Of a stretch of 64,000 nucleotides of DNA, positions 1 through 64,000 are shown piece by piece. The stretch is from Siphonodentalium dalli. Taxonomy: Eukaryota > Mollusca > Scaphopoda > Gadilida > Siphonodentaliidae. The notes under the pieces were generated by a model, which saw only the letters and a list, made by a program, of their open reading frames with translations, ran no database searches and was not told the DNA's origin. The position numbers and the translations under genes are program-made. The stretch is taken from NCBI GenBank assembly GCA_032622095.1, contig CP136066.1:116519319-116583318 (forward strand), written 5' to 3'. Numbering within the stretch: position 1 is the stretch's first letter; every line of letters begins with the position of its first letter.

Positions 1-1165
1 TATACCCCCACTTTCGAAGAAAATGGGGGGTGCTGGATTGACTGCGTCTGTCCGTCACTCTTTCTCCCTCCGTGTGTCCGTCCGTCCGTCCGACCTCATA
101 ACTCGAACAACTAGGAACCGATTTCAATAATTTTTTGTATGCAATCTCCGTAGGACCGCCTCTCCGCATGATGCTAAATGCGGTGAGGTCCGACTTTCTT
201 TTTTTAAGTTACGCCTTACTTTTCGACTTATTCTGTCCGACTTAATAACTTTAACAAATATGAACCGATTTCAATAATTTTTGGTATACATGCTTCTCAC
301 AATACCCTCTCTACATGATGCGGATAGGGATAGGCTCGGACTGTTTTTCCTAACATTACACTTCATTTTCGACTTATTTTGACTTTTTGGGATTTTTTTT
401 TTGTGGATTATTAATCCAAATTTTTCTTTAAAGTTGAAAATCTTTTTTGTTGGGTTTACGGATAATGCGGGTTGAATTTGCCACGGTGGAGGTATGCTAG
501 CACTCGAGTGCACATCTCTTGTTGTTGTTGAAATATGGTCCCATTAGTGTCAATTAAAATATGGTAACGTGACTTAATTAAAGAATAAATATATGGTCCC
601 ATTATGAGGGTTAATTAAAATTAAAATATGGTGTCATCAGTGTTGGGTGAAATACAATATAGTCCCATGAAGGTCAATTAAAATATGGTCCAATGAGGAC
701 TAATTATAATATGCCCACTCCCCCATGAGGATCAATTCAAACATGATCATGGGAAGGGGGTGGATAATTTTTGAACATATGAACCGATTTCAATAATTTT
801 TGGTATACATGATTCTCACAACACCCTCTCTACATGATGCGGCTCAAGGGTTGGCTCGGACTGTATTTCCTAACATTATACTTCATTTTCGACTTATTTT
901 GACTTAGAAAATTTTGGGATTTTCTTTTGGATTTGGGATTTTTGTGTGTGTGCACATGGATGCTATCAAGTTAGGAAACACTCGACAAAAGCCATCGCAG
1001 ATGTTAAGGTTGCGTTTCATTTTCTACCTTTTTGGGTTTCTGCAATCATTCGAACAAATATGAACCAATTTGAATATTTTGTTCTGTACAAGCTTCTTGC
1101 GACACCATATCGATATTATTAATTTTTTTGTTGGGTTTACGGATAATGCGGGTTGAATTTGCATT
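1..1165. repeat. Interspersed-repeat cluster with direct repeats and a terminal hairpin
   Basis: The first 30 bases form a hairpin (accccca ... ggggggt around a ctttcgaagaaa centre), followed by a ccgt-rich stretch to about 93. A block of about 138 bp at 248-385 recurs at 768-905 (cgatttcaataatttttgg, then cctctctacatgatgcgg). A shorter related block is at 115-240. A segment at about 446-482 recurs at 1125-1163. This looks like fragments of one non-autonomous element that has been copied locally. No coding potential is evident. Confidence 0.6.
535..745. repeat. Degenerate minisatellite, units of roughly 35-50 bp
   Basis: The core aatatggtcccat followed by a gaggtcaattaa-like segment recurs about six times with decay. 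It separates the two direct-repeat blocks at 248-385 and 768-905. Confidence 0.55.
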
Positions 1166-2489
1166 TAGTTTTAAATTTAATTAAAATTATTATTATTGAG
1201 AAAACCCACCACTATGTCACACAACATTTTGACCAAGTCCATGTCACCGAGCTATATAGGGCTATAGCCGTTTTATCCACAGATAATAGGCCTAGTTTTC
1301 ATCCAATTTGGTCGCCATTGAATAAGTGACGTTATTATCTCATTTATGACATAATTAATTAATGTCAACTCAAACACAGTGCGGAACCATGCAAGTCAAC
1401 TTTTATACTCATCGGGCCTAAATACCACTATATATAGGCCTAGGCTAGGCCAATATATATATATGTCATATCTCGATATGCTCAGAAAATTTGAAGTTGA
1501 CGTCACGATTACCAATTGACGTCACATCGACGACAATAATGTAAATATGACGTCATGCGCCGATCAAGTCCAGGTTATTCATGTTGACAATTGATATAGG
1601 CCTAGTATTACGCTAAATACAAGCTTCATAAAGATACACATCGGGACGCCCGTCGGTGACCGACCAGTCAATGTGTATATGTTATTCAATGTTAGGCCTA
1701 ATGTGTTGTATATCGGTGGATATATTGCACGATACCACATATTTGAAGCTGCAGTATCGCACGAAACGAACGCGAAGCTAAGATGTCTGTTTGTCGGGTG
1801 ACAGTTATAGGACAAACGTGCCAATATACGGATATAAAGATATATATAAATAGCCAAAACAATGCATTCTGAATTTCCGGCTATTCGACCGTACGAAAAC
1901 TTTATCTGCGTATTACCATATATTTGCTTTTCACCATTATTCAATAATTTTAGTTCTATGCCAACTTTTAATAAAATTGATTCCACAAACGCACCCATCA
2001 CTTACTTCAACCCCGATATACAATGCATGCACCACTGCATATTATGCAGTTAGTTGATAACGGAATCATCACCCGGCAGGATGATGTCGGAGGTGGGAAA
2101 TTGTCAGGTCAGGGAGATGTCTATTTCTAATTGTATTGTTCGGTATATTGTGACTCCTTCCTCTTTTAGATTTTTGTGAGAATAAATCATGCAATATATC
2201 TGGCGTGTGGAGATTGAAGAAATTTTATACATAACCTATAACCCGACTGAGTGTACATACATGTGCAGAATATAGGCCTACATGTCCGGTTGTTTGTTTT
2301 GAACGAAAGCTTTAGTTCAAAGTCAAATACTCGTGAACGTCGCTCAGAAATGCATCCAAATCGCTATTATTTTATGTTATATTTATCAAATTACAATTTA
2401 CAAGAGAACAGAAACATTTGCAATGTGAAATATATAGGCTACCAAAATCGACATTTATTTGGTAATAATCACGATCGTCACAGGGACCA
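1166..2489. other. AT-rich non-coding stretch, no gene seen
   Basis: Both strands carry only short reading frames with no recognisable domain or splice context. Several taggccta motifs occur (around 1437, 1595 and 2270). No tandem array was noticed. Confidence 0.5.
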
Positions 2490-2640
2490 TATGGGTTAAT
2501 TCATGGTGGTCATAGTGACCATGGGAGGTCGTTTGTTGGTCATAGGGACCATGGAGAGGTCGTATGGTGGTAGGCGCCTACTAGGGATCACGGTGAGGTC
2601 GTATGTTCAGGGACGTTGCGAAGAGGTCAGGAATTGGGGG
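2490..2640. repeat. Short degenerate minisatellite (gaccatgggaggtcgt units)
   Basis: The phrase ggtcatagggaccatggagaggtcgt and its variants recur about four times at roughly 35-bp spacing. Confidence 0.55.
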
Positions 2641-2652
2641 TGTCCACTCCGG

Positions 2653-2688
2653 TGATTATTTACATACATATATGTATGTAAATAATCA
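2653..2688. repeat. Perfect 36-bp palindrome
   Basis: The left half tgattatttacatacata is exactly the reverse complement of the right half, with no spacer. It lies at the left border of the duplicated 0.8 kb element. Confidence 0.85.
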
Positions 2689-3945
2689 CATATAACGTAT
2701 ATGTTTGGCAGATGTATCGTTTATCCTGACCGTGTAATACGTGTCTCAGCTGTCTGGCCATCGACGCAGTCCTCAGTGTCTGGAGTTTTGAGCGCCGATG
2801 TAGGTTGTGACGTCATGGTGCACGTCTTGATGTCATGACGCCTTTACTGGTTTTCCAAAAAGTTATCTTAAAAGGACTCTGCGATCTTTCAATCGGAACT
2901 TATAGTTTCTGTTTGTCGGCCTTGAACTTGAGAATAATTCATCAATCTTTTAGGCGAAAATACCGTTGGAAAATGGAAGATAATATCTAAACGGCCAGTA
3001 AGGCCCCTATATTCCTCTTTCGGGCCAAATATTTTTTATAACTTTATAAAATATGTAAACAAAACTTTTTCATGCAATTTCACTTTTTTGTTAACCAGAG
3101 CTTCAAATGGTTTAATTTACATTCAATTTTTAAATATCTTTGGCTTTAGGAGCATGTTGTTCCTACATATGATGAAGTATTGCTAACATTTGCCGGAACA
3201 AAGTTTTTTATTGTTGCCCTGGAGCATTTTGCCCAATTACACATTTCGAGGTGGTATTAAAGGTACTCAATCCGATAAAACTCCTCTCAATTACTATTTC
3301 AATGGCTTCGGGGTCAAAAATATTTGATTCGAGTCGAGGAAGTCACCCATCAAAGCTCAGATTTGTTAGATATCGATTTTAGAAATCTATTATTTTTCAT
3401 TATCGGGAATACTTTCTGGCCCAGAACTCAGTCAAAATTGCGTTATTATTACCACTTGATTTTAGAGTTATCCATCCTTGTCTGTTTGAATAGATTTTGG
3501 TGTACACATCATTACGGCAGTTGAAGGCAATTATTAGTACTCATCTCGAGTAAATAACAAATTTCAAAAATCAATATCTAATAACTCTGAGCTTTGTTTG
3601 ATGGGTTCCTCGACTCGAATCAAATATTGTTTACCGCCAAAGCCAAAGAAATAGTAATATAGGACCCTCTGATCGGATTGTTGTTGTTGTAATCTGTTGA
3701 GGTGGGGACCCTCTGTTCGGATTGAGTACCTTTAATCAATGCAAAATGGTGGCCGTCACCAAAAATAATTTTGGACTCGGCTGACCTTTGAGTTATGAAT
3801 AAATTATCTATTTTAGGTAAGTTCAATCTATTTTAAGATTGGGCTGAAAAAGTCGATTAGTATATCTCATGTCCGCATAGGCTTACGTATACCATAGGTC
3901 GCTTGGCTTCCGCGGCTTCTCCGCGGGAGAGCGGGTACTAATATG
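2668..3945. repeat. Copy 1 of a 0.8 kb interspersed repeat, interrupted by a MITE
   Basis: The sequence from about 2668 to 3945, once the MITE at 3261-3731 is removed, matches 4022-4805 along its whole length with scattered substitutions and small gaps. Shared marks include tgtaatacg, catcgacgcagtcct, aacggccagtaaggc and the closing ccgcgggagagcgggt. No ORF is conserved between the copies. Confidence 0.85.
3261..3731. mobile_element. TTAA-flanked MITE, family T1, copy 1
   Basis: The 471-bp element starts aggtactcaatccga and ends with the reverse complement (tcggattgagtacct). It is flanked by TTAA at 3257-3260 and 3732-3735. Large inverted arms fold back (the caaagctcaga and tctgagctttg segments pair). 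The empty site in copy 2 of the host repeat confirms a single TTAA target duplicated on insertion, as for piggyBac-type transposition. No transposase is encoded. Confidence 0.9.
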
Positions 3946-4021
3946 ACCATACGTAAACGTAATTTGCGCCCGCTTGTTACTGTTCATGGGATTATCGGAT
4001 GACACAAGAATATAATATATA

Positions 4022-4805
4022 CAATGTATGTAAATAAATACATAAAATACATATAACGTAAATGTGGATGTTTAGCCTGCCCGTGTAATACGAGTCTCAG
4101 CCGTCTGGCCATCGACGCAGTCCTGTCTGGAATTTTGCGCGCCGATGTAGGTTGTGACGTCATGATGTACGTCTTGATGTCATGACGCCTTTACTGGTTT
4201 CGCAAGAAGTAATCTTAAAAGGACTTTGCGATCTTTCAATCGGAACTTATAGTTTCCGTGTGTCGGCCTTGGACTTTGAGAATATTTCTTCAATCTTTTA
4301 GGTGGAAATACCGTTAGAAAATGGAAGATCAAATCTAAACGGCCAGTAAGGCCGCTAGAATCCTCTTTCGGGGAAATATTTTTAATAATTTTATAAAATA
4401 TGTAAACAAACTTTTTCATGCAATTTCAGTTTTTGTTAACCAGGGCTTTGGTTTAATTTACATAATTTTTTTATAAACATCTTTGGCTTTAGGAGCATGA
4501 TGTTCCTACGTATGATGAAGTATAGCTAACATTTACCAGAACAAAGTTTTTTATTTTTGCCCTGGAACATTTTGCCCAATTACACATTTCGTGGTGGTAT
4601 TAATCAATACAAAATGGCGGCCGTTGCCAACAATAATTTTTTTGACTCGGCTGACCCTTGAGTTATGAATAAATTATTATATTTTAGGTAAGTTCAATCT
4701 ACTTTTAGATTGGGCTGAAAAAGTCGATTAGTATATCTCATATCCGCATACGTATACACTAGGCAGGTTCGCTTCCTCGGCTTCGCCGCGGGAGAGCGGG
4801 CGCTA
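4022..4805. repeat. Copy 2 of the 0.8 kb interspersed repeat, MITE-free
   Basis: This is a direct-orientation paralogue of 2668-3945. At the position matching the MITE it reads ggtattaatcaat, an empty TTAA target site. It is about 780 bp long and non-coding. Confidence 0.85.
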
Positions 4806-5895
4806 TTAGTGCCGTTTAAGACATATGATGTGAACGGGATCTAATAACGCTCCCCGGGTCAAATTACCTCTATTTGCTAATTTTCAGTTCCGATGGTCCA
4901 GCCGTTTGGTCGTCTATAAGCGGACATACAAAGGAACAAATGTACGAAGAAAATTGAGCTTTATTATATATAGTATAGTTAGATGAATCACCTCCACGGC
5001 CAGTCTCTTTGAAAGGCCGCCGAAAATAACGGATGTATATATAACTTATGTACATCCCTTAGGATTTTCGTCGGCTTTTTATAGAGAGTGCTCCATTTGG
5101 GTAGCTGGATGCGTGTATCTACAACACCATAACTAAAGCCAGGCGAATAACATATTCATGCACATATTCTTGTCTACGTTCTCCATATATCTCCCAGATT
5201 TATATGTAGCCTACTAGCTGGACGATTTTCAAGCTGGCGACGCCTCTCCGTGTATGATGTTGATCACATGACTGATTCTCTTTTCCAGGACACTGCTTCT
5301 GTGGTGGAGGTAAATATGTCTTCTATCAAAACAATAATATGGTGACGGCATTATCTATAGCAATAGTCATTCCTTAATTTTCTGTGTGATGCAAAAAAAG
5401 AAACTAAAACTTCATTGACAAAACACTATATAAGAATACGACTAATATTTAAAATGTGTGATTTATTTTAACACTTTCTGTACGAAATGGATTCAGTTAC
5501 AACATAATACATTGGAATGGTATATTATTCATTTGGGTGGATGTTAAGGGTATACAAGCAGACGTAAGCCAGACGAAACGATAATACGAGTACAGAATAA
5601 GTCATAGTCATTGGTGGGAAATGTTCAGATAATAAGTTCAACAAACGACCTGTGGTTGAATTTAATATGAATCGTACGTGACAACCACACACATTGTGCA
5701 TCGAATTTGCTTTTTATCGGCGACATAATTCTGAGAATAATTTATGTAACAACATGTCATGGCCCTAGTGCAGGGAGACGACATGACAAATATTGTCATG
5801 GATTGTGCAATCTTGTCTGGATTCTGGCCCACAAATCCAAAATGACGTAAATGACGTCATGAACCGTGTCATGACATATTCTCTGGTTTTCATTA
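4806..5895. other. Non-coding stretch apart from the candidate micro-exon
   Basis: The stretch is AT-rich with no convincing reading frame or repeat family. A possible 21-nt exon at 5289-5309 is listed separately. Confidence 0.45.
5289..5309 (+). CDS. Possible 21-nt micro-exon upstream of the six-cysteine exon
   Basis: A good acceptor (pyrimidine-rich tract ending ttttccag) precedes 5289, and a plausible donor g|gtaaat follows 5309. The 21 nt are phase 1-1 and would encode roughly x-His-Cys-Phe-Cys-Gly-Gly before joining the 20781 exon as Val-Ala-Tyr. The phase agrees with every confirmed exon of the gene. Against it, the exon is tiny, the intron would be 15.5 kb, and such matches occur by chance. 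It is a candidate only. Confidence 0.25.
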
Positions 5896-6235
5896 AGCTA
5901 ATTACCCATATAAAAATGTACCATGGTAAATCTTGGTGTTTACCTAGGTATACCCCAGTACATATAGGTTTTACCCTGGTTCCACCCAGGTCACACCCAG
6001 GTTACACCCAGGTAAATCAGGGATTTATATAGATTTACCCTGGTGTTTTCTATATATGTTAGGTATAAACCCCAGTTTACCCGGGTTTTTACGGATATAA
6101 TTTAGAAAGACGCTGTCACACCCGGGTATTTAGACCCAGGTTATCCGGAGTATTTACACCCAGGTATTTACACCAGGGTTTCGCCCAGGTATTTACTACA
6201 GTGTTCACCCGGATATATACACCTGTGGTATTTTG
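5896..6235. repeat. acccaggta-type minisatellite block with a border motif
   Basis: Decayed cacccaggta and taccctggtg units recur through the block. It opens at about 5904 with acccatataaaaatgtacc, which recurs in inverted orientation at about 20222-20240 at the outer edge of a similar block. Confidence 0.65.
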
Positions 6236-6261
6236 TTAAACTGAATAATCTGCATTGAAGT

Positions 6262-8815
6262 CACCTTATTAACCCTTTCTATATTACAGCATCATTGGCG
6301 TGTAGTTACCTTATTAACCATTCTATATTAAATAATTAATTGACAGGTAGTTACCTTATTAACCCTTTCTATACTAAGTAACATTGGTGAGTAGTTACAT
6401 TATTAACCCTTTCTATATTAAAGCACCATTGATGTGAAGTTACCGTATTAACCCTTTCTTTATTAAAGCATCATTGACGTGTAGTTACCTTATTAACCCT
6501 TTCTATATTAAAATAGCATTGATGTGTAGTTACAATGTTAACCCTTTCTATATTATAGCATCATTGACTGGTAGTTGCCTTATTAACTCTGTATATACCA
6601 AAGTATCATTGTCGTATATAGTTACCTTATTAACCCTTTCTATAATAAATACCGTTGGCGTGTAGTTACCTTATTAACCCTTTCTATATTAAAGCATTAA
6701 TTGACAGGTAGTTCCCTTATTAACCCTTTCTATACTAAATATTATTGGTGAGTAGTTGCATTATTAACCCTTTCTATATTAAAGCGCCATTGACTGGTAG
6801 TTACCTTATTAACCATTTTTGTATTAAGGATAGGATAGGATAGGATATTTTATTTCAATATACATATATAAATTAATACATAATACATTTGACAAATATT
6901 GTAATGTATATTCGAGGGGGTGGCATAGTCAGGCTAGACTGTCTTACTGTCACCCCCTAAAGCATCATTGACGTGTAGTTACCTTATTATAACCCTTTCT
7001 ATATTAAAGCATCATTGACGTTTAGTTACCATATTAACCAATTATATATTAAAGCATTATTGCCGGGTAGTTACATTATTAACCCGTTATATACAAAGTA
7101 TCATTGGTGAGTAGTTACCATATTAACCCTTTCTATTTTAAAGCATCATTGACGTGAAGTTACCCTATTAACCCTTTCTGTATTAAAGCATCATTGATGT
7201 GTAGTTACCTTATTAACCCTTTCTATATTAAAATATCATTGATGTGTAGTTACCATGTTAACTCTTTCCATATTAAAGCACCATTGACGGGTAGTTGCAT
7301 GCCTTGTTAACCCTGTATATACTAAAGTACCATTGTCGTGTAGTTACCTTATTAACCCTTTCTATACTAAGTAGCATTGACATGTAGTTACCTTATTAAC
7401 CCTTTCTATATTAAAGCATTAATTGACAGGTAGTTACCTTATTAACCCTTTCTATACTAAGTATCATTGGTGAGTAGTTGCATTATTAACCCTTTCTATA
7501 TTAAAGCGCCATTGGCGGGTAGTTACCTTATTAACCATTTATGTATTAAAGCATCATTGACGTGTAGTTACCTTATTATAACCCTTTCTATATTAAAGCA
7601 TCATTATTGCCGGGTAGTTATCTTATTAACCCGTTCTATACTAAGTATCATTGGTGAGTAGTTACATTATTAAACCTTTCTATATTAAAGCATCATTGAC
7701 GTGAAGTTACCTTATTAATCATTTCTGTATTAAAGCAGCATTGACATGTAGTTATCTTATTAGCCCTTTCTTTATTAAAATATCATTGACGTGTAGTTAC
7801 CATGTTAACCCTTTCTATATTAAAGCATCGTTGACGGGTAGTTGCCTAATTAACCCTCTATATACTAAAGTATCATTGTCGTGTAGTTACCTTACTAACC
7901 CTTTCTATACTAAGTATCATTGGCGTGTAGTTACCTTATTAACCCTTTCTATATTAAAGCATTAATTGACAGGTAGTTACATTAAACAACCCTTTCTATA
8001 CTAAGTATCATTGGTGAGTAGTTACATTATAAACCATTTCTATATTAAAGCGCCATTGACGGGTAATTACCTTATTAACCATTTTTGTATCAAAGCATCA
8101 TTGACGTGCAGTTACCAAATTATAACACTTTCTATATTAAAGCATCATTGACTGATAGTTACCATATTAACCCTTTCTATATTAAAGCACCATTGGCGTG
8201 TAATTACCTTATTAACCCTTTCTACATTGAAGCAATAATTGACAGGTAGTTACCTTATTAACCCTTTTTATAATGAGTATCATTGGTGATTAGTTACATT
8301 ATTAACCCTTTCTACAATAAAGCATCATTGACATGTAGTTATCATATTAGCCAGTTCTATATTAAAGCATCATGGACGGTAGTTACCATATTAACCCTTT
8401 CTATATTAAAGCACCATTGGCGTGTAATTACCATATTAACCCTTTCTATATTAAAACATCATTGACGTGTAGTTACCCTATTAGCCCTTTCTATATTAAA
8501 GCATCATTGACGTGTAGAACTTTATCTTATTAACCCTTTCTTTATTAAAGCATCATTGACATGTAGTTACCTTAGTAACCATTTCTATACTAATGCATTA
8601 TTGACGGGTAGTTACCTTATTAACGCTTTTTATATTAAAGCATCATTGGCAAGAAGTTAAATTATTAACCTTTCTATACTAAGTATCATTGCCGTGTAGT
8701 TAGTTACCTTATTAAACCTTTCTATATTAAGACGTCGATCATTGACGGGTAGTTGTTACCTTATTAATCATTTATGTATTCAAGCAGCATTGACGAGTAG
8801 TTGTTAACCTTATTA
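6262..8815. repeat. 2.5 kb satellite array of about 45-bp units
   Basis: The unit consensus reads agcatcattgacgtgtag then ttaccttattaaccc then tttctatattaa, about 45 bp, with roughly 50 or more copies. Variant units (attgacagg, attggtgag, gccattgac, tttttgtattaa) recur in a fixed order, which implies higher-order structure. The array is broken by one retroelement tail at 6828-6958. The apparent ORFs here are translations of the repeat and are not genes. Confidence 0.93.
6828..6958 (-). mobile_element. 5'-truncated non-LTR retrotransposon tail with (tatcc)n end
   Basis: Read on the minus strand, a short body starting agggggtgacag ends in ttgaaataaaatatcctatcc, a LINE-like 3' end with a pentanucleotide tail. 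It sits exactly inside one satellite unit: attaa on the left and aaagcatc on the right are the two halves of that unit. A polyadenylation-like aataaa precedes the tail. Confidence 0.75.
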
Positions 8816-9768
8816 CTTGAAGTTTATTATGACAGTATGACAATACACTACCCCGGACAAATGAAGCAATATCATACTTTATCTAACAGCCTAGCTATAA
8901 TTAGTGAACATTAAACTGTCAAACATACAATTTTAATATTTTTAATATTAAAGGGATACAAAATAAAGATATTTCTAATTATCAGTAAGAATTATTCTCT
9001 AAGTGATACTTATTATTTCAAATAAATGATTGCGTATACTATAGTAGACCATATACCAACAGGAAAATATTAGTGAACACAATTATTGTGGTTTTTCAAA
9101 ATTCGTTTCTTTTCGTTTCTGCAGCCAAATTACAATCTTAACTTTTAGTAAATACCGTTCTTCAAAATGAAGCGCGGAGAATTCCTTGTGGTGTTTTGAG
9201 TTAATTTTGTCGCGAATCAACGCGGATTGACAGAAGGAAATGGTGTATTGGCTACAAACGGATAAACTGTGGACTTATATATAAGATTCGCCGGTTTTTC
9301 CGCATGGATGTGCGCAAATATCGAAAAAGACTGAATTTCATGTGACAAAAAATATTTCAATTCCCGGAACAGTAAGAATTAAGCTACGATAACGAAACGG
9401 ATCAACTATAGTATTGAACAGTACCTCAGCTACCTGGCCATCTGCCCATAACCAGAATATTGTCTCGCTACGACAATACGCAAAATTGAATTTGTGGTAC
9501 CGGTACAAGCATGATGTAGTGTCAGTGGCCTGCTCATGCACCTGTCCAGAAGAAGAAGAATTGAGAAGTTTGAATTTTGATCCACGATAGTATTAGTAAG
9601 GGGTCTGTACATGTAGTAAGTACTGATAGTGATAAGCCTGCTGTACAATAATACTACTTTTGCTGTTTTACTGGTCTTAACTGAGTACTGTGTCAATGTG
9701 ACATTGTTAATTCAGTTCCACTCTAATGTACATTAACTGGCAATGGTGCATCACTATTAAAGGCACCG
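8816..9768. other. AT-rich non-coding stretch, no gene seen
   Basis: No repeat family or supported exon was noticed. The overlapping minus-strand frames at 9338-9696 lack domain content and look like chance. Confidence 0.45.
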
Positions 9769-9968
9769 GTAATCCCTAAATACCAGGAGGACGCGGCGTA
9801 GAAACTTGGTACAACAGTTGTTACACGACAAAGAAATTTATCAACAAGTGAGCGTCATCATCAAAATTGCAAATTAAAACACGGCAATGGTAAATTGGTA
9901 ATCCCTACATACCAGGAGGACAAGGCATTGAAACTTGGGACAACAGTTGTTACACGGCAAAGAAAATT
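9769..9968. repeat. Pair of direct repeats, about 70 bp at 128-bp spacing
   Basis: ggtaatccctaaataccag at 9769 recurs as ggtaatccctacataccag at 9897. Both are followed by gaaacttggkacaacag and ttgttacac. Confidence 0.75.
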
Positions 9969-10194
9969 AAAACACACTGCAGATGAATGTTTATGCATGT
10001 ACCGGTACTGTGCAGTCGAGATCACCTGGACTACAAATATTTAACTGGTTCGCTGCTAAATATCCTACATACACATTTTAAAATGCGTATATATATTTCA
10101 ACAAACAGAAAATTATTTAATTTTATGCTCGGAGTTGATAATTTGCACACTTTTCTCAAATTTGACCCCCATATATATACATTTGTAATTATGT

Positions 10195-10490
10195 TATGAG
10201 CCTGGATGTCTCACTAGGCTATTGTTATGAGCTTGGATGTCTCAATAGGCTATGGTTATGAGTCTGGATGTCTCATTAGGCTATGGCCATGCCTATGGGC
10301 CTTTATGTCTCATTAGACTATGGTTATGGGTCTGGATGTCTCATTTGGCATTGATTATGAGTCTGGATGTCTCATTAGGCAATGGTTATGGGCCTGGATG
10401 TCTCATTAGGCTATGTTGTCTGTTTGTCAAAGTAGGTTATCGATATGAGCCTGGGTGTCTGATTAGGTTATGGTTATGAGCTTGGTTGTC
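10195..10490. repeat. 31-bp minisatellite
   Basis: The unit ggttatgagtctggatgtc plus tcattaggctat repeats about nine times with small variation. The plus-strand ORF over it is repeat translation. Confidence 0.85.
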
Positions 10491-10998
10491 GGCCGCCCTT
10501 AGGGCAAAACATTTGTAATTTTTCTCAAACTTTTCGCGATATAAGTACCTTTTCTGACAATTTTATTGGTCGGCATCCATTCAAACTTCACAATGTCCCA
10601 ATTTAATTATATATGTAACAATATTTCTCAAATATTACCTGACAAACGCTATTTAAATGATTAAACCAAACAAGAGTTGACTAAACAAGACAGTGTCATC
10701 GCCAAAGCCCATATCTGGGCTTCCAGCACTCTTACATAGGGTCCAAATATGGGCTTTCAGCACTGAACCAGTTAAGGATTATACTATTTGATGAGCAGAT
10801 GCGTGACTCATAAAAGAATTAGAGACTCCATATTTACTCGGAAGATAACAGTATACGATGCCATACAGTTGTTCCATAACACCTCAACCTTTGGTGGATA
10901 ACAGTAAAACTATTAAATGAAAATGATGAAAGCCAGACTCAACATCAAGACTACATAAGTGACGGTTCAATGATTTTGACTCCATCAGATGATATTTA
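10491..10998. other. Non-coding stretch, no gene seen
   Basis: A small inverted motif (agcccatatctgggct and a nearby variant) occurs at 10707-10760. Nothing else was recognised. Confidence 0.4.
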
Positions 10999-11960
10999 AG
11001 CGACACCAATTTTAAGTCTGGTTTACAATAATGTGGGGAGAAAAAAAGTAGATGCAGGAGGGGAAAAAATAAAAATAAAAAAGATTGTCCCCCCAATTTA
11101 TATCAAGTAAATCGTGGAATTTTACATAAATTTTACAAAAATTGTGAAAAAATGTTTTTGAATGAAATTCTGTTCAAACCAAACAAGACATATCTTGTCA
11201 TGAAATACATGAAAATATGGATCTGTAAATGATCATAAGCAGAACCGGAAGCGACAGCACATGAAAATCAGTATGCGTGTAAAATATTTTGGGACTAAAC
11301 AAGTTTTTGTTTTTTTCATGAAACAGGGGGGGGGGGGGGGATGGGGGGGGGGGGTGAAAAAAAAAATTCGGGCATGTATGCCGGGGTAGGTGGGTGGTCA
11401 AAGCCCCCAACAAACAATTTTTTCCGCAACTAAAAAAAAAAATCCTGCTTGTTTTTTAGTGTTTTGGCAATAAGTTGGGCTTCAAAACCACTTTGAATGA
11501 GAGAAATAATGTAATTCTAACTGTAAACTGACTGCAGGCAGTTATCGTGTTGTATTTTGTTGCAAATTTTGAAATCCAAGATGGCCGCAGGCAGCCATGT
11601 TTTTTTGGCCGAATGACCTCAAAATGACTCATTCCTATTTACATTTCCATGTTAACATCCAAGATAAATAGTATGCACAGAAATTCATATACAGCTGTTT
11701 ACAGTGAATTCCCCCCCCCCCCGCAAATCTCTGTTTTAGTGTTAAAAGGGGGTGGGTGTAAAAAAATGGTCGGAAAAAACTGCCGAAAACGGAACAAAAT
11801 TTGGCGGTACCCACCCACCCCGGGTGGGTACAAAAAATGATCGAAAGGGAAAAAATGCCATATGTGCCTGAAATTTTTTTCCGACCCCCCCCCCCTGCAT
11901 GAAATGAAAAAAAAGTTGTAGGAGGTGTTCGTAAACCAGACTTAAAAATTGGTGTCGCCT
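10999..11960. mobile_element. Non-autonomous DNA transposon, family C1, long copy
   Basis: The ends aagcgacaccaatttttaag-like and ttaaaaattggtgtcgcct are terminal inverted repeats that continue as tctggtttac. The length is 962 bp, with TA at both flanks (10997-10998 and 11961-11962). It shares its interior with the 392-bp copy at 16049-16440 (gatcataagcagaaccgg, catgaaaatatggatctg) but in opposite orientation. It contains a g-run stretch near 11328-11354 and c-runs near 11712 and 11885. No transposase ORF is present. Confidence 0.82.
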
Positions 11961-12550
11961 TAGGCTCATGTTAACACAGGTTCACATATTCTCAAAATAA
12001 TTGTCTCCCTCAACCATACTAGTATTTATATTTGATAGAACCTCAGTGAGACCATGTTGAAAATTACCATCAATGCAGTTCCAGTGTTGACGCAACGCGA
12101 TCATGTTACTTCAAACCAGTTGCAATGTTCCTTAGCATGGTAATTCGGGAAATAAATGTCAATGCAACTTACTCTCAGGCTCCAAATAAAAGTGCAGGCC
12201 CAAATAATAGTGCAGGGGGGGGGGGAAATTCCATTGAAAGTTAATAAAAGTACAGACCCAAATAATAGTGCAGGGGGAACTCTGAGCAAAACATCAACTG
12301 TGGTTAACCAAATAATTTTTATAGCAGGTTCAAGTATACGAGTCAACATGTAGTACAGGTACATGTATGTATCATGTGGTGTTTTTTTGGTTTGGCACAT
12401 ACTTGAATATGTACTCTTGAGTGCCTAATGTACGATTATTAAAATCGAGGTAAAATTCCCACCTGTACGATCGTTATTTGGTCCTGTACGTTTATTAAAT
12501 TAACCAAAAGAAATAATTCACCAATCTTAAATTGTGTTATTCATATAAGA
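11961..12550. other. Non-coding stretch with a small duplicated motif
   Basis: cccaaataatagtgcaggg occurs at about 12199 and again at 12258. No gene was seen. Confidence 0.4.
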
Positions 12551-12690
12551 AATGAATGGCGGTTTCAATGCGGTCATGTGGTTTTGACCGCGAGAAAAAA
12601 TCAGCAAACTGCGGAGTTTGCTGATTTTTTTAACGCGGTCAAAACCCATGACCACGTTGAATCCGCCGTTTATTATTTATATTTATATAC
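12551..12690. mobile_element. Foldback MITE-like hairpin
   Basis: Two arms of about 60 bp pair around a gcgg loop near 12611. The inner arms aaaaaatcagcaaact and agtttgctgattttttt are perfect. The outer arms (gcggtcatgtggttttgaccgcg / cgcggtcaaaacccatgaccac) have few mismatches. Confidence 0.8.
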
Positions 12691-13750
12691 TTAAATTCAT
12701 TATGAACTAGGATTGTATGTCTTTCCCACTATTTATTCATCTATTTAAACGAACGCATGGAGTTCAGTTCAGACAGTTCGAATCTTTGTACTCGGACTGT
12801 ATTGCATTGTAATATATCAGTACATGTACCGGTATACTGTGTGCACATTATATACATGTAGGCCTACTTTCACTTTAGTATGTGTCATAAAAGACTCATG
12901 TTGTTAAATTGAAAAAAACATGTGTGAAAACAGAGAGAATACATGTACATGTGCCGGTACTATATACCTCTTTGTGTGCTGTACTACCGGTAATATTCAT
13001 GCACATGTACTACACTACAATAAGAGAAATTTTAATTGATTCTGCTGCCCTTGTGCCACAGGCCTCAAACACGCCAAACAAGTATCTGTAGCCAGGCCCA
13101 CCAGTACCAGGCTACTAGTAAATGAAGTACTGAAAGTGTCACATCATTAATCGAGCCCAATCTTAGTTATACTAGTCTCTTGTGTAGTTTGGGTTACTAT
13201 TAATTAGATATTTAATGAATGTTTGGAACGTATGGTAGCATTCTTACCTGGATCAACATATGCCATGCACAACGCTGGTCATCATATCATCACCGCTGTT
13301 GGCAGTAAACCCCGGCGGGCATCAGTAAACCGCTCATCGGGCTATAACAGTTAGAGTTTTCCATACCAGGGCTAATCTAATCAGTTAAAATTAGTCAATT
13401 TAGAGGGAATACCAACCAGTGGAAGACGTACATGTATATTCAGATATCAGTTTTCGAGAAAAACCCCATCTTAGTCGAGCGGACTTAGAATATCGGGGTA
13501 AACTTAAATTTCATTCAGCAACACTTTCACGGCAGAATATAAAAATAGTACATTATAATCACTTACAGTACATGTACATGTAGCCCAGGTGCAGTGCTAG
13601 CCTATGTTATATACTACCAAAACTTTTGGTCAGTTTCTCGATGCCTGACACTTGTAAACGCTTGAACGGGTATATAGTACATGTATGTGAATTAGAGATC
13701 TTATTAGTGACACTACACTTCACAAGAGGCTAGACATACATTTGTAACTA
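12691..13750. other. Non-coding stretch rich in tacatgta
   Basis: No supported exon. The palindromic tacatgta/acatgtac motif is frequent here and across 9.6-19.3 kb. Confidence 0.45.
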
Positions 13751-13912
13751 CAGTAATGCTCTAATTAATCGACTCCTTAACCACAGCAGAATTACGGGTA
13801 ACTCGGGGAGAGCTTTCCGATGAATGGCAACAAGCCATATATCCGACTAAATCCTGAAAAGTTACACATAATTCTGCTGTGGTTAAGGGGTCGATTTCTT
13901 AGGGCACTACTG
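13751..13912. mobile_element. 162-bp MITE with TA flanks, mariner-like
   Basis: The left end cagtaatgctctaa and the right end ttagggcactactg are inverted repeats extending about 50 bp (ccttaaccacagcagaatta on both arms). TA borders each end, the target preference of Tc1/mariner elements. Related partial ends occur near 14683 and 15011. Confidence 0.78.
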
Positions 13913-15072
13913 TATCTGTCTTTCCTCTTGTAATTTGTCTTTGGTTGTGTTCGCCATTTCGATGGACAACTACATGTACTGACATCAAATGACTGAAATG
14001 AGTCAAAATTTAGCAGTGCAGCCAATTATATAGATAAACAGAATTAAATAGCATCCAAATTCCAAATGAGCATAAATGATAAAACAAACTTTATTGAGCA
14101 CACTTTTAATACTAGTAATTACAGCTACAATGAAAGCACCTAATACAAATTCTAAGTTTGGTAAAACTGTCTGTATACAAAGTTTATCTGACCGTGATGA
14201 ATAAAACCTATAAATGGGATCATATACATGTACATGTATGTTAGATATCATTACATGATTATTTGAAAACACATATCCATATGGAAAACAAACTATTTTA
14301 CCACTGGCCAAGTGGTCCTGCTAATATGCTATGATGCTGGTGGTCCTGCTGAATTGCTATGATGCGGGTAGTGCAATTCATAGCAATTAAGCAGGAACAC
14401 TTGAACAGGGGTATATTTACAGTGTCAAATCGAATGGGCATCTTTTAACAATATTTTTGAACAATTTCCTAGAAGTGTTCGAAAATTGAGAACTGAATTT
14501 ATATTTTTTTTTATGAGGTTTCGATTGAAAAATTTCTAACTTAGCTCATCAGGATTAACAGACTACCAGTATGTTTGGTATATTTTTCTATAATCGACAC
14601 CTGCTGAGGTGGGGAAATATCATCCATTGTCGCACAGCAATATTCTCTTTCCCAACAAAGTCCATAGAACATACATGTAAAATTACAGCTATGCTTTAAT
14701 TAATCAACTCGCCTTATAAAGGTTGACCACCGGGTATTACTGCAGTATTTAGGCGTGTTCATGCGATCAACCGCAGTCAGTTATACCGCCGCAGAATGTG
14801 GTCCACCTCACATTTGCAGGCTGTATTTTTCATGCGATGTTTATATGAATTTTGTTTTAAAGTTGACATTGTAACCACACCAGAATTTTTTTTTATTGTT
14901 TCAAAATGTCTAGATAGAATTCAAAATTTTTGTGGTAAAAACAATTAACTTGGTTATCACAGTTAACACATATTACTGTGGTAAGATTACCAGCGGATAC
15001 CGCATGTCAACAGGGACAGCATGCTCTAATTAATTATCAGGTTTAACATGTTTATACTGGATACAGTTCATT
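13913..15072. other. Non-coding stretch, no gene seen
   Basis: A small imperfect inverted region lies at 14310-14400 (gcaattcatagcaatt with tgaattgctatgatg). Minus-strand frames of about 100 residues at 13792-14311 show no domain signal. Confidence 0.4.
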
Positions 15073-15076
15073 TTAA

Positions 15077-15525
15077 AGGTACTCAATCCGGTTCGATGAT
15101 CCCCATATAATCAGATTCCAACAACAACAACATCATACATTTGTATTTAGAAAGGCTGCTTCAGTTACGGTATCAGAATTGATTAATTGCCCTAAAATAA
15201 TGCTAACCACTGTCAACTAAAGTATACAATTGCCTGACATATGTTATTTATCAACATGTTGTTCTACAAAATTTGGCCTTATTATCAACAGAAAGCCTCT
15301 TGATTTTAGAGTTATCCATCTTCATCTGAAATTTGGTCCGAGACCGTGGGCCACTATTAATTCTTGATCGTGAAAAATAGTATATTTCAAAAATTGATAT
15401 CTAATAACTCTGAGCTTTGATAGGTGGGTTCCTCGACTCGTACCAAATATCTTTTACCCCCAAGTCCAAATAAATAGTAATGTGCGAGCGTTAATTCAGG
15501 GGGCCCTTAATCGGATTATGCATCT
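15077..15525. mobile_element. TTAA-flanked MITE, family T1, copy 2a
   Basis: The left end aggtactcaatccggttcg follows TTAA at 15073-15076. The right end cggattatgcatct precedes TTAA at 15526-15529. The 449-bp element shares its body (ttttagagttatccatc, ctctgagctttgat) with the copies at 3261 and 35086. It is arranged tail to tail with the next copy. Confidence 0.85.
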
Positions 15526-15546
15526 TTAAATTCAAATACAGTTTAA

Positions 15547-16015
15547 AGATGCATAATCCGATTAAGTGCCCCTCATTTACTATTTACATGTATATGGAAT
15601 CGGGGGGGGAGGGTGTAAAAATATTTTAATCAAGTCGAGGGACCCACCTACATGTATCAAAGCTCAGAGTTATAAGATATCGATTTTTTAAATTTTAATA
15701 TTTATCACCATCGATACTTAATAGTGGCCCAGAAAAATTTGACGAGTGGACGGTCTCAGACCAAATTGCGGATGAAGATGGATAACTCTAAAATGAAGAG
15801 GCTTTGTGTTGATAATAAGGCCAAACTTCGTCGAACACTGCGGCATGTTGATAAATATAACGTATCAGGCAATTTTATACTATACATGTAGTTGAAAGTG
15901 GTTAGCATTATTTTTGGGCAATTAATCGATTCTGATAACTGAAGCAGCATTTCTAAAAAAAATGTTGTTGTTGGAATCTAATTATATGGGGACCATCGAA
16001 TCTGATTGAGCACCT
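15547..16015. mobile_element. TTAA-flanked MITE, family T1, copy 2b (inverted)
   Basis: TTAA at 15543-15546 and 16016-16019 flanks a 469-bp copy in opposite orientation to 15077-15525. It starts agatgcataatccgatt and ends gattgagcacct. Only about 17 bp separates the two copies, so the pair forms a 0.94 kb palindrome. Confidence 0.85.
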
Positions 16016-16048
16016 TTAATAGTTAGCTATATGAGTTATATACACATA

Positions 16049-16440
16049 AGGCGACACCAATTTTTAAGTCCGGTTTACGAACACCTCCTACAACTTTTTT
16101 TCCATTTCATGAACAAAAAAAAATTAACTTTTTTGTCCCAAACAAATTCACACGCGTACTGATTTTCATGTGCTGTCGCATCCGGTTCTGCTTATGATCG
16201 TTTGCAGATCCATATTTTCATGTATTTCATGACAAGAAATGTCTTGTTTGGTTCCGAATTTCATTCGAAAAGTTTTTTTTCACAATTTTTGTAAAATTTA
16301 TGTAAAATTTCAAGATTTACTTGATATAAATTGGGGGGACAATTTTTTTTATTTTTATTTTTTTCCCTCCTGCATCTACTTTTTTTCTCCCCACATCAGC
16401 CCACATGTTCGTAAACCAGACTTAAAAAATGGTGTCGCCT
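16049..16440. mobile_element. Non-autonomous DNA transposon, family C1, 392-bp copy
   Basis: The terminal inverted repeats are about 35 bp (aggcgacaccaatttttaag ... cttaaaaaatggtgtcgcct, continuing as ggtttacgaaca/tgttcgtaaacc). It is the shorter relative of 10999-11960, in reverse orientation. It contains long a/t runs and no ORF of note. Confidence 0.88.
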
Positions 16441-16899
16441 AATAGACATTTAAACTTTGAAAATTGTAGGTTTCCGGATGATAACTTCAATTTGTGTGAT
16501 CATATCTGAACCAAATGTGGTATGTAAGTTTATCAGACCAAAATACAGGTCAAGTTCGAATATGGGTGTGCTCCGCCCATTTTTGCGAGAGTTATGGCCA
16601 TTTTTCGACTTAGAATCGTGTTAATTTCTGGTTTCCGCATCATAATTTTAGTTTGTGTGATCAAATCTGAATCAAATTTGGTATGATAGTTTATTATCCA
16701 CCATTTCATGGGACACTGGTTGGATTGTTCTGAAATGTAGTATCGGATTTAGGGGTCCTTGATACATTTTTCAGACAAGCTGATGCCCCAATGAAGCCAC
16801 TTTTTCTCACATTTGCTGAAATAGTATCCAAAACATCAACATATCAAGAGCCATTAGACTGAATTAGATAAAAATATATCACTTGGGTATGTTTAAGCT

Positions 16900-18361
16900 G
16901 GAAAATACTCAAAATTTGTATAATTTTCTGCTATTATATCTGCATAATAGCCTTTTTGCTGAATCGTGAATGCCGGTTATATTGCCATGTGAAATCCTAG
17001 TACCAGATAACATTGGGTATGTATATAGCATACCACCTGAAAATGGCTTGAATATCACATACCAAAGCGGGGTGGGGGTGTGTGTGACACCCTCCTTGAT
17101 CATAGTCTGTATTCTACAGGGTATGTTAACTGTTTCGAATTGGTGCAATTAATGTGATTGTTTAATCTCTACCATCTGAAATCTATTTATAGCATATTTT
17201 GCTATCTGATCAATTGCTACTGATATAAAAAAGGATAAAGATGGTGTGTCTCTTTCCCAAATGTTCTGTTTACATGTACATTTGGGGGTTTATGAGTCAA
17301 ATAATAACAGGCAACATGTCCTTCTAACACTAAGAAATAATGTGTTCTTATGAACCAGGACAAAATATGACTATTTCTGGAGCATTACAGCACATTATTA
17401 CAAATCTATATTTGTAAGCAGTATGATAATGACAGGAAACATGTCCTTAGACTAAGAAATAATTTTTTGGTGTGTATTTCACATCACAGCTCATGTGTAT
17501 ACTCACATTAGTTTATGTCTTTCAAAGGGAGAAACCCATTTAGAAAATTTAAATGAGACAAAACTACCTCACTGTAGATGTAGTTGCACGGTACAACATG
17601 TACATGTATTCTGGTAAATGACATTGGAACTGAAATAATGATTTTTGTGTCCACCGGTATGTCATGAACCGGTATACATTGCAACTACATGTACATGTAA
17701 CTTGCCTAACATACCATATACATGTATGAAGAGGGAATTTGCAAGTGTTTTTTAATCAAAATTTAACCCAACTCTTGTTGTCAGTAAGTTTTAACCCATG
17801 CAGTTTAATGAGTTTATATATTTATATAGTACATGTGTTTCTATACATGTATTTTTATCTTTAGTTAGTTTGTTGTCCTTGAATAAACTTGTATTGCTGC
17901 ACAATCAGTTTCCTTAATGTTATATTATACTAAAACAACTCCATTGATAACAATACCCCTGCATCCCATCAAAATCTACTTCATTGCCATCCTCATCATT
18001 TCACTTTGGTATCCCCACCCAGGTGTACCTTGGTGTTATTCACCCAGGTGTTCCTTGGCGTTTCCTACCCATGTGTACCTTGGTGTTTCCCACCCAGTTG
18101 TACCTTGGTGTTTTCTTACCCAGTTGTACCTTGGTGTTTTCTTACCCAGGTGTACCTTGGTGTTTTCTTACCCAGGTGTACCTTGGTGTTTTCCTGCCCA
18201 GGTGTACCTTGGTGTTTCCTTACCTGGGTGTACCTTTGGGTTTTCTAACCCAGGTGCATCTCAATGGGAAATCCACCTGGGTAAGAAAACACCAAGGTAC
18301 ACCGGCGTAAGAAAACACCAAGGTACACCTGGGTTGGAAACATCAAGGTACACCTGGGTGG
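16900..18361. repeat. Tandem duplication, unit 1 (1462 bp)
   Basis: It is followed immediately by unit 2 at a constant 1462-bp offset, with no difference noticed when the two are compared by eye. The repeat translations in both units are identical residue for residue. The junction shares the short string ggaaaatac/ggggaa, compatible with a microhomology-mediated tandem duplication or with an assembly artefact. Confidence 0.93.
18013..18360. repeat. Foldback minisatellite, gtgtaccttggtg units
   Basis: About nine plus-orientation units of cccaggtgtaccttggtg with 30-bp spacing (18013-18250) are followed by inverted units caccaaggtacacctgggt (18271-18360), so the block can fold on itself. Three overlapping plus-strand ORFs exist only because the 30-bp unit is a multiple of three. 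Confidence 0.9.
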
Positions 18362-19823
18362 GGAAAATACTCAAAATTTGTATAATTTTCTGCTATTATA
18401 TCTGCATAATAGCCTTTTTGCTGAATCGTGAATGCCGGTTATATTGCCATGTGAAATCCTAGTACCAGATAACATTGGGTATGTATATAGCATACCACCT
18501 GAAAATGGCTTGAATATCACATACCAAAGCGGGGTGGGGGTGTGTGTGACACCCTCCTTGATCATAGTCTGTATTCTACAGGGTATGTTAACTGTTTCGA
18601 ATTGGTGCAATTAATGTGATTGTTTAATCTCTACCATCTGAAATCTATTTATAGCATATTTTGCTATCTGATCAATTGCTACTGATATAAAAAAGGATAA
18701 AGATGGTGTGTCTCTTTCCCAAATGTTCTGTTTACATGTACATTTGGGGGTTTATGAGTCAAATAATAACAGGCAACATGTCCTTCTAACACTAAGAAAT
18801 AATGTGTTCTTATGAACCAGGACAAAATATGACTATTTCTGGAGCATTACAGCACATTATTACAAATCTATATTTGTAAGCAGTATGATAATGACAGGAA
18901 ACATGTCCTTAGACTAAGAAATAATTTTTTGGTGTGTATTTCACATCACAGCTCATGTGTATACTCACATTAGTTTATGTCTTTCAAAGGGAGAAACCCA
19001 TTTAGAAAATTTAAATGAGACAAAACTACCTCACTGTAGATGTAGTTGCACGGTACAACATGTACATGTATTCTGGTAAATGACATTGGAACTGAAATAA
19101 TGATTTTTGTGTCCACCGGTATGTCATGAACCGGTATACATTGCAACTACATGTACATGTAACTTGCCTAACATACCATATACATGTATGAAGAGGGAAT
19201 TTGCAAGTGTTTTTTAATCAAAATTTAACCCAACTCTTGTTGTCAGTAAGTTTTAACCCATGCAGTTTAATGAGTTTATATATTTATATAGTACATGTGT
19301 TTCTATACATGTATTTTTATCTTTAGTTAGTTTGTTGTCCTTGAATAAACTTGTATTGCTGCACAATCAGTTTCCTTAATGTTATATTATACTAAAACAA
19401 CTCCATTGATAACAATACCCCTGCATCCCATCAAAATCTACTTCATTGCCATCCTCATCATTTCACTTTGGTATCCCCACCCAGGTGTACCTTGGTGTTA
19501 TTCACCCAGGTGTTCCTTGGCGTTTCCTACCCATGTGTACCTTGGTGTTTCCCACCCAGTTGTACCTTGGTGTTTTCTTACCCAGTTGTACCTTGGTGTT
19601 TTCTTACCCAGGTGTACCTTGGTGTTTTCTTACCCAGGTGTACCTTGGTGTTTTCCTGCCCAGGTGTACCTTGGTGTTTCCTTACCTGGGTGTACCTTTG
19701 GGTTTTCTAACCCAGGTGCATCTCAATGGGAAATCCACCTGGGTAAGAAAACACCAAGGTACACCGGCGTAAGAAAACACCAAGGTACACCTGGGTTGGA
19801 AACATCAAGGTACACCTGGGTGG
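18362..19823. repeat. Tandem duplication, unit 2 (1462 bp)
   Basis: This is the second unit of the pair. It ends inside the cacctgggtg minisatellite, which continues with new units to about 20240. Confidence 0.93.
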
Positions 19824-20240
19824 GGAACACCCAGGTAGGAAACATCAGGGTACACCTGGGTGAATAACACCAAGGTACACCTCGGTGGGAAACACCCAGG
19901 TAGGAAACACCAGGGTACATCTGGGTGAATAACACCATGGTACACCTGGGTGGGGAAACACCCAGGTAGGAAACATCAGGGTACACCTGGGTGAATAACA
20001 CCATGGTACACCTGGGTGGGAAACACCCAGGTAGGGTACACCTGGGTGTGGTCACCTGGGTAATTACACCCAGGTTTATCCATACCAGGGTTTTTATCCA
20101 GTTTCAGGTGGGTAAATCATGGTAAAACCCAGGTTTCGCGGGGTCTTGATGGTTGGTGGATGTCTTGGTAGATAGATTTTTACCTGGGTTTCGGCCCAAA
20201 AGACCTGGGTGGATTTACCCAGGTACATTTTTATATGGGT
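19475..20240. repeat. Foldback minisatellite, second and longer copy
   Basis: Plus units at 19475-19712 and inverted units at 19733-20060 share the same core. The inverted side is expanded relative to the first copy by alternating gggtgaataacaccatggta and gggaaacacccaggta units. The block closes near 20222-20240 with the inverted border motif ggtacatttttatatgggt. Confidence 0.88.
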
Positions 20241-20780
20241 AACTAACAACGAAATTGTTCTAAATGAAACTAATAATAACATGGGCATTCTTCGGAAATT
20301 GTGGAGTTTACAACTTTATTTTCATCTCGTTGGTCCACTGCCGATTCCTCAATTTGACGATCTCCAGAGAGTTGCTAACCGGAAATCACGTGTCACTTTC
20401 ACAAAAAAACGTACACGCCACCACAATTTGGCTCATCGCTATAGAAACTATAAAATTATATGATGTCATCATTTACCTGCGCCTAAGGTATAAGCACCAA
20501 CGTGGTTGCTATTATCTGAACATTTCTAAGAGAACTACTCGTCATGCAATGAGTGAATAGTATAGAAATGGTTAAAGACACGAGTTCAGATTTCAGGTAT
20601 ATGATAGATTCCATGAATGTATTGTCATTTGATTACCCGCTTGTTTTACTACTTAGTCCAAAGAGACTCAGTGGATGCATATTATATATTGGTTTGTTAA
20701 TTTCAGTATAAATTATGAGTAATAGGGAGGGCTTTTTCAGTTAAGTGAAACTTCCTTAATACATTATACATCCAATTCAG
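20241..20780. other. Upstream flank of the six-cysteine exon, no gene seen
   Basis: It ends in the splice acceptor at 20779-20780. The small overlapping plus-strand frames have no recognisable domain. Confidence 0.4.
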
Positions 20781-21161
20781 TGGCATACGATATGTGCAAG
20801 TACAATGGTCAGAGACAGTGGGCTTATCACGGAAAACCGAGCATCCCTTGTTTCCACGTTGTTCAAGCCAGCAATACTTACAAGTGCGCATGTGTAATGG
20901 AATTGGGTGCCGGTTTCAGCACGTTTAGCAACGGAGCACCTGGAGCAACGGGATTAATAAACTTGACATTGGAATCCCGAGTTGGAGGAAGCTGTTCTTC
21001 GTCGTTTAGTTTCGGATCTGACTCCAAACAAGGGAAAGTGATAGTTGATGATTGCTCGTCGGGAGCGTATTACGAGCACGCACAGCGACCAGCCTTTGCA
21101 ATTTATAACCCGAGAGGTGGCTCTGGTGACAGGTACTACCTCGCAGTTTCCGTTGAACCAG
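20781..21161 (+). CDS. Exon encoding an unrecognised six-cysteine extracellular-type domain, first clear exon of the EGF-repeat gene
   Basis: The acceptor is ttcag just before 20781 and the donor is g|gtgagt at 21161/21162. The exon is 381 nt, phase 1 at both ends, and encodes about 127 residues with no stop. It has six cysteines (DMC, IPC, KCAC, GSC, DDC contexts), is rich in Gly and Ser, and ends in a beta-like stretch (YYLAVSVEP). No domain family was recognised. Its last base (g) joins the first two bases of the next exon to give Asp and leads directly into EGF1, so it belongs to the same transcript. Cysteine content and the EGF neighbours suggest an extracellular domain, probably disulfide bonded. 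No signal peptide or start codon is in this exon, so at least one upstream exon is needed. Exon borders are confident; the function is unknown. Confidence 0.8.
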
Positions 21162-21347
21162 GTGAGTGAAACGTAGAGAATAATTCTTAAGTGGGCATCT
21201 ACCTTACAGTTTCAACTGCGTTTTACAACGTCGAATGCATGAATTCCGAACGATGTTACAACCCAATTTGACCTCCATTCCCACTGAGAGGCCAAGCATC
21301 GGTTGGGCAGTGTAATAAATGTGTGCCACATTGTACATAAGACGATA

Positions 21348-21761
21348 GTGACTTCCATTCCTTAATCCAAACAAATCTATTTTGCTAAAATAAAGGATAT
21401 TGTAGATCCCCCAAACCACCTCAATATTCATCCCACACACCCCACCCCCTTCCAAAATGGCCGCCATCCAGAAGTGTTCAAATAGGGCACCCATGCTATT
21501 TCTCGGCCTCTGACTGATTTAGAACAAACAAATGGTGGCCCCTAAATAAGTGAATATTTAGGGTTTGGGGGGGGCACCGTACACCACCCTTTGTTTGACC
21601 TAAATCGGTCAGGTGAGCCGAGAATTGGCATGGATGTCTCACTTGAACCTATCTGGACGGTGGCTATATTGGATCTGGGTTGGGTTGTGCAGTGAATATT
21701 TATGTCTTGGGGGGGCACCCTACAATACCTTTATTTGTATCAATAAAGGAATGGAAGTCAC
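21348..21761. mobile_element. Foldback element of about 414 bp
   Basis: The left end gtgacttccattcctt pairs with the right end aaggaatggaagtcac. The inner arms also pair (ccaaaatggccgccatccag with ctggacggtggctatattgg). A g/c-run lies near the centre. No ORF is carried. Confidence 0.78.
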
Positions 21762-22048
21762 CTGCGTGTGTGCATGATGGTGAACTATATTGTTTTAACA
21801 AAATGTTGATATATATTGTTTAAGACCAAAAGTCGAATAATAAATGGCCTTATTTGGAATGGAAAACTTCCTACTATATAAGGGTGTAAAGTTGAAATTG
21901 TTAAACAATTGGTAATGTTGACTATGAATACCAGAAAATTGTAACACAAGGGGGGTGTAATTTCCCGGACATGGGAATTTGGGCGTGTTTTTTGTTTGGT
22001 GCATACAGTTGGAAATTCAAATTGGACGCACCAGTATGTCTCTGGTAC

Positions 22049-22152
22049 CACAGGTCCCCAAAACAAAAATTGACCCCACCCCAATAGTACTTAATCCTAT
22101 ATACGATTAAGTACTATTGGGGTGGGGTCAATTTTTGTTTTGGGGACCTGTG
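22049..22152. repeat. Perfect 48-bp inverted repeat with 8-bp loop
   Basis: The arm at 22049-22096 (starts cacaggtccccaaaac, ends acttaatc) is exactly reverse complementary to 22105-22152, with the loop ctatatac. No mismatch was found across 48 positions. Confidence 0.93.
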
Positions 22153-22356
22153 TCTGGTACCACGCATATATAACTGCAACAATTTTACAAAACAACAACA
22201 GAAAAGGTTAGGGGTGATTTTAGTATCATTTTACAAACATAGGACAAACTATTTGTCTGTGCTCATATATTTCAAAATGTACTCACTCTCTTCCTCAGGA
22301 GCGTTCTGTTTCACGTGCTGGAGAACGCCAATATTGGGTGAGTTTACCACAAATAT

Positions 22357-22487
22357 ATATAACTATCTGAAACAGGTTCTCTTCGGGAAACTTTTTTCAG
22401 CGTCGGAGGGATCTGCGGCCCCTTTGTGCGTTCGGGTCTGCGGAAGCGCACATGACAGACACACTCTGCTCTTTTATATATATAGAT
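22357..22487. repeat. Short interspersed repeat, internally deleted copy
   Basis: ctgaaacaggttctcttcgg, then cagcgtcggagggatctgcgg, then gacagacacactctgctct and a tatata end. It matches the ends of the longer copy at 22996-23367 but lacks the middle. Confidence 0.65.
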
Positions 22488-22995
22488 AATACGTATTATG
22501 CTACTTCAATATATCCTTATTATGCTACTTCAATATCTCCTCGTGCCAATAGGTTCATACTGGACCTAAATATTGACATTGGTTTTCATATTGGGACAAT
22601 GTTTTTCATATTGGACTTATTTGGTCTGGAATAAGCCCAAAGTGGACTAAACATCAGTTATTCAGTTGGATGGCGCGGACCACAAAGAGCGCATATTTGG
22701 TGCTGAAATAGGCCCATAGTGAGCTTATTTGTTTGTGTTTTGTTTATTTTTTAATTTAAATTGTTTTAAATCTGATTGAAATGAGACCAACAGTCTGGGA
22801 GAAGAATCCGGACATACTGACGGACAGATAGATCTTACGAACTCCGGAAATTACATCATAGAATTTAACCTTTTTCTATGCACATGTAAATATTAAGACG
22901 AATGTAAATACTTCGTAACATTCCCTGAAATTCGCCGCTTGTCGAGTAATTTCAAATATTATAATTGTTTATTCAGCAGTACGAATATTGTAAAC

Positions 22996-23367
22996 TACAT
23001 GTATATAGCTGAAACAGGCGCCCAAAGGGAGCCTTTATTTCAGCGTCGGTGGGCCTGCGGGCCCTGCACAAAGCGGCCCCTTTGTACGCTCGCACAATTT
23101 GATCTTAGGCAGATCGTAAACAGTTTGATTTTCTTTTTATAATTTTTTTTTTAAAGATTGAGCTCCTTGCTCAAATTAATTTACATTTTTTTTAAATTAG
23201 ATTTGTTTTAATTCAAAATCTTGAAACACTAACGCCGTTGTAATATCCGTCAGGGTACCCCGAGTCACCACATCAAATTTGGTTGAAATCGGACCAGCAG
23301 TCTGTGAGAAAAATGCACACAGACAGACGGACGGACAGACATATCCTACTCTTTAATATATATAAAT
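22996..23367. repeat. Short interspersed repeat, longer copy abutting the EGF1 acceptor
   Basis: It opens gctgaaacaggcgcc, passes ggttgaaatcggaccagcag and ends gacagacggacggacagac followed by ctactctttaatatatata. It lies within about 20 bp of the EGF1 exon and overlaps the region where its branch point would be expected. Confidence 0.7.
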
Positions 23368-23385
23368 CATATTCTACTTTCGCAG

Positions 23386-23499
23386 ATGTCCAAACCTGTG
23401 TCAATATACAATGTAGAAATGGTGGGACCTGCGTGGCGGACGATCCCGGCGCTCGCTGCCATTGTAATCACGAATGGACGGGTCAATCATGTGATGTGC
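23386..23499 (+). CDS. EGF-like repeat 1 exon
   Basis: The acceptor cgcag precedes 23386 and the donor c|gtgagt follows 23499. The exon is 114 nt, phase 1-1, 38 residues. All six EGF cysteines are present in the order C-x4-C-x5-C-x8-C-x-C-x8-C (CVNIQC, CRNGGTC, CHC, then a final C after GQS). CRNGGTC fits the O-fucosylation consensus C2-x4-S/T-C3 used by POFUT1. The calcium-binding Asp/Asn pair before the first cysteine is missing (DVQTC), so this is probably a non-calcium EGF. It lies about 2.2 kb downstream of the six-cysteine exon and 0.8 kb upstream of EGF2. The sequence 5' of the exon, to about 23367, is the tail of a repeat element ending only some 18 bp before the splice acceptor. Confidence 0.93.
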
Positions 23500-24302
23500 G
23501 TGAGTAGGTATATCTAGATAGACCCTTCCAAGATAGCTCTGTTTGATCACTCACCAATATATTATAGTCCCAGGATTCCAATGGAAATGGCTTTACTAAA
23601 ATTACCACTATGTAATTCGTTAGATTTCATATTAGAGAATTTGTTGCTGGGGGGGGGGGGGTGGGGGGGGGGGGCTTTGTCCAGCTGTCTGAGCTTGTGT
23701 TTACTGATTGCTCCGCTGTTAGTAATCAAAAGAACATTAAGATGTGATCAAAGTCACGAAGAATAGCTGGACGTGCGTATATATCAGATTAATATCTAAA
23801 ATTTAGCGATTCAGTCGATCAATCATCGATCACATGTAACCAACAGACCTCGACAGAAACTGCTTGTTAGATTCAGAGAGGGTGGCAATGGACGTGGTAA
23901 CAGGTAGATTGTGTGTCGCAGCCCCTACCCCACTGATATCAGTAAAAATATGAACACCTATAGTCATGCAACGTGACATCAAATTAGTCAACATTATTGC
24001 TGAGTTAATTTTCCGTTTTGTAAGTAAAATAAAAAATGTCATTTGTGACGTTCGGGAAACACCCCCAACCAATAATATCTTAAATGATGATGAGAATATA
24101 ACACAATCAAAGCCTGATAATACTGCGTCTTTTGAAAGTTGAAATCTGATCAATAAAATCTCCAATTGATGGGTCCGACGTTTTATCTCTTTCTTCCTAA
24201 TTGAAAAGGTTCAAATTCTGGTATCGGGTGGTTTATTAGTATTCGCGAGAGTTCGATATTCCATGGTTATAAACTGAGAAGAAAAGAAATGCTTTATTTC
24301 AG
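23500..24302 (+). other. Intron between EGF1 and EGF2
   Basis: The intron is 803 bp and starts gtgagt and ends ttatttcag. It contains a g-homopolymer cluster (about 23650-23674). Nothing else was recognised. Confidence 0.85.
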
Positions 24303-24419
24303 CCGACAATGATTGTTCGCCGAATCCTTGTAAACATGGATCAACTTGCACAGATATGGGTCTTGGTGTATGGCAGTGCGCGTGCGTATCTGGATTTGAG
24401 GGCGAGGATTGTTCTATCA
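24303..24419 (+). CDS. EGF-like repeat 2 exon
   Basis: The acceptor ttatttcag precedes 24303 and the donor a|gtaagt follows 24419. The exon is 117 nt, phase 1-1, 39 residues. The six cysteines sit in CSPNPC, CKHGSTC, CAC and a final C after GFEGED. CKHGSTC fits the O-fucose consensus. The region before the first cysteine (PDNDC) only partly fits the calcium-binding signature. The glycine-aromatic-glycine turn before the last cysteine (SGFEGEDC) is typical of EGF domains. It is followed by a 10 kb intron that holds the long inverted-repeat structure. Confidence 0.94.
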
Positions 24420-24581
24420 GTAAGTCTGCTTGTCAACCAGTCACACGAAGAAGTTAAACATAGAGACCTGTTTTGTGTATGTGTATATTCGAACCATTTC
24501 GAAGCGATATTTACAAACTCGGTAACTAATTTTAGCCAATGGAATCTGATTGTTGCATGCATGCGAACTTCAGCACAACCT

Positions 24582-25660
24582 TTAAAACACAGGTATTTGG
24601 CACAATAGACCCAAAGACAGCAGATATATAAGACAAGGTATATATATATATAACTATCTATCAGATGACCCAAATTCCCACCACCCATTGTTATCAAGCT
24701 TTAGCTAAAATATTTATGTTATGTTATTCAGACCATAACCCCTATTTTGTCCACGAAGGGCTATGGTTCAGTTTGGCACATCACCCGACTCAATTGGTTG
24801 ATTGTATCAAAATTTACAGGCATCGGAACAGAAAAATTATGGCCTAAATTTCTGGTCGGACATTTACTGGGCAACCGACTAAATAGTACAGCGGCCAAAC
24901 GCCAAAAGTGGTCGGGTAACCCTACCCACGGTAGAACAAGTTAAAACCAACTTTTTTTGAATGAGAAATATATACTGTAGACGAAAATGATAGTGAAAAA
25001 TAACGGAATTGGTGGTGGCTATTCTGAAATCGACGATGAACGATACCCACCAGTGACTTTTCCCAGAAATTAACGATTTTGGTAAAGTGAGCCCTGCGGC
25101 TATGTCCTAAGTTATTAGCCCACATTGTAGTCATTAAAATTACTACAGCATACCATATATGTACATGATATGCAAGAAGTGTTGGTTAATTTTGATTTTC
25201 GTGCCATTTGGAGCCGAAACATTTATTTTTTGTTGAAAAATCGCTCTTTTTCAAAAAAAATATATTTTTCGAACATTATCATTCAAACGAATATTGCAAT
25301 AATATTGAAATATTTACTCCATATGGTGTAGTAGTTATCTGTCAAGCATACGAAGAAAGAAGTTAACAAAAAAATTGTACGGTTTGCGAGACATTGGATT
25401 TTAGCTACCCCTCCCCCAAACACGTTTTTGGTCGAAAAAAATACATATTTTTGATAATGTCATTACAAACATTTTCGAATTGATCTGAATGGGACCCAAT
25501 ATGAATCTTGTACTGAAAGTGTTGTCAAGAGATGCCGTTTAATCGATTACAGATGTGTTTAGGCTTTCAGACCCCCAGTTACAACAACAACAATTATTTT
25601 ATTGATAACATTTAATTTTGCATGCATTAACATCGATGTTAAGTACTAAAACCTTTGTAT
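24582..25660. repeat. Left arm of a long inverted repeat
   Basis: The arm runs from acacaggtatttggcac through acccaaattcccaccac, ttacaggcatcgg, gtagaacaagttaaaac and catttggagccgaaac to taacatcgatgttaag. Each landmark is found in the same order, reverse complemented, at 31285 down to 29835. The arms are related but diverged, with scattered substitutions. A partial second copy of the inner arm follows at about 25650-26000. Confidence 0.85.
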
Positions 25661-26189
25661 AAACAATACGTGACAAACTATATAATTCATATGGCTCAGT
25701 AGTTATCTGGACATCACAAGTAGAAAGAATTCGATGGAAATTGTCAACGGTTTTCAAGATATTGGAATTAGGTACCGCTCCCCCGGACGCGATTTGGTAG
25801 AAAAACTACATATTTATGATAACAACACAGACCTTTCTAAATTATTCTAATGAGCATCTAATCATTATTCGTGTGATGAAAACCTGATCCGTAGACACCG
25901 CGAGCCTGGTTTTAGATGACCTCAGGTTTCCAATTAAACCCCCAGTTACAACAACAACACAATATTTTATTTATGGCATGTAATTTTATATTAACACATA
26001 TCGACTTTGAGCAACTGAAGTATTTGTTCTAAACGACACATAATATAGACTAACATAATCATACAGAACAAAATCATTATTGCTCCCCCGCCCTATTAGA
26101 CGTCCTGAACACACCACGAACTGAACAAAATATGATCTCAGTATTAAGAATCATGTAATTATAAAGGACAATTTACATAAGGAAATATA

Positions 26190-28010
26190 CAATGTTTATG
26201 GATGGGTTTGTTCCCGAAACAGTGTGGCACTTTGCTAGTTTGGTTCCCAAAATCCTAGGGTACTTTACAAAAGGTGGCTGGCAAAAACCAAAGCTGAATA
26301 TTTTCTTTGAGCACCCTACGCCATTTAAAGTCTTAAACACACTAATGGATGGACATGTTCTCAATTATAATAACTGGGGTGTGGACAAATGGTATGTAAT
26401 TCAGGAAATATACCTCTTCGTTGCACGATGGGTGGGTTGGCTGGCTTCCCAATGTCTGGACACTTTACAAAAATTGTCTAGCAAAGAGAAGGCGAAATCT
26501 CACTGTTTTTGGGTACCCATAACCCTTCTAAACTCTTTAGAACACACTGAACCGAATCTATATGATCTCATGTATTATTTACAATGTGTATGGGTGGTTT
26601 TGTTCTCGAAATCCTGGAACACTTTACAAAAGACGGCTGGCAAATACGAAATGTAATGTGTTAGCCTGTTATGCCACACTGCCCCATTTGCAATCTTGGG
26701 ACACACAATGGACCGAAAGGCTGTGCTCCCATTGTTAACTGCGTGTGTAGAGAAATGGACGCTATATAAAGAGTATAGTATACCAGGGTCTTGAATGTCT
26801 GGGTCACTTTACAAAATGTTGTTGATGAAAGAGAAAGGTGAATACTCACTGTTTGGGGGGGGGACCCCATTAACCCATTTAATATCTTGATCAGAGCATG
26901 AACTGAAGTTATATTCTCTCATACTTAGCTTAGTGTGTGATCGAAAGGAATTGCTGTCATGGAATTATTAATTGATATATGGGTGATTTTGTTCCCTCGA
27001 AATCCTGGAACACTTTACAAAAAGCGGCTGGCAAACAAGAAGGCGAATTTTCTATGTCTTGAGGACCCCACTATCCAACTTGAAGTCTTAACAAAATGAT
27101 ATGCTCTCAATGTTAACTGAAGTTGTGGACAAATGGGATTATTATCTGGCAATACGAATCTGTTATGGATGAGATGGTTCCCGATAGCCTATGGCACTTT
27201 ACAACAAATGGTCAGCAAATGAAAGGGCTAAATTTTACTCTCAGGGGACTCCATCCCTATCTGAAGTATTGAACACAACACTAGCTCAAGGCATAAGATA
27301 TCCATATTACCCGAAATTGTGGCCGAATGGCAATGGTCTCGCGAGCCCGCCGTTCGCGAGAACACCGTGGCACCTAAGCAGATGGCAAACGATGAAGGCG
27401 AATTTTAAGGGACCCCTACCCCATGTAAACCATTGAACCTACCACGAACCGAATGGATGTGCCCTCGTGGTCAAACGACGATATGGACAAATGGCTATTC
27501 TATAAAGAAATACACAATTGTTATAGATGGGTTAATACCCGACAGTCAGGGACACTTTACAAAAAGCGACTGAAAAATAAATAATGCGATTTCTCAATGT
27601 TTGTATTACCCCCTTCCCAATTTGAAGACTAGAACACACCACGGATTGGAACGATATCATCATTGACTGCGTGTATGGACAATGGCGAGTTAATTGTACA
27701 AGGACGTAAACAATGTAAATAGATGGATTTGGGTTCAGAAAGAATGAGCACTTAACGAAAAGTGACTGGAAAATAAGAAAGGCAAAATTTTGAGGACCCC
27801 TACTTTATCTGAAGTCTTGGAAGACACCACATGGTGAAATGATATGACCCCAATATTAATTGAGGGCTTGACCAAAGGTTAGTTTTTATCAGAATATACA
27901 TATGTGTTGGTTCCCGAAAGTCTGCATCACGTAGCACTCCACGACAAGCGGCTGGCAAATGTTCACTGTTGTATGTACCCCTACCCCATTTGAGGTCTTG
28001 AACACATCAT
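26190..28010. repeat. Degenerate tandem array with about 185-bp period
   Basis: A core resembling ggcactttacaaaaagcggc or its variants recurs near 26265, 26461, 26619, 26809, 27011, 27196, 27371, 27550, 27749 and 27934, a mean spacing of about 185 bp. Other shared pieces are gggttggttcccgaaa before the core and gaaggcgaaattt and gacccc after it. The ORFs over this region (for example at 26192-26656) are incidental. Confidence 0.8.
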
Positions 28011-28729
28011 GTACTGAAGGGATTATGAATTCAATATCAACATATATTGTGGCCGAAACTATGCGATATAGAAGTATGTGGTAGTTCTATCCGGAGGTAA
28101 ACAATTTATCTGGGAGGGAGGTTGTATGGGGAAAATTAGGATGTAATCCAGTTGGAACTGATTGGATACAATGATATACACACAGTTTCGTTGGAGCTGA
28201 TTGGACGCAATGCTACACAGATAATGTTGTTTTCGTCATTGATACGCCCGTCGCCGTGAGATTGCAGACGATCTGGAGGTGGTAATTTTCGCGCTTAGCA
28301 GGGTTTCAATGCTTTTCACGAAGTTTTAACAAATGACATCATTATGGAAATCGCTTTGTTTTCGAGATAAATGTCTGAACCTCGTCAACTATTTTAATAT
28401 TTTCGCGCTGACTGAGTTGCTGTACATAAAAACCACTGTATTCCTAAAAGTAATGATATGCTTTTTATATTTGCCACAACGACAGAGAGGGGACGTTTTA
28501 ATGTGATTACTCAATTGGCCATAGTTCAAACTACTGCATTTCAACCTTAAACGGGAATGTAGTACTTGTGCATCTATACGTCGGACATGCTGGGTTCTCC
28601 AGCTGTCCAATTATTGTAATCTCTGCATACCATTATTGGTTTTTTGAGAATAAACTATTGATTGGTTGACTGATATCATATCAGTGATATGCGACACTTA
28701 TTGTATGTAATAGCAAATAAAATGCGTTG

Positions 28730-29305
28730 TTGTTGTAATTTGGGGTCTGGAAGCCTGAACACGTCTTTAATCACTTAAGCAATGTCCCCGGGCTCAATTT
28801 TCAGCAAAAGAATTAAGTATGATCAATTGGGAAATTTGGTAAAGTTCTGAACAAAAATATGTAATTTTTCGACCAAAAACGTGTTTGGGGGAGGTGTAAC
28901 TAAAATCCATTATTTCGCAAATTGTTCTAAATTTCTGTTAACTTCTTTCTGCACATGCTTGGCAGATAACTGCATCACCATAAGAATTAAATATTTGGGC
29001 ATTATAACAATATCCATTTGAATAATAATGTTCGAAAAATAATATTTTTGTGAAAAAGTGCGATTTTTCAGCAAAAAATAAATATTTTGGCTCCAAATGG
29101 CAGGAAAATCTAAATTAACCAACACTTTTTTTCATATCAGGTAGAAGTATGGTATGATGTAGTAATTTTAACCCCAACAATATGGGCAAATAGGCTAGGA
29201 CATAGCCACAGGGCTCGCTTTACCAAAATCATGAATTTCTGGAAAAAGTCACTGGAGGGTATCGCTCATCGTCGATTTGACAATAGCCACCACCTATTCC
29301 GTTAT
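28730..29305. repeat. Third, truncated copy of the inverted-repeat arm
   Basis: It has the same orientation as the right arm and the same landmarks (gtctggaagcctgaacacg, aaaacgtgtttgggggagg, ttggctccaaatggca, tagccaccacc). It stops where the gt-rich repeat begins at 29306. Confidence 0.82.
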
Positions 29306-29323
29306 TTTGGAAGATCTGTGTGT

Positions 29324-29365
<42 letters not shown>

Positions 29366-29825
29366 GTGTGTGTGTGTGTCTGTGTGTGTGTTCGCGATGA
29401 ACTCGAAAATGGCCGACCCGATTTCGATGAAACTTCGTATGTGGGGGTATTTGTGGGGGTGGCATGGGCCTATTAATTTGTCCGTGCGACGTGACCTTGA
29501 CCTTGAAATCGGGTCATTTCAAGGTCAAACGCCCGAATAGCACGGGATTTCGATGAAACTTGGTATGTGGGGATACTTTCGTATGGGGAGTCTCATAAGC
29601 ATATTCAAATCGTGACCCCATCTGACCTTGACCTTCAAAATGATCAATTCGAGGTCAAATCGGGTAAAACCGGATGGATTTCGACGGGTACTTTTGTCGG
29701 GTACTTTTGTCCGGGCAGTGTTTTGGACGGGTCAATCGTGACCCCACCTGACCTTGACCTTCTAAATGGACAATTCAACGTCAAAGCCCGGACGAAGTCG
29801 GGTCACCTTCTAGTATGTTATATAG
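29306..29825. mobile_element. gt-rich interspersed element, copy 1
   Basis: It begins ttttggaagatctgtgtg, carries a (gt)n tract to about 29390, then ttcgcgatgaactcgaaaa, and ends cggacgaagtcgggtcacct plus tctagtat. It is shared with 32235-32945 and sits between two arm copies. It is non-coding. Confidence 0.78.
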
Positions 29826-29834
29826 TTGGTCAAG

Positions 29835-31285
29835 TTGTTTATAACAAAGGTTTTAGTACTTAACATCGATGTTAATGCATGCAAAATTAACTGTTATCAA
29901 TAAAATAATTGTTGTTGATGTAACTGGGGGTCTGAAAGCCTGAACACATCTGTAATCGATTAAACGGCATCTCTGGACAACACTTTCAGTACAAGATTCA
30001 TATTGGGTCCCATTCAGATCAATTCAAAAATGTTTGTAATGACATTATCAAAAATATGTATTTTTTTCGACAAAAAACGTGTTTGGGAGAGGGGTAGCTA
30101 AAATCCAATATCTCGTAAACCGTTCAAAATTTTTGTTAACTTCTTCCTTTATATGCTTGTTATATAACTACTACACCATATGACCTAAATATTTCAATAT
30201 TATTGCAATATACGTTTGAATGATAATGTTCGAAAAATAAAAAAAAATTGGAAAAGATTGATTTTTCAATAAAAAATAAATGTTTCGGCTCCAAATGGCA
30301 CGAAAATCCAAATTAACCAACACTTCTTGCATATCAGATACAAACATGGTATGCTGTAGTCATTTTAACACCAACAATGTGGGCAAATAACTTAGGACAT
30401 AGCCGCAGGGCTCACTTTACCAAACTCGTTAATTTCTGGGAAAAGTCACTGGTGGGTATCGTTCATCGTCAATTTGAGAATAGCCACCACCAATTACGTT
30501 ACTTTTCACTATAATTTTCGTAAAGAGTATATATTTCTCCTTTAAATAAAGTTAGTTTTAACTTGTTCTACAGTGGGTAGGGGTATCTCGAAAACTAGAG
30601 CTCTTTTTCGATTTGGCCGCTGCACTAAAAGGAATTTTCTGAGAGAACAGCCATTTTTCGCCGGTGACATTCATCAATACTTACCTTTCAGGTAAAATAT
30701 GTTTCTTATGGCTCTTATTGTGCTATGCAGTTAAATAGCTCTCAAGAAAATGCGAAGCGTAATTTGTCCCACTGTCGCCAAAATGGAAGGCAAATAACGT
30801 CTTCCACTTTCGTGAAAGCTATCTAACTGCATATCTCTGTCATGAGTGCAAGAGGAGATTCTTTTATGAGCTGAAATTAATTTAAATTTACCAGAAATTG
30901 ATCCAATGTAAGTCTCGCGAATGTCACCGACAAAAACTGGCTATACTCTCTGGTCTGATCGTAAATGTTGTTCAGCCGGTGTGCCCAGTAAATTTATGTC
31001 CGGCCAGAAATTTTGGCCAGAATTGTTCTATTCTGATGCCTGTAACTTTTGATGCAATCAACTGATCTTGTGGGGTGATATGTCAAAATGAACTATAGAG
31101 TCCTTCGGGAACAGAAGTTTTTTTGTGGTTTGAATAATGTTTTTTTTAAATATGTTAGCTACAGCTTGAAAACGCCAGGTGGTGGGAATTTGGGCCATCT
31201 GATATATAGCTACATTGTCTTATATATATGTGTGTGTCTTTAGGGTGGTGGGATCCATTGTTCCAAATACCTGTGCTTTAAAACA
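29835..31285. repeat. Right arm of the long inverted repeat
   Basis: This is the reverse complement of 24582-25660, with about 370 bp of extra sequence around 30595-30960. With the left arm it delimits a 6.7 kb unit. No transposase was recognised between the arms. Confidence 0.83.
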
Positions 31286-31395
31286 CTTTAAAACAAATAT
31301 CTCTGTTATTTAATCAAGATTAATCCTAAATCAATCTTTAAAATACTTCTTCTTAGTAAATATTAATTCTCGATTAATCCTAAGATCAATATTAA

Positions 31396-32248
31396 AGGGG
31401 GTACTGTACACTAAATTCGGCCATTTATGGGACCATCTCCTGTTATACTCAACAGAAAATATGCAATAGATTAATGAATTTGAGCCATGGATGAGCGCAA
31501 AATACACTCCTGTGCTCTATGAACAATTTGATTTAAACATATTCGTATTATGTATAAAGAGTACATTACATATAAGGGATTGGAGGATAAGTTCTGAGAA
31601 ACTTAGATTAACCTTCGCTCCCTATACATATACTACATGAATATAACAATTTATTTTTGATATTATATCAGGTTTTGGTAGGATGTGTAGAATATATATA
31701 GAATACGTGAACATAACGGATATTGCACGGGATGTTAACTTATATACGGTGGTCTATTATAAATCGGGGTGTGGTAGGGGATAATAGAGACCTTTCGCCA
31801 AATCACGAATACGAGTACGGATACGGAAATATCCTGTCAGTACACGGCCAAAATTCGATCTTTATGCACTGGGTTTCTTGTGTGATAAGAAATATACCCC
31901 ACGCAGTTTAGTTACATGCAGATGTGCCAAGAATGTACCACCGGTCCTGCTTGGGGACGCTCTAACATTATCCGTGTGGAGTATTGCACACGGATAAGAA
32001 CATGGGATATGAAAGAGACACACATTTCTTTTTTCATAAAATATATGTGTAACTGAATAGAGTGGGGCATATGTCGTCTCACCAATTTGCCATCGTAGGT
32101 AAATTGTGATGGTGTCAACCTTACGAGAACAATATATCCTATCCGTCATCGTAATAGTGATTTTTTGCGAAAGGTTTCTAATGAGTATATACACACATAT
32201 AACTAGTATGACAACTGGCAGCATATATCTATCATATATTTTGGAAGA

Positions 32249-32281
<33 letters not shown>

Positions 32282-33324
32282 TGTGTGTGTTCGCGATGAA
32301 CTCGAAAACGGCCGACCCGATTTCGATGAAAGGGTACTATCGGTCGGGAAGTGGCATAGGCATATTAATTTTCAGATCCGAGGTCAACTTTTCACGTGCC
32401 GAGGTCAAATCTGTTTTTACGCCGTTTTGCGCTAATATATTTCAGTTCGGTGCTCACAAATCGATTCGATATAGCGCGAATATTAAATTGCCAGTCATAT
32501 AATTTGCACGGTTAGAATCTGTGGCGCTTCATCTTTCCAATGATGTATCACACGCCTGTGTACGTTTAAAGTTTCTACCTTAATTATCGGGAAGAACGCA
32601 GGACCATGCTTCGCTCATCGAAAAACATTCCGTAAATATATTACGCCGTCAACAGATCGTGAGGTGATCGCGTTTAACTCTTAACCGGCCGATGTCGCGT
32701 TAACTCATCACCGGCCGAGGTATCCGCAAATGACATTGGGCAATATATATATCTCGGAAACGGGTGGAGCTATCGACTTGAAATTTGGTATGTGAATGTA
32801 TCTTGCCCCGGATTTTATCGGGTCGCCGAGCCCGTGCGACGCCAGCTTCGCGCATGCGCAGACCATATCTCGGAAACGGGTGGAGCTATCGACTTGAAAT
32901 TTGGTTTTTGAATAGCCCGGACGAAGTCGGGTCACCTTCTAGTATATGTATATTGTGGGAAAGGGTTAGTTTGTGTGTTTGGGAAATGGTAAATAGAAAG
33001 GCGTCGATCGAATAAGTAATAGAAAAGGGTATTGGGGCTGCACATTTATGGTACGGAGTTTCGATGTTGTGTGTTTACAGGAGCTCATTCGTTGCCCGTC
33101 ACAAATCGTCCAAAAGATTTTATGAATTTGAAAGCAGTATCTGTTAGAATTTAAGTATCGTTGGCGGTTAAAGTTAGATCTCATTTTAAAATAGCTTCAT
33201 AGTCATAAATTAATTTGCATTATAATTAACATGCTGTTTGCATCATTCATAGAGTGAATGTATTTTTCACTCATCCATGGCTCAAATTAATTCATTTGTT
33301 GTATATTTCATGTACGGTACCCCT
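31396..33324. mobile_element. TTAA-type non-autonomous element, family T2, 1.9 kb copy
   Basis: The left end agggggtactgtacac follows TTAA at 31392-31395. The right end gtacggtacccct precedes ttag, probably a mutated TTAA. The inner arms pair over roughly 100 bp (gagccatggatgagcgc with cactcatccatggctc). It is interrupted by the gt-rich element at 32235-32945. Confidence 0.72.
32235..32945. mobile_element. gt-rich interspersed element, copy 2 (nested)
   Basis: It has the same ends as 29306-29825. The interior has a 42-bp direct repeat (tatctcggaaacgggtgg and following) at about 32750 and 32864. It lies inside the T2 element. Confidence 0.78.
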
Positions 33325-34462
33325 TTAGTTTATCATGATTGAATATATAGTGATCCGTCATGTGTATCCCACGTGGCTAGTATTATATATAAAACAATAT
33401 CTATCACCCCTCCGATTAAATATTTATTTATATGTAATCCTCAGTATAAGAATGGCACGAATTTAACACATCACATATGTATTCCGTATAGAATACCGCA
33501 CATGCAACTACATGTAGGTCACCATTACACAGCGCTAACTTCACAACACTTGGCCAATGACGGAGACATGTTAGATATGCAGAATATTTCGAATCAGACC
33601 GAATCACACCCGTAATGTCGACATCGAATCGAATCTCGAATATTCGTAGAGCCCCACAGTTGTATAGTCCAGTGGATAACGGGTTTCTTTTAATGACTAC
33701 AACAGACTTGTTTATTACAACGAACGCCACAGCTTTATGTATTTTAAAATATATGTACATCTTTAAAAAGTGTTAATTATATGAAGAGAATACTATGATA
33801 CACCGTATTACATAGCTAGTAATTAAATTCATTCTCATCCAATTAATTCTAGCACTTGATCATGTAATATTCAGCAGTATCCGTCACCCCTCCGGACAAC
33901 GCTCTCATCAATAGCAATGTAATGTCGATTTGGGACCGCCTAACTTATCTGATATCAACGGTCTGATATTACTCGATAAAGTTTTGTTGTGAGTAACTTG
34001 TGACGTCATGTAAAACCCCAGGGAGATCACGCGATAATTACGTCACCTTCCGTGTTCGTCTTGTTGTCGTGATAATTCCACATGTGCGTAGTCATTATTA
34101 ATTTTATTATAAATTTCATTTCATCTGCTCTTATTTTCTAAGCATGAAATTCCCAATGGGTTCAAGAATGGTAATATATATAACATACTATTTACGCGAT
34201 AAATATTATTGGTATAAGAACAATTAAAGTTTGTCTATATTTTAATCGTGAAGTTACCACCAACTAATCTGGGCATTATATGGCGATGTAATAATGTCAT
34301 TAAACGTTTTACTGGTCCGTACCGATGTGTATTTTTTGACTCGACTGCAGAATGTACAAAGTCAATACCACAGACCTCGTTCTCGACTCGAGGATGTTTC
34401 CTCGGACTGGATATGTAGAGTTGATGATACATATATTACATAATTCAAATTACCATTCCCAG

Positions 34463-34585
34463 ACACCAACGATTGCGACGAAGATGCAATGTATTCCTGT
34501 AAAAATGGCGGAAGTTGTGTGGATGGTGTCAATGATTACGCCTGTTCGTGCACAGATGGATTTGAAGGAGAATATTGCCAGCTCA
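34463..34585 (+). CDS. EGF-like repeat 3 exon
   Basis: The acceptor cattcccag precedes 34463 and the donor a|gtgagt follows 34585. The exon is 123 nt, phase 1-1, 41 residues, the longest of the eight. The spacing between cysteines 1 and 2 is extended (CDEDAMYSC). CKNGGSC fits the O-fucose consensus. [12 protein letters not shown] fits the Asp/Asn beta-hydroxylation consensus C-x-D/N-x4-F/Y-x-C of calcium-binding EGFs, and the N-terminal NTNDC is close to the calcium-binding start. The final turn is GFEGEYC. Confidence 0.95.
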
Positions 34586-34984
34586 GTGAGTTACTATTTA
34601 TAAGGCACGATTTTAATTATTCACTGTGTAATTTGACAGTTTCAGGTGATGATTCGACTGTTGTTCAATGAATAAAGTTAATCGAGATTGATGGAAAGTC
34701 AAACACTAACTAGAAATATAACGAGAAGTGTTCTACCCCCTTAAAGAAACGTCACATCGATATAATAATGTTTATATGGAATCCGGGTCGATTAGTGATG
34801 GTTTTGGATTTGGTAATGAAAATAGAGAGCCATGTAGACTCACTCAAATCACTCGCTTAAGGTAAGGAAATGGCGCATGTCACAGAGTTATAAAAATGTC
34901 TACTTCTACCAAAATATTGACTTTGCTTTGGGTCCGAAATTATGGAATCCGAAGTTAAATGGTAATCATGATCATTTTTGGAAA

Positions 34985-35080
34985 GTAATTGAATGCAATT
35001 GAAAAAGTAATTACTTTCAATTACTTGAAATTGAGAAATGGCCCAATTACAAATTACTTTCAATTACTTGAGAAAGGGTA
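34985..35080. repeat. Simple self-complementary repeat of caattacttgaaa type
   Basis: Several copies of tttcaattactt and complementary aagtaattgaa occur within 95 bp and can form small hairpins. Confidence 0.7.
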
Positions 35081-35085
35081 ATTAA

Positions 35086-35650
35086 AGGTACTTAATCCGA
35101 TTCAATGGTCCCCATATCATCATATTCCAACAACAATAATATTTTTTTGAAATACCGTTTCGCTTATCAGAAACGATTAATTGCCCAAAAATAATGATAA
35201 CCGCAGTTAACTATAGTAAAAAATTGACCAAAACCTATTATTTATCAACATTTTGTTCAACGAAATTTGGCCGGATTGTCAAATATCTAAACATACTATG
35301 TGATCGTTATGGTGGCGCGTGCGTGATGTTTATTGTAATTTGATTTTGTATTTTGTATTTTGTCTTGTATGTCATAAATTTTCTTGACGAAGGCAATAAA
35401 ACTATTGAAAAAAAAACAAAAAACAAAAAAAACAAAACACCCAAAGCCACTTGATTTTAGAGTTATCCATATTCATCCGCAATTTAATACGAGACCGTCG
35501 GCTCGTCGACTTTTTGCCAGGCCACCAAAAAGTACCGGTGGTAAAAAAAATATATTTGAAAAATCGATATCTGATCACTCTGAGCTTTGATGGGTGGGTA
35601 TTTTTTTTTACCCCCGAAGACAAAGAAATATTAATTTGGATTATGCATCT
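35086..35650. mobile_element. TTAA-flanked MITE, family T1, copy 3
   Basis: TTAA at 35082-35085 and 35651-35654. The ends are aggtacttaatccgat and aatttggattatgcatct, the same asymmetric ends as copy 2a. It is interrupted by a retroelement tail at about 35282-35445. Confidence 0.87.
35282..35445 (+). mobile_element. LINE/SINE 3' tail inserted in a MITE
   Basis: A body of about 120 bp (ttgtattttgtcttgtatg, gacgaaggcaataaaacta) ends in an a-rich tail (ttgaaaaaaaaacaaaaaa). Comparison with copy 2a shows that the flanks on both sides are adjacent there, so this is an insertion into the MITE. Confidence 0.75.
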
Positions 35651-37263
35651 TTAACTACAGTCAATTACAATTACTATTACCCCATCCCTGGTCCGAACTC
35701 CGAATACTCTGAATTAGAAACAATCATGATAAAGTCATTGACCAAACATGCCAGAGCACTGTCTTCAAGCCGTTTGCTTCTGTGGGCAATAATATAATTA
35801 TCTCAAGACCACCAAAAAATGACATTTATGGATTGGTCGTTTTTTAGTTGTTGGTTATCTCCTGATCCCAGAAGTTAATAGTAATATAAAATTACACGCA
35901 CATATAAATGAAGTTATGTATTGCAGCAGTAGTTTAAATTTGTTTTCACTTCCGTGTCTTTGGTTTTATATTGCGACAGACATCAAGCATCTGGCATTTT
36001 TGCGATTATTGCGCAATATACACATTCTCGCCAATTATCAATCGATATAGGTTTTTACGAATTAAAATGGAGATATTTGCATCGAAAATAGCTAGTGAGA
36101 TATATAATGAATGTATTGTATTGCACAAATTTTTACAACACCATGTGTCGCGGTGGTTTTCGGCACATGGATCAAAGCACATTCTCGCTGTAATTTCACT
36201 TTTACGAATAAAACTAGATAATTGCAATGGCGATCAAATTTATTATGATTTGGAATGTCCAATAGCAAAACCTTCTGCTGTGATAAACCATGTTCTAAAA
36301 TTATCGGGCTAAGAAATGGACAATACACACTGTCTTTCGCGAATTTTCTCAACTAAATAGTCTGTTTGCAAACACAACCCGGAAGTCACGAAATTGGGTT
36401 TCAGCCATAGTAAGTTTTATTTCACAACCGAATAAAGGCATTTTCCCGTTTACCATATATACGCACACGCCTAAATTATAAAATAGCATATTATTAGTCC
36501 TTACTATTTTTAAAAATTGATTCAACAGAAACAAAATGTTGATGTTAGTAAATATGGCAAGCTGCATTGGTCACAAACACAAATAAATCAGCTAACTGAC
36601 GATGAGGCTCAATCGAGGAAGACCACCCAATAACACCTGTGTTGAACTAGCTCACCATACATTGATCATAGTCCTCTCCAGTTGGAAGGATGGAATTTGG
36701 ATATAGTTTTGAACACCATGCGTATTGAAATTGTGGATTCTTCTAAGTTAAAGGATTTAAAGGTCCCTGTATATATAGTTCCTATTTCATATTGTTATAT
36801 TCTTGGTGGATTTATGTCATAGCTGTACAGAATTTCGTATTCTAGGGTCAGTACGAAAAGGGTTTCAAACATAATGTGTTCATGTAGCCTTAATACACGT
36901 TCAAAAAATTATTTCAGGACAATAGTCTTTCATAATGAATATCCATCAATGATTTGGAAAATTTCAACTTTGAAATAAAAGTAGCTGAGAAATTGATTGT
37001 TTACCCAAGCAGGTGGAATTCTATCTGCTTGAAATGTAACTTATAACTCGGTCTAATAACGATCAGGCTATATGCGTCCATATTCTCTTTTGGAAGGTTG
37101 AATAATGGGGAGTTGGTACAATGACATGTGTGTGTGCCCTAATGAGGATGTGATCACCGATATAGTTCGTCAACGAACGTGAATACCATTTGTGGCTGCA
37201 TCATTCTCATGAAAAATAATTTATTTTTAAAACCTCTCCTATTTATGCCTGTCCTTTCCACAG

Positions 37264-37380
37264 GAGTTAGTCAGTGCTCTGTGACCACCTGCCTGAACGC
37301 GGGCACCTGTATCACACAACCGAGAGGCGGATTTGTTTGTTTGTGCAAAAAAGGATTTGCCGATGATCGCTGCCAGACCG
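37264..37380 (+). CDS. EGF-like repeat 4 exon
   Basis: The acceptor tttccacag precedes 37264 and the donor g|gtaagt follows 37380. The exon is 117 nt, phase 1-1, 39 residues. The six cysteines sit in CSVTTC, CLNAGTC, CLC and the last one in DDRC. CLNAGTC fits the O-fucose consensus. The N-terminal VSQC and the CITQPRGGF segment lack calcium-binding and hydroxylation signatures, so this is a non-calcium EGF. It sits just 160 bp upstream of a TTAA-flanked MITE. Confidence 0.94.
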
Positions 37381-37539
37381 GTAAGTGATTTACGGTAACG
37401 ACCATGCAGACTCTTTACGTCGGCTTTTAAAATATTCTCGGCATTGAGAAATTACAGCAAGATATTCAGACGAGGCAGTGTAGTAGTTACGTAAGGTGTT
37501 GACATTTTGTAGACATATCCATGACAAATCAGTTGTTAA

Positions 37540-38122
37540 AGGGGTACTGTACGCCATTTTCAATAAATTTCCGGTGACAACAACGATCTAATATCGATAA
37601 TATATAGAAACATAAGTAATTTGAGTCGAATATGTATTCTGTAAACGCTCAGGTTAATAGGCTATCTTAAAATTTAATAATTTAAAAGTTAATAATTTGA
37701 TATAAATTGAATTTATGACTGGAGCCATAAAATGGCGTCAATTAAATTACGAATTTCCGTAATCAAACAAAGTAATTGAGGGATACTGGAGTGTTAAACC
37801 GATCGCACACACGATCGCATAAAATAGTATCATGATACGGGGAGAACACTCAAGCCACTCACTGACTAGCGACGATACAATAACTTAAATTATTATATGG
37901 GACTAGTATGCCTATAATATAACTTTTATTTGATTCATTTGGTTGAAAACTGTACAAAAATTACTCGACAACGACAATTTGTATTTTTGCATTCCGGTAA
38001 ATTTGTCATCCGTAACACTACTTCGTACTCAACAGACTTTCAAATAATGAAAAAATTGTTACCTTATTCTCCGACTCGGAGACTATAGAAACCAACAACA
38101 CCATTTGGCGTACAGTACCCCT
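37540..38122. mobile_element. TTAA-flanked MITE, family T2, 583-bp copy
   Basis: TTAA at 37536-37539 and 38123-38126. The terminal inverted repeats are aggggtactgtacgcca and tggcgtacagtacccct. It is related at the ends to the 31396-33324 element. No ORF is present. Confidence 0.88.
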
Positions 38123-39589
38123 TTAAGCTCCAATTGAACTAGAGTTGACATATGTTGAAAATAATTACATAGAGAGGATAATATTCCAGGCTGCAATTGG
38201 AAATAATATTTTATAAATTGCTGATATCTTCAAACTTAGGTTTTTGTGCATGCATGATACACACAATTCCACAAGTTCTAACTATTTCCTGATTAGTCGG
38301 TCAATCAGCCCATTATCTAGCATTATTCCATACCATTTTTTTTAGTTTAGTGAAGCAACTTTAATTTTACTAAACGACAAGCAGTCACTATGCCAGACTT
38401 GGATACTTTAGGTGTTGTGAGAGTTACATATCACCTACAATCATCTGAGGTAAAACACATGCAAATAATTCACTGATTAGTTCGATGCACTGATGACAGT
38501 CACTGATAGTCATTGATACTCACATTAATGTTTGGGATATTTGCTCGCTCTTGTTCCATGCACACAATAATCTAGGCTTAAATTTAAGTTACGCCAGGAC
38601 AAGTTTATTTATTTAAATTTTACTTCGAAGCTTCTTCACACAGTGTGCCGGGAAGGAAGTTTTTCACATCATCGTCCCATATGCAACATGCCATAGCTTA
38701 ATGTCATCTCCACTAAGGCCCATATGAGGTCCTAGTAACATAAATATGTTGTTATAGCACTTATAATATGTTTTAACTATTACAAATGTCAAATATGAGC
38801 ACAAAAGGTCTTTGGTAAAAAAAAATTGCATGAGGTTGTACAAAATGCGTTTTTTGCCTCTCGGACCAATCACACACACAACCGGCATACCTTCCTGCAA
38901 ATTTGTTATTACCCCCCCCCCCCAACCCCCTGTGTAGTACATGTACAGCTAAATTTGTCACTCTCATCGACAAAGTTACCAAGACTCCTGAAATAGTGGT
39001 ATAGTTACAAAATTTAAGCATATCTCACTAAATGAACCGGATTTTAATATTCAATTTTGTCAAGTAATAGCTCTCATTGAGTACACATTGAGCAATATTA
39101 TTACTGGAGAGGTGGTCATTTTTGTCCCAAAGATGAATATTTGGTTGCTTTACATGAAATGTGGTGTAACATGGTATAACATTATTACAATAATCTTCAA
39201 CCTGGGTCAACTTTCTCACTCAATTCAGGGAACCTGGGTAACTTTTTCACAAAAACCCAGTGACAGTGAACTATTCAGATGTAGTATACATGTAGATGTT
39301 CGTCGGAAGATGATGTTGCACATAGTTGTGTTTGTCTATGTTTGCTAATTTATATTCCGGACAAATATTTGATTATATGTATTTTCTTGTGCACATATAC
39401 ATAGGTTATATTACCGTTAATTTATTCAGATTGTATGGTATCTTGTTTTGTACTTTGATGGGTTACATTGTCACGAAATAAAATCCTTTCATTTACTGAC
39501 AGTGTTTATTTTTTGTCATCACCGAACACAATATTCGCATATTTTGATATATGACACTGACGTGCACACATTTATATATCTCAACACTG

Positions 39590-39736
39590 ACCATCCTGTA
39601 AATACGTTGTATACCGTCATATTGATTACATGTGTGTTATTATTGTATCTGGAGAGGGGCTTCATAAGTTGTAAAAGAATTGTGCCCCAATCCCTTTTGT
39701 ATATTATGCAAATAAAATATGTTTCAAGTCAAGTCA
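39590..39736 (+). mobile_element. LINE 3' end with (tcaag)n tail
   Basis: A stretch ending gcaaataaaatatgtttc and then aagtcaagtcaag has a polyadenylation-like signal and a pentanucleotide tail typical of 5'-truncated non-LTR copies. The upstream border is uncertain. Confidence 0.6.
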
Positions 39737-40214
39737 AGCTAGGGACTTGCCCGAAAGACCATGGATGCAGAGGGGTATCCGCTGCACTATATGATGTCCC
39801 ATTACTTGGTCAGGCAGCTGAGGGAGGTACTTCGGTGCCTTGTCAGATTTTGCGTGCCTGGTGGAACCGACCGCTTGCATGCAGTTAGGGCTAATAGTGC
39901 CGTTTCCGCTCGAGCTATCGACTTGGGATTGGAACAGGTCGGTTCTGCACGATAGTGCATGCATCATCTCACTCGGCCCCTTGTGGAGGTGCGGTCGTGT
40001 GCGGTCGACTTTTAGTAGTACCGGTCTACACGGTCACTTTTTGTTCGTGTTAACTTTGCTTTAAAGTTGAGAGAGATAATAAGGAAGAAAATAAGTGGGT
40101 GAAATTAAGTACTGGGGCTGCAGGGGTCCTGTCAGCTCTCGGACTATATCGTCTTACCTGGTGAGTACAAAGTAAGTTCTGAAGATGTCGGTAAATATAA
40201 CGTTTTTGTTTTAG

Positions 40215-40325
40215 ATATCGACGATTGCATGCCTTGGTCATGTAATCACGGCAGGTGCAAGGATGGCGTAGCTGGTTTTACGTGCGTGTGTGATGTTGGG
40301 TACCAAGGCCCAGATTGTTCGATAA
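40215..40325 (+). CDS. EGF-like repeat 5 exon, calcium-binding type
   Basis: The acceptor gttttag precedes 40215 and the donor a|gtaata follows 40325. The donor is weaker than the gtaagt/gtgagt of most other exons. The exon is 111 nt, phase 1-1, 37 residues. DIDDC is a clear calcium-binding start. Cysteines sit in CMPWSC, CNHGRC, CVC and the last one in GPDC. The second-to-third cysteine loop is one residue shorter (CNHGRC) and has no O-fucose site. CKDGVAGFTCVC fits the hydroxylation consensus. Confidence 0.94.
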
Positions 40326-40479
40326 GTAATACTCATTACATTATATTGTCTCAGTCTGTGTGCGCACATCCTGGGGGTGTTCAACTCTGATGTTCATTAT
40401 ACCCACACAGCAAAACAGCTCTTTCTTTTATCCGTTGATCTTGTATACAGTATTCGAGCTTTTTTTTTAAAGCAATATT

Positions 40480-40755
40480 TTGGAACAGTTTTATTTGTCT
40501 CAGGCGTTCGCCAGCTTTGGATCATGCATGTGCGCCAACAATAAATACGATGAAGCTCATTTTGTTGGAGTTATTGATCCTTTTGAGCAAATGTCAAAAC
40601 ACATCTCTGCTCATCATAACTACCAGAACAAATCTCTGGTTAGTGCGAGAGGTTATGGTCGCATATTTTTAACCGGAAGTAAAACTGGCCATACGAGTCT
40701 TCCACAGCGTCGTACTCCACTTTTAGCCCGCTTCTGGGATGACTATGACCAATAG
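40480..40755 (+). other. Unassigned 91-codon open frame inside the intron
   Basis: The frame reads through without a stop and ends LLARFWDDYDQ. Its composition is richer in charged and aromatic residues than most chance frames nearby, but no family is recognised. No splice or promoter signal was identified, so it could be a fragment of a mobile element. Listed for completeness. Confidence 0.2.
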
Positions 40756-41084
40756 TTACACTGAACAATAAATTATATAGCTATGCCTATACATCTGACG
40801 CAGCCCCCATTATGACAAGAACCCCCCCCCCCCCATTTTCGCTCGGCAAATTACCCCTATAATTGGTATCTTCCAATGTGTAAGGTGTGAGGTCCATGAC
40901 GGCATCTCGATCTGCCAACGGCTATTGTTTCCGGGGGTACCTGCATGAGGTGTCGATAATCCCTTAGTTCAATTGTTTGCTGCTATTGTCTATTCCTCAT
41001 TTCTTTTGGGGTTTTAATGGTTTGTCCTCTTTGCTTTTGGGGTTTTAATGATTTTGAAACTTTGACGCTGATTCAATGTTGATG

Positions 41085-41385
41085 TTAGGAAATAATCTGT
41101 GTCATATTTTATTCATTTATTTATGCAAAATAGTTAATAAAATATATACAAGGAGATAGTATACATAACACATACACGACAATAGTCTGACAAAAAGCTC
41201 CATGGCGAACTAATTGGGCGATAGAATCCACGTATTCTAGAATGCTAATCTGGTTCTCACTGAATACTCTCTTGGAATGTCGAAAAGACTCGTTCACCGC
41301 CCGATATTTTTCCTTTGTGATTGAACCCTGCCGCTGCCAGTAAGTTGCAGTATGGTCGATTCTGGGTGGATGTGTCTTCAATGCA
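41085..41385 (-). pseudogene. LINE ORF2 C-terminal fragment
   Basis: The minus-strand frame ending at about 41121 contains SKRVFSENQISILEYVDSIAQLVRH, close in layout to the C-terminal segment of the LINE-B ORF2 family at 44221 (a short helix followed by a terminal QFxxN-like end). It is followed on the minus strand by an aataaa-containing end near 41105. It is 5'-truncated and carries no reverse transcriptase motif. Confidence 0.5.
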
Positions 41386-41389
41386 AATA

Positions 41390-41520
41390 TTAATATTACA
41401 TATACTATTTTATAATTATGTACCTATTAAATGTGCTTTTGTCATGTATCTGTTTTTGTATAATTTGTATATGCCGTGCACATGCCGTGTTTATTGGTTT
41501 ATTGAGATTAAAGAATTCTG
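41390..41520 (+). mobile_element. Probable LINE 3' end
   Basis: gtttattgagattaaagaattctgattg ends the stretch, which resembles the untranslated tail of an invertebrate LINE (aataaa-like signal then a short repeat). It abuts the minus-strand fragment. Family uncertain. Confidence 0.35.
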
Positions 41521-41583
41521 ATTGTAACTTTTGACGACATTATATAGAAGACACGTTTCTCTACTGACCTATTCACATTTAAG

Positions 41584-41697
41584 ATATAAATGATTGCCGT
41601 GGCCAACCGTGCAGAAACAACGGCGACTGCGTCGATGGTGTAAATAGTTATCTCTGCATCTGTCAAAAAGGATGGACGGGAACACGCTGTGATGAAA
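41584..41697 (+). CDS. EGF-like repeat 6 exon, calcium-binding type
   Basis: The acceptor acatttaag precedes 41584 and the donor a|gtaaga follows 41697. The exon is 114 nt, phase 1-1, 38 residues. With the preceding phase base the start reads NINDC, a calcium-binding signature. Cysteines sit in CRGQPC, CRNNGDC, CIC and the final C of [16 protein letters not shown] fits the beta-hydroxylation consensus. CRNNGDC has Asp where the O-fucose site needs Ser/Thr. The following 13.6 kb intron carries the retroelement nest. Confidence 0.95.
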
Positions 41698-41984
41698 GTA
41701 AGAATATGCATTATTATTTATTCACACTATACTACTGATATCTCATTATTGCCATGTGCTCGCTTATTGGACTTTAACTCATATACTCCTATACCAGACT
41801 CGTCGGCAACCTCTAAATTATGACCATACTTAATTTGGGAGGAGGGATAAGATAGGTCGATAAATGGTATACCATACACTGTATGACAGGGGCATCTGCT
41901 TTTGTAGATGATAATGTCGAACCAGTTAGTTCAGTCACCATCTGCTAGGGTGTGGGGATGAGAGGCCTTCGTCAAATATGTTTT

Positions 41985-43070
41985 TTTTTTCACTAAATGT
42001 CGGTGGTATTATGAGTCGTCTTGACGACCCGGAATTCGTAAAAAGTTATGTCCAATTTCGATATTATTTGTCTTCAAGAAACCAAAACCGACGATTTAGA
42101 CACAATTGATATCCCAGGTTTCAAAATCCTAATATTTCAAAACAGACAAACTGTGTCAAGGAGTATATGTGTCTGGGAGTATATGTGTGCTCGTGCGAGA
42201 AAACATGACAACTTATGTTGAAGCATTGAAACTCCGAAATGATTTTATTATCTGATTCAAAATTAAAGCCGAAGTGGCCCAACCTTTGTCGGAAATGTAT
42301 ATATATATATATATATATATATACTACCCGAGGCACCAAAATACGCGTCAAAAGAACTGCTTAGATGAAATTATGGGTTCTATCGCAATAATGAAGGAAC
42401 ATGGTGGCAACATCTTACTTCTCGGGGATTTGAACGCACGGACTGCCAAGCTTGTTGACTTCTCTCCGGGAGACTTAAACGATGACTCTGTGTTAGATGT
42501 TTCAGATAGACGAACGAACAATTTTTACTTTGATTAAAAGTAATTACTCTCAAAATTAATGCATGCATTCGTTATGAGCAGAATAACAAAGTCCTTTCTG
42601 ACTGTAAAATCACTTCTACAATTGACTAGCGTCTACCATGTATATATTGACAAATACCTTCTTTTCGGAGGATAAAATGATTTATATTTAAATTTATGAT
42701 TTTCTGAAAATCTTATTCATAACATAATTTAATTGCATAGCTATGAATACAATGTATAACACAATTCTTTTCATACGACTTATTGATCAATGTGTAAAGG
42801 CAAAAATTCTGTAAGAGTTGTACACAAGCTTGATATCATAAGGAAAGTCCAGGATATTTTCAGCAAGTCCACTTGAGGCTAAAACACTGATATTCCATGA
42901 ACTTACCAAATATATAATAATGCACTCATGTATTCCTCATGTGAAATTTATTGTTATTATATGCCATATTTGAATATCTTGATGTCATAATATCTGTAAT
43001 ACCCTTTTCTGTAACGTTTCTGTATATATCCACATATCGATGAACAGAATAAAATGAATCTGAATCTGAC
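41985..43070 (+). pseudogene. LINE-C remnant: apurinic-type endonuclease fragments and 3' tail
   Basis: Near 42050-42120 the plus strand reads DIICLQETKTDD followed by a DTIDIPGFK-like stretch, the Glu-containing motif of the APE-type endonuclease. After a frame change and an (at)n run at 42297-42322, the frame 42274-42537 contains ILLLGDLNARTA, the GDLN/GDFN motif. No reverse transcriptase survives. The element ends near 43070 with aataaaatgaatctgaatc, a 3' tail with repeated gaatct. The interior of ORF2 is therefore deleted. Confidence 0.7.
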
Positions 43071-43082
43071 GTTTCATTTCTG

Positions 43083-44081
43083 TTAATTCTTTACGCATAT
43101 CTGGATGTTGAGTGTTAGACGATCTACCATTCCTTGCAAAGCTTGTATCGTTGGAAACGTATTACTGGCATATCGTCCTCCGTCAATTTTATTCTGTGAC
43201 CCACGGTGAAGTGACGACCGCACATGATGCACATCAGACAACTCCTTAGCCGAGCAACTACCATATTTCAATCCAGCCCCTAACCTCTCTAATCCAGCAT
43301 CGTTAGGGTGCCAATTATCGTGAAATGACGCCCGAGAAACATAACCGTTACGCTCAGCGAATTTTGGAGAATGGTCGATGAATTCACATCCAAAACTGGA
43401 ACACACTTCCTTGTAGCACTCATTTGTTTGGAAAATCAGTCGGTTTGCACCGGCTCTGCTCGGCGTCGGTAAAACTGACGAAATGCGTACGATGGCGGAA
43501 GGAAATTTGTCCCTTATTGCAGTGACCACCGACTTAACTTTGACTGACTCTGTTCTAATCCCATGTCGGATGAATTTATCCCGACGTGAATCGTAACCTT
43601 ATGCACATTTACATCGCTGTTCGATTTCATTATCCAATCCATAAGTCAATCTAGCCTGAGACCGCCTATCGATACTATATGCACATACTCGTATCGATTT
43701 GCTAATCGTCTCGCATTAAGATACCGCAGGACCGAATCTCCAATTAGCTGATGAACTTTCTTTGGTTGTCGCGAGTATGAAGATTCCAAAATCTTAGTGT
43801 CGTTAATATAATTATGTAGGCCGTGTGCCCCGATTCGTCAAGTTTAGATCACTAAACGTAGACTCCACTTCCTCATGCTCATCTTCTGACACAGCAGTTT
43901 CCCGTTGATTTCCATCGTCTTCAAATTGACCATCCAAAACATCAAATTTGTTTGAAATGTTAACGTTTATGGTGACTTCATCTTCTCGATTGAGTTGACA
44001 GTTTAGAAACATTTCCAGTTTGCATTTTGGGAACTTCAGTTTGAATTTGAAGATTATTTTCCGTTTGTGTTGATTTACCTG
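43083..44081 (-). pseudogene. LINE-A ORF1b, C-terminal half: SGNH esterase domain, frameshifted
   Basis: Reading the minus strand from 44081, a linker (NKFDVLDGQFEDD, acidic) leads into KKVHQLIGDSVLRYLNARR at about 43760-43710. GDS is SGNH block I with the nucleophile Ser. VTIHVGIN (about 43600) fits block III with its Asn. DNWHPND (about 43310) is block V with the catalytic Asp and His. ORF1 proteins with such an esterase are known from CR1/L2-type LINEs. Frame changes and a stop between blocks I and III break the reading frame, so the product is not made intact. The N-terminal half continues at 49381-50850 across an inserted LINE. Confidence 0.8.
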
Positions 44082-44084
44082 TAC

Positions 44085-45280
44085 ATAACATAACATTTTT
44101 TTATTGACATAATACACCCACGCGGGGCAGTTGTCATAATACAGATAATTTAAACACAAGTGAAGACAATTTCATATAAAAAATATATATAACATGTATT
44201 TGTAACTCAACACTATATTCTCAATTATTTGCGAAAAACTGCCGAACCATGTTACAGATCAGATTGCATATGCTCGGGTGTTCAGCCTTCATGAGGAATA
44301 TGAACTTTTCTATTTCATCAAAGTTTACGAAAATTGGTTGGTGAACTCCTATTTCAGTGAAAAATCTCTTCCGCAAATTGTTATGTTTTTCACATCTCAT
44401 TATAAAGTGTTCTTCCGTTTCAATTTCATTTGCTTCACATTTTTTACATATGCGTTTCTCGTAAGGTATTTTTGGCTGAGCGTGTCGCCCAACCTCTACC
44501 TGCAACTTATGATTGCTTACTCTAAGCTTACTGAAACACGATCTCGTATAAAAATTAGTAATTTGGAGTAAGTATGGTTCAATTTCATATTGTTCTTTGA
44601 AACAACGATACGTTCTTAATTTATTCATACCATTTTTCTTGTGTCATCGAATATTTCGTTTTTGAACGCTAGAATATGAACGCATTAATTCTTCCCGGAC
44701 TTTATTGAGATATTCCAGCGATAGGTTATTCTCTAAATCGCTTATTTTTGGCATGTGAAGTGCTTCTGCCAAAAACGGTGAAATTATATATTCCTCGCAT
44801 ATTTGGGCAGAATTCTGAAGTAACATATTCGGTTTTCTTTCAGACAGTTTAAGCCTATATCTTACAGCATTCATTATCGCATCATGTGCTATCGGAAATC
44901 TGCCCAATTCTGCTCTTGTCGCGTGATTAGACGCCATTCTATTTAAACCCAACACTGATTTACAAAATTTAACATGTGTAATTTCACATGGAATAGATTC
45001 GAGCTTGTTAATATTAATATGCGATGCCCATATTTCGCAACCATATAGAACGATAGGTTTTATCAGCTTGTCAAATAGTTTACACCAAATGCTTACTGAG
45101 AAAATTTCATGTTTGCGCAAGGATGACATTAAACTATACATTGCTTTTAACCCTTTGTTGTTAACATCTATCTGGGCTTTGCAAAATTTTCCATTCGCAC
45201 AAAATTTAATATCAAGATAGGTATATTCCTTAACTGTTTCCAACGGAGTGTTGCTTAATTTAAAGGCAGTTAGTTTTTTT
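44085..45280 (-). pseudogene. LINE-B', 5'-truncated copy: ORF2 C-terminal region and 3' tail
   Basis: The minus strand from 45280 matches the 3' end of LINE-B (48296-49379) nearly base for base; differences noticed are D/G, I/V, R/M and S/P substitutions and two small indels. It encodes the region after the reverse transcriptase fingers and palm. Unlike LINE-B it keeps the complete zinc-knuckle-like end KRICKKCEANEIETEEH followed by FIMRC (C-x2-C-x10-H-x4-C). A frameshift at about 44650 splits it into two frames (44644-45243 and 44221-44628). It ends in an (atgtt)n tail at 44085 on the minus strand. Confidence 0.9.
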
Positions 45281-45868
45281 GTTGCTCAGTTCCGTGGAGC
45301 AAAAATAAGGATTTCTTCCATTCTACCAACAATGCATTCGGATGTGATCAACGAGTTTGTTTATGATACAAATTTGCAGTATCAAAACATGTGCAGAAAG
45401 AATGGATTTATATTTGTTGACAACTGTTTAACATTCCTTTCACACGGCAGGATTAGAGTAGATTTGTTCAGAGACAATTGGCATCCAAATAGAGACGGTT
45501 CTAAAGTTCTGGCATTGAATATCAAATACCCCCAGGAGGAAATGAATGAGATCGCAGTGGACAGATGTGATGATGATACAGTGATGGATCGGCGTGCAAA
45601 CTTTTCAGGGGAACACCGGCAGATGTATCGGAAAATGCGTCCCAAGACATCATCTGTGGCGACCAGATCAACTGAGCGAGACACGGGTACTGGTAATGAG
45701 ATGGGACTTGCATTCGGACATCGGAATATCAATTCCTATCGACACGAGAATGTTCGTCAGAATGAAGAACAGTGTTTTCAAAGTGTTAGAACAGATGAGC
45801 TATCTTTTTGTTCACAGCAACTAGCACAAATTCTGAAATACATTAATAACCAACATAAACCTCAGTAG
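45281..45868 (+). pseudogene. LINE-B ORF1, C-terminal part with SGNH esterase block V
   Basis: The frame, open from about 45248, contains RISSILPTMHS, then FVDNCLTF and FRDNWHPNRDGSKVL. These align with the LINE-A esterase region (RISSVLPT, FHDNWHPNDAG). The N-terminal part, including the GDS block, is missing because the element is 5'-truncated at 45280, where it meets the inverted copy LINE-B'. The tail after the esterase is polar and ends ILKYINNQHKPQ. About 400 bp separates its stop from ORF2. Confidence 0.8.
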
Positions 45869-46271
45869 GTAACTTTTTTAAATACATGTATATGCATATA
45901 TCATATATCTAGATTGTTTTATTTATTTACAATATTACCGTACTAACAAATCAATTGCGTAGCAGTATAGTCGCATAAATCTATTATGCGTGGTAACACG
46001 ATTTATAATATAAGTTTATGATTCGTTTACGATAATAATTGCGCGGCTATATATTGGTCCAATTATATACGCAAAATGGTATAATTGTTTTGTTGAAACA
46101 GCGTCTGGATACTTAAAATTAACGAGGTAGACTAGTGTTGAAACGATGGTCTAAAGAGTTTAAAGATATATACAATGTGACTGGAATATATGCCTATTTC
46201 AATTTTGACGTTCATATCTAGACTATTCCCGACAGTCCTTTTCGAATATCGTTACCTATATATATACACAT

Positions 46272-46936
46272 ATGAGCTCTCTTTCGCAAAACCATAGCCG
46301 TCGGCGGAAAATTGCATATACTGCCTGGAATGCGCAAGGCTTTGTGAATAAAATTACCGATGAAGATTGCCGAAAGCATTTAGAAAAATATGATTTTATA
46401 ACGATATCAGAAACCTGGCACCACTCTGTGGAACTGGATGATATAGAAATGCCAGGGTACTGCTGCTTTGATCTTAGTAGAGGGTCAAATAGTACAATCA
46501 GAGGAGGAATTGCCTTTTATTGTAAGAATAAGTATAAGTCTTCTGTAATTAGAGTCTTGAAATTGAATCAATACGCAATATGGGTTGAATTTTGTGGCAG
46601 TATCTTCAATATGCAATCGAATGTAGTATTTATATCCATATATATTCCTCCTGCGAACTCGACTTTCTGGGCTCATAGTAGCAATTACGATTCCGTGTCC
46701 GACAGCATTGAAACACTTTTAAAAGATTGTAAGTCGGACGACTTTGTTATCTTGGGAGGGGATTTTAACTCGAGAACAGCGAAACGGCCGGATTATGTTA
46801 CAGATGATTGCGATAGGTATGGCCCCCTTCCCAATACGTATAAAGTTGATGAAATCGCTGCACGAGAAAGTTTAGATGATAAAGTAAACCATTTTGGGCG
46901 ACAACTCCTCTCATTATGTAAAGCTGCGTCACTGCG
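46272..46936 (+). pseudogene. LINE-B ORF2, N-terminal endonuclease part
   Basis: This is the APE-type endonuclease of a non-LTR retrotransposon. Motifs in order are TAWNAQGF (Asn), ITISETWHH (Glu), GGIAFYCKN, VFISIYIPP and FVILGGDFNSRTA (Asp and Asn). The start at 46272 follows a run of upstream stops and gives MSSLSQNHSRRRK, a basic leader. The frame is interrupted after LCKAASLR at about 46936 by an insertion. The rest of the domain resumes at about 47305 with ILNGRTPGD, so the two halves are one interrupted gene. Confidence 0.88.
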
Positions 46937-47304
46937 TTTATTACACTCTTGTTCCTAGAAGTACAGTGTTATTGCCGTTCCATATTCACAAATCCGTATG
47001 CAACGTACGTTCCATACGCATCTCGTTGGCGTAAAATGACGTACATGACGTTCGCCTCAACCACGAAACTGGAACTATTTAAATAAAAGAATCGTCACAC
47101 ATGACAAACACGCCCTGTATGAGCCTGAATAAATCTTCTAATCCTGTATTTTTAATGCACGGATTCTAGGACGCGAAGCGTGTAATAAACACAGAACGAC
47201 ACGATGTGTAAATGGGTTTGTCGATACGGCACTCGTGCTGTCGCGGAAGGATAGAACTCGAGGCGTATTGACAAATCCATTTACACATCGTGTCGTTCTG
47301 TGTA
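46937..47304. mobile_element. Insertion of about 0.37 kb splitting the LINE-B endonuclease
   Basis: The endonuclease reads LCKAASLR on the left and ILNGRTPGD on the right, which would normally be contiguous. The insert contains a palindrome with perfect 26-bp arms at 47190-47215 and 47277-47302 (cacagaacgacacgatgtg on the left), extended by about 12 further bp with two mismatches. Several cgt-rich repeats lie upstream. It looks like a small foldback element. Confidence 0.8.
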
Positions 47305-49240
47305 TATACTCAATGGAAGAACACCCGGCGATTCTTTTGGGAACTTTACGAGTTGTCAATATAATGGGTGTAGTGTAGTCGATTATATTATAGTGTCAGA
47401 GAAATATCTATCGGACGTGTCCTATTTCTGTGTCAAAAATCCAAATGAATTTTCAGATCACAGCCAACTTGCTGTTCACTTAATGTGGTTTAATGATAAG
47501 TGTAAAGCACTAAAATGCATAATGCAAAAAGCTGTGCGCGAAATGAGAGAGCAGCCGCTGAACAAAAGTTTAATTGAAAAATTTTCCACACTGACACCTA
47601 TCTATAAAAAAGGTGATCGTCACGATCCAAATAATTATAGAGCTATAGCTTTGAGCAGTTCTATAAGTAAAATATTTAACAAAATAATCAATACACGAAT
47701 TTCCAAATTTTTGGATGATAATGATATTTATTATATTATAAGTGATAATCAATATGGATTTAGAAAAAATAGAAGCACGATTGATAGTGCGTTCATTTTA
47801 AAATCGCTAACTACTAAGTACCTGAAAGAGGCAAAACCTCTATATGCAGTATTTGTAGACTTCCGTAAGGCATTTGATACTGTCCACCGAGAGACAATGT
47901 TTACTAAATTGAAACATGTTGGTATCAATGGCAATATTATGAAAACTATTGAATCTATGTATGCGTCAAGTGCTTATTCGGTACGAACTAGCCAAGGTTA
48001 TGGGCCTCATATGATTTCAAATATTGGCGTTAGACAAGGATTTATTATTTCTCCCACAATTTTCAAAATATTTATTGATGACATTAGCGCCGAATTTGAT
48101 GATTCGTGCAAACCGGTTAAAGTTGGCGAAAAATCTCTAAGTCATATGCTATTTGCAGATGATCTGGTTATGCTATCTGAAACTGCTGAAGGTATGCAAA
48201 GATGTTTGAATAAATTGGAGAATTACAGCATAAGGAACAAAGTAGAAGTGAATCTTCAGAAAACTAAATGCCTGATATTCAGGAAACGAGCAACAAAAAA
48301 ACTAACTGCCTTTAAATTAAGCAACACTCCGTTGGAAACAGTTAAGGAATATACCTATCTTGGTATTAAATTTTGTGCGAATGGAAAATTTTGCAAAGCC
48401 CAGATAGATGTTAACAATAAAGGGTTAAAAGCAATGTATAGTTTAATGTCATCCTTGCGCAAACATGAAATTTTCTCAGTAAGCATTTGGTGTAAACTAT
48501 TTGACAAGCTGATAAAACCTATCGTTTTATATGGTTGCGAAATATGGGCATCGCATATTAATATTAACAAGCTCGAATCTGTTCCATGTGAAATTACACA
48601 TGTTAAATTTTGTAAATCAGTGTTGGGTTTAAATAGAATGGCGTCTAATCACGCGACAAGAGCAGAATTGGGCAGATTTCCGATAGCACATGATGCGATA
48701 ATGAATGCTGTAAGATATATGCTTAAACTGTCTGAAAGAAAACCGAATATGTTACTTCAGAATTCTGCCCAAATATGCGAGGAATATATAATTCCACCGT
48801 TTTTGGCAGAAGCACTTCACATGCCAAAAATAAGCGATTTAGAGAATAACCTATCGCTGGAATATCTCAATAAAGTCCGGGAAGAATTAAAATGCGTTCA
48901 TATTCTAACGTTCAAAAACGAAATATTCGATGACAACAAGAAAAATGGTATGAATAAATTAAGAACGTATCGTTGTTTCAAAGAACAATATGAAATTGAA
49001 CCATACTTACTCCAAATTACTAATTTTTATACGAGATCGTGTTTCAGTAAGCTTAGAGTAAGCAATCATAAGTTGCAGGTAGAGGTTGGGCGACACGCTC
49101 AGCCAAAAATACCTTACGAGAAACGCATATGTAAAAAATGTGAAGCAAATGAAATTGAAACGGAAGAACACAGCCAAGAACACCCGAGCATATGCAATCT
49201 GATCTGTAACATGGTTCGGCAGTTTTCCGCAAATAAATGA
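47305..49240 (+). pseudogene. LINE-B ORF2: endonuclease C-terminus and reverse transcriptase, internally deleted
   Basis: One open frame of about 645 codons. The endonuclease finishes with FSDHSQLAVHL (the SDH motif with catalytic Asp and His). Only about 55 residues then separate it from IYKKGDRHDPNNYRAIAL, a shorter linker than usual, so an internal deletion is likely. The reverse transcriptase follows with AVFVDFRKAFDTVH (motif A), GVRQGFIISPTIF (motif B) and HMLFADDLVML (motif C, Asp-Asp intact). The C-terminal KRICKKCEANEIETEEH lacks the segment with the last cysteine: a deletion of about 39 residues compared with LINE-B'. The clade is not resolved. It cannot be fully functional. Confidence 0.9.
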
Positions 49241-49379
49241 GAATATAGTGTTGAGTTACAAATACATGTTATATATATATTTTATATGAAATTGTCTTGA
49301 CTTGTGTTTAAATTATCTGTATTATGACAACTGCCCCGCGTGGGTGTATTATGTCAATAAAAATGTTATGTTATGTTAT
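49241..49379 (+). mobile_element. LINE-B 3' untranslated end and (atgtt)n tail
   Basis: The stretch gagaatatagtgttgagtta to atgtcaataaaaatgttatg plus ttatgttat is shared with LINE-B' (reverse complement of 44085-44220). The tail is an atgtt repeat. Confidence 0.88.
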
Positions 49380-49380
49380 A

Positions 49381-50850
49381 TGCTGTGCATATTGAAAATG
49401 GTGTCTGTCAAAGTATTCAGCTTTCTTAAAGAGGATACAGTATTTCTTTCTCTTGGACGCGGTGATACAATAACTTCACCGTTATTGGCGGTCAGTTGTG
49501 ATGTTAAAGTTTGACTGTCAGTTCGAGTATTAATTTCACTCAACATTTCATCACTGTTGAAAGGAGATGCCAGCGGGTTAAGATTCGTGCTGATGAGTTT
49601 TTCGACTTTATTTTCGTTCACCGTTCCATTCGCCGAACGTTCAACATTTTCTTCATTAATTTTTTTCTGTTGTTTTTTCATTTCAATCATCTCGCTGCGC
49701 AATTTATTCTGTTCATTTTTCAGTGAAGAATTGTCCCTTTTCACATCTTCTATTTTAGAAGAGAACTCTTTCTTCTGTTTATTGATTTCCGATTTTAGCT
49801 TTGAATTTTCCTTTTCGAGGTCTTCAATTTTAGAATTCAATTCGTTTGTGTATACTTTCATTGAATTCTGCATTTGAGCACGTAAATCATTTATGAGCTG
49901 ATCCGTGCTGTTGTCCTGTTCTATTTTAGATAAATTAATCTCTTCGACACATAGACTTAAGTCATCCACTGACTTTTTTAACAACGTTGTGGAAAAGAGA
50001 TTACCGGCTGTCGACGGAATGTACACATTTTTACATGAAGACGGGAGTCGAAGTGACAAAGTCCTGCCAACACATGTAGTATTTCTGATGCCAACATCTG
50101 TAGTATTTCTGTTGCCAGGCCTCCTGGGTGTCGTATGGTGAAGTCTCATTTGTCCACATCCCGACAACTGTGACTTAACTGCTGGTGTAATGTGAACAAC
50201 CGTTGTTTTATCCAGTGCCATAGAAGATAATTGTTTGGAAGCGATTGCATTTTTAATTTTCGTAACTTCTTCATCCGATGTTACATTAAATCCTTTCTGA
50301 TAAATTTCTGGAAGATGGTTTTCAATCCACCATTCTACAGCCTTTTTTGAACCCTGTATCATAACTTTATTCTGAGTCTTGTATGTGTGCAAAGTAATTT
50401 TCGAACATTTTGTTTTTGGCACATGCAGTTATGACATCTCCAACATAATTCCAATCAGTAGATTTATCATATACGCACTTCCAAACTGAACCTTCTTTTT
50501 CGACACATTTAGCGGAGTCCCAATATTTATGCGTTAATCCTTCTGTGTATTTCTCGAACTGTATTGTGTCCAATGTCAAAGTAATACATTTCCCTTTGTC
50601 TTTAACGTCAAGTTGATACAATTCAGTTAACATACCTGACTTTCTTGCAACCACTTTATTAATGTCTAGGTTATAGTCTTTAACTACCTCATGTCTGCAA
50701 TCTGAAGGTGCATCTTGATCTTCCCATTCTTCCGGAGATTCCTCACTCAGATCAGATTTCGGCTCTGTTCCATCATCTCGATCAGATTTCAGCTCTGTCT
50801 CATTACCATCCATATGCTTATCCATGTCCATCTCCATTTTGACTTTAATG
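49381..50850 (-). pseudogene. LINE-A ORF1b, N-terminal half: conserved domain plus coiled coil
   Basis: The minus-strand frame starts near MEMDMDKHMDGNE (about 50840), with an acidic leader. It then has a domain with IQFEKYTEGLTHKYWD, VWKCVYD and, after a frameshift near 50400, ITLHTYKTQNKVMIQGS and AVEWWIENHLPEI. That layout matches the N-terminal domain of LINE-A ORF1a. A long heptad-type coiled coil follows (SKIEDLEKENSKLKSEIN to MIEMKKQQKKINEE), as expected for a trimerising ORF1 protein. The frame is cut at 49380 by the LINE-B insertion. Its likely continuation is the esterase half at 43083-44081. Confidence 0.75.
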
Positions 50851-50970
50851 ACTATCCCCGAAGTCCAGATTCGAGATTTAGAAATTACCCATTTAATTAT
50901 ATACAATATACAATATATGATTTCACGGCGGAGCGGGAGCGAATTTTCGTTGCAGCCTTCCGCGATGACG

Positions 50971-51781
50971 TTACGATGACGTATATAATGTGTTCTTTTT
51001 TGACGATGTGAGTGATTTTCGTTTTGTCCCTTTTGGTGTATCATTTGTCGCTCCTAATATCTTTAATGTTTCTTCCTCTGCTTTAGCTGCCAACTTTGCA
51101 TTTTTCCCACGCAGTAAAGTTTTAATTTCTGTCTCCAGCTTATATATTCTCTCATTGAGTCGCGATTCTACACTCAATTGGTGAAATTTCATTTCCTCAA
51201 TGAGAGTTTGTAGCTCGGAAATTGTCATCTTCATTCGAAATGATACTGAAGCGTCCGTATACGATATTCGTTTTTGACTTATACGACCTCTTGGGATAAT
51301 GAAACTGACACCAACTCGCGATTTCTTTAACGAAAGTTTACCTTTCTGAGATACCGGAGTTTCCGTCAAGAGCGCAGATATAGGGTGAGAATTATGATTC
51401 TCCATAAGTTCATCCCAAGTATACATGCCGTGTTGAACGGATACGTCAAGTCCTTCTGTGTTCATGACAAATTCCTCGATGTTAGCACAATGATGAATCA
51501 CGGGGAGTTCAGTATCTAGCCACCAATCTACACTTAACTTCGATCCTTGTATCATCACTCTGTTATTCGTTTTATATATGTGTACTGTTACTTTTCTTTT
51601 TGGCTTTTTCTTAATTATTGTTATCAAGTCTCCAACCGTTATACCATTCGTATCTGTCACAACCTTCCACAAAGCACCATTCTTTTCCGTTTTCTTCGAA
51701 TTATTCCAGTATCTGTCCACAAAACCTTTTGTATATTTTGCAAATCTAACATTGTCCGCTATATTTTTGTTCCGATTCTAT
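50971..51781 (-). pseudogene. LINE-A ORF1a, main part: paralogous domain and short coiled coil
   Basis: From about 51770 the minus strand reads KNIADNVRFAKYTKGFVDRYW, then ALWKVVTD, VTVHIYKTNNRVMIQGS and LSVDWWLDTELPVI. This is paralogous to the ORF1b domain (YWD, VWK, YKTQNKVMIQGS and EWW at matching positions). It is followed by a basic region, a coiled coil (ISELQTLIEEMKF to YKLETEIKTLL) and a Lys/Ser-rich end KGTKRKSLTSSKK. The stop at about 50971 separates it from ORF1b. Upstream it is broken by the gag-type element at 51782-53726; the N-terminus resumes at 53727. Function presumed RNA binding by position, not shown. Confidence 0.7.
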
Positions 51782-53726
51782 TATAGTGTTGTGTCTTGGA
51801 TATGGGACTGCGTTTGTTAACACGACCAATGACTGTCCTCAATATCAACAACCCGTTTTCTAATCGGACTCTGACTTCTCTCACGGCCACGGATAGTTGC
51901 GTGTCACACTTCCGATTTGTTTCACATTAAAGTCTGTTATTCGGTTCATCCCATGTGTGCGAGCTGTGTTTGCTGGTATATTTCATGGATGGAACAACTA
52001 CGATCGAGTATGTCGATATTGCAGTTATTGGCTTTATTAATCCATATCCATGTGACATGTCGGATGTAACATTCACGCATCGATCATCCGAGTCCTCAGA
52101 GTACCCATCTTCTTCCACTTTCATACATTGATCGTTTGGGTATAGGGAATATACATTTATGTCCAATGCTGTGCTTGCTGATGTTCGAACATTTATCTTT
52201 TTGAGAGACTTACATGCATTTGGAATCTCCTGGCTGTTGTGATGGCCATAAGAATAAAACACATGATTGTCAACAAGAACAATGGACTTCTCTGGTTTAA
52301 TCGTCAATTCATTGATGTTCATGAATGAATCTCCTGCCAGTATGTCGATGTTCAGATTTCCCGCGACTACCGCATCTAAGTAGAATAGGGACCCACCACG
52401 AGATAGTGTTAGACTTGCATGACCAACAACTGATACCAGCAATCCATCATCTATCTGGATAGTAATGTGTTCTGCTTCAGTGATACATATACCGAGGTCC
52501 TCAGCAAGCGAGCGATCAATCAAATTAATGTCCTGACCTGACTTAAGACTCACACACACGATTTTGTTGTTATAATATAAGTCAATTCTTGGTGAGTTGA
52601 CGTAGTCACATCTCGCAGTCAAATGATCGTCTTCGACAAACAACAAGTCACCGCTGTTGGGTTCATTAAGATCAGTCATTCCAGTGGATATGGACACTTT
52701 GTCTCGTGACATCTGGCTCAAGTATGTGGAATCGCCTGTTTCTTCCTTTCCAATCTGCCCATGCACATACGATGGACCTGATGGATCAGTTGTACAAACA
52801 CATACCCTCTGATGTTGTTCGATAAGTGGGTACGAAGCGATATTATCTGGTAAAATATCCGAGCAGGACACATTTACATGTATTTCTTCCTGTTGCACTA
52901 CCAATTTCTCTTCTGCTGGCTCTGCATAACAATTTTCCTCAACCGAATAGAATCCAAAGTGTACTCGAATCATTCTCCAAATACTTTCCTTGAAGTTCGA
53001 CCTTTTGACGATAGAATAGCGTGCAATTATTGGACAATATCTTGCGATATGTCCTAGCATTACCTCTAAGAGAGCAACTTTCTGACTCGCAATTCTGCGG
53101 CTGTCTATTTGCATGTTGTCGTCATCACTGACAAATCCTCTGAGTGGATTGGCCTTTGTTTTCATCAACCACGTAGTGCCTTCAACTAAGAATGGTTCAA
53201 AATTGTCGTCCATTGACAGTGATCGTACGATGGTACTTCGCCACTCTCTAACTGAAGCTACCGTCTCTGTCTTTGTCAAACACCACGGTGTTATAATGTG
53301 TGTTGATGCCACGCTCTATACTGGTACGTCGCGAATGTCGGACCACGTGTTAGTTCCAAAATGAAACACCCAAATGAAAGAATACTTTTCAGCGGAATTT
53401 CCCCGTCGGTCAGCTGCTGCGTCGAAAATATGCAATGTAGTTCACCCAACTCCGACTTGTGGACTGTCACTTCCTTGTTCAATGTAATGGAGACGAAGGT
53501 TTTATATCAACGCTGCCACCACGCCATTACTTTGGTAGTTACATAGTCGGGTAACCAACACAAATGACAATATTCGATCAAATGAGTATTTATTAGAATG
53601 AGACAATAATACACGTGGTCAAGATTTCCGACCCAAACCAAGAGAGAGAAAACCTGGTTTGTTATAATAGAGGACAGTCATTGGTCGTGTTAACAAACGC
53701 AGTCCCATATCCAAGACACAACACTA
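51782..53726. mobile_element. 1.9 kb element with 57-bp perfect terminal inverted repeats and a gag/protease-like ORF
   Basis: The terminal repeats are 51784-51840 (starts tagtgttgtgtcttgg) and 53670-53726 (its exact reverse complement). CTAT borders both sides (51778-51781 and 53727-53730), a candidate 4-bp target duplication. LTR retroelements carry direct repeats, so the inverted ends are unusual. It lies inside LINE-A ORF1a: coding similarity of ORF1a continues on both sides. Confidence 0.82.
51927..53312 (-). CDS. Gag-like protein with degenerate retropepsin-like region, LTR-retrotransposon type
   Basis: A 461-codon open frame inside the inverted-repeat element. Residues about 20-130 (SVREWRSTIVRSLSMDDNF, EGTTWLMKTKANPLRGF, VALLEVMLGHIARYCPII, ESIWRMIRVHFGF) resemble the gag of Ty3/gypsy-like elements of aquatic invertebrates, as recalled and not searched. 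Residues about 250-350 have the layout of an aspartic protease: IDLYYNNK, an expected D-T/S-G position here read as LKSGQDINLIDRSLAEDLG, then NLNIDILAGDSFMNI where retropepsins have a DILLG-type motif. The catalytic Asp-Thr/Ser-Gly triplet is not present, so protease activity is doubtful. No zinc knuckle, reverse transcriptase or integrase follows. The role is not established. Confidence 0.6.
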   Translation of the reverse strand: MASTHIITPWCLTKTETVASVREWRSTIVRSLSMDDNFEPFLVEGTTWLMKTKANPLRGFVSDDDNMQIDSRRIASQKVALLEVMLGHIARYCPIIARYSIVKRSNFKESIWRMIRVHFGFYSVEENCYAEPAEEKLVVQQEEIHVNVSCSDILPDNIASYPLIEQHQRVCVCTTDPSGPSYVHGQIGKEETGDSTYLSQMSRDKVSISTGMTDLNEPNSGDLLFVEDDHLTARCDYVNSPRIDLYYNNKIVCVSLKSGQDINLIDRSLAEDLGICITEAEHITIQIDDGLLVSVVGHASLTLSRGGSLFYLDAVVAGNLNIDILAGDSFMNINELTIKPEKSIVLVDNHVFYSYGHHNSQEIPNACKSLKKINVRTSASTALDINVYSLYPNDQCMKVEEDGYSEDSDDRCVNVTSDMSHGYGLIKPITAISTYSIVVVPSMKYTSKHSSHTWDEPNNRL

Positions 53727-53856
53727 CTATGGCGTTGTCAGAAAAGTTAACTTTCTTTTTCATCAGATTGTCCACATTAAGAGAGTATGTTTTGACATCT
53801 TTTAAAATAGATTCATTACAAAGTTCCTCATTATTAACAGCTTATGTGTCTTCCAT
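53727..53856 (-). pseudogene. LINE-A ORF1a, N-terminal end
   Basis: The minus strand from the ATG at 53856 reads MEDT, a stop codon, then VNNEELCNESILKDVKTY and SLNVDNLMKKKVNFSDNAI up to the inserted element. It resembles the leader of ORF1b (CRHEVVKDYNLDINKVVARK). This is the evidence that the gag-type element landed inside ORF1a. A premature stop after four codons marks it as decayed. Confidence 0.6.
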
Positions 53857-53914
53857 ATTGATAGATATAAGCTAAGCATTCAATATATTGATAGATATAA
53901 GCTAAGCATTCAAT
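53855..53914. repeat. Two perfect 30-bp tandem units
   Basis: atattgatagatataagcta plus agcattcaat occurs at 53855-53884 and again at 53885-53914. Confidence 0.9.
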
Positions 53915-53929
53915 ATATGTGTCATTTAA

Positions 53930-54220
53930 TATATGATGAAATGACAAAAAGCATAGCATTTTGACTGTTATGAGCATATGCTAGTTCATTTAAAAAACAA
54001 GTTGATACCTTATCTGTCCGGAAATACCCAGTAATTTTCTATAACATTCTGACCAAAGTTGCCAATCGGAGTTTCGTGGATACATATACATCTAGGAGAA
54101 TCCTTCGACTGACAACTTTGGCCAGAATGCTAGAGCAAACAACTGTGAGCTTTGACACAAATGGGGTATCAGCTTGTTTGAAAAAATAGTATAGCATATG
54201 CTCGTAGCTGCCAGCGTACT
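53930..54220. mobile_element. Foldback element
   Basis: The left parts gagcatatgcta, acaagttgatacc and cattctgaccaaagttg pair with caactttggccagaatg, ggtatcagcttgt and tagcatatgctc on the right, in correct nested order, around a centre near 54080. Confidence 0.7.
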
Positions 54221-54384
54221 GTGTAATATATCAATATCCTTTTGTTTATTACATTTTTCTTCGTTTCTGGTCTGATTTTCGATCGCCTCGGCCATTTTGA
54301 ATGCGTGATACTCATCAACCCGAAACCACGTGATTCCCCAATGACACAGCAATTTCAATATTTTCAAAAAGGAAATATAAAAAG

Positions 54385-54490
54385 GTGGCCTGTTTTATAC
54401 GTCGAGCTAAACACAAGCGTGCCATGCATTTCCGTGTAAAAAGGCCAAGTCCAGGAAAGTGCGTATTATATAGACTCGACGTATAAAACC
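54385..54490. repeat. Inverted repeat around gttttatacgtcgag
   Basis: tgttttatacgtcgagc (about 54391) pairs with gactcgacgtataaaac (54473-54489). The arms are separated by about 65 bp, and a variant ctcgtataaaac occurs again near 54718. Confidence 0.7.
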
Positions 54491-55348
54491 ATCTGGATCG
54501 TCTTGTTTTACTTGGCACGAGCTAATATCTGACACGTCTTGTCCAGACGTTCTATTGCGAGCTATCGGTCACGGTACGTGTATGGCTCGTCGCATGACAC
54601 CATGTCGCGCTAAACACGCACCGCGACATTAAAAGTCGTCACCCATTTCGGACTTCTTTGGCGGCGAGCAATTTGAATGTGTTAGTGAAATTGCATCATC
54701 CCTGGATCGTCTTATCGCTCGTATAAAACAGCGTCGGACCACAGACGTGCTGACTCTTGGTCGTTGTCAATATACATTGGAGGCATTGATATACGATACT
54801 ACGGTGCATGTATTGAATGACAAAGGAAGTTTCACGATGATTGGGAATACATATTTTGCAGAGATATATATATTGAGATATAACAATAGGCCTGTTACTA
54901 ATTTACTATACTAGATTCGATTCGCCATGACACCAAATATAAATTCAAGGACAATATATATAGTCGAAATTACGTAATTGTGTCATGTGTATTGTCTCTG
55001 TAATGTCTTCTACGATGACCAGAGTTACTATTAAATTGAATTGAAATTAAACAGCAAAACACTAGCTATAAATCACAACTGTGCGGCCATGAAGAGTGAA
55101 CGCCTTTTCAGAAGCATCAAATTTAAGTTAGTTAGTTGATTATTTTATTCGCAATGGAACAATTGCAAACTCGTTTAGGCCAACGATGGTCGCGCGTTGA
55201 TTTCGCGAGATAAATTCTCTGGTACCTCAATCCATATTGAGCATCCCTTAAACCGTTGATTTTCTTGAGTTGCTCAGTGTAATTCGAAATCAACCCCCCC
55301 CCCCGATGTAACTGATTTCCTGAACATTATTCTATTGCTTCATTGCAG

Positions 55349-55459
55349 ACATTGACGACTGCGTGGGACAATGTGAGCACGGAGGAACCTGTGTGGATGA
55401 CGTGGAGTTTGCCACATGCAATTGCGTTGTTGGTTATACTGGAGAATTCTGTCAGACAG
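55349..55459 (+). CDS. EGF-like repeat 7 exon, calcium-binding type
   Basis: The acceptor cattgcag precedes 55349 and the donor g|gtatgc follows 55459. The exon is 111 nt, phase 1-1, 37 residues. The start reads NIDDC with the phase base supplied by EGF6. The first-to-second cysteine loop is short (CVGQC). CEHGGTC fits the O-fucose consensus. CVDDVEFATCNC only partly fits the hydroxylation consensus because the aromatic residue is one position early. The end is GYTGEFC. Confidence 0.94.
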
Positions 55460-56145
55460 GTATGCTCGATATATATATATACTGTACCCAGAAATGGATA
55501 ATGGTTAATACACACTCTACTATATTCTAACAACTAACAAGAAGAAAGGGATAAACAATAAACAATAGGTATTTACCTATACTGAGCTATAGGTATTGAT
55601 GTTGTGTAAATAACCCATCAGTCAATGACACCGACACCCGAAGCGCGGATGTGTTATGGGCGTGCTGTGGTCATTTAACAACATAGTCTACTGTTTGCCT
55701 GAAACAAAAATAATTCACACTAATATAAGTGCATATTTGAACAAACTATCGGAACAATTTCAGCTTTTTGTTCTGAAAATTCCAACTGATTTGTCACGTC
55801 AACTGTTGGAAAATTTAACCTACAAAGTTTGGTGTGAAACACCCCACCCCAATCACAATGGTTCTGTCTTATGTCACATATAGTTGTCAATATTAACTCG
55901 TATTTTATTTTTGTATGGGCAAGTCTTCGCTATATTTTGCTGTGATCGCGTTTAACTATTGGATTTTATTGTTCACTGGCAGAGGTTTGTTCCACATGTG
56001 TGGAACACATCGGAGCTATCAAGAAACAGTAGATTTGATAGATATGCGGGACTCAGGCCAAGTAATTTAAGTCTCTGATAGGAACATTAAAATATATATA
56101 TCTGAGACATACGAAACATACTCTACAGCACGAAACATACTCTAC

Positions 56146-56313
56146 AGATAAATGGTCAAATAATTGAAAGAATAGGAAGCAACTGCAAAGAAAACCCTTC
56201 AAATTCCTTGGTATTTATCTAGACGAAAATTTAACCTTCAATAACCACACCGCTTTAATTGCAACAAGAATGTCCAGAGCTCTATATGCAATTTTCCGAA
56301 TAATCCGCTCATA
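56146..56313 (+). pseudogene. LINE-G fragment, post-reverse-transcriptase segment
   Basis: One short open stretch reads KPFKFLGIYLDENLTFNNH followed by ATRMSRALYAIFRIIRS. The FKFLGIYLDENLTF motif is the segment following the thumb in many non-LTR reverse transcriptases. No catalytic motif is retained. Confidence 0.7.
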
Positions 56314-56559
56314 AATGCAGTTTCTGTGAAATCAAATGTAGAAATTTAAGATAACCAATGGCGGTCATATTTTTTAAACAATAAATCAGATTAATAGGAT
56401 GAAAGATGTGATATGTAGAGCTTCCATGGGTGGTGATAACCGGTCGGAAATGTTCAACAATTAAAACTTGCTGCATATGTTTGAAGATTTCAACCCAAGG
56501 TGAGCGGTGATAATGAAACTTGGAAATTTCGGTCTGGTTCAAGGGACATTCAGTTAAGA

Positions 56560-56835
56560 GACCAGCCATGAGAACATACACATGAACCGTTCGAATAGAC
56601 CCGACAGTGTCCCATGCAATATAAGTACCCGTGCCACACCCAACCCCATCTGTGAGTTCCATGTGTCCTGCCTTGGAACATACATGTTATAAAATAGATC
56701 CGAATGTGTCCCATGCAATATAAGTACGTACACCCAATCCAATGTCGCCACGTCCCTACGTTTGACCAGTTTGAGAGCATGCGCATGAAATTTTCGAACA
56801 GACCCGACACTGGTCGACAGTGTCCCAGATAATTA
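56560..56835. repeat. Minisatellite of about 100-bp units, left part
   Basis: tgtcccatgcaatataagta occurs at about 56609 and 56707, and cagacccgaca-type and catgcgcatgaaa-type segments recur with the same spacing. The array resumes at 59990-60240 beyond LINE-E. Confidence 0.75.
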
Positions 56836-56852
56836 GGCACAGCCAATTAGTT

Positions 56853-57858
56853 CTATTCAATGGACGAATACCGACCAGAGAAAACGTCGTCGATCCAAAC
56901 GCAGACGCGGATCGAGAGGGGGCCGTCGGAAAAGGCGCTTCATATCCGTCATAACTAGAAGCAGTCTTTGTGATGAGCGTTCTGATTATAAATTCCGCTC
57001 ATCCATTTCGGAAAATTTGATTAACCTGCATCAACATCAAAATGAAAATTGTCTTTCCATGGCTTACTTCAATGCTCGTTCGGTTAGGAATAAGACGGCG
57101 AAAATTTATAACTTCGTGGTTGACTGTAAATTCGACCTGATATTCATAACGGAATCTTGGCTAAGTTCATCTGGAGATGAACTGATAATGCAGGAAATAA
57201 CTCCTCCGGGTTATAAGCTGTTCTCTTCAGCTCGAAAGACCGGACGTGGCGGAGGCATTGTGTTAATTTTCTCGGAGACCCTCATAGTCAAATCCACCAC
57301 CATCTCGAAATTCAAATCATTTGAACTCTGTGAATTCGTTGTCAGATCATCCGGTCGTACTGTAACTCTCATCTGTCTGTACCGACCACCACCTAATAAA
57401 AGAAATAAACTAAAACATTCGATGTTCTCAACTGAGTTCACAACACTCTTGGATAGTTACGTTGGACATCAAATACAATTGTTTATTCTCGGCGACTTCA
57501 ATTTCCATTTTGATTCGACAACTGACAGTGACGTTAACGCCATAAAAACTTTAATTGATGATTCGTACCTGCGCACCGACAAAACCATATTTTGGACTGG
57601 GTGATTGTTCGCAAAACTGACCCTCAACCCATAAACATCACGGTGCAGGACATCGATTTATCTGACCTCTTCTTGGTAACTCTCAAAACAGACATTGTGT
57701 GTCCCATATCACTTAAACGAACCACTACCTCTCGAGATTTGAAGTCCATCGACAGTGTTAATTTTTCCGGTGATCTAGTTTCTACACCCATCAAAAGAAA
57801 TCCCCTCTTCAGTGGTTCATTAATCTACGTGCTTTACTGGGTGGTAATGCGCCTTTAG
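56853..57858 (+). pseudogene. LINE-E ORF2, endonuclease domain
   Basis: A basic leader (QRKRRRSKRRRGSRGG) is followed by YFNARSVRNK (Asn), FITESWLSS (Glu), GRGGGIVLIF, LICLYRPP and FILGDFNFHF (Asp/Asn). The frame changes near 57600, after which DWVIVRKTD and IDLSDLFLV follow. The last motif normally reads SDH; here the catalytic His is Leu (ctc). Endonuclease activity is therefore lost twice over, by frameshift and by substitution. Confidence 0.88.
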
Positions 57859-58660
57859 TCACACGCAAAATTCGATGTCGTCCATCTACCCCGTGGTTCA
57901 ATGATGAAATAAAGAGTGCCAAAGCTGATAAGCGGCATGCTGAGCGGAGATGGCGAAAATCCGGTCTAACAGTTGATCGTCAAATCTATATTGAAAAGAA
58001 CAACCGTGTGAATCAAATGACTAGATCTGCCCGTTCGGAATATTATAACTCTAAAATCGCGAATGCTAAATCAACAAAAGTCATCTATTCCATAACCAAC
58101 GAACTAAGTGGTAAGAAAAAGTACCAATTCTTCCAACTAATGTTAAAGAAAGTGAATTACCGGATGCTTTTGGTGAATATTTCCGTGACAAAATTGCAAA
58201 CCTGCGTTACCAGCTAGATGTATCAAACACTGAAGCAGAGTTCAAACAGTTCGTTGGTGACAGTCTTAGTTCGTTCTGCAAGCTTACATGTGATGAGGTC
58301 AAGGAACTTATTTTATTATCCATTTCAAAAACATGTGTTTTGGATCCCATTCCAACTTCTTTACTGGTGGAACATATCGATTTTATATTAGAACCAATCA
58401 CAAAGCTCATGAATTGGTCTTTGTCTGAAGGTGTTGTTCCTGACTGTTTTAAGGAGGCCGTTGTGATTCCCCTGATTAAAAATAATTCTCTGGATGCCGA
58501 CTTGCTAAAGAACTATAGGCCCATCTCAAACCTTCAATTCGTCTCGAAGCTGTTAGAAAAAAGCTGTCTTCAAACAACTGAGAAATCACATGGAGAAACA
58601 TTTGCTTCTGGAAAAGTTTCAGTCAGCGTACAAACCTGGTCACAGTACTGAAACTGCATT
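57840..58660 (+). pseudogene. LINE-E ORF2, linker and reverse transcriptase fingers
   Basis: TPWFNDEIKSAKADKRHAE and KKNNRVNQ-type linker segments precede DPIPTSLLVEHIDFILEP and LLKNYRPISNLQFVSKLLEK, typical of the region before motif A in this LINE group. Frame changes occur at about 57850, 58120 and 58590. Confidence 0.82.
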
Positions 58661-59042
58661 GTTGTGTATCACTTCAGACCTTCTTCTTGCCAGTGATGAT
58701 AAGTTTTCACTAGTATCCCTGCTTGACATGAACGCAGCTTTCGATACTCTTGATCACGAAATACTGTTGAAGCGATTCGAAATTTCTTTTGGGATATCTG
58801 ACAGCGCGCTCAAGTGGTTCGGTTCATACGTCTTCAGAGGATTCAAATTGGCAGTGCGTTTTCCAAAACCTTTCATCTGCAATATGGAGTCCCAGGGATC
58901 TGTTATGGGGCCTGTCTTGTGTTTAATCTACACCAAACCACTTGGTGAGATCATCAGGAGACAAAGTGTCTCTGCGCACATGTATGCTGATGATACTCAG
59001 CTTTACATTTCTGTGATAGCCCCTATTTTCTTCTTACTGTAA
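58590..59042 (+). pseudogene. LINE-E ORF2, reverse transcriptase palm
   Basis: The frame has FQSAYKPGHSTETALL, LVSLLDMNAAFDTLDHEIL (motif A), SQGSVMGPVLCLIY (motif B) and HMYADDTQLYISV (motif C, Asp-Asp intact). The stop at 59042 is followed by a new in-frame ATG one base on. Confidence 0.9.
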
Positions 59043-59833
59043 TGGAAAACTGCATCGGTTCTGTGAAATCGTGGATGTTGGCTAATAAACTAAAATTAAA
59101 TAGTGACAAAACTGAAGTAATGTGGGTGTCTAAGCCGTCATACATAGAAAAGGTGGGCATAGATGTTATGACTATTGATGGTAACCAAGTTTATTTCTCA
59201 GATAGCGCGAAGAACCTTGGTGTATTTTTGGAAAGATCACTCTCTATGACATCACATATTAGCCAGATATGCAAGACAATATACATTGAACTTCGAAAAC
59301 TGGGTCAAATGAGGAAATACATAAACACTGACTCAGCTAACAAAAAACTTGCTTCATCTCTGATTCTCAGTCGACTTGACTATTGCAACTCTCTTTTGAC
59401 TGGTATACCATCTATCCAAATTACCAGGCTTCAGCGTCTGCAACACACTGCTGCAAGGATAGTTCTGTGTCGTAAAAGATCTGACGACATAGATGAAATG
59501 TTGCAAGAATTACATTGGCTACCTGTGACAGATAGGATTATTTATAAACTTGTTGCATATGCATATCAAGCAACCCATGACTCAAAAGCTCTTCCAGCAT
59601 ACTTCAGTGATATCCTTGTTCCGTATGTCCCACACCGATCACTTCGTTTAGAGGACAAACTTCTTTTGACACCATCTGGTGCTAATTTGATCACGGTTGG
59701 CTACCAATCTTTCAAAGTAACATGCGCAAATGCATGGAATTCTCTTTCATTGAACATAAAAGAGTCACCATCTCTTGACGACTTTAAAAAGTCATTGAAA
59801 ACTTACTTGTTTGCGCGGCGTTTCAGAAAGTGA
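59042..59833 (+). pseudogene. LINE-E ORF2, C-terminal domain
   Basis: 263 codons, open. It contains NKLKLNSDKTEVMWVS, AKNLGVFLERSLSM, SRLDYCNSLLTG, LQRLQHTAARIVL, LHWLPVTDRIIYKL and the closing WNSLSLNIKESPSLDDFKK. These are the usual landmarks after the reverse transcriptase in CR1/L2-like LINEs. It ends 100 bp before the 3' end of the element. Confidence 0.9.
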
Positions 59834-59989
59834 CTTTGATATTGTGTATATTTATATTTCATGTTTATGTTTATGTCAAGCGTTTAGGGCCCGCTTATTG
59901 GAGATAAGCGCTATACAGATATTATTATTATTATTTTATAAGATTTCGTGCTCCTCAACCCACTGTCGTCGTGTCCCTGTTACCAGCTT

Positions 59990-60240
59990 TGATAACGTAC
60001 ACGTGAAATGTCCAAATAGACCGACATTGTGCCATGCAATATAAGTACGTACATCCCAACCCGCCATCGCCGCGTCCCTACACGTGACAAGTCTTGAGAA
60101 CATGCACATATAGTGTTCACCGCGTACCTTCATGTGACCAGTCGTGAAAACATGCACGCTGCGTGTTCAAACAGACACGACAGTGTTCCCGTGCACTATA
60201 AGTACGCGCACCAACTACCTATATCGTCACGTCCCTACAA
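59990..60240. repeat. Minisatellite of about 100-bp units, right part
   Basis: tgccatgcaatataagtac (60030), aagtacgcgcacc (60201), gaacatgcacatat and aaaacatgcacgctg are decayed forms of the units at 56560-56835. Confidence 0.72.
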
Positions 60241-60889
60241 GACTGAGTGTACATTAAAATTAACTTCCACACAAGGAATTGCGTGCATGGGTTTTCATGA
60301 GGAATCACTGAACTAAATGGTTTCCCACAGACGACAGTGTTAACGTTTCATCCAAATTCACTGAATTGAAGCATGCAGGCCACTCCAGTGATGTTTACCC
60401 AGATAGATTGACACCAGTTGATCACGAAAATTCAAGAAAAGTCATAGGTCATGTATTTACTTTTTTAAATAAATCCCCCAGTGTACGACAGGGCTATCCC
60501 ACAGCCAAATTTTACCTGGAAAACCCCAGAACTACAGCAGCTAGTTAAATAAATTTGTCACTCACAAAAACCCATTCCCCTATTAATTCACCGGTTTAAA
60601 TTGTTTAGATATTATGTACAAATAAAAAAATAAAATCATCCTTTAATGACATGTCACGTGTATCAGATGAAGGCCATTTCGGACTAAGATTTACTCCGTG
60701 CTGCCCATGCGAAATCTATTGACACAGGGTAAGCGAACTTTTCTCGTATTATATATCGCCGTTGGGCGAAATAATTGCCGCTATTAGCACTAACTTGAAT
60801 ATTGACAGATGTCAATTCTCGTGTGACTAACTACCGTTCGGACCGCCCCTGTGGTGACTAAGGGTTGTTTTACTGGCCAGAAAAGTGCG

Positions 60890-61105
60890 GGGGTCTCATG
60901 AAAACCCACTCATACAGAGATGGGGACACAGAAGTGCAGATATTAACCCCTAACTTGCCATGCAGAATTTAAATATTGTGCCAGCAATAACATGATATGC
61001 AGACCAGACCCCATGCATGTCGCCATTGTACAATTAAGCACTCCACACATACCTACTATATTCGATTAAATTCGTCAAGAAACAAGGGCGAATCGCCCAC
61101 AAAAG
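60890..61105. repeat. Direct repeat, copy 1
   Basis: gtctcatgaaaacccactc, cagatattaacccctaactt and aagaaacaagggcgaatcgc recur in order at 61218-61430, with an offset of about 325 bp. Confidence 0.75.
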
Positions 61106-61217
61106 CTACGCAATTAACCCTCGAAATGCCGCCATCGCCGAATATGTTGTCGCGAATGAAGCTAACAGCCCAGACCATCACTGAAGCGTCTATATGGGTG
61201 ATTCTTGGTAGCCATAA

Positions 61218-61430
61218 CTGTGGGGTCTCATGTAAAGCCACCCATGCACGAACTGGGGCCATGGCCACGCAGATGTGCCGCTATTGGCCCCTAACTTGCC
61301 AGAATTGCAATAATATGACACGCAGACCGGAAGCCCATGTCGCCCTCGTACTGCCAACAACTGCACACATATATGTAGCGGAACTACATTAGCGAAGAAA
61401 CAAGGGCGAATCGCCTAGCGAAGCCAGTCA
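61218..61430. repeat. Direct repeat, copy 2
   Basis: gtctcatgtaaagccaccc, ctattggcccctaacttgcc and aagaaacaagggcgaatcgc match copy 1. Copy 2 is the less AT-rich of the two. The plus-strand frame spanning both copies is not supported as coding. Confidence 0.75.
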
Positions 61431-62096
61431 ATTTGAAACAAAATATTCAACATTTATACAGTTAATTTTCCGTTTACTGAGCAAATAGAACATGAAAAAT
61501 ACTTGTAATCATCATCATTCCTATGGCACAAGCATCACGAAAATACACAAACTATTCCATCATTTTACGCCGAAAACGAGTATAATATATCATAACAATA
61601 TACATCTTTTGGGAGACTGAAGCATGAACGACGTTAATAAGAGTCGGACCTTTGAATTTGTTCTAGGCCGACAAAAACAAAACATCTTAAAATTTCCACT
61701 ATTGAAAGTCGATATCTGGCCATATGCCTCATATTAATTGGCTCATGGCCGGGTCCGATCAAAATTATTTACTGGTACAGGAAACGTACATATGGTGGTT
61801 ATATGGTGTCAAATCGGACAGCACATCTTTAATTGGATGTCCAATACACACGATTTAGATACATATGCAATGTGATTGCATAAATGTAATGACTGCAGAT
61901 GACAGACTGATAAAAATATTTCCAAGTGGGGATGGTGTAAATATATAATTTAAGTGGCTTAGATTATGGTCCACTTCCGCCCGACATTGTGTCAAGAATG
62001 ACCGTTCAGTTGACCGGCTCAATAATTTTTTTTTTTAAATATTCCAATTGTTATTATTAGTGCAGTGTTTCGAAGACTAATACACTTTATGGAAAC

Positions 62097-62725
62097 TAAA
62101 CATTTACTTACGAACATCAGTATGGCTTACGAAAGAACAGATACATAATGCACTCCATACTTAGACTAGTGAACGACATATGGTTCAACACGACAAAAAG
62201 ACGAAAGACAGTACTTGGGGGCCATTTTCTGGACTTCTCAAAGGCATTATTTTGAAATGATCAATCATGATATCCTCATGAAAAAAAAACTAGAATATTA
62301 TGGAATTCGATGTGTTCATTATCAGGAACCAATTATAATAACATTAGAGCGTTTACTGGTGTACTCCATGAACTGGGGTACACCAGGGATCATTACTCGG
62401 ATCCATACTTTTTACTGTGCGTGAACGATATGCCACAAGCAAGATCTGAAAACCTACAATCATTTGCGGATGACACAATTATCTATGTTTCTGATAAAAA
62501 AAATATGAATAAATTACACGAAACAGCCAAATACCGAATTGCATTCAGTAAGCGAATGGTGTAAAGTGAACAGATTAATTTTGAACATTACACAAACTAA
62601 ATACACAGTCTTTAATGACACTAAATTAACGAAAACTCACAATTGCGAAAGAAACGCATGATTAATACTTCTGAACAATCCACATTCAAATTATTGGGCA
62701 TTGCCCTTGATGAGATACTGACACC
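62097..62725 (+). pseudogene. LINE-F remnant, reverse transcriptase fragments
   Basis: Reading across frames, YIMHSILRLVNDIW, GHFLDFSKALF (motif A, decayed), then after a deletion LQSFADDTIIYVSDK (motif C, Asp-Asp present) and, near 62680, STFKLLGIALDEIL (post-thumb segment). Multiple stops and frameshifts; the stretch between motif A and motif C is shortened and motif B is not recognisable. Confidence 0.8.
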
Positions 62726-63159
62726 TATTGGACATAAAAATCCCGAGTTGATTTGACATCAAGACATCCATCCATCAATTCCCACCATCCATCAATGAAC
62801 CCCATACATGACAATCCATGCTGCCCAGCAGATTGTTCGAAATAATAAATGAATCAGCTAAAGCCCCCCCCCCTTAAATATATCCCAGATATTAATTCAA
62901 CTACAAAATCTTATGCTCGAAACATGATTCAATATTCAAAACATTGCTCGTTTCATCTTGATCCCTCTTACACATGACAAAATTCGAACTGCTCCTAATA
63001 TCCAGAAAACACTGTTATATAAGGGCTTTGGGAACCAGAATGCTCGGTGGTTGATTGAATGAGCGATGTCTGGAAGACGAGCACTTATGGACATGACACC
63101 GCTCGGACAGCATATATTTTTTCACATTTATTTATAACCAGAAGCATGCCTATATGAGC

Positions 63160-63310
63160 TTATATGAGCAAGGTCAAGGTCAAGGACTCAGGGGGATCAA
63201 AGTAGGACTACATACCAAATTTGAGTCGGACGGTCGAGCAGTTTTCGAGTCTATAACACACGTACACACACCCTGACACACAGACACAAGTTCCAAAATA
63301 TATAATAGAA
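63160..63310. repeat. Probable partial gt-rich element, reverse orientation
   Basis: acacacaccctgacacacag, acaagttccaaaatatata and ctacataccaaatttgagtc resemble, reverse complemented, the start and body of the elements at 29306 and 32235 (tatattttggaagatctgtg, aacttggtatgtgg). The copy is truncated. Confidence 0.45.
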
Positions 63311-63586
63311 GAACTGTCCCGAAAAGTTCTATGTATAATAACAGAAAAATCGAAATGAAATAAATATTAATTAATAGACGCGTTTCCGGACAGGTGAATT
63401 CAACTCATATTTGTTATTGTATGTACACCGCGGAAACTTTATAAAACTTTTCAGGAAGAGATAGACCATAGTAATCAGTAGTTCTCAAGTAAAGGATGAC
63501 TGTTAGACCCATTTATTTAATGGTGTAATGGATTTAATTTCGTTTCTGCAAACGAACTGACGACGCACATTCGATACTTTTTTCAG

Positions 63587-63700
63587 ATATCGACTACTGC
63601 GCCAGCAGCCCGTGTCTCCACCGTGCAACGTGCACGGATGCTGTAGATGAGTATATCTGCACGTGCGATGATGGTTGGGAGGGTAACAGGTGTGAAAATA
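63587..63700 (+). CDS. EGF-like repeat 8 exon, calcium-binding type
   Basis: The acceptor tttttcag precedes 63587 and the donor a|gtaagt follows 63700. The exon is 114 nt, phase 1-1, 38 residues. The start is DIDYC. CASSPC matches the O-glucose consensus C1-x-S-x-P-C2, the only repeat here to do so. CLHRATC fits the O-fucose consensus and CTDAVDEYICTC fits the hydroxylation consensus. The gene continues beyond the window, since a phase-1 donor needs at least one more exon. Confidence 0.94.
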
Positions 63701-64000
63701 GTAAGTACAATGGGTGTAATCGGATCTGCGTACTCGCATGGGGGTCATTCTACCATTAGGTATCCCAAAATTGTAAAAAATGGCAAAATTTCAAACATGC
63801 TGAATAATCCTGGCACTTGATTCGTTCAAAAGTACAGATTTTCAGCTTTCCAAAATGGTATTAAACTATATTGTTGCCAACCTGTTTGTATATATTTGGT
63901 TTGTTTGAAATAGTAGTACCCAACTCTGTTATTTTTGCATAATTATCAGAGTGGCCACGTAAGCTGTGACATGAAGGTTATTGATAGTAAACATTAGAAT
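63701..64000 (+). other. Start of the intron after EGF8
   Basis: It begins gtaagt. No repeat or exon was recognised before the window ends. Confidence 0.7.

Follow-up and report, generated by a model that had tools for sequence, protein, structure and literature searches.

The window (the whole 64,000-nucleotide stretch of the Siphonodentalium dalli genome that was analysed) contains an insertion within a LINE-like repeat (51560 to 51757 and 53735 to 53884). The perfect 57-bp inverted repeats proposed from sequence alone (51784 to 51840 and 53670 to 53726) are real, and far above chance expectation. The right border of the element is at 53734, 8 bp beyond the end given in that sequence-only reading. 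The open frame on the minus strand (53312 to 51927) is likewise genuine, with 461 codons, or 428 counting from the first ATG. The components are listed here, where A and B are two families of LTR element described below.

51786 to 51946, plus strand: family A LTR, positions 11 to 171 (U3 and downstream), with the U3 end outward (left) and the first 10 bp absent
51938 to 53521, minus strand: family B internal region, positions 1 to ~1584, truncated on its 3′ side, with the primer binding site at its start
51927 to 53312, minus strand: 461-codon frame, with a Troyka-like Gag start and a degenerate protease (KSG for DSG), and no zinc finger
53511 to 53521, minus strand: primer binding site TGGTGGCAGCG, the complement of the tRNA-Leu 3′ end
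53522 to 53669, minus strand: R and U5 of the family B LTR, which lacks its first ~70 bp here and closes with TGGCG
53670 to 53734, minus strand: first 65 bp of the family A LTR (U3), starting CGCCA, fused to the B LTR as a hybrid 5′ LTR
53735 to 53737, plus strand: TTG, the would-be duplicated 3-bp target, in its sole remaining copy (empty site in L081-L083)

The element is a chimera of the two families, in which the U3 of A is joined to the R and U5 of B, followed by a B internal region and an inverted A LTR; the start of R within the hybrid 5′ LTR is a presumed one. Read along the minus strand, A LTR positions 1 to 65 (53734 to 53670) lead into the B LTR from ~70 (53669 to 53522) and the primer site, and the B internal region from 1 to 1584 (to 51938) then leads into antisense A LTR from ~171 to 11 (51946 to 51786). 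At this inner joint both families read TATTC[A/G]GTT. The 57-bp repeats correspond to the beginning of U3 in the LTR of the small, non-coding family A. The left LTR piece is 99% identical to that of L022 and has one substitution relative to the L008 LTR up to position 171, while the TA at 51784-51785 is compatible with both host and LTR. The internal region is 95-97% identical to L032-L035, which are direct-LTR elements, and the stop and last few codons of the frame are supplied by the antisense A LTR. To the right of the insertion the window also contains a 77-bp imperfect inverted repeat whose arms are 73% complementary and 31 bp apart (53995 to 54179).

The host repeat has further copies, and searches with the flanks together with three cut-outs gave the uninterrupted sequence GATTCTATTATA TTG TCAGAAAAG. 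The empty site that the earlier reading suggested seeking was recovered, as ATTATA, TTG and TCAG in direct succession in other copies of the repeat. The right junction is exact, with CTATGGCG running directly into TTGTCAG. At the left junction GATTCTATTATA abuts GTGTTGTG; 13 bp are gone, i.e. TTG and LTR bases 1-10, with TA common to both sides at the break. The window copy has no target duplication. The candidate 4-bp CTAT duplication was mistaken on both sides, as the right-hand CTAT lies inside the LTR end CTATGGCG and is near-universal among copies, and the left-hand CTAT is host sequence that is also present in the empty site. A single contig carries four units of the LINE-like repeat at ~9.2-kb intervals (G000 C6:120511879-120539816), which suggests that the repeat forms a tandem array.

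A search with the left end returned 44 matches at ~25 loci, mostly as direct-orientation pairs ~1.09 kb apart. These define family A, 1.3 kb in length, with two direct 211-bp LTRs (CGCCATAG...TCTGGCG) and a geneless internal region of 875 bp. Direct LTRs with 3-bp duplications are found at more than 10 loci (L002 CTG, L003 AGG, L005 TAT, L008 CAA, L014 TTG, L018 GAA, L020 CTA, L022 TAG, L023 GTA and L025 CTG; also the solo LTR L029, ATG). Two independent copies (L008:2755-2797 and L089:190-226) read U3 to ~39 and then GGCG (GGACTGCGTTGGCG), with a matching 3-bp duplication; their shared ending is an LTR end composed of U3 sequence and no more than the final bases of U5.

Searches with the internal part and its protein gave family B, ~2.7 kb in length with a 2278-bp internal region and direct LTRs of ~217 bp (CGCCAGTGGG...AATGGCG). 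Direct LTRs with CGCCA...TGGCG ends are present in L032-L036 and L039, and 3-bp duplications flank L032 (CAG), L033 (TTG), L034 (CAG) and L035 (CTT). In two full copies the frame has 575-578 codons. In both families a primer site starting TGGTGGCAGCG (in some A copies TGGTAGCAGC instead) directly follows the 5′ LTR, and the 3′ LTR is preceded by a polypurine tract whose last bases are GTGGTT(A/G). The ends of the tRNA-Leu gene (GGTAGCGTGGCCGAGCGGT ... TCCCACCGCTGCC, 81 bp together) are present hundreds of times in the genome; with at most one mismatch we count ~640, many of which are arrayed in tandem in contig 8 (G000 C8:150909576-150986744). A B-type element at L056:838-1651 carries an inverted piece of A internal region (591-496), and is a second A/B chimera.

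The same genome contains an intact 5.5-kb gag-pol element, L084, with 208-bp LTRs that are 100% identical and a CTG duplication. Its single frame of 1654 codons has the order PR-RT-RH-IN, although the match to the integrase core is weak (E 0.02). The zinc finger CPLCQQAGRLEYNHFLSQC is CX2CX9HX4C, the reverse transcriptase has LADD, and no GPF/Y motif was found in the integrase part. The primer site of L084 reads TGGTGGCACAGG, so that its tRNA need not match that of A and B. The likeness of the window frame to gag and a degenerate protease is borne out when a full family B copy is compared with L084. The B frame is 57% identical to the start of its Gag over 114 aa, and 26% identical to its protease region over 176 aa, with the catalytic DSG replaced by KSG; the part of Gag between these, including the zinc finger, is absent. 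A Pfam search of the frame gave nothing significant, and the gag-pol link came from the genome's own element. Several copies of the B frame contain stops. The sequence-only reading had singled out the intact frame and proposed a dN/dS comparison; the frame is indeed intact, but pairwise dN/dS values of 0.52-1.13 among four copies indicate no strong constraint. The open frame in the window can mostly be ascribed to youth.

Troyka has been proposed as a superfamily in its own right, with CGCCA...TGGCG ends and 3-bp duplications as its signature, LTRs of 100-400 bp, a single Gag-Pol frame in the order PR-RT-RH-IN, a CX2CX8-10HX4C zinc finger, no GPF/Y motif and internal regions of 1,553-7,691 bp (Kojima 2025, PMC12440569). 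Kuafuorterviruses have LADD, IADD or VADD where YXDD is expected (PMC11673190), and since the paper on them cites Troyka and reports shared traits, we treat the two as one lineage. The CGCCA...TGGCG termini are found in A, B and L084, and 3-bp target duplications at more than 20 loci of these types, though lost at the window copy; LTR length also agrees. L084 alone has the single gag-pol frame, with the zinc finger, LADD and lack of GPF/Y, and A and B are non-autonomous. On the basis of LTR ends, duplications, frame and motifs, A, B and L084 are assigned to the Troyka (Kuafuortervirus) lineage. Unlike published Troyka elements, family A has an internal region of 875 bp, below the reported range, and A/B chimeras and inverted insertions with U3 ends outward occur here. 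The word 'inverted' is absent from the text of the Troyka paper, which makes no mention of inverted copies (PMC12440569).

Family A resembles a TRIM in its two 211-bp LTRs, primer site, polypurine tract and geneless internal region. TRIMs are short, gene-free LTR retrotransposons; family A differs in its Troyka ends, 3-bp duplications and recurrent inverted derivatives. TR-GAG elements are LTR elements that carry gag only, and family B is similar in keeping a gag-start and protease-like frame with the polymerase absent, but the catalytic Asp of the protease-like part is lost in the copies read and there is no zinc finger. DIRS1-like elements rely on a tyrosine recombinase and leave the target unduplicated. 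The window copy is like them in being a retroelement with inverted terminal repeats, but it ends in the U3 of ordinary LTRs, and its relatives have 3-bp duplications and an integrase core; a DIRS1-like assignment was rejected. A Penelope-like or ribozyme-bearing element (tandem repeats of the end, 387-bp spacing) was rejected too, as Rfam gave no ribozyme and the LTRs, primer site and 3-bp duplications decide.

The earlier reading had asked for other copies with the same inverted ends, and several smaller ones exist. At least seven more U3-out inverted copies were found, in three Troyka families, four of them with matching 3-bp duplications, as follows.

L028: family A, 226 bp, CAG on both sides
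L016: family A, ~380 bp, TAT
L088: family A, ~320 bp, CAG, with the right end one base short
L057: family B, 344 bp, ATG
L024 (A), L085 (B) and L086 (autonomous-type LTR): inverted arrangement, no clear duplication

In L086 both ends are present, flanked by TAG and ATG. The 3-bp flanks match in all four A and B copies that have both ends, for which the chance is ~(1/64)^4, i.e. ~6e-8. The U3-U3 copies with matching duplications indicate that integrase can insert cDNA with two U3 ends. Among the best candidates listed in the surveys, U3-out inverted copies make up roughly a fifth of A-family loci, with some in B and the autonomous family; these frequencies are rough. Every copy has its own inner joint; in L088 the sequence reverses at the palindrome TTGTTAACAA, in the manner of a fold-back. 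The LTR in L016 and L057 leads into a copy of the primer site that runs on as tRNA-Leu (TGGTGGCAGCGGT...), with GCGGT in place of GCGTC or GCGTT. This is suggestive of plus-strand strong-stop DNA, where the run-on is two bases in L016 and the extra bases in L057 also fit the start of U3. Other copies are scrambled (L014, L027, L087, L089 and L056), which suggests that switches between strands and between families are frequent. Literature searches on inverted LTRs with integrase or palindromic cDNA gave nothing relevant, and no description of U3-U3 insertions was found in the literature searched.

The open frame between inverted ends and the several smaller inverted copies could be read as a DNA transposon or MITE-like element with a captured gag, moved by a DDE transposase in trans, one of the two origins suggested from the window alone. 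However, the ends are U3 ends of LTRs, belonging to families whose structurally complete members have direct LTRs, a tRNA primer site and a polypurine tract; the 3-bp duplications and CGCCA/TGGCG termini are those of Troyka; and the inverted copies vary in size and content as if they had arisen separately. Nor are inverted ends a shared state, most A and B copies having direct LTRs. No transposase or DDE transposon sharing these ends was observed, and the autonomous element whose ends do match, L084, is a retroelement with gag-pol. As things stand a cut-and-paste origin is refuted, and we give it almost no credence. The other suggestion, a rearranged LTR element, was correct. As grounds for rejecting its idea the earlier reading had named direct LTRs in other copies, with this one a single inversion; other copies do have direct LTRs, but a single inversion does not agree with a chimera of two families or with U3-out insertions at other loci.

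A rearrangement after insertion, in which nearby A and B copies of opposite orientation were fused by deletion or inversion, would accord with the left end lacking 10 bp of LTR, the missing target duplication and the short shared stretches at the joints; indeed the marks of template switching are the same as those of microhomology repair after insertion. Yet the empty site is not otherwise disturbed, so a single insertion between ATTATA and TTG accounts for the locus. A hybrid 5′ LTR with the U3 of A and the R-U5 of B is typical of reverse transcription, and the matching 3-bp flanks of other U3-U3 copies are not expected from later fusion, making this rather unlikely. Another reading is autointegration, a known source of inverted LTR arrangements in retroviruses; here integrase would have joined a U3 end into its own or a second cDNA, with the product then inserted. 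It requires joints at a CGCCA/TGGCG terminus, however, whereas in L028, L088, L016 and the window copy the joints sit within the LTR or internal region, at filler or where short stretches are shared or palindromic; we consider it improbable.

We think it likely that the window copy is a non-autonomous, chimeric Troyka-type LTR retrotransposon that was made by template switching during reverse transcription and inserted by means of two U3 ends. RNAs of the defective A and B families would be reverse-transcribed together, presumably after co-packaging, using enzymes from an autonomous Troyka element. A template switch would create the hybrid 5′ LTR. The growing plus strand may then leave B at about internal position 1584, switching at TATTC[A/G]GTT to a plus-strand A LTR, although the switches may have come in another order. 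Copying of this LTR to its U3 end would give a cDNA with two U3 ends, each starting CGCCA, that integrase could join to the host at TTG, and the 13 bp missing from the left junction would have been lost later or during repair. Since the window copy has no duplication and an imperfect left end, we infer the action of integrase at both of its ends from its relatives. Two-U3 cDNAs probably arise when one plus strand switches template to another. That Troyka integrase regularly inserts such molecules, with TIR-ended, MITE-like by-products recurring as a result, seems to us somewhat better than an even prospect, and the near-symmetric CGCCA/TGGCG ends may be the reason that U3-U3 pairs are used.

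The superfamily is already known, and the uncommon part is the recurrence of U3-U3 products with normal 3-bp duplications. These natural insertions show that an LTR-retroelement integrase is able to use two U3 ends, and the window copy also records that two non-autonomous Troyka families were mixed in the course of reverse transcription. Elements with inverted ends are not necessarily DNA transposons, and annotators would class such copies as MITEs or TIR elements. A search for inverted CGCCA-ended LTR pairs with 3-bp duplications provides a simple genome-wide test for many species with Troyka elements.
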